Positions 1-64,000 of a DNA stretch of 64,000 bases are shown piece by piece (position 1 is the stretch's first letter; every line of letters starts with the position of its first letter). The DNA comes from Centroberyx gerrardi (taxonomy: Eukaryota; Chordata; Actinopteri; Beryciformes; Berycidae): contig NC_136002.1 in assembly GCF_048128805.1 (NCBI RefSeq), positions 28,402,162-28,466,161 on the forward strand, given 5' to 3'. The translations under genes and the position numbers were made by a program. The notes under the pieces are model-generated. The model had not been told where the DNA came from, did not search any database, and was given only the letters and a program-made list of their open reading frames with translations.

Positions 1-2198
1 CAAAGTTTACTTTAATCACACTGCTAAAAAGCACCTAAACTCAATTTAGCATACAAACCACAAGGGTCACAAGCCACAGTAGTCACCAATATACCAATCA
101 ACAATTCCACATCTGTCACACTAAGGCTAGGTTGAACCTTTACCAAAACCAGTTTGTATCCCGGACGAGCCCCGATTTGTCACAAACTGGCTCAGGGAAT
201 GTGACAAGGAGGGAGTCCACGCAAGAGGTTTTACTTAAAACAAACATAATTTATTAAAACTAAGGTTAACACAAATTAACAACGGAGTGTGTAGATCAGC
301 ATGGTCTTTGAGAATTGAGAATTATAGATATGCAAAGGTTTTATTTACTTTATGGCTCCTGCCCCAGAAGCGTAGTACAGTAGGAAGGATATGTAGTTTT
401 GTTTGGCTACCTGTCACAGAAATATTGTTTAGGGGAAGGGTGTCATCTTTATAAAGAGCCCTCCCTGGTCTTGATGTTACTTTGAAGTTTGGGTTGGATC
501 AGGTCTGCCTGGCCTGGGAGTGCAGGTCAGACATTAGCTGATCTAACATTTTACTATTTGTTTGCATTTCCGTCACCCAGCATCACTGTATTTTGTAATT
601 TGCACTTGTCATATCTGAAAAGACCATTTTGTAATTTGTAAATGGCACTTTTGAGGACAGTGTGTTGAATTGGTGAAATACCGAAATACTTACTTTCATT
701 TCACAAATCTATTTCCCTGTATAAAGCTACTTGAAGAACTCATTAGGCTACCATAATATGAGATACATGAGATTGAGATTAATGATATTATCTAATAATA
801 TTTAGAATTATTTAAAAGAACATGAGCCAATTAATCTGCAAGAGTAGATGGTACAGGATGCCCAGTTCAAATGATTTCTCTATACTTTCTCTTTAGCTTC
901 AAGTCATGAAACAAAAACAGACACTTTCTATATGGGCAGAAGATATTTAACACATCTGGCTTCAAATTTACTCCACTGTCCACCAGGATTTTGATTGTTT
1001 GTGAATGTTCAGATGTTTGCTCTATCTTTTGAAAATGAAGGGTTTTGACTTCAAAATGCTACATATCCATTTTGATAAAAAAAAAAAATGCTGCTTGGAA
1101 GTCATAAACACAGATGATTCAATACTCAAAAACAGAACTAATTTGTAAGCAAAAGTCTTAAGACGACTAACTTTAGTGATGGTGATAAAATGTTTTACTT
1201 TCATGCCAGCAATCATTTTGTAAAAGCAGGTGACAGTTTTTTTCAAATAGTGGCCATCTCATTTTTGGAATAAATCTCTTCACCTACAAGCCTGTAATCT
1301 CAAAATACATTTGTTGCCTCCAGTCATAAGCAATTTGTTAATTAATTCCTTATGTATTCCTTATGTATGTGTGATTTAGAAGAAGATAGCTTTGTTGTGC
1401 TTTCTGTCCCTGTCTTTGGGGACATGCTGCTCCCTAGTGGCGTTTTGCCTTCATGCACAACTCTGCCGTGTCACGGTCAGGGAAGTAAGTCTATCTAATG
1501 CTGAAACTATGACAAGCATCACAAAAATATTTATGATGGAATTTAAAAAACAAAAATCCATAAATGTTTATCTTATGACAGCAGTTACAGGAAATGACTT
1601 TGGCTTTACAGAAACGCATCTTGATGAGTGAATAATTGTGTTTTTAATGACATGGAAACGCTATAAGCATTAGCACTGTGTTGTTATGCCGACTGTCTTC
1701 AGTGCAAGGACAGCCATCTGGACAGTCTGCTCACATGGCAATGGAAGAGAATTTAGATGTTCATTTGTAAAGGGAAAGTGGTTTATTTGCTCCACAAAGT
1801 CTGATAGATGAATAATGGAATCAGCAGTGACCAGTTTAGAGCTGATGCAGTACATTAAATTTCGGTGATTAAAAACAGTTAAACTGAATGAAGCATATGG
1901 CAGAGCCGATAAGTACTGTGCTCTGCTTGCTGACCACTTTATTACACACTTCATTACACAGGTTAGGCAAACAACACTTAAACAATACTGAAATTTTAAG
2001 CCAAATTCATTGTGCATGAAATGTACTTTGAGGATAATGGGGTGTTTTAGTTCACCAGGTCTGTCAATTATGAACAAAGTGTATATTATGTATGTATTGA
2101 CCCATGGAAGCCTAGCTGCCACGATGGAGCCAGATCACTGGGATCATAACGACATTATAAACTGATTTCCTGATCCCTGTCCTCTCTGTGCTCCTCAG
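1..2198. other. intergenic region upstream of first claudin
   Basis: AT-rich sequence with no recognisable coding exon. The open frames here, including a 150-codon one on the - strand at 1670-2122, have no family resemblance and no splice context. The stretch around 150-260 looks like a fragment of a dispersed repeat, but I cannot name it. A good splice-acceptor-like sequence ends at 2198, so part of this region may be a 5' untranslated exon and intron of the claudin gene. Confidence 0.5.
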
Positions 2199-2225
2199 GG
2201 TCTGAGACAGAGGGCACGGTGTCCC

Positions 2226-2861
2226 ATGGCTCTGGAGGAGCTGGGCATCAGCCTGTCCATGATGGGCGTTGCCGGGACCATCCTGATCTGCGCTCTGCCC
2301 ATGTGGAAGGTGACGGCCTTCATCGGCACCCACCTGGTGGTGATGCAGGTGTTCTGGGAGGGCCTGTGGATGACCTGCGTCAACGAGTACACGGGTCAAA
2401 TGCAGTGCAAGATCTACGACGCCCTGCTGGACCTGTCGCCGGACCTCCAGGCGGCCCGCGGCCTCATCTGCATCAGCCTGGTGCTGGGCTGCCTGGGGTT
2501 CCTCATCTTCCTGCTGGGGGCGCGCTGCACCAACTGCCTGAGCCACCCGCGGGTCAAGGCCCGGGTGGTGCTGAGCTCCGGGGTCATCTTCGGCGTGGCG
2601 GGCCTCACCACCGTGGTCGCCGTTTCCTGGACGGCCAACTCCATCATCAGTGACTTCCACAACCCGCGCGTCCCCGAGGTGCTGAAGAAGGAGCTGGGGG
2701 CGGCCATCTATATAGGCTTTGTGACCTCCGGGCTGCTGGCCTGTGGGGGGGCGGTGCTGTGCACCAGCTGCCCGCCGCAGAGGGCCAGGTACCCCTCCAG
2801 TGGGTACACACTGGCCAGGACACCCACAAACAGCGGCTACGCCATCAAGAACTATGTGTGA
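2226..2861 (+). CDS. claudin (claudin-3/4-like), intronless
   Basis: This is a four-pass tight-junction protein of the claudin family that seals or forms pores in the paracellular space. The 211-residue length is typical. Visible features are TM1 at about residues 7-26, then the first extracellular loop with W27 and the signature W48-x2-C51-x9-C61. R78 stands at the loop end, followed by TM2 at about 79-98, TM3 at about 114-134 and TM4 at about 158-180. The tail ends in Tyr-Val, the usual PDZ-binding end that docks ZO proteins. The single-exon structure is common for claudins 3 and 4, and the loop sequence is closest to that subgroup. The start is the only Met ahead of TM1 and has G at +4. 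The coding region is very GC-rich against AT-rich flanks. A second claudin-like gene follows 1.06 kb downstream on the same strand. Which claudin paralogue this is cannot be decided by eye. Confidence 0.95.
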   Translation: MALEELGISLSMMGVAGTILICALPMWKVTAFIGTHLVVMQVFWEGLWMTCVNEYTGQMQCKIYDALLDLSPDLQAARGLICISLVLGCLGFLIFLLGARCTNCLSHPRVKARVVLSSGVIFGVAGLTTVVAVSWTANSIISDFHNPRVPEVLKKELGAAIYIGFVTSGLLACGGAVLCTSCPPQRARYPSSGYTLARTPTNSGYAIKNYV

Positions 2862-2953
2862 AGGGAGCAGGTGGAAAACACACATCAGGCCAGGTGTTTG
2901 AATACTGAAAAGACATGATGTCAGAGTATCTGTTACCGCATTAAGATAAATGT

Positions 2954-2959
2954 AATAAA
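2954..2959 (+). terminator. poly(A) signal of first claudin
   Basis: A canonical AATAAA lies 93 bases after the claudin stop codon. It is the first such hexamer downstream and would give a short 3' UTR. Its use is inferred. Confidence 0.55.
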
Positions 2960-3731
2960 CGGTATGATATAATATCATTGGCATGGATGTTATATTTAGC
3001 CTACTCAATGCATTCTCTGACCAATACAGCTTTAAGTAATTGACATTGATCTGAACATTCAAAATGGCTATCTGTCTAAATGAATTATCAAGTGGAATTC
3101 CCAGGTATCATGAAGAATTAATGTGTTGCCAATGTCCTAATAGGTTTTGAACTATAGAAATCCTGTTGTTGAATCTGCATATATTTTCCATCCAGTAGAA
3201 AAATGTGTTGTGTTTTAGTAACAATGTTTAGTCAAATTATAAAAAGAGTACATTTGTCACATTTCTAAAGGTTCATGTGCTTTTGTGATTTGCCTCAAGG
3301 AATTACGAATAAACATTTTAGTATAAACATGTGCCAGTTGCATCACTATTCTGCAATGAGAAAGGTTATGGCCTAGAATGAGTCTCATTGTTGTTTGGGA
3401 TAGCGTCACCACCCAGTAGCTCCACAGAGAACCCGAGAAGTGAGCTGCACTGGTATTGTGAAGACACACATCCCAATATCACAAAGAACTTGTGGCTCTT
3501 TAAATTGAGTTTCCTCTCATAAACAAGAGCCAGTGGCTGAAAAGTCAGAGCACAGTGGCATCTTTGTTTTGGTTTCTCAACAGAAACTGAGAGAAAGGGA
3601 TTGTTATGAAACCATGGCAGAGCAAACAGAGGGATTTCCCTTCTCCACCCAGCTGCGGAGTCGATCCACGCCTGCTTCTTTCCATGAATACCGGAGAACC
3701 GGATTTGCTTTCAACAGACATGCAAAAGAGT

Positions 3732-3825
3732 CACACACACATACACACACAAAGTTTTTTTCTCTCTCTCTATCTCTCTCTGACACACACACTCACTCGC
3801 TCACACATGCACGCACAGGCTAAAA
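3732..3825. repeat. compound CA/CT microsatellite
   Basis: Interrupted CA repeats, then CT repeats, then CA/CTCA repeats. It lies about 90 bases upstream of the second claudin start, so length changes here could affect its promoter or 5' UTR. Confidence 0.8.
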
Positions 3826-3916
3826 CAACACCCCACCCCTCTGCGCTCCGCTGCCAGCTGTTTCTGGTTAGGCAGCTCGGCCTGCAGTGAAGAGGAGGAG
3901 CGGGCAGGCCGGAGTC

Positions 3917-4588
3917 ATGGAGCGGTGGCTGGAGCTGGCTGCGTTCGGCCTGGCCGGGACAGGGTGGCTGTGTGCCATCCTGACGCGCTGCCTGGCCCTC
4001 TGGAAGGTGAGCGGCACCGTGGACAACACCACGGCCACTCTGCCCGCCTACTGGGACGGGGTATGGCTGGAATGGGACCACTGGGACTTAGCCCACGACG
4101 GCAGCCTGCACTGCTCCTTCTACCAGTCTCTCATGTCTCTGTCTGGAAGCTTCCGGACGTGGAGAGCCCTCATCATGGCAGCCATCGGGGCCGGGGCTTT
4201 TGCTGTGGTGATCGGCGCGGCGGGGGCTGTGTGGTTCCCCAAGCGCGGCCAGGTCAAAGTGGTTTCTGGTGCTCTCTTCGTTTTGTCCGGGATACTGATG
4301 CTGGTCCCCACCGTCTGGACGTGCCATCACACCAGCCAGCCGCTGGAGGGCGCCGTGCCGCTGCGGAGAGACTGGGGAGCCGCGCTGTACCTGGGATGGA
4401 TCTCCTTGGCTTTGATGCTGGCCGGAGGGGGGGTGCTCATGACCAGATGCCCCACCTTTGAGGAGCGCGAGGGGTCCGAGGAGAGGAGGAACCCTGATAC
4501 AGAAGAGGAGGGTAACCACCCGCTGAGCAGCATCCACAGGACTACATTCACACACAGCCAGTATGGACGGAGATCAGAGGCTCTCTGA
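3917..4588 (+). CDS. divergent claudin-like four-pass membrane protein
   Basis: A 223-residue protein with claudin architecture. TM1 is at about 7-25 and W29 matches the conserved loop-1 Trp. The signature region is D47-G48-V49-W50, followed by C66. R83 marks the end of loop 1. TM2 is at about 84-104, TM3 at about 115-138 and TM4 at about 160-182. The hydrophilic tail is rich in Glu and Arg. Two features are unusual. The first signature Cys (expected at 53) is Trp, so the conserved loop-1 disulphide cannot form in the normal way. The tail also ends Glu-Ala-Leu rather than Tyr-Val. An extra Cys (TWTC-type) is present in the second loop. The ATG at 3917 has G at -3 and +4, and the in-frame codons before it have no ATG. 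It is intronless and in tandem with the canonical claudin, so an old tandem duplicate is likely. It could also belong to the wider PMP22/claudin superfamily. Confidence 0.85.
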   Translation: MERWLELAAFGLAGTGWLCAILTRCLALWKVSGTVDNTTATLPAYWDGVWLEWDHWDLAHDGSLHCSFYQSLMSLSGSFRTWRALIMAAIGAGAFAVVIGAAGAVWFPKRGQVKVVSGALFVLSGILMLVPTVWTCHHTSQPLEGAVPLRRDWGAALYLGWISLALMLAGGGVLMTRCPTFEEREGSEERRNPDTEEEGNHPLSSIHRTTFTHSQYGRRSEAL

Positions 4589-7063
4589 GGGGGTCCAGGC
4601 TCCTGCAGGACCCAGATGGGACTGTGATGTGTTTAGTGTGAGTGATCAAACTGCAAAAAATATGTGAAATGGGTGTGGATAGACTTAAAGATAGAGGTAG
4701 AAGTCTGGACATGTTGAGTAATGATGCACTGGCTAATTTATAGTGTTTAAAAAGCAGTAGGCCTAACACCAAAAAGCACATATAGAACTTACTTTTATTA
4801 ATAGGGACCTTTAATGGACTGACGTTTGCATCTCGTTTTGCTGTGTTTCTTACATTTCTATTACATTACATTTATTACATTTATACTGAACTTAACATAT
4901 AAAATTACCACATTGTCATACATGCAGAGATAACAGGAGAGAGCTGCTGCTCTGTTTACTGATCAGCACAGATTCGAAATGTAAATGTAATACTGAATAG
5001 GGCTGCATTTTATTAGGTTTTTTTGATACTGATAATTCTGATACTTTAAATTCAATTGCTTCAATGCTTTTATGGGTGTCTTTATTTTCTAAATAACATT
5101 TGTATACTGCTTTTGTAAACGCAATTAGACCATAATTGATTCCCTTAATACCCTACAAACTAGTAGAACCAATCCAACATGTTAAAGCCTTTTGATACCT
5201 TTTGATACATTATGATGCCTTATGACCTAATATTGATACCAAAAAGACTGTACAGCACTTGCCCTATATGAGAGTAATGACATTTGCTTAGTTTGTTGAG
5301 AGTGTCAAAAATGTTTACATCTGAGTGGAATTCATTTGAACAAATGGTATTGTGGAATAAAGCATCAAGCATGACTTGGATTACAAATTATTCATTAATA
5401 TATGTTTACAACAATCACTTGATTATGAAAATTCAAGTGGTTTTAATTGCCTATAACATGGACCTGTTGAGCATGACTACATGGCATGCAAAGACACAAA
5501 GAACACTTTTATGTTAATGAATAATCCAGATGGACCTCATTACTCAAACTGGTCAAAGCCTTTCTGGACATGATACACTAAAGGCAATTTGAGTTGCTAA
5601 GCAGAAATTTTGAAACCCCTTCCATTCATTTTCAGGATTTGCCTTTTAAAAGGAAGATGAATTGTGAGGGAAAAGTAGAAACAGCTGATGATAATTGTTT
5701 TTGTGGTTAAATGTGTAATCATGCAAATAAAATGGTGTGCTCAGAGATTCAGAAGGTTCCAGTGTTAGACAGGGGTATCAGATGAGGCTGGCCTCATCAG
5801 ACCCCTGTTTGCAGATCAATACCAGTGTTCAGAAGGTTATTCATTAGACTTTGACAGTCACTTTCCTGAATAAAGAATACTGAATCCAGAAGGTGCAATT
5901 TCACTTTGTCCTGTTCAATTTTACAATGGAAGTCAAAGGAGAAATCTGATGGGAAAAGCTCACAGAAATTTGCACTTTTTGTAGTTTTGCATGTAATGAT
6001 TGGATGATTACTTTCTATTTTCTTTGACTCCAGAAGGACTGAATGTTATCCATAAATGAATCACATATTCCATACTGTGCTTGAGTGTTGTGATTGAGAG
6101 TTGACCCTGCATCCTGAATTCCCATTAAGATGTAATGGACCTGTTTTTGGCTTTGTTACAAATAAAGATGATAATACAAACATTTTTAAAGTAAATCATT
6201 TCCCCAACACCCTCAATACAATTTGGGTAACACATAACATCAAATATTTAACAAACTGGTTTAAGTGGGGGCAATTCAACCCAAATTTAGAGAGGGGGTG
6301 AATACTTTTACAAACTGTTATTTGAATTTTATATTTTCAATTTCTTTTTACTTTTATAGAATGTTTTGCATAGAACTCAGAGACAAAAAATCCCAAATAA
6401 ATGCAATCTGAAATCTCTTTAGAGCCCAAGGTAATGTGCAACAAGTCAAAGAGGCTGATTAATCGTTTGAGCAACTGTCTATAAATTTTGCCTGGGATTA
6501 ACACAACACTGCAATGATGTGATACTTTGCAGGAATAACAGGGTCCTGCTATTAATCCTAACAGGCACTGACAGCACTGACTGCCCCTGTTAATAACAGA
6601 TGCTGTAGGGTGAAACAAGAATTTACCAGTCCACCATTTTTCTAGTTGAACTTGAACAAATCGCGGTTACTCTATTTCTCCCTGCTGGTTAAACAGTAGG
6701 GCTGCTATGTCAATTATGTACAACAAAGTCAGTAACCCTTCAAATTACAGGCCATTAACTATGCAGTAATGACTGGAAATAACTAAGTAATTTCCAAGTA
6801 AAATAGATGTAATAACTCATTATAACATTAGAATGACTGGTAACTACTAAGTAATATACAAGTAAAATGTGCAACTGGGTAGCACTGGTATCATGTAGAG
6901 GCAGACGTCTGTCTGTTGGGTTTGTGAATACACACAGGCTCTACATGTGCAGCTTACTATACCAGACAATGTGTGTCTGAGACAAATCACTCTGTACCAG
7001 TCGTTGTTAGCAAAATCACTGTGAATAAAACAAAAAGAAAATAGATGGTTAGATAGTTAAATA
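4589..7063. other. intergenic region between claudin-like gene and sbds
   Basis: AT-rich sequence with no convincing coding exon on either strand. It must hold the 3' end of the claudin-like gene. AATAAA hexamers occur near 5356, 5724 and 5867, but none can be assigned. Around 6730-6860 there is a repeat with internal direct copies whose inverted relative lies in sbds intron 4. The stretch at about 6100-6310 resembles a dispersed fish repeat of unknown class. Confidence 0.5.
6797..6847 (-). repeat. inverted partner of sbds intron-4 repeat
   Basis: The reverse complement of this 51-bp stretch matches 7930-7982 in sbds intron 4 at roughly 88 percent by eye. The surrounding 6770-6860 segment contains further direct copies of an AAGTAA-rich unit. 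It probably belongs to a dispersed non-autonomous element. Confidence 0.65.
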
Positions 7064-7069
7064 TTTATT
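7064..7069 (-). terminator. sbds: candidate poly(A) signal of sbds
   Basis: The + strand reads TTTATT, that is AATAAA on the sbds strand, 508 bases after the sbds stop codon. It would give a 3' UTR of about half a kilobase. Use is inferred from position only. Confidence 0.4.
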
Positions 7070-7576
7070 TGAGCACTCATTTCAATATGACAAAATATAA
7101 ATTATTGGGTTAAAGAAACTATCCATAAAATAGGGATATTAAGCATGATTACATGGCACACAGAGTAAAATGGAAGGCAAAAACAATTGCTGATGAGTAA
7201 TGCTGATGGTCCAGTGATACTAACTTAAAAACACCTAGCTTTTCTTTTTTTTTAGCTTTTTTTTTTTTAACCATGCTTTTCAGTGAATAAATGAATACAG
7301 GCCATCTGAACTACTAACTGACCTGCAGGTTAAGGTATAACTGCTCAAACTTCTTTTGAAATACATTCCTCCCTATAATTGCAAGTTGGGCAGAAGAAAA
7401 TAAATTCTTACAGAATCTTTTCAGTCAAAGAATTCCTTTATATATACAAAGGCTGGGAAACAGGAATGGCTATATTGGTATAAAATAGATCTTAAATATC
7501 AGTCTTTTAAATGAGTTTGCAGTTTGTGTGCCATGGTGGTGGCCTTTAGTGTGTTAAAGGGCTCTGGGTGGTTGGG

Positions 7577-10425
<2,849 letters not shown>

Positions 10426-10516
10426 ATGTGCACCAAAATACTGCATACTGTGATGCAGGGTTTCTTCGTATTTCTTTTGCATTTCATAAAGCATGTGTCT
10501 TCGTCGGACACTAAAG
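10426..10516 (+). CDS. tyw1: tyw1 exon 1 (coding part, start uncertain)
   Basis: The frame runs from ATG 10426 to the GTGAGT donor and joins in frame with exon 2 through a split Val codon. It encodes a hydrophobic stretch ([15 protein letters not shown]) that is not obviously matched in the human protein. An upstream in-frame ATG at 10252 precedes the ZNF143 site and is less likely to be transcribed. If translation starts at 10824 in exon 2, this exon is untranslated. Confidence 0.55.
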
Positions 10517-13500
10517 GTGAGTTTATTTGAAATCTAAGTGGAATTGTAAACGTTAGCCTGTAGTAACATTGCTATGGCTAGCAGGCTAGTTAGCCGCCTT
10601 TTATTTGCTGCAGGTGAATTGAGCTTGTATCCTGTTAACCTGTTGCGTGCTGCTGTGCAAAGAATAAGATAAGCATTAGCCTAGCAAAACCATAGCAGAG
10701 CCTTTTGCATTTGCATCGTAGCTAACCCTAGTTAACTTCCTCATGTATCTCACAACAATAATATTGCATGTTACTTCCCTTCCAGTGTCAAAGAATGCCC
10801 ACAGTCCCAGTGAGGGCTACTTCATGTCGGTATGGCACAACAGACTGTACTTGTATTCAGCCGCTGCACTTGTCTTTGGGATCTGGTTCTCTGTGAAGAT
10901 GGCATTTAAGAAGGTAATCTGTCACTTGCTGATGTGTGGGCTCCACTTATTGCCTGGTGTATTTGTTAGGCTTTATGTGATATTGTGTATATTGCACTGT
11001 TAATCTTTTCAGAGGTGCTGAGTTTTGACACTGGCCACTGGTATGGAGTTGCAGTTTCTGAAAGCATTAAATACTCTTCACGTTTCCAAATATTGGAGAC
11101 CAACTGTGTCCTTCCATGAGAAGACAGCTGTGTGTGTGTGTGAGAAGACATGCCAGGTCTTATGTCCTTTCATGAATTGTCTTCTTCTGTTTGCTTTTTT
11201 AGAAAAGCTTCTCCAACCAAGTTGGCCCGTGGCTCTACAAAGCTGTGAAGGAGAATGGCCACTCTGTGGAGAGAGACACTGTGGTTCATGTCTCAGGAGT
11301 TAAAATCTTCTACGGCTCACAGACTGGAACAGCAAAAGTATGGATTTTGTTCTCTGAAAACATAAACATGCTCAGGATGATATGGTGATTCTATGATATG
11401 ATGTTACATACAGTAACACAAACTAAAAGTGAGCCTGCATTTATGAAGCTTTTAAGAATAGTAGTATTGATCTGGGGTTACTACCCATGTTGCATGACCT
11501 TATAGACTTCACTGCGACTTAACATGTCACTACATACTTACTTTTGGCTGTTTGTATGGAAATTTAGTAGCTCAGGGCTTGTCAGCAGAAAAGAAACTCC
11601 CACACCAGACTGTAAAAAACACTCAGGTTTATACACACAATCAAAAGAGATAAATAAGCTGTTAAAGGAAGCAATAAGCTGTAAAATGTAAGATTGAATT
11701 TATGATTGATTTGTTCAAGGCTAGATAGATTAGCGGCTGATAAACAGTGAATTGTAAAGATATTCTAAGATGTCTTATAAGAACTAACTGTGATTCTCAC
11801 CTTGACTTGTCCAGGGCTTTGCAAAAGAGCTGTCAGAGGAGGTGAAGGCTTTGGACATACCAGCCGAAGTGATTGACATGCAAGACTATGATCCAGATGA
11901 CCAACTGGCTGATGAGGTAGGCCAAGTCATGGGAGCCAAATAACGATTTGGAGTAAAATGACGATTTGCATTTTGACAAAATTTTGCAGCAGTTACAACT
12001 CTTATGTGGCAGTTAGTCCAAATTAAGCTTAGGGGTTTAATATTTTATTTAACTAGATTCCTCTCCTATTTGAATTTTATACAGTTACTGCCACATGCAG
12101 TTCTAAATTTTTTTTCAGTTTGGTAAAGTAGAGCTCCATGCATAGAACTGACTTTTGAGTAATTACACAAATACGACATCACAGGAATATTTTGTTAAAT
12201 CTGTCGTCAGCGGCTCTAACTCTTGCTCTCCTTACTTTTGGTTGCTTGTAATGTTGGTGACACAGCTTATTCTGCTGTTGCACTCATTGTAACTTACTTT
12301 TTAATAGCATCAGCTAAATGCCAAAAATGTAAGATGAGGACACAGCAAACTTAGCCAGTCTACTCTCTGTACAGACTGCACTTTGTGGCTGGTTAGTAAT
12401 CCAGGAAGTCAAGCCTCGACTGCACTCACAGTAAGTCGCTCTGGAGTGTCAGCTAAATGTCTGAAATGTAAATGTAAGTACACAACAACAGGCAACGTGA
12501 TTTAACGGGGAAGGTAATCCTCAGGAAATGCTTTATTAGAATAAAGTTAATCAGAGTGGAATAAATCACGACTGACATTCACTGAAAGCTTACCAACAAA
12601 ACAGCCAAGTAACAAACCACAAGCAGCCTCAGGTTCTTCTGACACTGTTACGCTCCAGTCCAACTTTTCCACTTCATTGTCCAGTGATTCAGTTCCTCAA
12701 ATAGCTGGCACAGAGGACAGACGCGCTAAACAAATCCCGCTCAACTGAGGAAAGATTGATTATTTTCATCAACGTTGCAGTGCATTGAGAAATGAATAGG
12801 AGATTGGCTGGCCGGTACACAGCAGGAGAGGAAATTGCTATTTATTCAATAGGATAGCGATACAGTTTTTGGTGATGAAAAATCTCGCCAAGAGAAATGA
12901 CCACAGGCAGCAGCCGGCCCCTAGATTCAGTTGTAGACGCTCAGTGCATTGACTCCCACTGGCCAGCCATCAGTCAAGAAGACACTCTCTCCTGAGCAGC
13001 GCAGACCCAGCTAGACATGAGGCATGATAACCGCCTCGGTCCGGCAGTTTCCTGTTCATTTACAAGGGGCCAAGGAGAGGATGTGTGCTTCATATTTCAC
13101 TTTAGTAGTCCCTTTGTAGCTACTCTGAGAGTGATTTATTTTCGCCTGTGTGCCGGTGAATTGGTTTTCTATTAGTCTGCTGTCTTTTGTTTTGAAATAT
13201 CAGCCTTAGAAATAGACTCGTATATTTGATTGTATGTAAACATATATCATGATTTTAGTTTTCACAAATAATAATTGTTGAAAATTTTTTCAGTAGTTAA
13301 ACATGATCAAGATGTTGTTATAAGATCCCAAAAGTGCATTTAAATTTTTTTTTCCTCACTTCAGAACCATTAATTAATTCGATTATTGTGATTAATAATC
13401 TTGTTCACAATATCTATCAAAATGATCGAGGTCATTTCACCTATAATCATGCAGTCCATCTTACAGATCATTATTCTCCCTCATTCTTTGCTGAAATGCC

Positions 13501-16500
13501 CTAATGCATTGTTTCACTAATTCCTCTTGTCCGTTTTGATCGTTTCTCTGCACAGTGCACCAACAAGTCGGTCTGCGTGTTTCTCTTGGCCACCTACACT
13601 GACGGACGGCCCACGGAGAACGCTGAGTGGTTCTGTAAGTGGCTGGAGGAGGCGTCCACCGACTTCAGATATGGGAAGACTTACCTCAAAGGCCTGCGAT
13701 ACGCCGTGTTTGGTCTGGGCAACTCTGTCTATGTTGGCCACTATAATACGGTGAGAAAGCTTTCCATCTTGAAATCCATCAGTGTTTTTGCTGATCTGAT
13801 AATCCTCTTCAAACCTTAGTCTGCAGTGTTTTTGACGTTATCAGTTATGGGCATCTATATACACAAAGAAGGATAAGAATTCAAAGGGGTAATCTCTTAA
13901 GTAATCGCTGAGCTTTATTGACCCCTATTGGTGACTAGTAGGAATTGCAACAACATTGATAGAACTTAAATCCTCCTACACAAGTCTCTGGCAGTTAGAT
14001 GGCTAATTTTCATCTGTAGCCCCTGGCCAGCTGTTAAAAATGACTACCTAGAATACAAGGCTATGGTGGCCTGTAATTGACACAAACAATAAAGTCTCAT
14101 TTTCACAATAGAGACGAGTAAGCAAGCTAATTAAAGCAGAGATCCAACAGAAACGTCTAGTGAAGAGGCAATATATCATCATGCAAAATACTGTAATAAT
14201 AATACTACTTTTTTTTTTTTTGGGCTGTTTTTTTTTGCCTTTGTAGCTGAAATGTCTTGTGACCTCGTAGCACCGTGACAGTTGAAAATGCATGGGGAGC
14301 AGGTGGGGGGAGGAGACTGGGATTGTCTTGAAATGCCAGTGGGGAGTTTTTGTTCCAAAAGGGAGTGCAGGCCAGAAAGTGAGTTTTAAAAGCCAGACAT
14401 CTCAGCTCCTGCTGAAGTAATCATTGAGTCACTGGTATCGATCAGCAACCCTATTAAACCCCCGCAGATATATTAGGATCATTTTGTGCTACGGGACAGT
14501 AAAGATCTAATTTATTACCCCCTTTAACTCAAAGTACAGGTCACTTTCCTCAGTTTACACACAACAATAAACCATTTGCAGCTTTGGATTACATTTAAAC
14601 ATTGTGTGTAGCTGTAACATTATTTCTATGCTTATGTATCGCAAGTGCAGCAAAGTGTTGAAATCCAAATAATCAAAGCATCCAAAGCTACTAGTCAGGT
14701 GACTGTAGCTCAGCAGGCGGCAGCATATTCCAGTTCCAGACTGGACTTCAAATCCACAGCTAAATTATTGTTTACCAAAACGTCAACTTGGGTGAATGAA
14801 ACAAAAGGCACTCTTCTTTGAAATTCTTTAAAAAGCCTTTATTTTCTCATCTAGGGACATTTAAATACACTTACAACACTCCAAAGTGCTTCAGTATTGG
14901 CTTCATTTTTGAACATGAATTGTTTGAAGCTCCCTGATGAAGGCCAGTGGCGAAACACTTTGCTCCATTTTTGTAACACTCTCTGTTTTTCTTCTCTTTT
15001 CTTCTTCGTTCCAACTATTACTATGAGTTCTCTGGCAGAATAAGCCAAGCACTTAACCCCATTCAGTCTTATTTAACCCCGCTTCTTTTTTTTTCCCTCT
15101 CCAGGTGAGTAAAAACGTGGACAAGTGGCTGTGGATGCTGAGCGGCATGCGAATGCTGACCAGGGGAGAGGGCGACTGCAACGTGGTGAAGAGCCGTAAC
15201 GGCAGCGTCCAGGCAGACTTCCTGGCCTGGAAGGTGAAGTTCCTGAACCGCCTGCAGGCGCTGGCCAAGGGAGAGAAGAAGAACTGCAGCGGGAACTGTA
15301 AGACAGGAGGCGGCTCCTGTAAGAACAAGGGGAAAGACAGCCAGGGCCAGACAGACGAGGAGAAGGCAGCTCCGCAACACAACAGCTCTGAGGTAATGGA
15401 GGAACAACAATGCATTTAGCTCTGTATTGTGTTAGCACGGCACACTGTGAACGCTGGACGACACGGGTTCAAGCCCCTGTATCTGCCCTGCTGAAGTGTC
15501 TTTGAGCAAAACACTGAATCCCTACCAGCTCCTGGAACGCTATTCTGTAGCTGACCCTGACCCCCAAAAATGTCCCTACAGGGATCAATGAAGAGTGATG
15601 ATGATGATTTCTATTATTGTTGTTATTTCATTGGACGGAGAACTATTGATAGAGCCGTGTCCGTCAGTCCATCCGTCAAACATGATATCTCAGGTTTTGA
15701 CCAAACTTGGAAGAATGATGCATTTTGGCACTATTCTGGCATCATATGTAAAAAAAAATACACCAATTGACCTGATGGAGACACTATAATTAAAGGTCAG
15801 AATTTCAAACTTAGAAACTGTTAAAACACTCTGATTGCTGATTGGCCTGCATCATTCATGGTGGGCGACATGTTTCTCTTGTTATTATGCTGGCATTCTA
15901 CTGTATAAAGCCCACTTTTGTAAAGCCCTTACATACCCAGTTCAGTCTGGAGACATTCACTTTGCAGACAATGCTAGTGTGTGTGTGTGTGTGTGTGTGT
16001 TTGTCTTTCTATCTGTATTAGCCTTGTGATAGACTGGCGACTTGTCCATGGTGTTTCCCTGCCTCCTGCCCAATGCATGCTGGGATAGGCCACAGCCCCC
16101 CGTGACCCTGAATAGGAATAAGCGGATGAATGAAAGAATGAAGAAAGAAAAAGAGAGAGAGTGTAGTTGGTGTCTGTAATTAGGAGGGTGCCCTCTGGCT
16201 TGTGATGATGCCTTTCAACATCATATGGACGCTTCAGATATCAAAGCAGCTCTTATCACACTACTCAGGGAAGTGGACCGGCTGTGAGAACAACCTCGTG
16301 TTGCGCTCTAACAACGTGATTAAAATCAGATAAGCGCTCTAAATGTCTCAGAAAGACGAGCGCTACTCTCAGTTTATCATGTCCTGATTTAGTAGCACTG
16401 ATGTCCTGCATTGTTAGGGATGGGGTTGTGTTATAAAATGTTCACGACTTTTATGAAATTTCTCATTTCCGTCAACACCAGGATGTTTTTGCAGCACGTC

Positions 16501-19500
16501 AAAATATCACGTTTTTGTTTTTCTCTTGTCATTCACTGAAATTATTATTATTATTATATACTATATATATATTATTATACACTTTTCACACGGAGGCAAG
16601 TACATCCACACACACACTAAGTAACTGCTTTTATACACATCACATCACACCACACACAGATGACCAGCTGTCATGGCAGCGGGCGTCTCTGAGCCGACTC
16701 GGGGCCGAGAGTTTTCCCCCTCTGTCTGCAGCGCTCGCTGCACGCAGCAGGGGTGACATTCAACCGGAACCGAGAGTAGTGGAGAACTGTGGCGAGGGGA
16801 CCATCATCGAGATTTATCTACCTACCACTCATCCATTTAATCTCGCCGCCGCACATGTGGGCGAAATCGTCTAGATAGGGCACGCGCTGTGATAAAATCC
16901 TCTGAAGCGCCATAAATATGCATATGCTTTTCTTATTTAATCAGACAGCCTAAGAGAAGATAATGACGTGCAGTAAATGCGTTCCATATGGGCCCCCCTG
17001 CTTAATCATGGACAAATTTTAGATGGGTCATGGGTGTACGCATATGCGAATCTGGAATAGGCTTTACTCCACTTTGGAGGAGACTTCTGGAAGTGAAAAG
17101 ACACTTTATTATCATATTACACCCGCCATTATCTTGTTTTTTTTTTCCCGTCCTCATCAATATTCTACACCACCTGCTGTCATTTACAGTTTCCACTATG
17201 CTGTCTTCCCTCTGAGTCTTGCTGTTTCCTTGTCCTCTCATCTTCAGTAACTTTATTTTGTTTTAACCCTCTCTTTGGGTCCTCCTCTCTCTGGGGCTGA
17301 AAGATATTGACAAAAAATCAAATTGACAGAAAATTGCATTTGCGATTTAAACTGCGATTCATATCATCACAAGTTTTTCCTGTCATAGATTTTTTTGAAC
17401 TTTAAAATTGTTTAAAGAAAAGTAATTTTGTTAAAAAAAAAAGAAACAATGTCAGTGTGCGAATGATGAAAGTTTTTCACCAATATCGTACCAAAGATTA
17501 CCCGGAGCTCTAAAACACTTTGTTCAGAAATCCATTTTGGACGCCCCTCTCTCTTAAGCAATTAATTGCAGCCTCTGCGATTTGGAAATTGCAGAAGTTC
17601 ATATTGCGATTTCGATCTTTTTTCGAGTAATTGTTCAGCTCTACCTCTCTCCCTGCAGGAGGAGCTGATGGAGTCCAGCAGTGATGAGGAGGAGTCTGCC
17701 ATGACAGATGAGAGGAAACCTGGTTCTGTAGTGGACGTGGAGGATCTGGGCAGCATCATGAACAGCGTCAAAAAAGCCAAGGTCAGACTCAAACCACCAG
17801 CACAGTAACGCCAATGTTTTAGTTTACCCATTAGGGACGGGACGATATGCTTATCTCGCGATACGATTCAATACGCGATATGGGGTTCACGATTCAATAC
17901 AACCACGATACGATGTAATAAATAAAAGTTCAATGACAACAAAGTCTGACTGTGCAGAATTATGTTTATTTCTGAGCCACAAATCTTTCTAGCAATGGCA
18001 TCGGCTTGCTAGAATGTAAACAACAATTTAAAAATGTCATTACAAAGTGCAAATAATTAGAGCTTTAGAACGATTAATCGATTAATCGATTAGTTGTCAA
18101 CTATTAAATTAATCGCCAACTATTTTGATAATCGATTAATTGGTTTGAGTAATTTTTTAAGAAAAATAAGTCAAAATCTCTGATTCCAGCTTCTTAAATG
18201 TGAATATAATTCTGGTTTCTTTACTCCTCTATGACAGTAAACTGAATATCTTTGGGTTGTGGACAAAACAAGACATTTGAGGACGTCATCTTGGGCTTTG
18301 GGAAACACTGATCGACATTTTTCACCATTTTCTGACATTTTATAGACCAACAACTAATCGATTAATTGAGAAAATAATCGACAGATTAATCGACAATGAA
18401 AATAATCGCTAGTTGCAGCCCTACAAATAATATAATTTTGGATGGGAGATCTTGTGAAACTGTCATGGTCAAGCGTCTCATTTGTGATTACTACAGCAGA
18501 ATAAAATGGAGCTAATATTGTGATTCATTTTTCTGCCCCACGATACGTATTGTCACATTTTTGTATTACGATATATTGAATTTCGATATATCGTCCCATC
18601 CCTAATACCCATGTTTTTCATTACAGCTGTGTTTTCCATAGATATTTTATCTGATGCTCTTATCCAAAGAGACTTAGATTGAGTTCAGTGTCTCCCTCAA
18701 AGACGTTACGCCACCTTTCCATAGCTTGGCATAACGCTGCTGCCCAGGCAGTCGAATCATCCAGAGATTTATATTTATACTTGTGTACAGTTATATATAC
18801 TTAACGCTCTGCTGCACAATACTACAGTCAGTTGGTTGTCGATTCGCTACAACTGTACCGATTTCATCATCAAGCAGCTCTATTTTCAGCATTTCCGAGT
18901 TAAGGCCTGTAAGGGGGCACCATCGTGGTGTTGAGCCTCCAGCGCCTTAGCCCGACATCAGTGTGTGAGTAAAGAGAAAAGTGGTTTCATTGAAGGAGAA
19001 GCGGCAGATGGGTTGATAGACACCAGACCCTGGCAGGCGAGAAGCGGAGGCTTGCGTAAGAGCGAGGACGCCCACTTCACAGACTTGCGAGGAACGAGTG
19101 ACTCAAGAAAACGGAGGGGGAAAAAAAGAGAGAGAGAGAAGGAAGAGGCATGATCGCTCCCCTTTTACGAGCCGATCTGTAAAGATTGGGCCAAAGAAGT
19201 GAGACGTGAGAGCGGGTGAAAGGGAAGGAAGAGAAATGCAAGTAACCGCCCCGTGTAATGTACCTGTGCTTTTGACTGGCATGTTGGGAAAGTATTGACG
19301 CTCTTTAAATCAGAGTGAAAGCCTTCTCTGAATTTAGTTGCTCATTGGATGTGTCATGTTGTAACAGGTGTCCAGCACATCTTTCGCTTGTGTGCCTTGC
19401 ATGTTGTGCAGTGCCTAACACTCGACTAACGTTGACATGACTCTACTACACTAACTCAGTAACACAGCAGCCTGTCAAACAAAAAAATAGTTGGTGGTTA

Positions 19501-22500
19501 TCGCAGCCTCCTGCTGTCCATTGTGTCCCGCTTCAGCACGCTGCCGCTCCTGCAGTCATGTGACAGTGACAGACTGGGAAGGAATGTCTTCGACACCTCT
19601 CTTGGGACATTTGTCACTCACACAGAGTTTAGGTTTTGTCGGCGTTATCCACAGTTGGTGCTCTTCCTTACAGTGAATGAACAGTATTGAAATTCATGAA
19701 TTATTTGCCGTCCTACCTCACTTTTCTTGATCACAGTACTGCGAGAGAGCATCTGAGAAAAATCACGGTTGGGGATTTTCACTTGAATCTTGAATCTTGA
19801 AATTGGTGTCGGCGTAATTTGAGCTCAAACTGGAGCTTTAAAGTTACAGTGGAATGAAAAATGAAACCTTGCTAGCTCATTTTCCATGTCATAAACCTAC
19901 GTCACAATAAATGCTGTAAAAAATGCAATATTTTTGTGTTCTTGTAGTTTTTATCAAAATCCCATTACTTTCACTTCCTGGAAAACGGGTGTTTTTTTTT
20001 AGTGGTTACTCTGGTGTGTAGGCATACATAAAAATGTCCACCAATAATACCATCACAGATTTCCCCCCCCCACCCCCCACCCCCCACCCATCATATAAGA
20101 CCTTCCCATTGCTTTACATCATCAAAATGCATGAAACTACACAAGTGAGATTTTCTTGAAATGCTGTTTTATTGTGACTTTAACAAAAACGTCTGTTGTT
20201 AAGCAGACTTGTTTGCCAGCATTTGACCTCAAACCGAACTTCTGAGGAAGATGTGTTTCCTATTACTGTCTTTTAAAGCGTATCGTTGCCCGAGGGACAA
20301 GGAGTGAGCGACAGTGTTTGGTTTGGACAGGTGTGAAAGTACTTTTATGTGTTTTTCTGTAACTCAAGGGAACGCTTTAGACATCAGCCACACGTACATT
20401 TCCCCCTTTTCTATTTCATTTTTCTGCAGATGACAGAGGTGTTGTGAGAGCCCTTCTGGTCGCTAAAGTTTGTACTCATGAATGCGTAATGCTTCACGAC
20501 AAAGCTGGTGTTTTGCTAACAGTGATGGATTTCAGGAGAAGCGACCACGACACAAACAGCCAGAAGAGTACATAGGTTTTTTTCAACAGATCGTTCCAGG
20601 CTTGTCTCGTCTCCTGTGACATTAATATTACAGTATATGGTGTGTAAGCTCTGGGAGGTTTGGACAGGCCCTTTGTAAGCCCTCCATGAATTTATGTATA
20701 CGGCACTGCTGGGAAAGTTAAAGGCAAGTCAGATGATGACTTGAGGAACCTGGGCGGCTCGGTATTTTTCAGTTATGTCTGGCACACTGGAAGGGGCCAG
20801 ACCCGCTTTAAATTTTTTATGAGGTTTCATTTCGTTTTTATGACGAAGCCGTGGATTCTCATTGTCATTCTTGTCCCTAGAGTGTTTCCTGTACATATTT
20901 GTCATGGCCAACTGCAATATTTGACAGGCCTCACCACAAATACATTTGACATTAACATATTAACAGCGCCTCTTGCATCGCGTGCGCGCGCACACACACA
21001 CACACCATAAGCCTATCCATCGGCAGTTAATTTGGATATGATACTGTCCGACATACCTGTTTGGATGGTCGATGTAGGTCGGGACAAACCTACTCATGAC
21101 GAGCCTTACGTAGCACGACAACAACTACCAAAATGGCAGCGCTGCCAAAGGAATTGGATGATAGCAAGCTAGATTTTGCGATTTTGTCAACCCTTAAAAA
21201 ACGTTATGGCATCGATGAATTAAAACAGGAACAATCAGTTTATAAGGTCAGAAGTGAACACCGCTATGATTGTTGTTGCTCTGAGGCGTTTCCAGATTAT
21301 GTCAATCTGCTTTGCTACTGTGATTGGTCAAAGATTTTGATAATTGACAACTAACACCAACCAATTGGTTGGGGCCGAGAAATTACATCAGTGAATCAGG
21401 CTTGACCAGACCGCTATGAAACAGCATGCAAATTCAAAAGGTGCTAAAGACTGCGATTCATGGGGGCTGGACACCAAGCAAGTGTTCCTTGTTTACCCCG
21501 GCCTGCCACCACTACAAATTAATTGAGAACCTGTGGGAAACCCTGTCCTGTGTAAGGCAATTCAGAAGAAAAAAAATGCTTTAGGTCAAAGGAAGGATTT
21601 GAACCTTCTCTGCTGGGGTATTGCGCTCGAATGGCAATTTTGCTACTTCTCCATGCTATGGAATCAATGTTTTTGCAGAATTTGGTCTCAGAGAACAGGC
21701 CGTGCAAGATGTAATTAGTTTGTACGTTAAACATTTACTATTGCCAAGAGACGACAAGCATTACGCCAAGCTGCAAATTAAGTGTGAACAAGGAAATCTC
21801 TCTGACTTGAGTCTGTTTGACACTAAATCAATTTCGCAATTAGCTATTCTACAGTGTTCATCCAGTGCAGGTCCAGGAGTTTAATGTCTGTTTTGTGTGA
21901 CCCAGGGGTGACTCCCTGTTTAGAGTAGACTGTTGAACAGGGTTTTTTTTAATTAGTCTCAAGTCGTAGGAGCTCATTAAAATTCACTCTGTGTGTTAGC
22001 TGGGAGGAGAGAGATGAGATCACAACCACGAACACAGTTGGGTCTTTCTGGTGCTTGAGATATCTCACATCAACCCTGCAAGTAACAGATCAGTTTGGCA
22101 GAGTTTGACCACTAGGTGATGGCAGAGACTCTCAGTTGCAGGCAGCTGAACTCAAATCACTGAGTAAGAGACCTTTGGCAGCCTTAAAAAATGCCACGAC
22201 ATCTGATATTTCAAAGCATGCTCTCATTTTACTTGAATCGCCAGCTAATATGGTAATTTGTTGTATGAATTATCTTGGTAGGCATCAGGAAGATGGAAAC
22301 AAAACAGAATTTTATACACTCTTACTCCCTGACAACCAAACTAAAGCCAAATGTCATTGGCTACCTGAATCTGTACTCAAGCACTTTGTCTATATCAGGA
22401 GCAACTGTTTTTGGTTGAGATCCAGTGCAAATTTGTATCTAAAATAACGGTAAAAAAAAAAAGAAAGTTGTGGTACTTCAGAAAAACGAATGACAATATT

Positions 22501-25500
22501 TTCCACTGGTTCCTTTTGCTGTGTGCTTCCCTACATGACTGCTTTCAAAATAATCTAATAATAAAATGGCGGCTATTCAGTTTTCAAATCAATATTTTGC
22601 AAGCACCACAGTTTCTTACAGATCACGTTGATATGCTTATCATTAGAAAAAAAGATGCATTGCACAGATATAAAACAGGACTGCAGAGTAACCCTAACCA
22701 AAAATGACTTTGCAGAAAGCTTCTGCACACACCCATTCACCTTTTAACCCCAATTTGTGCTGTGGCTTGAGTCCAGAAGTCAGTCTTGACTGAGCAGAAT
22801 GAGACACTTCAGTCCAAATCCAAAAGAGCGTCCAGTCATGGTTCAGCATCACCATCTCTAACATTTATAGTTGAAGTGTAATTAAGTTATTAATTGGAGG
22901 AATAGTTTTGGGGGTTTTATAGTCAGATCCTAGATGGAGGACCCAAAATTCCCTACACTAAAAAGATGTCATACACAGTATTGATCAGTCAGTGTATTTT
23001 CTCACTAATGAGCCTCACTGGTTGAGGTTGCCCAGGCTCTCAAACCCATTACACTACAAGTTAACCTATTTTTGTTTGGAGTTCATTTTAGCTCATAACT
23101 ACTAAAGTGCTAGTAACCATAAAGTGTCATTACTTGTCTAATTTGTTCACACATCATCTCTCATTAGCTCATGCATCCTTCAACACTTTTTTGCCGTCAT
23201 CCCTCTGGCTCTTCGTTGATGGAGACCAACCCACAAAAAAAGGAAAGGGCTGTAGAGCTAAATACAGCAGGGATGGATTTATTTTTTATTTATGTCAGTT
23301 GTACTTGTAGCCAGGCTGGAATGAGGATGACTGGATGACTCTTAAACTTGATGAGTGTGTATTTCCCACAGCTGTTTTTCTTCAAACGTGCACTGCGATA
23401 GACTGGCAGGCAGGCTGTGGTCGGCTGCCAGATCGCACCCCTCAGATTTCCCCAACCCCAGTCTGTATCAATGTTTTTCTATTTGTCTCCTGCCAACTGC
23501 CAATAAGCTCAATTTCCATTATTTCTCCAACTGATTTTGCACAAACGTTCATTGAATTGCCATCTATGAACTTCATCCTGGGAGGGCCCTCTGCTGCTGC
23601 CAGAGTCGTCCATTTGTAATGCTGTAGTTGTTGTTGCGGGACTGTTGCCAAACAGGAGTGAGTCTGGAACGGATCATTAACCTAGCTGCACAGCTTTCTG
23701 GGTTGGGTTTTGATGTTCTTTAGCCCGCTGTCCGGAGGGAGTAAGCGGAGGTCAATATACGACCATCTGAAGTGGAGCGCTGCTGCATCGCCTCACAAAC
23801 TGTAGCCTTGGCGTAGTTTAAATGGAGAGGAGTCTATTGAAAACTCCACTGGCTTGGATAACCATCCGTCTGCCAAATATGTGTCAATTAATGTTGTTTG
23901 TCACTCATGCTACATGCAGATAACATTATCTAGAACATGCTAGCCATGTTGCAAACATTATCTGCATTTATAAATATGTATGCTGAACATGACAAATTCA
24001 ACATATTGAATTTAGTACTTACTGAAGCTTAAATATGCACACTCCATCCTCACGTATTTGGTGTTTGATCTGATTTAATCGTCACTCAGTGCCACACAGG
24101 GATATGGGTGATTGTGGTAACACTTTGCTTTGCTTTATTTCAAGTAAATATTGAGGTCGAAAAAAAGAAAATGTGGATACTTTTTAACCAGGACTCAATT
24201 TGATGGATGAAATGTATGTAAAATGGTAACTGTTAGACCTATAATACTGCTATACCAGCTGCTATAACAAAACAAAAAAACTATCGGTATGGCCGATCGG
24301 TATCGGCAGATATGGCTCAAGGCAATCGGCGATCGGGGGCAAAAAACGTTATCGGGGCATCCCTAGTTTTCTCCTGAGGAATACTAACATTGTGGCTTTT
24401 TGGCATATTTATTTCAGTGCATTGAAAATCAGTATGTTTTGAAAGCCCGCTGATCAGTAGTCTGTAAGAGTTCTCTGTAGCAGCCCAAAGTTATCAATAC
24501 TACAGAGTCCAGTCAATACCAACACTCACCTGGCTAAGATTAATGTGACCTCTTTCTAACACAGAACAATTACCATTAAAGGATCATTCATTTCATGTGC
24601 AATTTAGATGTGTGTTTAATTTATGATTAATCCAAATATAAAACAAACGAGAATCATTTGGATAAGAACACCATATTTAATTTTTTTTGGCCAAATCACG
24701 CTCCTTTACCTTATAATACAGCACTGTTGTTTTTAGTAAGTATGTATGACAGAGAATTATGAAACTCCCATTCATTTAGCATAAGCAGTGGCTGAATGTT
24801 ATGATGTGTGGCTTTTACTCAGGAACAAATATTTCCAGGTTTCAGCGATGCATTTCAGGTTCACCTGGCCAAAGAACCATCTCAGTATCATCAGTAAAAT
24901 GAGAATTATCATTTAACATGACCTCTGCTGCACAATGATAAGCTGTCCACTTGATAACTGCTCAGCCGCACCACCAAATGACCACACAGCGTTGAGGCTA
25001 ATGGGGTTACTGACAATCTCAATGAAGCAGGGTTTGGATAGTAATGGAGATCACTGGGCTGCAGAGCGTCCATAATATCTGGACTGGAGCAGTGTGGAAT
25101 GGGACAGTGACATTGGCTAGTGCTGGAGAGGCTCAGTGTTGCTGGCTGTCAGCCTTTATCCAGTCCTGGCAGGCAAAGCTCATGTTCCCAAGCCTGCTTT
25201 ATTTTGTTTCTTTCCATCTTTCTGTTTGTCTGTCTTATTGTTTTTCCTTGTCTTTATATGTTTGTGTCTCTCTTTCTTCATGTCTGTGTTCTTCTCCTTC
25301 TCCACCGTCTCAACTTGATGGCTCTCTGCTCTGTTTCCCTCTCCCTTCATGTATGCTTTTTTCTTCTTCCTCTTGGCCACCTGCTCCCTCTGTGTGTCTC
25401 TCTCCGCTGACCGTCTGCGTCAGCCCCATGTTGTGTCAGGGATCCAGAGCGCAACACGATGCTGTGAGATGTCCTAGTTCTGTTACTCCAGACAGGCCCA

Positions 25501-25875
25501 GGCATGACTGGGCGTCTGTGAGCTCCAGAGCGAGGGGGGCAGGCCGAGCGGTGGGCACCGGTGACCGGGGCCAGATGAATCTCCAGGGTTGCACACACGC
25601 ACCGCGGGGACAGATTGTTGCACTGTTGGCTCCATGTTGCGTGTGCTGTCAGAGTTTTGCATGTCACGGATGCAGTGAGTGAGGGTGGGCATCTGTGCAG
25701 GGTGAGAGTGGCAAACCAGCAAAGACCTCAGCCATTTTTGGGTTTAAATTGCTGCGTTTTACCTGGGTTGCACAGTTTTCAATGTCAGTTGAGATAACTG
25801 GCGAGCTTAAATGGCCATTTGAGCCACAGCCTCCTGATGATTGCAGCTGAAGGTAGTTGATGCTATCTCACATCG

Positions 25876-25909
<34 letters not shown>

Positions 25910-28900
25910 GGTTACTGTACACCTTCACTGATGACCAGAGAAGATCATGACTCATAGCATCCTTTAAACCACCCAAAGTAAGCACCACCCTGTGTATTTG
26001 CGGAGGGAAATTAGGTTTCCAAATGTCATCCGGCACAACGCCTAATCCTATTCCACTGTGAAACGGGAGGTAGGAGGATTCTGACACAGCATGATGGCTT
26101 ACTTATTCGCAGCATCCCCTTTCGACAAAGGAGCCGCTCATCCGAGGGACAGTCGTGGCTGTCAGGAGTTTGGAATCCCTCCCTTAAGCGCGGCTGAGGC
26201 TGGTTGATGGCGGGCACGCTCCTCCGCTCCGGCAGATACCCCAGCTGCACAGGGGAGATAGAGCTGCTAGATAGCTACAAGGGCTTAGACTCATCCAGGC
26301 GGAAGCTGAAAGTACACCAGTGTCTGGTTGATAAGCAGCCAGAGACAGATGAGCTCCGAAGCCAAACACCTGAGGTCATGCTCAGATGCACATACATGGG
26401 TTGTGTATATACACGGCTCCCGTTAGGGCCCGCTCCGTCTAGGCTGATGTCTGCTCTCCCTGATGCTCGGAGCACGCCCTGCATTACAAAGTGTGTGGGA
26501 TGACGAGAGCAGGATCACACACTCGGTTTACAATGGAGTGTCCTGGATGTGTGTGACTTCTGTCAGCAGATCATTTGGGGTTTGGATGGCAGTCATTAAA
26601 TGTGTTTAAAACCTCTCGGCGTAATTGCGGGACGGCTCCCCTGTTGAAGCTCTGTGTGCGCGTTTGATTGCCTTTTGATGAATTGAGATGGGGCCACAAA
26701 TGTTTTCACTTTAAAAGTAATTGAGGGATCCTTTGATAAATGGACTGACAGCATGTCACATCTAAACATGAGTTCTGCATATATTTTCAGGCTGTTTCAT
26801 TATTCATGTTTTTCTTAAGCCGGGTGATAGTTCAGTATGTACTGGTGATCATTGAAATGAATGAGAGCAATGAAAGAGTTTGCCTTGCATTGAAATCTGT
26901 GATGTCACACCACAGGCAATCATTTGGAAAAAGATGGAAAAGGTGACTGTCAGAGAACCCACGGGATTTTCTGTGGATATGGATGTTTTTTCCCTTTCAA
27001 AACTGTTCACACTAATTATTTCCCCACTGTTGGGTGGTTTCATAGTGTTAGTGGCACACCTCACAAGTGTTGAGAGCATTGTGGCGGATGAACAAGGGTC
27101 ACACAGCGTCCAAAAGTAGCAGTGAGACAGTCTCTGATGTGAGAGACACCCGTTTTTCAAGGATTGCACACACACACACACACACACACCTCTTCCAGCT
27201 ACTGCTGACAGAGTATCAGGCCAGTGATAACTAGCCCCTGATGAGCGCTGCTGTTCTGAGAAGATGACATATAGATCCCTGTAGACGGGTCCAAGCAGTG
27301 GCAGCAGTACAGTAATTGGATTGGGCGGAGCTGTCGCTAAACATGGCTAATCTCCAAGGCTGGTCGTCCATCACTCCTTTCTGAAAACTAATACCTACTC
27401 CCATGCTCCGGGAAACTTTCTGGCAGGAATTCATCAATCTTCTGTGTTGTCTGTAAACAGTATATCTCTAAGAAGTGTAGATTTACATAGAATATGTGGT
27501 GTAATGTGCAGCAGTGGACGATTGCCCCTAGGAGAGTTGTTACTCTCACAAAACAAACAAGCTGCAGTGGCTTTCCTATCATAAAAGAGAGCTATTATGG
27601 TCAAAAGTCCAACATTTGTCTAATTAGGCTGTAAACCTTTTAATGAGTTTCACTGGCCAACTGGACTGACTTATATTAAACTAGCCAAGTCTGTGCAGGT
27701 CATTGTATCGTGTTGCTTTTGCCCAGTGCACAGGGTTTAGATTTTCCTAATGTCTTTTCCAGCTTTCATTATGCTTTTCTGAGCTACAGTCCAGACACAA
27801 TAATGCCTCAAAAATGGTTATTCCATGCAATGGTTAATGGTTATGTCACACAGAAAGTCATGCAAGGACTTCAGAAAGAATCACATAACCCTTGATCTTC
27901 ACAGACCCCTCCAACATCAAACACTTAACTTAGGAGTTCTTTGGAATTGCACGCTTTTAACTTGGTTCTTTAAAGTGATTAGCATCAAATCATGTGCCGA
28001 CTACCAAAAACTCAGTTTGGCTTTTTTAGCCGTTCTGGATACTGTTCCCTGCCGTTTTGAAGTTGGAGCTGTGGCTTTGAAACTAGAAAACCGATCGTAT
28101 TACAGTGCAATTTTTGTTCGAACAGTTATTCTTCGGGGTCTTTTCTCCTTTTGTATTCACAGTGGAACCCGTATTGTTCCACTGACCTTCTCTGTAGCTG
28201 TGGCCAAGTTAATACCTTTGAAGACATTCAGCTCGCACCTCTCATTAATTGAATCAGCATCGGCACTTCAGGACTTCTAGTGTATTGTGGAGGACGTTGT
28301 GATTAATGTGCAGGTTGTAGAGCAATGTCCTACACATCTCTCCATTTGTCAGCATTGTTATGGAGGGAAATTGAGAGCCGTGATGTCAATGTCACACAGT
28401 GACTTATTGCCAACCCCCATGAGCCTTAACCAAGTCTGCCAGGACATAATAAAGGGCTGTGATAATTATGCAACATGAAACCACATAGCCATGAGGCCGT
28501 GGCGACCGTCCGTCTCCGTTCATTTCAATTCATTTTCCAATTCATTTTCTGATCTTTCAGAAAACGGACAGAATAGATTTAGATATAGAGTCTGTTGGGC
28601 TGTTTTGGAACGTCAACATGGTGGGAGAGGCAGAAATACAGCAGCCTCACACTTTGCTCATAACAGAGCTACTTCATAGAAAAAAGAAGAAACAGACTGT
28701 ACTGTAAGAAACTGACCTGGAAAACCTACAGTCACCCCAACATTATACCAGGCTTTCTCAGTTTTATCTTTGCTTTGGTCGTACTGTTGTGTCTGTGATC
28801 GGCTCTATTTTTTCCAAAACAAACGTAGGAACGCCTCTGATTGGCTAAACGGATTGTGATGAATCCGCTAGAAAAGGTTCAACTGGGTCAAAAAACGGAC

Positions 28901-31900
28901 GGTAAGCTGACAGACGGACGCGTCATCAGCTCTGTCCGGACAACAGACAGCTCTTATTGAAAATGAACTGAAATGAACTGAGACAGACAGACACAACGGA
29001 TCAGTGTGGCCGCGGCCTCAGGAGGCACCGATGAGGTCACACTGACAGGTGATAGCAGTGTGGTCAAATTGTCACTTGTTTTACTCTCATGTATTATGTA
29101 TAAAGCCTTAGCATGAGCAGAAAGCACTGCTGCAGTGTAAAATTGCATACTTGTGGTAATCATGGTTGTGGTGTTTGTTTGTTTGTTTGTGTTGAGTGTT
29201 GTGTTTGCAAGTCCTTATCAAATTGGTGAGAGAACATTAATGCAAAATTGACACCTTCTCATTTCTTACACCGGAGAAGGTAGGAAATAGTAGTAGTCAT
29301 CAGTGCACATCTCAATTAAATAAAGGAGCAGAGAATCAATTTAATCTCATTAAGTAGGCGTTGAATATGCATTCAGTTTCAAGCCTCCTTACTTTTGTCT
29401 ATTTACTCTATTCGTGTTTGATGTGCTTGAGAAATGTGGCAGTGGGTATTTTCCCTATGTCAAGGGACATTTTTAGCATAGAATTTATGCCCAAGAGGTG
29501 GTGAGTTAAATTTTAATGGATCTTTCATTTTAACAGTCTTTGCCCAAATGGAATAAATGAGGAATTTAATTTAACATGCTATAATGTTCTTGACTGTGAG
29601 ATGGGATTATATGTCCTTAAGGGGATGAACCTTATAGTGCCTCCTACACCAGGTGATGGCAATTATTTTTGTTTTGTTTTTTTAATATTAGCTTCCGATT
29701 AGTCTATGGGCTGTGAGACAGCCATTTTGGATGTATGTACTCAAGTAAACCTGACTAAGGCTCTTTCAGCCGAAACACGTTGGTTTTTAATATTAAAGCT
29801 TTGTTTCCCGAGAGAAGCTGAATTTTTTTCTTTCCTTAGCATAGAATTTATAACGTTATTCATAATCACCATGACAGTTGACAGAGTCTTGACTTTTCAC
29901 AGATGCCTTCATGGATATAAACATGAACTAACCCTGGTCTGTGTGTCTGCCACAGAGCAAAGATGAGGGCCAAGGAGACGGCCAGATGGTGAAGCTATCC
30001 AAGTTGAACGGAGTGAAGAAGAGTGAAGATGAGGAGGAGAGAAGAGAGATGATCACCCCCGCCCTCAGGAACGCACTGACCAAGCAAGGTGAGGAACTGC
30101 AGACTGCACGGCTACGGGCTTTTGTTTTGTAGCCCTGTTTGGTAACGATTTGAGAACGGGCAGAGTCGGCGGTAGTCCAGGGTAGTCCAGGGTAGTCCAG
30201 GGTAGTCCAGGGTAGTCGTGCTGTTTAGTCGCACCTGTAATCGTTATGTGTGTGGAAATGAAAGACTCAAATCTCTCTCCTATGATCCCAGTCGGCAGCG
30301 TCACGATTAGATCAAACATGTTTGATTTTATCGGGCCTCGTCAAAGACTTGAATCTTAACAGCAATTTTCAATAGCCAATGAAAACGGAGATTGCGACAG
30401 ACGAAGCAAGAGGGGAAAAAATACGGAAGTGTAAACAAAGAAAAAGAAAAAGAAACCTGAATGTCTTCTCAGTCTTTTTTCCATGCAAATCGCAGCACAA
30501 ACTTGCAGAAAAATCACATTCTTGCGAGTGCAGGTGTACCATGAAAAATCACATTCTCGCGAGAGATCATCACAAGAGACTGCTCAATGTTTTCATTGTT
30601 TTTGTCCCAATTGCCTGGATCCAAAAAAAAATGGGGGTTAGAGCTCTGGTAAAACACTGTATCTGGGAGGAGTGCCTTTAGAGAGTTTGAGTGAAATCAG
30701 ACAAATTAAAAACAAAGATAACATGGACTGAACTGAACCTTGGCCTGTAGCCTGCACCGCTTCAGTTGGTGGTACAACTTTATGAATCTTTGGCACATAT
30801 GCACACAGTCACTTGCAAAAGAACATCTGCTGGGTGTCACTGGTGACCATGGGTAATATATTCAAATTACCTAGTCTGCACTGCTTTGCAATAAAAAATC
30901 ACATTAAATAGACGTAGGCACGCCAGCTGCTTGCGAGCACATCCTTAACCTTGCTGTTTTCACAAGGGCGGAAAAGTTATAATTCACTTTAAAAACATGA
31001 ATGATGAGTCAAACCTAACAAGCTTATGCAAATTGCCGGCGGAGAAGTCAATTTAACCTTTTTTTGCTGAAACGTATTTTAACCCATTATCGAAGTCATT
31101 GACATGGGTGTCGATGTTCTCCAGCTATTTATGTCAAGAGCCTAAAGGGTTTTTTTTGTAATTCGTCAAACCTCATGTTTACTGGCCTCAAATGCTAATT
31201 ACTTTGGCGTACCATGCAGAAAAAGTATTAAGTCGGCATCTCTCGTTGGATTATGTTAATGTCCTCAGCTTTTTTCCCCCAGTATCCTGCCAGAGAAGGC
31301 AGGCTGTGGTGCTGCATGTGGAGAAGCGTGGAGCCGGGGAATGTGTTGCCTAATGGCACTTAATGATGCAGCGCGGTCCAATTACCCCCTCTGCCTCCTC
31401 CACTCCTCGGGGTCCAATCCCAAGAGTTTTACTCTCCTCTTCTCCACAACACACTCTTGCTTCTCCCACAGTTGCAGAACCTCGACAAATCCACTCCTGG
31501 TGGGCGTCGAGATGGCGATTTGGATAAATTTCCTGCTTAGAATAATTTAGTTTCAGGACCATGTTGTTAGTAAAGGTAACTTAGTAGTTACCTTTACGGA
31601 AGAGAAAAAGTTTAAGAATAGAAAAGAATCCATATATTTTGAATGGTGTATTGAACAGTACAGAATATGTGTCTAACAGCATCAATTGAGAGCAAACAGA
31701 AATTAATTAATCAGAATTAAAGAGAATGATATTACAATTGCTTTTGTCCGTTAGTGAGAGAAGACTTGAGTGAAGCATTTCTGGGCAGGCATATTGTAGG
31801 CCAGCTAAGGTTGGGCAGAGATTGCCGGTAGATTTGGAGAAACGGCTAAAAATCCCACAGGAAATAGTGAGCACTCCCTTAAGGCCAGACTTGGTGTTCA

Positions 31901-34900
31901 GAGGCACAGCGGATTTTATATTTTGTGGAACTCGTGGTGCCATGGGAGGACGAGGTAGATGAGGCATAGGAAAGGAAAATGCTTGAGTATTGTAATGACT
32001 TACAATTACAAAATGATCCTCAGAGGGCTTGTCTGTGACTCGGGTTGCAGCCTGATTGATGCGTGCTGTGGGTCCTAAACCAGTGTCTAAACATATGCTG
32101 TTTACACTGCTCAGTTAATTTATTGCTCACTTAAGTCCATATAATCCATAATTCACACAAACCTAGAGACCTAACCCTAACCCCTACCACAGGTCCACAA
32201 ACCTCGATGCGGTCAAAAAACTGTGTGTTTCTCCCATCATGCAACACCTCACTAGCTGCCTCTGCCACCTCATCTATGTGCCGATCCCTGAGCTCAGTAC
32301 ACCACCCAGTGTGCAAGACAGGTATTATGTTAACAAGTGTGCAGACATTAATAAATATAACCAATGGAAAAAGATAGAAATGGCTGCAACAGGTATATTG
32401 AGTTGGCAGCAGAGGAGGAGCAGCAGGATTCTGGATTCTTGATTCTGAGGATTTGGAGCGAAGTCCTAGAAGAAGAATAAATTAAAAACAAACAAATCAG
32501 GTTTTTTTGCTGCTTTAAAAGAGGACGCGGTGCTGCAAGCCTCATCTCCTCAGGTAGGTCGTTCGGCAGGTTAGGGTCTCTGACTGAAAAAGCCCTGTCA
32601 GCCTTGGTCTTTTGCCTCAACTATGGAACAGCCAGAAGGTCCCTACGCCCAAAAAACTCCTCGGCATCAGGTAAAAAAGTGTTAGTCTACACCCTCCGTG
32701 GAGCACATTGGAAATTGGCAACAACAAAACGGGGAAAAGAATAGGGAAAAAAGACAAAAAAAAACCCTGAATTTCTTCTTCTTTCTGTCTGATGGTCCTA
32801 CATTTTTGATGGTATTGCGTGATGATCACCCTGGATTATGGCAGAAGGGGCTGTTACATCACTTGGTAAATGAAGCTACATGTAATATATTCATATTATT
32901 CTGTGTATAAGAGCGACAGGCTGCTGACACACTAGCTCAGTCTGGACCGTTTTACTATCCCCTCTGTATTTAGCCCATTCACCAGGGCAACAGTACAGGC
33001 CACTTGTAGTCAGCAAATGATCCCCCGCTGTTCGCTTACACAACGCTCTATAAATAGACTCTGTGAGCAAGATTTTTGCTTCATCTGACCAAATGTTGAC
33101 CCATTTCATGTTTTGTTTTTTTTATGTTGGCAACAAACAGTCCCTGTGGACGCCGGTTTGTTTTATTTGGAATAAACGTGTGAAGGATGAAAGTGTTGGC
33201 ATTGTTTAATGATCTTGGGTCTTGGAAGGCTGTTGTTTTTCCGTATAGACTATTCCCGGCACAACGTGGATGCCAACAGTCATACCTCTGTTGGATACTC
33301 TCTTGTCTGAAGTCCAAGGAAGTTTTAACGTAACACTGCTCTTTTTATAGAGAAACTAATTATTTTTTCATCAATAGAGCTGAACAGACTTGAAATTAAA
33401 TTTGTACTTAATCCTCAGATGATGTCGTCAATATTTCAGTTTGTATTAAAACTTGATGGATGAAGTTTGCTGCCAGTCAATATTCATTACTCATTCATCC
33501 GGACTGGGTAATGAACACAGAAGACAGAAGAAAAAGATAGAAGTGTGTTGTTGGTCTACTGACTGTATTGATATTGTAGCACTCTCTATTACACTGGGTT
33601 TCTCAGACAATTCTACATTAATTCATTATGACAAATAGTAATATCAAACTGGTTTCTGACAAAGAGAACATCCTTTTCTGTGTAACAGTGTTTTAATAAT
33701 GATTTGAATATTTTGGGAGCACAATGAAATTTTGGAGCAGATATACAGTATATGCTAACATTGTTACACACAGTGTTACACAATGTGTCATTTGTTTGTC
33801 GTCTTATCATTGCTGCAAATACATTGTACGTTTGTTTGTAACAAGTTATGAACGATAATATTGAGTTGAACGTAAAGCTAGCAGAAACAAAAAGAAGATA
33901 CCTGACTAGACCTACATTATCTCTGTAGAATGTTGCTTTAAGAGTTGTTTTGTAATCTCTTCACAGAAATCGTAAGTTATCTCTGGGGGAGGTGTACAGT
34001 TTGAGTTGAGATGTAGTTGGTTGGGAGGCTAGTTGTGGACTTGCCCCTATAGTTATCTCCACACCAGGAGACTACAAGGCCCCCAGAGGATTATCCTGCA
34101 CTGCTGTTAAGCTGAATTTGTCATTATTTTCTCTAGCATGGAAGCCTTGAGGATGGGAGATTATCCATGGCCGCATTGTACTCCCCGATCAAATAGAAAG
34201 AAGGCTAACAGAAGCACCTTTCCTTTCTTCTCTCCAACCACCTCCCCCTCACTTTGGTTCGATCTTCTGCATTTATCTTTCACATAAAAGGCTACTGAGG
34301 CATCGGATGTTTTCCCTTACAAACACAGGAAGGGAAACGGTCCTTAGATTAGGATCAGCAATGCTTCATAAATCATTAAAACTGCTTCCTCTCTGTGATG
34401 CCTCCAGTCCTGTTGGTCTGGGTTTAGGTGTGTTCATGTGTCTCGTAGCTGCTAGGTACGAGGTTAGAGGAGGACACGCGCTCTCAAGGTATTTTCGGGT
34501 GAAAAAATGATTTGATGTGGGTCAGCGAGAAAAGGGCAGTAAACATCAGGTGTAGAGCAAGAAAGAGATTGAGTCTGGTGTTTGTGTGTGTGTGTGTGCG
34601 CGTGTGTGTGTGGTTAGATTGATTTTTTTCTTTTTCAAAAGAAGCGTCCTGAATCAATAGCAGACCCCTTGTTTCAATTAGATGGTAAATGGAGAATGAG
34701 TATTCCGACATTCAGCCGGTTGGAGGTATTTATAGCCTGGATGAAAAACATCTATATTTGAGTCATCCAGCATCAGACTTGAGAACCGTGAAACCAATGA
34801 GAGCTTATAAACGCCCTGACACAAATTGGCTGCTGTGTGTTAATTAGACATTTAAACAACAAATGGCTGAACGGCAACTGACACTTGTGTAAGGTTCCAA

Positions 34901-37861
34901 AATAAAAAGCTACCACGTGAAATCAACTTGTATACAACCTCAATACCTAAGAATGGATTCTCTCTCTTACCATCCACACCAGGCTGTTCTACCTGGCGTG
35001 AAACTTTCTTTACACATTGTGACTTTTAAAGCGAGCGAGATGGTTGATTTCCCCATAAGCAATCTCTTAATATCATGTTGTGGTATTTCTTGAGCAGATT
35101 AAAAGATGCAGGGGTAAATTCATAAAACTCTGCAGTAACAGAATAGCGCCGTGCAAAATCCGCGACCCGGTAAGTTTACCTAATTCATAAATTTACCACA
35201 GCTGCGAGTACCGTGAAGGAGCCAGAGTGACAGCCAATCAAAACCAACATGTTAATTAAGCTTTACATAGTCAACACCGTGTCATTGCCATGGACCGCGT
35301 AGACGTGTCAGAACGGCAGAGAAAATAACCTCCTTTCTCTTCATGCACTCCTGCTGTGATTGCAATGTTGACCATGATCAACCGAATCATATCAGATGGA
35401 AACTGGCTTTTATAACTGCAGTCAGAGCGGTAATTAATAATTGCAAAGCCAGTGTGTGAGTCATATTTATTGAACATTTTGTGTTGTGTTTCCAATGATA
35501 ATTAATGGCCTGGGACACAATATAACGTCATCTACTGATTTTTTTTTAATCCTTTAAATTTATTTTCATTAGTTAAGATGAATTTCTTCAATATACCGTC
35601 TGACGAGAGCAGGTGGTGTTTTTTGAGCCACGGTGTCCTTCTATGAATCGCTTTCACAATATGCAAATGATCAAAAGGGGTGGACGTACCGGATAAAATC
35701 CTTAACGCTAATAACAACCACGTTTCACGTTTATGAATGAGAAAACACCCCGGAGGAGTCACCCAAACATGGCCGCTGTTAGCCAGTTGCAGGAGGCGGT
35801 GGTAGTCAAGAGGTTAGAGAGGCGGGCTTGTGACTGAAAGGTCGTCAATTCAAATCCCAGAGTGGCTGAAAGAATCTAGGTGGAGAAAGTGAACATGAAA
35901 CACTTATTTTTTACAGTCTATCTGGCCAACAGTAGAGGACTGCGGCACTGGGCAGCTCCCAGGTGTGAAGGAGTGTAGCTGTGTGAGTGTTAAGTAGGGC
36001 ATTGTTAAAGTAAAAGTTTCTTTATTACTTGTGCGACTACATTTAATCACATAAAAAAGAAATCCAGTTTATTCCAATGTATTTACACATATGTTAGCAT
36101 TCTTCATCCGAAACCAGCCCGTGTGGTTCTGGTTCAGAAGTCGATTGAGAGCCTTATTTCTTCTTGTCTTTCTTGTCTTTCTCTCTCTGCACAGGATACA
36201 AACTAATTGGAAGTCACTCGGGAGTGAAGCTTTGTCGATGGACCAAGGTAATGTCATTTACTCTTCTCAGCAGAGCATCGGGCTTTTTGACAACCGCACA
36301 AACCACATAAAAGGTGTTTGTTTCTGTTTCTCAGTCCATGTTGCGGGGGAGAGGAGGCTGCTACAAGCACACCTTCTATGGCATCGAGTCCCACCGGTGC
36401 ATGGAGACGACCCCCAGCCTGGCCTGCGCTAACAAGTGTGTCTTCTGCTGGAGGTGGGTGGCCCGAAGAGCGAAGCCACTCTGCAGTTCAGCTCTGCACT
36501 TTGTAATTGGTTTCACACTCGATGCGACCGGACTGGTCCTGGTGGTTTGGGTTTCAGTCAGGCTGAATTTGTCGCTCAATTGCTTAGGCTCGGGTCAGGC
36601 TTGGATGCGAAACTATTTTTAAAAACTATTATCAGCAATTTGTCATTACTAATTTTTTTTGACAGTTAATACAGTGATTCTCAACCTTTTTCATATCAAG
36701 GACCCCTAACTTAGTACACATTAGAGCCGCGGACCCCCATTTGATGAGATTTCCTCTCTTGAAACCAAATCTGAGAATATTGTTATTGTTAGATTTGATT
36801 TTGTCCAGAATTCCAAGACTATCTGTATTGTAAGTAGAGAGATAACAGAGAAACTATGATCAAAATAGTCATTCTTCTACATTCTGTAATTGTGTTAACT
36901 TCTTGTAAATGAAATAATGGTGAAGAACAATTCATCAATTTGCTGGGGACCCCCTGGAACACCCTCAAGGACCCCTGGTGGTCCCGGGACCCCGCGTTGA
37001 GAACCACTGAGTTAGTAGACGCCGGCTTCACAGAACATCAGGTTTGGGTTTTTCAGGTTGGGGATGGGCAAGGCTCTATTTTTCAGGCTCGAGTCACCCC
37101 TAATATATTGGTGTTTAGTCGCTTCTGCTATTTTGCTTTACTGCTTTATTTTGCAAGTTAATGCAAAATTTAAGAATATCCCATTACCTCGAACTCTTAT
37201 ATAAGTTGTTTTTAATGATGTAGTTCCAGAGTTCTTAAACATTTTTTAGCTGCAGAATCCTTATGAGAAATTTAGTCTCTAGCCTTAGGACACAGGCTCA
37301 TTAAAACACACTGCTGCTTTAACCATGGTGGGATCCGCCACAAGTAGGCTGGCTGCCCACAGCTTAACAAACCAGGGCGTTGTGTATTACTCTCTGCATA
37401 CTTAGTTATATTCTTGTCTAAACCCAGCTTCCGCACCTCTTGTCTGCCTCGTTAGTCGAGACCGCTTCCCGTCATTGAGCGATGCCGTGTCTCTCGACTG
37501 GCGGCGAACGAGCTGGTGATTTACGAGCCGAAGACTTAACGGCCGGCATAATTGGGAGGCCCGAAGGTGGATGCTGATTCATTATGACACCGGTGGCGAG
37601 AGACAGGGGCCCTTTACCCCCCTCAAGTTCCCTTTTTGAAAGGGCGACTGTTTCGAACACTGTGAAAGGTCGCTGTCAGCGTGTGCTGCGGTGAGCGGCT
37701 GCCCTGTCACCACAGATATGCCAGTCTCTGTTAAGGCCGCTATCTGGGTCGACAGGGAGTAAGCAATTTCAGGGCAAAGAGGTATCGTTATAGCTGCCCT
37801 CGCCGTCCACCTCTCTGCAGCAACAGGTGGCAGTAGATTTGATGGACAAGGGAAGTGTGTG

Positions 37862-37893
<32 letters not shown>

Positions 37894-39225
37894 ATCCTGG
37901 GAGATCCTCATGATAGCTTAGGACACGTTGTTGCCCCTAGACATCATATTCAAACAGTAAGAAGGAGCCACTAACGCCCGAGCAGAGGTGCAGTTATTTA
38001 CAGTAGGATGCACTCTTTAATATATTTTTTCTAGCAGTGGGAGTCAGCCTGGCACTCACAACTCACTTCCAATTTACGAATTCACTTCTTCGTGTCTTGA
38101 TATTTGCTGCCCTGATGCTAAATCTACTGAAATATAGATTATATCTCAGTCGTCTGTGTTAAATGATCCCAATCTAATGGCCTGAATCTGTCTAAATCTA
38201 AGTAATAGCTTGGAGCGGTCCCGCCTATCGGCCGATACGTCAAGTTTAGTATTCGGAACAGGCGGTGAATAAGTGGTATGGTTGCGTCCCTAGCTGAGTG
38301 GTCATGTCGGCTCTCATCTCCTCACCTCTCTGTCTGTGTGCCTCCGACCACCAGACATCACACCAACCCCGTGGGCACAGAGTGGCGCTGGAAGATGGAC
38401 CCTGCTGAGAAGATCCTGCAGGACGCGCTGGAGAAACACCAGACCATGATTCGGCAGTTCAGAGGTTGGTGCCGCAGCGGTTGATGGATACAAACGTGAT
38501 TTTTCTCTCTCTCTTTGTCCATCTCTACAACACAGAAAAATAAAGGTGCCAACTGGAACCGAAAATGGTTCTTCGGAGTGATGCCATGGAAGAACCATAT
38601 CTGGTTCCACAAGGTCCTTTAAAGAACCATTTCTGCATTCCTTTTTCCACACACACACACACACACACACACTCCGGACCATGGAGGGGGTATGGTTATT
38701 TTCCAAATTTATGCCATCACCCACTATCCAATAACTCAAATAACAATTAAGAACCTCTCCGAAAGAACCATATGAGAACCACCCACTAAATATAAAGTGG
38801 TTCTTTAGTAGGTGACGGTTCTTCGTGGAACCACACAGCCTTTTAAAGAACCAGTTAAGAACTCACATTATTTTTCTGTGTGTATAACTTTCTGTTTATC
38901 TCTCCCTCCCTATCACTCTCGCTCCATCTGTCTATCCAGCTGTCTGCCCATCCATCTATCTGTCTCTCTATCAATCCGTTACAGCGTTGAGCGCACATCG
39001 TACATTTTAGTCCTGCGCCTAGAAATAAACAGGAACACAACGGCCCAACCGCACCGAGACACCGCGTCATCTTCGTCATCTTTGTCACACACACATCGCT
39101 ACTTCACTATCCTCAATTTACTCCTCCTGACCCCATTTAACCCTCTGTCTAATGAAGCAAAGTGAAGATCAAAACGCTGATGTTTCGTCTCGTCACGCCC
39201 CTGTCATACTGCATCATCAATCACT

Positions 39226-39264
<39 letters not shown>

Positions 39265-40192
39265 GCTGATTTCCCTGTCTCGGCACCTCTGCTGTGTCCT
39301 GTTTGTCACAACTTCACTCTTTATTGTCTCACACTTCCTTATCCATATTTTGCAGTAGCCTCACATAGGGCTGTCTATTAGTTAAATTGGAATTATCTCA
39401 TGTTTTCTGTCAGCAGAATTTGTCTCGTATCCAAAGTTTATTGGGTTCCATTTGTACAACTTGTACCAATATTGCAGGCATTTGGGATTTATTTTCTCTG
39501 GCTGGTGGAAATATTGGCTGAGAATGACTTTGGATACCCACAGCTCAGTCGAAAACAGCATCATGTGATCATCCCATCAATATTCCCTAAGCAGCTTTTT
39601 CTTTGACAGGTTTTGAGAAATACTGTCAAAATATGTTGGGAAGACATATATCAGAATTTCATTAAAGCAAAATATTTGAAAGGACTGTAAGGTGATTGAG
39701 AGGTATGGTTATATACGATTTAAACCACCGGTCTTGAACTATTGCTTTTACATTTTCCTCTTGTCACCTTTTATTTGATGTAAATGACTTGTTTTTCAGT
39801 GTAGTGGTTGTTGTTTGGATTCTGTTGTTTTTTATCTTGTTTGTGTTTTGTTTTGACCTGCACAAAGGGTTGCGGATCAATATGTTTGTGCCTGACGTTC
39901 AAAGACAAAATTAACACACATACACACACACACATCGTAAATAGATTTTAGCTTCTCAGCAGTACCTTATTTTGAGCATCTTCAACCTGAGTATCAACTA
40001 TGACACAGCAATAAGCTCCTGGCTCGCCCCGTCCAAACTGCATCCCATTCATTATTTCACAAGGATGCTGCGAAGATAACTCTTGGTTTTCGTGACATGA
40101 CTGTGGCTCTGCAGCCCGCTGAGACTCGGGACTAATTTAGCCAACAGACCCTTGTCAGCATAGCTGCGCACACCCACACACACACTAACACA

Positions 40193-40235
<43 letters not shown>

Positions 40236-43200
40236 ACACAAAGACCAGTGCTGACAGGTCCAGACTCAGTTTGCCAAACTGTCTTCTTTTCAAGGCAGTT
40301 CATTGTTGATCATTCTGTTTTCTGTTTCTGTTTTTGGTGTTGCTGCAGGGCAGTATACTATCTTTTTTTGGTCCTCAGTCCACACTGCCTGGTACATCCC
40401 AAAATTCACTATTTTACCAGTCAGCTACATGATCCAGACCAGATGATAGCTGGTTACCTGTCAAAGTGGTTGGTAGACGAGCTTAATTATGTGTTTATCC
40501 TAAGCACATATTGATTTTTTTTTTTTTTTACCTTTATCTAAGCAGGGAAGACTGACTGAGCAGCAGGCCCTTTTCTAGCTGGTTCACATTCACACAGTAA
40601 CACACATTCACACCTGGGATTTGCCCAGTACAACCACAGTCTGCTACCAGGGATGCGACAATACGAATACGTGTCGTGGGGCAGAAAAATGTATCGCATT
40701 AGCTCCATTTTATTCTGCTGTAGTAATCACAAATGAGACGGCTTGCCCATCACAGTTTCACAAAATCTCCATCTAAATTATATTATTTGCACTTTGTAAT
40801 GACATTTTTAAATTGTTTACATTCACAGCCCTACACAGTAAGACTTTGTTGTCATTGAACTTTTATTTATCACATCGTAGTGTGGTATGGTCGAATCGTG
40901 AACCCTGTATCGCGTATCGAATCGTATCATCATAAGCATATCGTCCCTATCTTCTCCTGTTGGCCACTGAGATGGGGCACCTCACTGATGGTTGTTGAGG
41001 GAGGGAAGAGTGTTTGTCATTCACTTTCCCCAGCTTTCTCAGACGAACAAAACAAAAAAATGGCGTCAAAGGCTGCTCACCCAACATCCATGACTGCATC
41101 CCCCAGTCAAAGCAGTCTAAAACCAGACCTGGTTTGATCCGGCAGTCTTCCAGTCATAAGTCTGCTTCTATAACTTCAAGGCTGCTGTCGCCTTTATATT
41201 TTTTTAACAAGAGTAGTTCACAGTGCACTCAGAGTAAACAACATGATTTGTCAAAAAAGGGATTTCACAATTATGACTTTGTTTAGAAAAGAAAGAGAAG
41301 TAAATTTACAGATGCTTTTACATTTGGCGAGATGTTTTAATTTGTTGTAAAGCTGTGTGCTATTATAATTAGAAGCATACCAGAGCGTGATGCAGGGCTA
41401 TGTTGTCATTATCATTCCTTACTTTCTTTCCAGTTGTCATTCTGTCATTGTTAATAATACATTTTAAGACATCAACAGCGCGAGGCACTATCCAGAAAAT
41501 GGCCCCCCAAACCTCGACTGAGATCAAGAGAGTTCATCTGTGCTCCGAGTCGTGACTGCGCTGATTATCTGCTGCCTGGAAGGTCTCATCAAGTACTAGC
41601 TTTTTAAATGTAGTGGCACAATTTCAAGGGAAGGAAGAAAGGAAAGGAAACCTAAATTAGGGATAAGCATCTGAATTCCCCAACCTGACAGAAGTGAATC
41701 CAACCCAGAGGCCATTAATGATGGAGGATTCAACAGAGTTTTAAGGGATCAGTCCGAGTGAATAGGGCAGAGTTTCTCATTTAATCTGTCTAATGAGCTT
41801 GGTCTTGCTTTGTGCTGATTGACAACTTTAAGTGATGGTGAATTGAGTCTATTTTTTTTTAATTTTACTAAGCTTGTACAATGAGTAGACATCGAACAAT
41901 GTCTACTTTTAAAAAATAATGTTATGAGTGAATGAGGGACCATCATCACTTCTCTATAAAAGTGAATAAGCCACACACTGCTCTCTACTTGCTGTGACTT
42001 TTATTTATCGCAACCAACGTTTCAGCTTCGATGCCTTTATTCGTTTATTTCCCAGCACTCAGAGCCTCATTGGGTGTGCGTTCTCCCACTTTTTTGATTT
42101 TTCTGGAATAACTTCTTCACCATCTCCTGTGCTGAACAGATTCCTCTTTTAGACAGCGACTTGGGCCACAACGAAAGATGATGCAGGTCCAGTCCAGAGG
42201 ACATCAGAGGTCTTTGTTAATAGATATGTGACCGCCCTCCAAGAAAATCCGTGGCTTCTAAATCAGTCACCGTAATAGAGCCTCTTGTCCTCGCTGATAG
42301 ACTTGATTTTTATGTGAGCGATCCACTTCAGGATGAGCAAGAGGCCCTAGGTAGCAACTCTTCTGGGAGTGTAATGGGATTTCACAGTACCAATATCAAG
42401 AAGATATACATTTAATGAGGTTTCAGACACTTCTCCTAACACATATGCACCGTCATCCTCGGGTGCCGGGTTGTTGTGAACGGAGTTAAATGGGATTTCT
42501 CCTGGGGAACAGTTTAGCGTTTGATGTCTTTGCAGCCGGTGCGAGATGTAATTTGTCCCTGAATTGTAGCACAGCAACAGTTACTTGTTGTGATTCGTCC
42601 ATAGACACCGCTCTGAATTGCTTTTTTCAATCTTTCCATCGTTAATTCATAGACAATCTTATAAAGCCTATGGAGTCAACTGTCCCAACTTTTTTTTTTT
42701 TTATTTAATCAGGATTCACTGTGTGTACTTGAAAATGGAATAGCATCTGTGCTGTGGCTATAGCAATATCTCATTAAATCCCCATGACTGTGTGTGAAAC
42801 TTTCTACCCTAGGCTTTTACAATTTGTTTATTCCCTGCCTTCATCCAGTCAAACAGCATTTTATACTTTATACTGTCAGCAAACAGGAGGCTTATATGAC
42901 ACTGCATTTATGCCCTTCTGCTCTGAAATCCCCTCCATCCCAAGAGCTTTCATTCTGTACTTGTTGGCTAGACTTCATCAAACCACAGATCCTTCACTGT
43001 GTGTCCTTATATACCCATAGCTGAGCATTTTAGAAAAATTAGGTGATGGGAACCAAATTATGAAGGGAACCAAATGTTGCAAAAAATAAACTTTATTCAA
43101 GCTAACAGTCGCCTAAATAAAACATTCAAAGCACAAAGGCTGTAGAACAATAAATATGGCTAAATAATAATCCTGATTGAGGGAAAGTGTCGGCGTGTTG

Positions 43201-45625
43201 CCTAATATGTACCGGCCATATTTACTGTTCCCAGGCCTCAACCCTGTTAGTTAGTTTGTCTATCAGCTGGAAACTTATGAACGGATTTCCATGAAATATT
43301 GTGGACAGATAGTTTAGGAATCTGGGACTTCCAGTATTAGACAGTTATCATTTCTTAGCCATAACCATGAATCTAACGGGGAGAGACTTGATTCCAAATC
43401 CAAAGAGTGTGTTTTATGGTTCAAGAAATTCAATTTAATCAATTTAATTTAAAATTTAAAGCTGCAATAAGTGACATTTTCTGACCACTAGAGGGTGACA
43501 GAAACCGCAACGCATTTGTAAATAACACACAGCAAAGCCACTGCACTACGGAGGCCTACCTAGGACAAACATTGCAAAGCACTGTGCATAAAGGCTAATA
43601 GCTAAGCTAACCGTACATACGGACAAGTGTCACCGGCTGTACCAGTCTTGCTTTGCCAGAACTTTCTTCCGTTAAATGCTAATTCGTGTCCCACAATGAC
43701 AAGTGAAGAGGTAGGTAGCAAGTTTACTAGTTTACTAACTTTACTCGCTTGCTTTATCAAGTCTGCCATTATGAGGAACTTTTCAGGAGTGGGAGGGGGT
43801 GAGGGCCGCGTTTAAACAGCGAGGGAGGAGACAAGCTAGTTTTAAAAAAAAATGAAAAGCTACTGAATGGACCGAGGAGCTTCGTTCTGCAGCAGAATTT
43901 GTAAGCTTTAGAAAAGAGGTGAAAACAGCAACACAGCTGGCTGCTGTGTGGATTTTGGTTTATACCATTATGTCTCAATGAAATCTCCACATAGCACACA
44001 TTAGTTTCAGGATTGGTTATAAGGTCTGGTATTGGTTATTGCAGTGATAGGAATGATGTCTTTGGGTGTAACAGCAAGAATTGTTGGAGAATTGTTCAGC
44101 GTTGGCTGGGTTTTGTACTCTCTGAGTGCCTTCTGGTTTTTCTATTCAACTGTTAGCTTGAATAAATAGTTCCCTTTTTTTCTTTAGAAGTGGTTCCCCT
44201 CTTCTTTTTGTAGTGTTTTGCCTCCTTGGGAACCCTTTGCCCTTCTACACACCCATCACGTATGTACTTGATGATAAGCACATTTTCACAGCACCCTGTA
44301 GTCCCTGCCAGTAGATCCACTGAACAGTGGGAGCTGGAGAGACCAAGACCACCCAGTGGAAAGAAAGAGAGAGAGGGGGAGGGAATGAAAGAGAGATGGA
44401 CTGGGCAGCAGGCCAAGCTCCCAAAGCACAGCTTTCTGAGACTATTCCAGCAGGTCTTTTTTGTCTCATTCTTCCTCTCCTCTCCTCTCCTCTCCTCTCC
44501 TCTCCTCTCTTCTCCTGTTTCCTCTCCTCTTCTCTCCTCTCTTCTCCTGTTTCCTCTCCTCTCCCCTGCTCTCCTCTCCTGTTTCCTCTCCTCTCCTTCT
44601 CCCTCGCCCTCTCCTGTTTCCTCTCCTCTCCCCTCCTCTCCCTCTCCTGTTTCCTCTCCTCTCCTGTTTCCTCTCCTCTCCCCTCCTCTCCCTCTCCTGT
44701 TTCCTCTCCTCTCCTGTTTCCTCTCCTGTCCTGTTTCCTCTCCTCTCTTCTCCTGTCCTCTCCTGTTTCCTCTCCTCTCTTCTCCTCTCCTCCTGTTTCC
44801 TCTCCTCTCCCCTGCTCTCCTCTCCTCTTTCCTCTCCTCTCTTCTCCTCTCCTCCTGTTTCCTCCTCTCCCCTGCTCTCCTCTCCTGTTTCCTCTCCTCT
44901 CTTCTCCTCTCCTCTCCTGTTTCCTCTCCTCTCCCCTGCTCTCCTCTACTGTTTCTTCTCCCTCGCCCTCTCCTGTTTCCTCTCCTCTCCCCTCCTCTCC
45001 CTCTCCTGTTTCCTCTCCTGTTTCCTCTCCTGTTTCCTCTCCTCTCCTCTCCTATACACCTCTCATTCTCCTCTCCTCCCCTCATCTTTCATGTGCAACA
45101 CGTCTCTCTCTCTCTTGTGCCGGTTTGGTTGTACGTAATTACTCAGCTTGACCTCACTTCAAAGCTTGACCTTATGCAGTTTTTTTCCCTCATGGTTTTC
45201 ATAAACGCTTTGCAATGACAACACTTTGACTTTTGCATCCACATGTAAACCCCATCATTCTATTCTTGGAAGACATTGATTAAGTCCAAATGATCAAGTG
45301 GTGGAATCTGCTTCAAATTTACCTTTTATTCAACCTTTGACCCTCTATCCCTGCAGGTGTGCCTGGAGTGAAACCCGAGCGGTATGAGGAGGGCTTGGCG
45401 GTCAAGCACTGCGCCCTCTCGCTGGTGGGAGAGCCAATCATGTACCCCGAAATCAACACCTTCCTCCGCCTCCTCCACACACACCGCATCTCCAGCTTCC
45501 TGGTCACCAATGCACAGTTCCCCCAGGAAATCAGGTGGGGGCAAAACCGAGCTGCACGGTTGTGTATTTTTGTATGTGTGTGTGTGTGTGTGTTTTATCG
45601 AGGAAGGATATACACACAGGTGACG

Positions 45626-45692
<67 letters not shown>

Positions 45693-47401
45693 GACTGTTT
45701 GCCTATCTCTCTCTCCATCTCTCTCTATCCCTCTCTCCTCTCTCAGAAATATCCACTTCAGCCTATCTGTATTGGCTCTGTATCTCTCTGTATCAAACCC
45801 CCTCCAGCTCTTCTCTTTGAAGCCTGGGAAGATGAACTGGAAAGTCGGGGGCAGCAGGGTCTCCTAGTGGTTAGAGAGACTGTCCCTTAAATGGAGTGGA
45901 GTTAGCAATGTTGTGTGTCCTTTCTAGAGCAAGACACTGAACCCTTACCTGCTCACTCATTGTAAGTTGCTAAAAGCTAAAATGCCGAATTTGTAAATTG
46001 TAAGTAGGGCCTGGTCTGAGTTGGATAGTGCCCAATAGGATCTAATCTGGAAGACGGCATTGCAAATCATAACCCAGCTGTATAGTTTCCTTTCGCCAGT
46101 TTCTGCATCAACCTTTCTGTCTTTTGAGTGAGTTGTTCAGTACAGGCACGGTTCCTCGAGGCATGTCCCTTTATGCACCTACTGTTAGCTGTATGAAAAA
46201 CACATAAAAGGCACCTCATATGGCCTTATGTGCACAGATGTAGGCTACACCTTACAAACACACACACACACTTTGCTTTGTAGAGGCAGAGGGGGCTGCG
46301 AGCAACACTGTGAGAAAGAAAGGTTTCATGTCTGAGGAAGAAACACACTGATGTGACCTCAGAGCGCCGTTACTCTCTGTCGCGCTCTGTCAAACCAACA
46401 CTGAAGCAGCAAACCTCTCAAACGTCACTTTGTGAAACAGTCCATTTCTCCTTTAAAACTATAGTGCGTGAAGTGGAAAAAGGACTTGCCACAAATGTTT
46501 TTAGGGTAGCATTGCCATGCGTCGCTCTAAGTAAAACCGGCATTAGATTGATCATGTTAAAGCAGACATCCACTGTATTATAATAATGAAAGCTAACACA
46601 GTGGCCACATTGAATTTATGTTTCATCCTAGGTGAACTTGCCAATTCAGGGCTAAGGCTTCTCAAGGTAATGCTTCCTTTACAGCAGACAGTTACAGACT
46701 GAAATCTCGTGAAATATCCTTTTACTGAGCCAAGTGTTTTCTTCCACACAGGGTGGGAAACTAACAGCAGCCACGTTTTGGCTGTGGCTGCTAAGTTTAA
46801 CTCCTCTACCAGCCACTTTAACGGAGGTTCCTTTATATTCTAAAAAAAATTATTTGGCTGTTAAAAGGGTGGAAGTGTGACTTTTTGAAATAAAAAAAAG
46901 TTTAGAAAAAAGTTAGTTTGTTGCCCGAGCTCGACATAAATATCAAGTAGTAAAAATATGAGCACAGTGGGGTCACAAACAAAATTACAACCCTAAAAAT
47001 CTAGTTTCCGTTGCACAAGTTCTAGATTGTCATGATGGATCTCACTGAAGTGCAGTTGCCAGCCATCTAGATTGAAGAGGTTGTCGAGTTTCCATGCTCT
47101 GACGTTTACCTTGGCTTCCTCACTCACCATGCCCTTCGACCTCCAATCCAAACACGTCAGTCCGTCCTGATGCCTGGCAGCTTGTCATGCTGGGTAATCT
47201 TTACCCGCTGTGACGCTGTATCTGTGGCTACCTTGCCCGTCATAACCTGACTTATGGTGTCCGACCCGTTGGAACCGGCTGAAGGTGAGGACAGCGGCCA
47301 TCAATCATTCTCAAACCCCGCCTGTCAGATCCACCCAGTCGGAGACGAGCTGTCGCACTTTATTGAGTCTCCATTCCAACATTACTTTAATTAGGGAGGG
47401 A

Positions 47402-47477
<76 letters not shown>

Positions 47478-50400
47478 TTTGCACAGGGTGATTCACCAGA
47501 GGTACAAAGAGCTAAATTCGCTGACTTTCTCTCTAGTTGCTTATTTGGCTAATTGGTTATTTCTGTCTCTTCACATAATTGCCGCCCTTGCACAGCAAAT
47601 ATTTTGATCTCCCATCCAAAGACACATGAAAGGTTAGCGCTTCTCTTGTTTGGGTCCTCTGAATCTTTTACACTTTTTCCTGCTTCTGTTTACTACTCTT
47701 GTGCATCCTCCTGCTCTTACAGATTGTGCCAGAGTGCAGCTACATCCAAATAAAATTAATGTCTTCTTCCCTTATTCAGTATTGATGAGAAGCTCTCTTT
47801 AGCTTCGTTTTCACAGCTTCTTCCTTCTTCGCCCCCTCATTTTCCCTTCATCTGCCATGTGCAATGAATATACTGCTTTTAGCACAAGTACATGGAGTGT
47901 TTCATTTCATGTCATTGCATGTATGTTATTGAATGAAGACGCTCTGTGTAATTACTCGGTCTTCAGGGAAAGAAAGAAAGGCATACTGAACGGAACTGAG
48001 CAACATGTATATACAGCCAAAATGTTTCTGTCTTGTCTCTGACTGAAGGAGTACAACTGCCTGCCTCTAAGAGCTGACAGAAATCTGCTTATATTTTCTT
48101 AGAAATATGAGGTTTAATTGTATTGGGGCAGACTCAGACGTAAGGAAAAAAATGAAGAGGCATTGTTTTCTTTATCTGTCTAACCCCTCCTCATTTCCCT
48201 CTGTCTGTCCGTCAGACTCTCTCTTTGTCAGATTCTCTTTTTTCTCTTTCTTTCTCAAACTGTGATGCTGTCCTGTTGCACTTGGATCTCTCTTCATCTT
48301 CTCCTTTCTCCTCCGTATTTTCTGTGGTCTGCAGGAGCCTGGTGCCGGTCACCCAGTTGTATGTGAGCGTGGACGCCAGCACCAAAGACAGCCTGAAGAA
48401 GATTGACCGGCCGCTTTTCAGGGACTTCTGGCCGCGCTTCCTGGACAGCCTCAAGGCCCTGGGCGAGAAGGTGAGCCTGTCACTGTTTTAGCCAGGAGGT
48501 CAGAGAGATGGGCTTGTGACCGGAAGGTTGCCGGTTTGAATCCTGGACCAGGTGGGAATATCTGGGGGCGTGGAAAGTGAATAAGCAACCCTCCGCCCTC
48601 CCTCAACAGCTACTGCAGCTCCTAAGCTCCCAAAGGTGCCGCAATTCAAGCTAAAAACTTAGACAAATTTGTTTCCCTGTGATCTTGCATGACAGTCTTG
48701 GAAAAGTGCCAAAGACCAGATATTGATATTCACAGAGAAAGAAGAACTGATAGTGTGAAAGATTTATCTGAGAGCTTTTTTTTTCCCACCTAGCTACTGA
48801 GCACAGTCAGGAACACCTGGGATGATAATTGGCACTTTCACACTGTGTTGCCAACTAGCTATAATTGATTTCCTCAGTTGGGGTTAAGTTACTATTACAG
48901 CCTGTATATTCATAGAAACATAAACATCATCGTAAATAGGAAGCTGTGATTATTATTGTGCCCACAGACCGCTCGCCATCGTGTTCTCCCTAAGGGGAGT
49001 CGCTGTGGCTTGTCATTACCTCAAGATGGATCAAACTGTTTGATTATCCCATCTTTGTGATTCTACTGTAATTTGCTGTGCACCACAAGCACACAAATTA
49101 CAGTCGATAATTATTTGCATTTTTTTTTTTTTCAGTCTGTAATTAAGTTTAGAATTGATAATCTCTGGAGGATTTTGGCCCGCTTCATTGCTTGAATTAA
49201 TTCTATTATTGGGTCTTTTCTTATTATAGTTTCACTGTCCAGGTTCTCAACATATTTCAAAATTGCAATTGTCATTTTGTCCAAAAGGAAATAGGTCTAA
49301 CAGCATGATGGTTATCGGTGAAAAGTGTCAGTTTGAGGAGGAGATGTTACATTTTCAACATCACCCGTGCTGATAAGTAAGAGTTAAAAACCAGAGACCT
49401 GGATAAGAACGGCGCCGCAGACGGGGCGCCTCCTTGACAGCTTATCGCGTCTGTTATACCCACTGAGGCGCCGCACAGCATCCTGGGATTTTTCCTTTCC
49501 AAAGGCGGTGCAGGAATCCCACTCCTCACCTTCCTTCTGTCAGATGTGTCGCTTTACTTTCAAACTGGGACGAGAGGAACGCTCCCTGCTGCATTTTTGT
49601 CACAATCCACATTCGTATTCACCTGCTCATTGTGCATCTTGATATATCATGAGGAGAGCTGTGGTGCTTGTGTTGTTTATATATCTTCATACCTCGCACA
49701 TCAAAGCAGCACTGGGGTCACATCTGTTGTGGAATAGACAAATAAAACCACAATAGGAATTCTTATTACGATAATTTACCTGACGCCTGATGTGAAAGCT
49801 GACATTTATGATAATAGGTTTTGTGTGTCTGCTGATGGGAGGCGGTGGAAACGGAACAATGTGATTTCTTTATGTTAGGGACTTTTCAGACGCATTGACT
49901 GAGAAACCAAGGCCGAGGTCCCAGGACTTTTCTTCTTATTAACCATAACTGGAAAGGACATATTGATGTTTTGTGGCCTTTCTATGTGTTCGTGTTTTTG
50001 CCACTATTTGGTCTGTTTTTGTCAAGGGCTGATGCTGAGGACTCACTTGGTTTGAATATAAGATTTCGTAACACTTTACTTTACAATGGCCATATTCCAG
50101 TGTATTAACCTATGGAAAAGTAATGTAAGTACACAATATTACTGTGTAGATGCTTTATGAACCCCTCCCTAATACACAATGTACTTCCAACAGTGTTTAT
50201 AAAACAACTCTGTTTATTGAAGCCAGTTGAATGGTGTTACATCATTGTAAGTACATTATGTATGTGTATCAAGTATCTACACAGTAATATTGTGGACTTA
50301 CAATACTTTTCCTTAGGTTAATACATAGGTTAATACACTGGAATAAGGTACAAAGTAATATAGGAAGGAATAAAGTAAAGTGTTACCAAAGATTGTGTCT

Positions 50401-53400
50401 GATATGGTGGTTGATGTGCAGGCGAGGGAGTTTCCGATATTGTGATTTTGTTTGTTTTTCTTTTTATTCAACCCTAGATTTGTGGGTTTCTGCCAGCCAA
50501 TGTTTTTGCTCAATATTACACCTTTGAACAGAGGAGAATCTGTCTTTAGCACAATCCACCGTTAAAACTGTTGAGTCTCGCCCTGCCGAGAACATTTACT
50601 GAAGCTCCCCAGCTCCCAAATATCTTGACAGCGCTAGTTGATTTCTTGGAAAAATGTGAATCAAAACACGCTGTCGAGGCGATGTTTAACAGAAGTGTTC
50701 TCCATTCCCCATAATTCCTTTCATCTCCAACTTACAGTCAGTCAGACTCTTGGATCTGCCAGATTCCTCGCCTCCTGTGCAGACTCATCTTTAGTTTTTT
50801 TTTTGTTTTTTTTTTCGAGTGAATCAGAGCAGCTGGCGAAAGCTGCAGGCCTGAGTCCTCTCTGAAACCACAGATTGAGATGTCCTCTGTATTTACCAAA
50901 TTCTTGTGGATGCCAACAGTAAGATGGTAAATAAATAAAAGAGAACATTTAAAGCTTTCAACACCTCACTCAAGGTGGGGGAAAAAGGGTGTCAGGTGTT
51001 AGGTGTACAGCTCGCTTTTCTGTATTTTTGTTTTATTGATTCCTTTCATACTTGTAATGTTTTGGCTTTTCTTATAGATATGTTTATTGACTTTTCACTT
51101 TAAACTTTACAGAACACACAAAATGTACATGTAAACATAAAAAGGACAAAATAGAATAAGAATGAAACAAAATTGAATGACATGAAAACCAAAACTTAAC
51201 AAAACTCAGCTCAGCACGTATATATATTTATGATAACACTTTGTTACAGGTACAGTTACTAAACGTATAATTTTAGGAGTCACATATGGAAAATTAGTAC
51301 AACATCAATTAAGGTTGCGTCTTATCAACATGTTTACATCCATATATTCCAGGTTTTGGCATTTCATTTTAAAGTTGGTAAAGCCGACTTCAACTCAGAC
51401 GATCACTTCTTTGTTTCCTATGAACTCTGTCCCTCCGTACCATAAGAATGAAAACATCTACAGGTATGTGTTTCTATTAATTCTGTGATCTGTGTCCACA
51501 GTTGCCCCCGCAGTAGTTAAAAACAGTACAGCCATTAACCTTGCAGGCCTTTTCATCATCTTGTGAGCGGAGGGGATGTACATTATCACAGCCTGCATCT
51601 CGCCGGCGGGCCGTGTGTGTAAATCGATTCTCCGCGCCGGCCTGTTTCCTAGAAAGCCAAAGTGAGGAAAAAATAAAACAGCACTCAGGCGCACCGGGCG
51701 TAACGACCTTGAAAAAGATGTGGGCTGTGAAGTCTTTCAGAGGGAGCCTGTATTACAGCGATCTGTAATCGGTCTGCTTCCTCTTGTCTAATGCTTTAGT
51801 AAACAATGGACAAATTCATTACCGCTCTGTCTGAGGTGTTAGCGATTGAATGGCTGGAGGTAAATCACTGCTGATAGATCATTGCGCTCTAATTGCCTTT
51901 AGATCACCCTTTTCACCACATGCAGACAAGCAAATGTCATGTGAGGTAACTGGTCTTATCTGCTATGCATGAATGGCCAACCCACGCTGAAATATTACTC
52001 ATTCTTTTATATTATACTACACATATTCTGTGTAGTTATTAGACATGTAGAAGACACTTTCTTGTGGTGCATAATTCACACAGTGCAAGTGATATCTGGT
52101 GAATTTGGCATTTAGGCTTTTAGCTGAAACTCCCATCTAGAGTGGCTTGCATCAGATGAGGTAGGTTTAGTTTAGTTTATTTGCACATAAATAAATAAAT
52201 AAAAATACATTTAGAGAATTACCAGAGAAGGAAATGAGAAAGAAATGTACATGTGCAGGTGATGTAAAAAGCCCAAGATGAGCTTATATCAAAACCTCAC
52301 AGAGGTTATACAAATTGCATCAAGTTACAATCATTGAAAATTAATTTTAAGCAGTTACAATAATTAAATTACAATTACTGAAATGTAGTTGCATAATAGT
52401 GTTTAGTAAACTGGCACAGGGATCTGTGCCTTGCTCAGGGACACTTTGACAGGACTCATGGCTGTTGATGGACACATTGGCTGCTGCGGGGATCGAACCT
52501 GTGACATGATGGTTACAGAATAGTCTCTCCAGCCACTTGGCCGCCCTGCTGCCCACAAATACACTGCTTGAATCTGGCCTGCACCGGGCTTTATTGTCTT
52601 CAACTGAATACATATTGACATCCCCTCTAATATCGTTTTGTAGCAGTGAGAGCGGGAAAAAAATTTGGCATGGAGTCCAGTCATTACCACATTTTACTGG
52701 TCCAGATCTGCTTGCATGTCATATTTGGATGTTCATGTTGTGATGTAAGGACTTATTTTGGGGTGGCAAGTAGAGCTGAACAATTAATCGAAAAAAAAAA
52801 AATGGAAATCGCAATATGAACTTCTGAAATTTCGAAATTGCAGAGGCTGCATTTAATTGCTTAAGAAAGAGAGGCGTCCAAAATGGATTTCTGAACAAGG
52901 TGTTTTAGAGCTGCAGGTAATCTTTGGTCCATGAATCAAGTACAATATTGGTAAAAACCTTTCATCAGACTCAAACTCAGTAAATCCTGCACACTTACAT
53001 CAATTCTTTTTTAACGAAATCACTTTTCTTTAAACAATTTTAAACATCTAAAAAAGTTATGACAAGAAATACTTGTGATGATATGAATCGCAGTTTATAT
53101 TGCAGTTGCAATATTCTGTCAAATAATCGCAATTAGATTTTTTTTGTCAATATCTTTCAGCCCTAGTGAGGGGGGGATACAATAACACTACATGATGTTT
53201 CTTTTTTTATAGTTGTCAGATTTTTTGCCACAGGGACCACTTTTAGTTAAGAGGAGTGGAGGAAACCCTGCATAGTGTTTTGCATGCTGTTAACTCTGCA
53301 GAGTTCTCCATCTGACCTCTTCTGAACAAGCTACATCCAAAAAACCTGCGTACATCAAAGTTATGTAATGCAGGATGCTAGCAATTTGTCAAAACCATTA

Positions 53401-55613
53401 TCACTGGTTTCCCTCTCCCCAAGTGACCAAAGATCCAACCAGGGTTCAGTTGAGGCCAAATGGGTGACAGAGTGCTAGCGAAGTCCTGTTGGACCCGAGT
53501 GAGACACTTCTGCCTTCCGGCACATTCACTGCTCGCTCCCTGCAATCTCATTATTTTGAATACTGCTTCACAGTCTGACAATCAGAGGAGCCATCAGTCT
53601 GAAGAATCACTTTTCTACTTGTCAAAAAATGTCTAATGATATCAGCGTTTCCTGGCGGCTCAGCAGTCTCAGGTGCATAAGACATGTTGGAGATTTTGAG
53701 TTTGAGTTTGACATCAGATCCATATCATAATAATAATAATAATAGTCACAATTCTTAGAAAAATGCTACAAGATATATACTTAAACTTATATATAACAAA
53801 CTTATAAAAATCAGCTTCTGTGTTTTATAATTGGGTAAAAAGTTTATATTTTTTGTAGTTTTGATATTGTATTTCCTCAGGCAGCTTGTCACAGAGTTGA
53901 GGTGCCCATATGTTCCCCTCTTCCTTTTTCTTTCCCCTTCCTGCCACTCTCTGCTGTACAACCCAATAAAGCAGAAATGCCTTACAAAGTTCTTCACAAA
54001 AAAATTGATTTCAAAATGAGGTATTGACCATTGAGAAATTGTGAAATCTTCTCTCACAAAAGGATTGCTGGCATGAAAGTACATTATAGGTTACTATTTT
54101 TTTTCCTATATAAAGTTTTGTACTTTTTATAGATTAAATCATTTGTGTTTTTGAACTTTTGACTGGTGGATTTCAGGTAGAGGTTTTTCACAATGAATAT
54201 ATCCCACAATTACACGATTACACTGACAGTTGCTCAATATGGCGGCCAGCGAGATGTGACCTCGTTCTCCTTTGGTCTTCCTGCTAACGCACCAAACCTC
54301 ACTGTGGCCTATTGTGCATCACACTGTAGTCAGGTTATATGGTGATGGATATGCATGGTGTGGTATAAAGATTGGATCGAGGTAAATAGGAAACGGTTAT
54401 GATTATCATAGCAGTGTGGTGGGAAATGTGGGCCTTGGCAAATTCAAGGACAATTAAAATGAAGTAGAGAGCGCTGGATTTATATAATAATTGCCTTTAG
54501 CTTTTCCAAGGACTCAAATCTCCTGAGCGGTCAGTGTTGTGAAGCTTAAAGCTAAAATATGCATCACCTTGAGTCGGCAAAGTGTACTGTTAGTCCCGCC
54601 CTCCTCCCCCTCAATTAGTCAAGTCCTCGCCCCAACGTCTTGTCACTCATCTTGATGAGCTGTCTACCCTGAAACGACTACAGTACAGTATCCTGAGGCT
54701 GGAGGTGATCTGTAAATCCACAACATCCGTAAAGCCACAACAGGCGCTGAAGAAGCAAACGGCAAATGCAGATAATCTGCAATTTAAAAAAAGGCAATGC
54801 TGATGTTTTTTTCTTCTTCTTTTTTTTTTATTTAACAAAAAACATGACATAAATCACCGGAAGACAAACAAACAATAAACACAAATCAAACTTAACACAC
54901 TATGTCACACTAAAACAAACCAAAATAATAAACACAAACACATACCATATATCATCACAACATATATCAGTAGGCCTTACAACCTAAAAAGTAACAAAAC
55001 ATCAGAGGAGAAAGAAAAAACCCCCACAAATTTTCAAATTCTGAATGCTGATGCAATGCTGATGTTTACCTGTGTTTTTGAACGGGTCTTATCTGCCGCA
55101 CGTTTAGCTTCACTGTACTTTCCTTTCTTACTGCTTTTCACCACTGTTGTTGTTGCTATGACTTCCCTGCGCTGTGGACTCTAGCCTCACCTTGATAGCT
55201 ACAACCCGGCTCACCGCTGGACACGCCCACACGACACACCCACACAACAAATACAGCATACACCCCAAAATATCCCCTACATCACTGAAAAGCCAATTTC
55301 AGGCAACCAGGGGGATTTAGGCGTGTACACACAGGGTCAGAGACTGATAATGTATAATATATTCTATTTATTTGTTATTTTTATGACAAAAAAGGTTTAA
55401 CTCACACCGCCAAAGCAGAGACATTTGCACATAGATGGTCATTTTGCATTATGGGTTAATGTGATCATCTTTGCCCCAGGGGGTTGTGCATGTGCTTGTG
55501 TTTCTGCCCGTGTGCCCAACTGTGCCAATGGTATGTCTCTGTTCGTCTTCCCAGTTCCCAAAAATAAACCGTTACACAAGCAATAACTTTGAGCCAGCCA
55601 AACCCCTCTCTCT

Positions 55614-55644
<31 letters not shown>

Positions 55645-57662
55645 CCCCTTTGTGTGTTGTTCCATCGCCCCCCTCCCCGTCTCAGCTCATACTCCTAAGG
55701 CTCCCTTTCATGGTGGGCTCTGCCTCCATCCTGACCCTCTCCGCTCCCCTTTTGACAGCTCTCCTCCTCTCCTCCACCTGGCCTCCATGTCGGTGCGCTG
55801 GGGGATTGATAGAGTTGTGCCTCGCTGTCGGATTTGGAATAGAGGCGGCTTGAAATACCTCACCTCCCTGCTTCCACTGGCCAATTATCCTCTTCCCTAC
55901 TGGGCTGAAAGGACCTGGTCTATAGATAACCTTCCAGTCAGAGGGAGAGAGAGAAAGAGAAAGAGTGCACTCTCCTCTCCTATTGTCATTTACTTGTTTC
56001 CTCCTATATCCATTCCTCATGTCCTCTGTCCTCACCTCTGCTCTCCTTTCATCTCCACTACTTGCCTTTCCTCTTCTTTCTTCCTCTCAGTCACATAGTC
56101 AATAATCCTCTGCCCCTGCTACACAGACAATGGCCTGATTCTACAGCACTGAACTGTGAAGCTTAGATTTTATTTTTTTTTAACCAGGGAAAGTTAACTG
56201 AGCACATACATATGCACTTTTGCTGCAACTCAGCAGTTGTTAAAGCATTATCAAACATGTGAACCTTCCCCAAACAACTGTGTTATGTCCCAGAGTTATT
56301 GTAGGTGTTTGACAGGACGTCTGGGAGCTGCTGTGTCGCCTCTGGGAGACACGTGTCGGTGACAACAAGCTGCCAAGGGCAATGGTGGAAAAAGATTGGG
56401 GGGCTGAGCATGGGAATTTGAGAGTTTGAATTGTGATTGAATTATCAGAATAACAATGAGGGTCCCAGCACAGGTCAGGTTTAAACTATAGCCAAAGTAT
56501 GTGCTTACATCAAGAATATTATAAACCTTTGCAGTTGCTTCTTTTGTAAACATGGTTGAAATAAGGGTCGAATAACCTCAGCCAATACTTAAATGTTCTA
56601 CAAAGGTGCCATTGCAACTCAAAATCTGTTGAGTAGTACCAAGCTGTTAAATGCTATATGCAATCTGTATTGTATACTGTATGTTCACACATGATCAATT
56701 TGATGAATATATATAATGTGCATCTTTGTTTTACATGGTCTTTTCAGAGGAGGAGCATATCTGGCATATCTGCAACAGTGATATCAGTTGTGCTCAAAAA
56801 TGTTTTTAACATTGGGATCAAAAGTGCTCTTTTATTATTTGCCACTATTATGACGAGTTAGCTATTTATTTCTGTTAGCAGTAAAACTCCAAACGCTTGT
56901 GGTTTCTGAGGGGAATTGAGCAATATGAATAAAAAAATCAAACCTGACTACGTTTGATTGGCCCTGAAGGGGATTCTTGAAAAAAGAATGATATTAAGAG
57001 GAAAGGTCAGAAAAAATAAAAGCGATGAGGTCTTGTATGTCAGATGAGTTTTTCAGCTCTTGTTCTGATGCTGAGCGAGCAGCTGTGGCATCTCTCTCTC
57101 TCTGTCACAGCTAAGTGGCATCTTGACATCTTGTCATGACGGCAAGAAATGTGTCACAGCTACAATTTTACCCCTTTGTTTCTGGCATGGTGAAATGTAC
57201 AGAGGCAATGCACATGAACACGGTGAACGCCACCGTCATAACATCTAATGAAATGCCAAACATGATCTGTTTGCTTTCGGGCCTTGAGGTTCGAGAATAT
57301 CTCAACAGCTGTACTGGGGTTTGGCCTGAAATGCATATTAACAACTTTATATGTCTTATCTGTTCTTCTCCCTCATTTCCCCCTTTCTCCACACTCCACT
57401 CCGCTCCCTCACTCCTCCATCTCCCTACTCCTCTTACTCCTTCTCCCTTGATGTTTCATCTCTCTTTCTCCTTAATTTCCCTTTCCATTCCTTGCTCCTC
57501 TCCCCCTCACATTTCCTCCAACTCTCCACCTCTATCCATCCGTCCATCCAGAGGCAGAGGACGGTGTACAGACTGACGCTAGTGAAGGCCTGGAACGTGG
57601 AGGAGCTGCAGGCTTACTCGGAGCTCATTGCCATGGGCCAGCCGGACTTCATCGAAGTCAAG
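10426..57662 (+). CDS. tyw1: tyw1, 4-demethylwyosine synthase (14 exons seen, 3' end outside window)
   Basis: Radical-SAM enzyme that condenses N1-methylguanosine-37 of tRNA-Phe with pyruvate carbons to make 4-demethylwyosine, the second step of wybutosine synthesis. It is ER-associated in eukaryotes. Coding exons are 10426-10516, 10786-10913, 11203-11337, 11815-11916, 13556-13750, 15105-15392, 17659-17781, 29956-30088, 36195-36247, 36335-36453, 38355-38464, 45357-45534, 48335-48470 and 57552-57662. All phases join without a stop (634 codons so far). The order of features is an N-terminal membrane segment (about 51-67) and a flavodoxin-like domain with FMN loop GSQTGTAK (111-118) and FGLGN (204-208). 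Next is an acidic, Cys-containing linker, then the radical-SAM core with C447-x3-C451-x2-C454. The C-terminal wybutosine region lies beyond 64000. The start is uncertain: ATG at 10252, 10426, 10453 or 10824 are all in frame. Confidence 0.95.
10786..10913 (+). CDS. tyw1: tyw1 exon 2, membrane segment
   Basis: The acceptor is CTTCCAG and the donor GTAATC. It encodes [19 protein letters not shown] and the rest of an N-terminal membrane helix. This aligns with the human Tyw1 segment around SLWINRFYIYLGF. Confidence 0.85.
11203..11337 (+). CDS. tyw1: tyw1 exon 3, FMN-binding loop
   Basis: Forty-five codons in frame 0. It ends [16 protein letters not shown], the first strand and phosphate-binding loop of the flavodoxin-like domain, nearly identical to human. 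The donor is GTATGG. Confidence 0.95.
11815..11916 (+). CDS. tyw1: tyw1 exon 4, flavodoxin-like domain
   Basis: Thirty-four codons in frame 0, [13 protein letters not shown] through [10 protein letters not shown]. It matches the human GFATVLAEAV..EYDPDDHL segment. The donor is GTAGGC. Confidence 0.95.
11917..13555 (+). other. tyw1: tyw1 intron 4 with SINE-tail fragments
   Basis: No coding sequence seen. Near 12290-12335 and 12430-12480 are two fragments of the common teleost repeat tail that reads GTAAGTCGCTCTGG and then CAGCTAAATG. The rest is unremarkable. Confidence 0.55.
13556..13750 (+). CDS. tyw1: tyw1 exon 5, flavodoxin-like domain core
   Basis: Sixty-five codons in frame 0. It contains [19 protein letters not shown] and [11 protein letters not shown], the second and third FMN-contacting loops of the flavodoxin fold. 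The donor is GTGAGA. Confidence 0.97.
13751..15104 (+). other. tyw1: tyw1 intron 5
   Basis: Unique-looking AT-rich sequence with a T-rich run near 14210. A stretch near 14930-14965 reads CTGATGAAGGC and then CGAAACAC, a module common in fish dispersed repeats. A related module occurs near 29752-29785. There is no coding evidence. Confidence 0.5.
15105..15392 (+). CDS. tyw1: tyw1 exon 6, end of flavodoxin domain and Cys-rich linker
   Basis: Ninety-six codons in frame 0, [12 protein letters not shown] onward. It finishes the flavodoxin-like domain and enters a Lys/Gly-rich linker with three Cys (NCSGNC and SC). The exon begins GTGAGTAAA directly after the acceptor CAG, so the exon start itself looks like a strong splice donor. 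Skipping it would keep the frame. Confidence 0.96.
15431..15590 (+). mobile_element. tRNA-derived SINE copy
   Basis: A B-box-like GGGTTCAAGCCC (about 15469) is followed by the typical teleost SINE body (AAGTGTCTTTGAGCAAAACAC, then CTGAATCCCT). The tail reads AATGTCCCTACAGGGATCAA. It lies about 40 bp downstream of the exon 6 donor. Confidence 0.65.
15977..16000. repeat. GT microsatellite
   Basis: Twelve uninterrupted GT units within tyw1 intron 6. Confidence 0.9.
16021..16130 (+). mobile_element. 3' tail of a dispersed retroelement
   Basis: The sequence ACTGGCGACTTGTCCATGG, then TGCTGGGATAGGCCACAGCC and CGTGACCCTGAATAGGAATA, is the well-known 3' end of an abundant fish retroelement family. 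An inverted, interrupted relative lies at 61337-61497. I am not certain of the clade. Confidence 0.6.
17292..17643 (+). mobile_element. hAT-type MITE in the polypyrimidine tract before tyw1 exon 7
   Basis: A 352-bp non-autonomous element with ends TGGGGCTGAAAGATATTGAC and ATTGTTCAGCTCTA. It is flanked on both sides by the identical 8-mer CCTCTCTC (17284-17291 and 17644-17651). Eight-base target duplications are typical of hAT transposons. The copy at 52771-53165 is its reverse-complement homologue along the full length, which confirms the borders. Its right end is 15 bp from the first base of exon 7. Confidence 0.85.
17659..17781 (+). CDS. tyw1: tyw1 exon 7, acidic linker
   Basis: Forty-one codons in frame 0. 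It encodes [10 protein letters not shown] and [19 protein letters not shown], matching the human SIVDVEDLGKIMDHVKK linker. It is sandwiched between two mobile elements, one ending 15 bp upstream and one starting 50 bp downstream. Confidence 0.96.
17832..18604 (+). mobile_element. hAT-type MITE (GGGACGATA family) with nested insertion
   Basis: The terminal inverted repeats are TAGGGACGGGACGATAT and its counterpart TAGGGATGGGACGATAT. Near-identical 8-mers flank it (TTACCCAT at 17824-17831, ATACCCAT at 18605-18612). The body is split by a second MITE at 18058-18423. Homologous copies in the opposite orientation lie at 40648-40949 and 57699-58048. It starts 50 bp after the exon 7 donor. Confidence 0.85.
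18058..18423 (+). mobile_element. nested hAT-type MITE (GGGCTGCAACTA family)
   Basis: A 366-bp element with exact 8-bp target duplications CAAATAAT (18050-18057 and 18424-18431) inside the older MITE. It is rich in ATCGATTAATCG motifs and ends GTTGCAGCCCTA. The same family occurs at 62887-63208 in the opposite orientation. Confidence 0.9.
20063..20089 (-). other. G-quadruplex-capable tract
   Basis: Runs of ten, six, six and three C separated by single A on the + strand give four G-runs on the - strand with one-base loops. This is a very stable predicted quadruplex. It is on the non-transcribed RNA sense, so it could form in DNA but not in tyw1 RNA. Confidence 0.75.
20983..21005. repeat. GC/CA alternating microsatellite
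   Basis: A short alternating purine-pyrimidine run of CG and CA units in tyw1 intron 7, able in principle to adopt Z-DNA. Confidence 0.7.
21133..21245 (+). pseudogene. possible RecQ-like helicase N-terminal fragment
   Basis: The frame starting at ATG 21133 reads [10 protein letters not shown] and then [20 protein letters not shown], ending near a possible GT donor at 21249. The LKKRYG..ELKQEQ pattern resembles the stretch just before the Walker A motif of RecQ-like helicases, which are multi-copy in fish genomes. No Walker A or later helicase motif follows, so at most this is a fragment carried in by a repeat. The assignment is weak. Confidence 0.3.
24273..24365. mobile_element. 3' fragment of a TATCGG-family hAT MITE
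   Basis: ATCGGTATCGGCAGATATGG and an end reading CGGGGCATCCCTA match the right end of the element at 59756-60087. I could not find the other end, so this looks truncated. Confidence 0.5.
25880..25907. repeat. GT microsatellite
   Basis: About fourteen GT units in tyw1 intron 7. Confidence 0.9.
27167..27189. repeat. CA microsatellite
   Basis: About eleven CA units in tyw1 intron 7. Confidence 0.9.
29956..30088 (+). CDS. tyw1: tyw1 exon 8
   Basis: Encodes [14 protein letters not shown] through [18 protein letters not shown] plus one base. It matches the human segment ERRAMITPALREALTKQG. It follows a 12.2-kb intron, the longest in the window. The acceptor CACAG is followed by AG, so a two-base alternative acceptor exists but would break the frame. 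Confidence 0.96.
30171..30217. repeat. 10-bp minisatellite, 4.7 copies
   Basis: Perfect tandem copies of GGTAGTCCAG start 83 bp after the exon 8 donor. The copies are identical, which suggests recent slippage and likely length polymorphism. Confidence 0.95.
32466..32668 (-). pseudogene. fossil non-LTR retrotransposon, C-terminal end of reverse transcriptase ORF
   Basis: Read on the - strand, this gives [15 protein letters not shown], a stop, then [20 protein letters not shown] and DLPEEMRLA. It resembles the conserved end of L2-type retrotransposon proteins, which often read KTKxDRAFSVxAPxLWNxLP. An internal TAG replaces an expected codon. A frameshift is needed to continue with [18 protein letters not shown]. 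The element is dead. Confidence 0.6.
34583..34612. repeat. GT microsatellite
   Basis: GT units with one GC interruption in tyw1 intron 8. Confidence 0.85.
35789..36013 (+). mobile_element. tRNA-derived SINE copy
   Basis: An A-box-like region GTGGTAGTCAAGAGGTTAGA and a B-box-like region TCAATTCAAATCCC are about 45 bp apart. They are followed by a body ending in a GTGTGAGTGTTAAGTAGGGC tail. It is the same family as the copies at 45849 and 48491. Confidence 0.65.
36195..36247 (+). CDS. tyw1: tyw1 exon 9
   Basis: A 53-base exon that completes a Gly codon and encodes [17 protein letters not shown]. It leads into the radical-SAM domain and is nearly identical to human. The next intron is only 87 bp. 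Confidence 0.96.
36335..36453 (+). CDS. tyw1: tyw1 exon 10, radical-SAM cluster motif
   Basis: Encodes [20 protein letters not shown] and then [10 protein letters not shown]. The three cysteines of CxxxCxxC (447, 451, 454 in the deduced protein) bind the [4Fe-4S] cluster that cleaves S-adenosylmethionine. It ends in phase 2 and joins exon 11 through an Arg codon. Confidence 0.98.
36672..37009 (+). mobile_element. hAT-type MITE in tyw1 intron 10
   Basis: The ends are inverted: CAGTGATTCTCAACC on the left and GTTGAGAACCACTG on the right. They are flanked by 8-mers AGTTAATA and AGTTAGTA, seven of eight identical. The interior has GGACCCCT-type motifs near both ends. This is a familiar hAT MITE type in vertebrates. 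Confidence 0.85.
37863..37892. repeat. GT microsatellite
   Basis: About fifteen GT units in tyw1 intron 10. Confidence 0.9.
38355..38464 (+). CDS. tyw1: tyw1 exon 11
   Basis: Encodes [20 protein letters not shown] through MIRQFRG, matching the human [20 protein letters not shown]. The donor is GTTGGT, weaker than the others because of T at +3. Confidence 0.96.
38535..38865. repeat. AGAACC/GGTTCT-rich repeat with internal CA microsatellite
   Basis: At least ten copies of AGAACC or its complement GGTTCT/GGTTCC in both orientations lie within about 330 bp just after exon 11. They form several short palindromes such as CCTTTAAAGAACC. A CA microsatellite (38649-38672) splits it. It is probably a dispersed fish repeat that folds back on itself. 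Confidence 0.6.
39229..39262. repeat. CA microsatellite
   Basis: Seventeen CA units in tyw1 intron 11. Confidence 0.9.
40168..40240. repeat. interrupted CA microsatellite
   Basis: CA repeats with CCCA and TAA interruptions over 73 bp in tyw1 intron 11. Confidence 0.9.
40648..40949 (-). mobile_element. hAT-type MITE (GGGACGATA family)
   Basis: The ends CAGGGATGCGACAATACG and GCATATCGTCCCTA match, in reverse, the element at 17832-18604. Flanking 8-mers TCTGCTAC and TCTTCTCC agree at six positions, a possibly eroded target duplication. This copy has no nested insertion and so shows what the ancestral body looked like. Confidence 0.8.
44468..45066 (+). repeat. 600-bp pyrimidine-rich satellite, CTCTCC / CCTGTTTCC units
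   Basis: Almost pure C/T on the + strand, broken only by single G in TGTTTCC and CTGCTC motifs. It has higher-order structure. A block of about 60 bp starting CTCCCTCGCCCTCTCC occurs at about 44600 and again at about 44961. The long open frames on both strands here are a by-product of the repeat, not genes. It ends about 290 bp before exon 12. Confidence 0.95.
45357..45534 (+). CDS. tyw1: tyw1 exon 12, radical-SAM core
   Basis: Encodes [20 protein letters not shown] and then [16 protein letters not shown], ending with [15 protein letters not shown]. This is the GEP-containing SAM-binding strand of the radical-SAM barrel, almost identical to human. Confidence 0.97.
45629..45688. repeat. CT microsatellite, 30 units
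   Basis: Thirty uninterrupted CT units beginning 95 bp after the exon 12 donor. Confidence 0.95.
45849..46012 (+). mobile_element. tRNA-derived SINE copy
   Basis: The head GGGTCTCCTAGTGGTTAGAG resembles a tRNA A box. The body has AGCAAGACACTGAACCC and a tail TGTAAGTTGCTAAAAGC. The B box is eroded. Confidence 0.6.
47404..47476. repeat. GT microsatellite, about 36 units
   Basis: A perfect 73-bp GT run in tyw1 intron 12, likely highly polymorphic. Confidence 0.95.
48335..48470 (+). CDS. tyw1: tyw1 exon 13, radical-SAM core
   Basis: Encodes [20 protein letters not shown] through [15 protein letters not shown]. It matches the human [19 protein letters not shown] segment. The donor is GTGAGC. 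Confidence 0.97.
48491..48720 (+). mobile_element. tRNA-derived SINE copy next to exon 13
   Basis: A-box-like head AGGAGGTCAGAGAGATGGGC and B-box-like GCCGGTTTGAATCCTGG. The body contains CTCCCAAAGGTGCCGCAATT. It begins about 20 bp after the exon 13 donor. Confidence 0.7.
50066..50388. mobile_element. foldback MITE with long inverted arms
   Basis: The left arm from 50066 (GTAACACTTTACTTT, then ATTCCAGTGTATTAACCTAT and ATATTACTGTGTAGAT) is repeated in inverted order from 50388 back to about 50277. The arms are roughly 100 bp with small indels. The 6-mer AAGATT occurs at both flanks (50060-50065 and 50389-50394) and may be the target duplication. There is no open frame inside. Confidence 0.85.
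52430..52560 (-). mobile_element. tRNA-derived SINE copy, reversed
   Basis: On the - strand, GGCGGCCAAGTGGCTGGAGA (A-box region) is followed by ACAGGTTCGATCCCCGC (good B box) and a body ending GTGTCCCTGAGCAAGGC. This is the clearest tRNA-like head of the SINE copies here. Confidence 0.75.
52771..53165 (-). mobile_element. hAT-type MITE, sister of the one before exon 7
   Basis: The ends TAGAGCTGAACAATTAATCG and TATCTTTCAGCCCTA, and the whole interior, are homologous in reverse to 17292-17643. This copy is 395 bp and carries extra short segments. The target duplication is no longer clear. Confidence 0.8.
55610..55645. repeat. CT microsatellite
   Basis: A CT run followed by CCCCCTTTGTGTGTTGTTC. 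The same run-plus-phrase recurs at about 63260-63292, so the two loci share a short duplicated block. Confidence 0.75.
57361..57551 (+). promoter_or_regulatory. tyw1: extended pyrimidine tract before exon 14
   Basis: About 190 bp of strongly C/T-rich sequence leads into the acceptor ATCCAG of exon 14. It is far longer than a normal polypyrimidine tract and would bind PTB or U2AF at many places. Confidence 0.6.
57552..57662 (+). CDS. tyw1: tyw1 exon 14, last exon visible
   Basis: Thirty-seven codons in frame 0, [20 protein letters not shown] through PDFIEVK. The human protein continues with GVTYCGESS, which I could not find before the window's right edge. The gene is therefore cut by the window. 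Confidence 0.97.
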
Positions 57663-57698
57663 GTAGGGTTCATCAGCACGCACTTTATCTCATTTCAT

Positions 57699-58048
57699 TA
57701 GGGATGGGATGATGTCACGAAATTCAATATATCGCAATACGAAAATGTGACAATACATATCGCCGGGCAGAAAAATGAATCGCGATATTAGCTACTTTTT
57801 ATTCTGCTTTTCAGAAGCTCTCCATCCAAATTATATTATTGGCACATTTTTAAATTGTTGTTTACATTCTAGCAAGCCAATGGCATCGCTAGAAGGATTT
57901 GTGGCTCTGAAATAAATTAATTCTGCACAGTCAGACTTTGTTGTCACTGAACTTTTATTTGTTACATTGTGTCATGGTTGTATCGAATCGTGAACCTCAT
58001 ATCGCGTATTGAATCGTATCGTGAGATAAGCATATTGTCCCATCCCTA
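57699..58048 (-). mobile_element. hAT-type MITE (GGGACGATA family) next to exon 14
   Basis: The ends TAGGGATGGGATGATG and ATTGTCCCATCCCTA and the interior match the element at 17832-18604 in reverse. It begins 37 bp after the exon 14 donor. Flanking 8-mers do not match well, so the target duplication has decayed or the end is slightly off. Confidence 0.8.
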
Positions 58049-59755
58049 CTTATTAGTGATTATTACTAGGTGCTTATTCTCTTCGTCCTCGCTCTGGCAT
58101 TCTCGCTCTTCCTCTCTTTCTCCTCTCTCTCTCTCTCTCCCCTTTACTCGTCCGCTCTGAGCCCTGATGTGTGTCTGAAGTTAAGCCTCCTAATGGCCAA
58201 GCTCATCTCATTTGCTCCTCGTTAATGTGTTTGCTGAGAGCAAATGAGCCAACAGCACCGGCCACCACCACCGGATTTTCAGCAGTTCATTCATTTTAGA
58301 GGAAACCATAGCACGTGATATCTCCTTCCACAGATGTATCATCCGCCCGTTCCTCAACAGGAGTCTACCAAGTAATAACATTATATAACAGCGAAAATGC
58401 CTCAGAAATACACTGTCCTCGTATTCCCAGGATGAAAGGGAACAAGCAGGCTTAAATGACAATTTAATGGGGAGAGCTTGTGTTGAATTGGTTCGACAAC
58501 CCCAGCGGTACCTAAATATTTCAAAACTAATCATCAACATCCCTTCCCTGGCATGTCTTCTTCGCACTCCACCAACTTGTACATCAAGGGAATGGGTTGA
58601 ATCACAAACAATCTGATATTCATACACTTAACTTTCTTCGAGTCGCGCCCCCGCGGTCTCTAGTTTTTATTATTTTATTTAAAAGGTAGAAAGCCACAAC
58701 AAATCTCAGCAAATCTCATGATTCCTTTTCCCCAGATTCCAAAGAGCACCTTTTTGAATATTTGAACCGTACGTTATTAAAGCACCGCTGTGCCCTTTAA
58801 CTGTCTCTGTGCAAGTGAGGGTGCGATTGAATTTGTTTGACTTTATGAATGATTGACTTTATCAGTGAGTGATTCAACTAGTTTGTGAGTGCTTGTGAGT
58901 TTCTGAGTGTCTTGGATTGTGACTGAATTTAGTTTGCGACTGATTTAGTTTGTGAGTTTGTCAGTGAATTAGTTGTTTTTAGTGATTGGCCACTTCACAA
59001 CTCCCATTCACCTGTTCAAGCCCGTCCATTCAGCTTTGTGGCGGAAGAGTCATTCTCTTCTCGAAACTAATGGTTAGTTGAATAATGGCTGAATAAATCT
59101 AAATAATGGTTATATTAAAAAGATCTGAGAAACATTCCTAATTACGCTGCACTAGATTACGGCAACGCATCCAAAATTACCGATGCGAGCTGACAGGAGC
59201 TACTTTCATTTCGCCATTTCTTCACTTTGATTTTAAATCTCACTGATCTGTTTTTCTTTCCTCTGCCCATCTCTCTTCCTTTCAACAACGTCTAGAGACT
59301 CTAGACTGGGTCTGACATGCTGGCACTCGAACAGAAATGTACTGACAGATAAAAATACAGTGGTCTGAATGACTGGCTGGGATGGCCTCTTAATGACATC
59401 TCCAGTTACGCTGTCAGATGCTGGCGATGCTGTTTAAACGATAACACCCTCCTCCGATTTATGTGGCCAGCATTTTGCCTCTGTAGATGTCCCTAGATGA
59501 GCGGGATAATTCACTTTATCGGTGGGACTTTACAGGACCGCAAAGCTTGAACTTTGATCTCAGTGATATTTCAATTGTTAATTTATAATATAATTTATAA
59601 TGAAGTGCTTTGTGCTCTAATTTCTTGCATTACTTTTTTAACTTCTGCTCCTTTGGAATTTGTCAGCCTAGTTTGGCTCTGTTTACCGCACATTCATGTC
59701 TCTGCTGATGACAGACCTATTTTCTCCTCCTGCGTTGGCAAATGTGCATTTCTAC

Positions 59756-60087
59756 TAGGGTACCAGGCTAAAATGGAATATCGGTATCAGAGATTTTACC
59801 CTAGACTAAAATCTGATACCGAAAGCCATGAGTAACATGTAAGAAATAAAAGCAAACTGTCTTGATTTTATGCATTTGTGGCACATAGAAGCCTGTATTT
59901 CTCAAACAGTGGGAAAAACAAGGATTTTATCTCAATAATTTTGTCCATTGACCCCAAACTAAGGAAGTAAGCCTGCGCTGTTCAGTAAAAGTAATGGATC
60001 GGATCGGTACTCAGTATCGGCCGATACTTAAACTTTCATACTCGTAATCGGTATCGGCATTGAAAAAGTGGCATCGGTGCATCCCTA
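59756..60087. mobile_element. hAT-type MITE (TATCGG family)
   Basis: The right end is CATCGGTGCATCCCTA and the left end starts TAGGG. It has an exact 8-bp flanking duplication ATTTCTAC (59748-59755 and 60088-60095). The interior is rich in GGTATCGG and CGATAC motifs. Confidence 0.75.
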
Positions 60088-61336
60088 ATTTCTACATCTT
60101 ATTAACCAATACACGTCTTTTATGAAATAGATATTCCGAAAACACATAAAATGGGTTAATGAATTTATGCGGTTAAATCATGTAGTAGCTTGATATGTGA
60201 AACTAATGGAAAATATGTTCCCCTCTGCCTGGTTTGATGGTTGTCTATTGATTTCAGTGTTTCTATCTGTTCTCTGTTACAGCTCCCATCATGCTGCAGC
60301 AGTATTGTCAATTTGTTTGTGGGGAATACAAAATGGTTTCTGAATTATGCCGAGTTGGCCTAAATGAGCTGTGGGTATGAAGGGAGTCAGGAGTGCATTT
60401 CTTCCCTTATAGCTGATAAGTGTGTTGGTACAGTATGTTGATGTGTTTGTTTTGTTTCTTTTCTTTTACAGCACTTTGTAACTTTGTCAAGAAGGCTGCT
60501 GTACTTTATTATTGTTACATTCACATATTCACCCCTGCTAGTTTATGATGCCTCTGAACATGAATCACTGCACTCGAGGGGAAATGGTCTAACTGGTAAC
60601 TTTTATTCTTTGTTTTGATTTTGTATTCTGCTCCCTCGCAGTATAAAAACTATACTTGAAATTGCTATCCAGTGCAGTTTATTCTCAGTTCGCTTTAAAC
60701 AGCGCCCAAACTCCGTAAAAATTAGGCCAACACAATTAATTGTCTCCACCTCAGATTGCAGAGATTAGAGAGAGAGCCCCAACCTTTGAAGTCAAGCAGA
60801 AAATTCTGTTGTATTCTATTTTCATTCCGCTCCAGGGGGGCGAGCTAATTGGGTTTTGAACAGGTACTCTGCCCGTTTGTCCGGCCTCCCCCTGTCCCAT
60901 TGCATGCTTCCCTAATGATCAGCTATCCCTTAGAAAGGCAAAGGAACAGGTGAGATATCTGCTTGACAAAAAAAAGCCACTCCAACCGGTGTGAGCATTC
61001 ATGAAACACCTCCCCCCACTCGGAGCTCCCAGTCCTTCACCACACACACACACACTCATTCAAAAGCAGGAGCACACGTCATTCCTGCACTGCCTGGCAA
61101 CAGCTTTCGCCCTCTTACATCCACCGCTGGCCGGGTGTGGGGGACTGTCACCCCCGTCTCCGCTGGGCACCCCCTTTTTATACCTAGCAGCGGTAAACAG
61201 AGGCATGTAAAAGCACCGGTCCTAGCTGCTGCTGTTGCTATGCGACTATTGAAAACCCAACTGAAGTGCATCTGCAGTGTTCCTGTGCTAAAAGATAGAA
61301 TATTTTGTAACATTCATTCATTCATTTTCTTTTACA

Positions 61337-61497
61337 CGCGTGTTCCTATTCAGGGTCATGGGGGGGTGGAGCTTATCCCAGCATGCACTGGGCTAAAGGC
61401 AGGAAAACACTGGAGAAGAATAGATTCCAGCAACACTTGTAGTACTGGGAACAAACATTTATTAGCAGAAGGCAAAGAGACACCCTGGACAGGGTCT
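61337..61497 (-). mobile_element. retroelement 3' tail, reversed and interrupted
   Basis: On the - strand it reads GACCCTGTCCAGGGTGTCTC, then after about 70 unrelated bases CCAGTGTTTTCCTGCCTTTA, CATGCTGGGATAAGCTCCAC and ATGACCCTGAATAGG. It is the same family as 16021-16130, with an extra segment inserted. Confidence 0.55.
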
Positions 61498-61874
61498 GTG
61501 TACCTAGTGGCCAATCATTTTTTTGTTATCAAATCATCAAAATGAAGAATAGTGTTTGAGGTTTGTTTTTTTTTGTTTTTTTATCAATGTAACATCGAAC
61601 AGTAACCCCACTGTGACGCTCATTTTTCTCTCTGTCAGTTGTAAAACAGTGGAGTTCAGGTGGGCGGGGCTAGCTGGAGGTGAGTTTGATTTACTGGCAC
61701 TGTTCTCTGCTTCTGTGTATTGTGCTGCTAACATTGGATTGGAGAAACCTTGGTGAAATGGTACAGTAGGTTTCTGGAGACATGATATTGGACAGTTTTA
61801 TTACATTTTGTATGCGACTATCTAATATCTAAGATATCCAACTTCTGTAGTTTGGTGTGTGTAACTGAATTCAA

Positions 61875-61878
<4 letters not shown>

Positions 61879-61959
<81 letters not shown>
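61879..61959. repeat. CT microsatellite, about 40 units
   Basis: An 81-bp CT run with a single CCCT interruption in tyw1 intron 14. Confidence 0.95.
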
Positions 61960-62602
61960 AGAAGATTCAACACACTCCTCAAACTTCAACAAACTCCTCA
62001 CAATCACACACACCGCAAATACGATCAATGGACCTCTCAGGCCTCAAAACCAACGCTGTTACACTTAATTTAAGTGTGACAGCGTAATATAACAGCCAAT
62101 GCTGTCACATGTCAAACACTCAATATAACACCAGACGGTGTTATAATGATGCTTCACCTTCTTCCCACCTGGCCAGATACAGATCCTTTATCTGTAGAGA
62201 ACTATTACAAGACTAGCTATAATGTTGTAAACCGAAGCAGCCTATGTATTTATCTACTGAGACTGGCCACTGTCGCATTACTGCACAGACTCAGTTGAGG
62301 CTATGTAACAACTATTTAGCTATTAGCAAAACAAGGCTAAGGTTAAATAATGAATTGTTTTACAATGTCAACAACAGTTTATAAGCTTAGCTAGTAAACG
62401 GTAGCTAGTTAGCTTTAGGCTAGCTATAAATAGCTAATGAAACTACAGTAGTTTGATATCTTAGATGTCAAACTTCTGTAGTTGTTGCTAATTCTGCCTG
62501 TCTGTGAGCTGTAGTTCATCCACTTGCTGCTAGGGGGCAGCAGATAGGAGCCAGGCTCACTGAGTTGTCAGTCTTTACATCCTGCCATAGGATGGATACA
62601 AG

Positions 62603-62630
<28 letters not shown>
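62603..62630. repeat. CA microsatellite
   Basis: Fourteen CA units in tyw1 intron 14. Confidence 0.9.
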
Positions 62631-62633
<3 letters not shown>

Positions 62634-62886
62634 CAACCCATGGACATCAGACTCACACAGCGAGCATAAAGAGGAATCCACCCAAGTTAGCCCTCAAAAC
62701 TTCCACTTTCTCTTTTCACTCTCTTTAAAGTTTCTTGACTTTGAAAGTTTCTTAACTTTCAAACTCTCTTGTCATCTCAATTACTTTCTCCCTCATTCTG
62801 TTAGTTGCCACCCTTCCCTTTCTCTGTTTGTTTTTTTGTATGTGTGCCTATCTGTACCTAACTGTGTCTATATATTGTGTGTCTGT

Positions 62887-63208
62887 CAGGGCTGCAACTA
62901 ACGATTATTTTTATTATCGATCAATCCATTGATTATTTTTTAGATGAGTCATTTGATCTATGAAATGTCAAAAATAATGACAAATGCCCATCACCAGTTT
63001 CCAGAGCCCAAGGTGATTCTTAAAATTGCTTAATTAGTCTGACCAGCTGCCAAAAAAACCCCAAAGTATTAGTTTTATAATGATATAAAACGGAGAAAAA
63101 GAAACAAATCTTAGCATCTGTGAAGCTGTAACCAGCAAATGTTTGGTAATTGTACTCGATAAATGACTAAAACGATTAATTGATTATCAAAATTAACCAG
63201 CCAAGCCC
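62887..63208. mobile_element. hAT-type MITE (GGGCTGCAACTA family)
   Basis: It begins CAGGGCTGCAACTAACGATT and contains ACGATTAATTGATTATC near the other end, like the nested element at 18058-18423 in reverse. The right end is eroded into a CT microsatellite, so its border is approximate. Confidence 0.7.
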
Positions 63209-63215
63209 AACTCTC

Positions 63216-63288
63216 ATCTCTCTCTCTCTCTCTCTCTCTCCCTCTCTCTCTCTTTCTCTCTCCCTCTCTCTCTCCCCCTTTGTGTGTT

Positions 63289-63319
<31 letters not shown>
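63216..63319. repeat. CT-rich microsatellite block
   Basis: CT runs separated by CCCTTTGTGTGTTGTTC, abutting the eroded end of the MITE before it. Confidence 0.9.
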
Positions 63320-63322
<3 letters not shown>

Positions 63323-64000
63323 CACTGTGTTCATCCACTGCTGCACTGAAGTTTGTTATGTGTTGTAAATGTCAGAGCAATTTTTTGCCATCTGCAGTGA
63401 AACGACTTGGACCAGCTGTGTGGCAATTAAAGGATCCCTTGTCCTCGCTCTTTCTCTCTCTTCTCTCCTCTCTTTCTTATATGCATACATTAAACTAATG
63501 TTGTCTACTTATATGCAGTGTTATACAGCTACTTAAGTAATTAAAACTTGCTTAAAGCAAGCCTTGCGTTTATGATGTGTTTAATGGGAGAAAAAACACA
63601 CACTTCCGTCTCTAAGCTTTCCCCTGAGGCTGGGCTGGCTTCTCTGTTAAAGATCTCCTGTAGGAGGAGTGTGTATTGATCCATCGCTACATGGCATTTC
63701 ATTATATCACAGAGAGCACAACAGTAACGAGAGAGCAGGGAGCGCTGGGATTGGACAGGCAATCTGAGATACCCGTCAGATGTGGCCGTGTGCGAGAACA
63801 CACAGACTTTACTCAGGAGATCAGATGTTAATATGAATTCACTCAGCTGACATTCCTCACTTTGTGCATGTGTGGCTTCCTTTTAACACACAAAGAGGAA
63901 GAGCGCGAAGAACAAGGGCGAAACATGTCGACCCTTGACGTGCTTACTGTGCACTGGAGGGGATTTAGATGAAGGGCGGCACACACGCATAAAACTGAAC

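Follow-up and report, generated by a model that had tools for sequence, protein, structure and literature searches.

The window analyzed here is a stretch of 64,000 nt of Centroberyx gerrardi DNA (contig NC_136002.1), which contains two claudin-like reading frames at 2166–2861 and 3872–4588, a minus-strand SBDS exon (Pfam), and the tyw1 gene on the plus strand. Thirteen tyw1 coding exons were placed from 10824 to 57662 by tblastn guided by the human TYW1 protein sequence. These exons join without a stop codon into a frame of 591 residues that matches Flavodoxin_1 (E 1.3e-26) and Radical_SAM (E 8.7e-11), while the TYW1 model TIGR03972 matches residues 350–591 with 259 bits, under its curated cut-off of 317.95. 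Scanned singly with Pfam, the exons yielded one match in 6 pieces (Flavodoxin_1). Human TYW1 residues beyond 603 found no convincing tblastn match within the window, so the gene model is short at that end. Within one tyw1 intron, positions 44450–45120 form a long low-complexity stretch rich in pyrimidines, which is open in several frames and whose reverse strand was a source of spurious tblastn matches.

The exon at 17659–17781 and its surroundings are the subject of this analysis (Table 1). Its donor, AAG/GTCAGA, is the single GTC among 13 tyw1 donors. As the exon is 123 nt long and in phase 0 at both ends, skipping it keeps the frame and removes 41 residues from the linker that joins the flavodoxin part to the radical-SAM part. 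The original prediction had numbered it exon 7, behind intron 6; it is the sixth coding exon, behind intron 5, if coding starts at 10824, and the former numbering would need a further upstream exon, of which none was found upstream of 10824 in the window.

Table 1. Positions of features at and around the tyw1 acceptor, in window coordinates
Feature	Positions	Strand	Basis
Preceding tyw1 coding exon, donor GAG/GTAATG	15105–15392	+	tblastn; joined frame
TTTTAAC, empty-site branch-point candidate (A17266)	17261–17267	+	score 5.31 at 32 nt
Left CCTCTCTC of the 8-bp target-site duplication	17284–17291	+	repeat comparison
Non-autonomous, probably hAT-type element, 352 bp	17292–17643	+	ends of copy 2; 8-bp duplication; short imperfect terminal inverted repeats
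GTAAT, best branch-point candidate (putative A17630), 28 nt from acceptor	17627–17631	+	score 4.07, best adenosine scanned
Competing AG in element end, 20 nt upstream of acceptor	17637–17638	+	use would add 20 nt and shift the frame, with a stop 9 codons on
Right copy of CCTCTCTC, most of the polypyrimidine tract	17644–17651	+	repeat comparison; acceptor scan
CCTGCAG, intron end with acceptor AG (17657–17658)	17652–17658	+	sequence; joined frame
tyw1 coding exon, sixth by count, 123 nt, phase 0 at both ends	17659–17781	+	tblastn with human TYW1, E 4e-6; joined frame is open
Second copy of element family, 395 bp, in later tyw1 intron	52771–53165	-	blastn; end comparison

A 352-bp element between identical 8-mers had been proposed to end 15 bp before this exon, and both the element and the 15-bp gap were recovered at these positions. 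The element starts with TGGGGCTGAAAG and has a second family member in the window (copy 2; 78% over 397 columns by blastn, with 307 of 348 ungapped positions identical). Copy 2 begins TAGGGCTGAAAG and ends TTCAGCTCTA; its start and stop bases correspond to those of the first copy, and its flanks are unrelated. The final 16 bases are identical in both copies, which provide the sole 2 matches to this pattern in the window at up to 3 mismatches (shuffle mean, 0.99 matches). Because a second family copy shares its ends, it is near certain from these alignments that 17292–17643 is an inserted element in the tyw1 intron.

Identical 8-mers spaced 360 bp apart make up 15 of 63,632 pairs across the window, and 12 of 144 among all-pyrimidine pairs, both counts including the CCTCTCTC pair itself; the duplication thus weighs less as proof, since the site is all pyrimidine. 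CCTCTCTC has 12 occurrences in the window over both strands, one of them inside the element at 17546. The frequency of such pyrimidine pairs would suit a reading without any insertion, in which a chance pyrimidine repeat lies around unrelated intron sequence, as would the short and imperfect terminal inverted repeats (8/12 matches, and 9/12 in copy 2) and the lack of a clean target-site duplication around copy 2 (4/8). A wider alignment of the two element ends was equaled in 27 of 300 shuffles. However, copy 2 has the same start and stop bases despite unrelated flanks, and the 8-mers lie exactly at those bases; a chance repeat was rejected on the coincidence of these ends and is hardly credible.

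By its structure, the element is most likely a non-autonomous hAT-type transposon. Passages of PMC2874221 describe an 8-bp duplication together with short terminal inverted repeats, of 5–27 bp, as hAT traits. The hAT MITEs treated there share with the present element the 8-bp duplication (here CCTCTCTC, on either side at the ends that copy 2 defines), an apparent lack of coding capacity, and more than one copy; the candidate terminal inverted repeats here are likewise short but imperfect. As expected of a MITE, the element is short, non-coding, and repeated, with copies of 352 and 395 bp within the window. Exact 26- and 24-base element patterns gave 0 matches in viral contigs and 0 in bacterial and archaeal genomes, and blastn of the element against phage records gave no match, results that say little because these collections hold no fish genomes.

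Another hAT-like element (17832–18604, 773 bp with its insert; ends TAGGGACGGGACGATAT and TAGGGATGGGACGATAT) is flanked by TTACCCAT and ATACCCAT, which match at 7/8 positions. It begins 50 bp past the exon, so that the exon is bracketed by two hAT-like elements. Nested within it is a further hAT-like element (18058–18423, 366 bp; ends TAGAGCTTTAG and TAGGGCTGCAAC) with the perfect 8-bp direct repeat CAAATAAT.

The acceptor before insertion was reconstructed as an empty site by rejoining the flanks with the element and one 8-mer removed. The empty site ends TTTTAACCCTCTCTTTGGGTCCTCCTCTCTCCCTGCAG and, as had been anticipated, is an ordinary acceptor: its heptamer TTTTAAC, which fits nnyTrAy in full, sits 32 nt from the acceptor, and the AG-free zone spans 49 nt. 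In the present sequence, the adenosine of this heptamer is 392 nt from the acceptor, with 18 AGs in between, which bears out, for the old branch-point candidate, the displacement claimed in the original prediction. The insertion would have moved this site out of range, and continued use of A17266 was rejected on account of the intervening AGs.

The right 8-mer is indeed most of the polypyrimidine tract, and a target-site duplication inside the tract is supported. With pyrimidines at all 8 duplicated positions and CTCTA at the element end, the acceptor would have kept its tract; the second 8-mer and the terminal CTCT of the element occupy the place of the former upstream part, and pyrimidine content is 0.88 in the empty site and 0.88 after insertion. 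The proposal that the duplication rebuilt the splice site therefore stands as regards the tract, but the AG-free zone fell from 49 to 18 nt, which may have weakened the acceptor somewhat. In human data given in PMC1431707, acceptor isoforms occur for 15.1% of exons with an AG-free zone of 12–19 nt, compared with 9.6% overall.

Such a short zone is consistent with damage to the acceptor by the insertion, whereby the exon would be mostly skipped in frame or joined at AG 17638, which would shift the frame. The competing AG has C at −3 and a pyrimidine content of 0.65, and the exon length and phases would permit skipping. In NF1, three Alu insertions in polypyrimidine tracts and one in the AG accompanied exon skipping (as described in PMC3219598), so tolerance of the present insertion is not a given. 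However, the tyw1 acceptor retains 0.88 pyrimidine and its CAG, the frame of the exon is open and matches human TYW1, and AGs as near to a branch point as this one is to A17630 can be bypassed and usually are, as stated in PMC1431707 and PMC2991248. On balance, damage of this kind is unlikely.

The element end at 17635–17641 (TCAGCTC) is complementary over 7 bp to the exon start at 17662–17668 (GAGCTGA). The resulting hairpin would pair both AGs and may form around the acceptor; it was predicted in 40-, 121-, and 281-nt contexts and was absent in a 120-nt context from 17601. A comparable 7-bp match arose in 3.4% of 20,000 random placements, and the 121-nt stretch with the hairpin had a z of −1.78, with 12 of 200 shuffles equally stable.

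Branch-point candidates were sought by scoring adenosines in the AG-free zone and the 15 nt upstream with a matrix of frequencies from PMC8531310, in which rare letters were filled in by the analyst; the rules and frequencies are mammalian. In published practice, the search for a branch point covers the AG-free zone and at most about 15 nt above it (PMC1431707), and predicted branch points lie mostly no more than 7–8 nt above the zone (PMC2991248). With an AG-free stretch of only 18 nt, these published mammalian rules require the branch point to fall in the last bases of the element. Three adenosines, all within the element, were scored: A17630 (GAGTAAT, 4.07), A17637 (TGTTCAG, 2.87), and A17643 (GCTCTAC, 0.56). 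The best-scoring candidate in reach is thus the adenosine of the GTAAT to which the original prediction had pointed, at the predicted 28 nt before the last intron base, a distance close to the mean reported in PMC8531310 for predicted bovine branch sites (28.8 ± 11.2). That prediction had called the branch-point distance ideal, and the word holds for the distance only: the motif has the canonical TNA but no position-3 pyrimidine, and splicing from A17630 would have to pass over an AG 7 nt downstream of it.

Among the other 11 tyw1 introns, best scores were 2.84 (intron 8), 4.1 (introns 1, 7, 9, and 11), and 5.31 (introns 2, 3, 4, 6, 10, and 12), making 4.07 the second lowest of the 12, if only just. 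The 200 nt scanned for intron 12 contain no AG, and the best-scoring site there is at 100 nt. The 87-nt tyw1 intron at 36248–36334, with an AG-free zone of 19 nt, has the weakest candidate of the 12 (2.84).

Splicing could also proceed normally through another residue of the element end, namely A17643, A17637, or a non-canonical one. A17643 lies in the AG-free zone, and its crude U2 pairing energy is −0.7 kcal/mol versus 0.6 for GAGTAAT; the corresponding values are −0.7 for GATTAAT of copy 2, −0.1 for the old site, and −0.1 for intron 4. This score partly opposes A17630 and is too crude to separate the candidates. Against these residues, A17643 is just 15 nt from the acceptor and without a TNA, and A17637 belongs to the AG itself; use of either, or of a non-canonical residue, appears improbable. 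A further reading is partial exonization of the element by splicing to AG 17571, which would add 87 nt (29 residues) in frame. No other of the 18 AGs that separate 17266 from the acceptor gives an in-frame extension free of stops; ahead of AG 17571 come GC and a copy of the tract carried in the element, CCTCTCTC at 17546. It would nevertheless be a weak acceptor (tract, 0.53 pyrimidine; best branch candidate, 2.87 at 15 nt), and such exonization is very improbable.

As a control, window DNA was placed at random 18,434 times ahead of the 15-nt tail that precedes the exon; 56% of these placements scored at least as high as GAGTAAT, 19% gave a full nnyTrAy, and 80% had some TNA. DNA landing at this position would therefore mostly bring a branch-point candidate, and the motif at the usual distance found here (A17630, with TNA, at 28 nt) is one that 56% of random placements also provide. 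From motif and distance, it is plausible that the right end of the element, at A17630, carries the branch point for the exon.

In the present orientation, both copies offer a candidate (4.07, and 5.31 for copy 2), whereas neither does when flipped (best 2.87, overlapping an AG). Conceivably, the right end of the family is a portable branch-point module, made up of TTAAT, whose A stands 13 nt before the end, and then TTGTTCAGCTCTA; in a polypyrimidine tract and in this orientation, the duplication would keep the tract and the element end would replace the branch point, such that insertions would survive where others would not. We consider this general reading doubtful. If it were true, copies just upstream of acceptors would be biased to this orientation, an effect that cannot be claimed from only two copies.

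Taken together, the most probable course of events, in our estimation rather likely but far from assured, is that a non-autonomous hAT-type transposon entered the polypyrimidine tract ahead of the tyw1 coding exon, that the tract was kept, and that splicing now uses a branch adenosine in the right end of the element, most likely A17630. The sequence itself shows the element with both ends, the duplication of 8 bp, and a tyw1 frame that is open. The AG at 17637–17638 would be bypassed because it lies only 7–8 nt downstream of A17630. The main form is expected to be inclusion at 17659, and a share of transcripts may skip the in-frame exon or use AG 17638 as +20-nt isoforms.

If this reading is correct, a transposon now supplies part of the acceptor signal for a coding exon that already existed, instead of making a new exon, and the case points to a testable bias in the orientation of insertions beside acceptors. 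It is a good illustration and a modest surprise, as ordinary DNA offers an equal candidate more than half the time. Searches of open-licence PMC papers returned no title on this tyw1 locus. Transposon-supplied predicted branch points for new exons or pseudoexons are already in print (PMC7951965 and PMC6822395), and splice signals supplied by the target duplication of a transposon have likewise been published (PMC9860276). In the COL4A5 pseudoexon described in PMC7951965, a DNA transposon, MER58A, likewise supplies the predicted branch point; there, the 3′ splice site also comes from MER58A and a mutation activates a new, harmful exon, whereas here the signal of an existing coding exon would be replaced. 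The BLOC1S2 exon derived from MIR and AluSp shares a predicted branch point from transposable elements but, unlike the tyw1 case, is a new lineage-specific exon from two retroelements, by the account in PMC6822395. Introners similarly show recruitment of a transposon target-site duplication for splicing, but as outlined in PMC9860276 they create new introns, while the tyw1 element fell into an existing one. The NF1 Alu insertions have in common with the present element a location in the polypyrimidine tract of an existing exon; those reported in PMC3219598 caused skipping, whereas the coding frame is open in the tyw1 case. The tyw1 insertion is thus likely a further example of this kind of recruitment, in which tract duplication and branch-point supply would both occur at the acceptor of an established coding exon.
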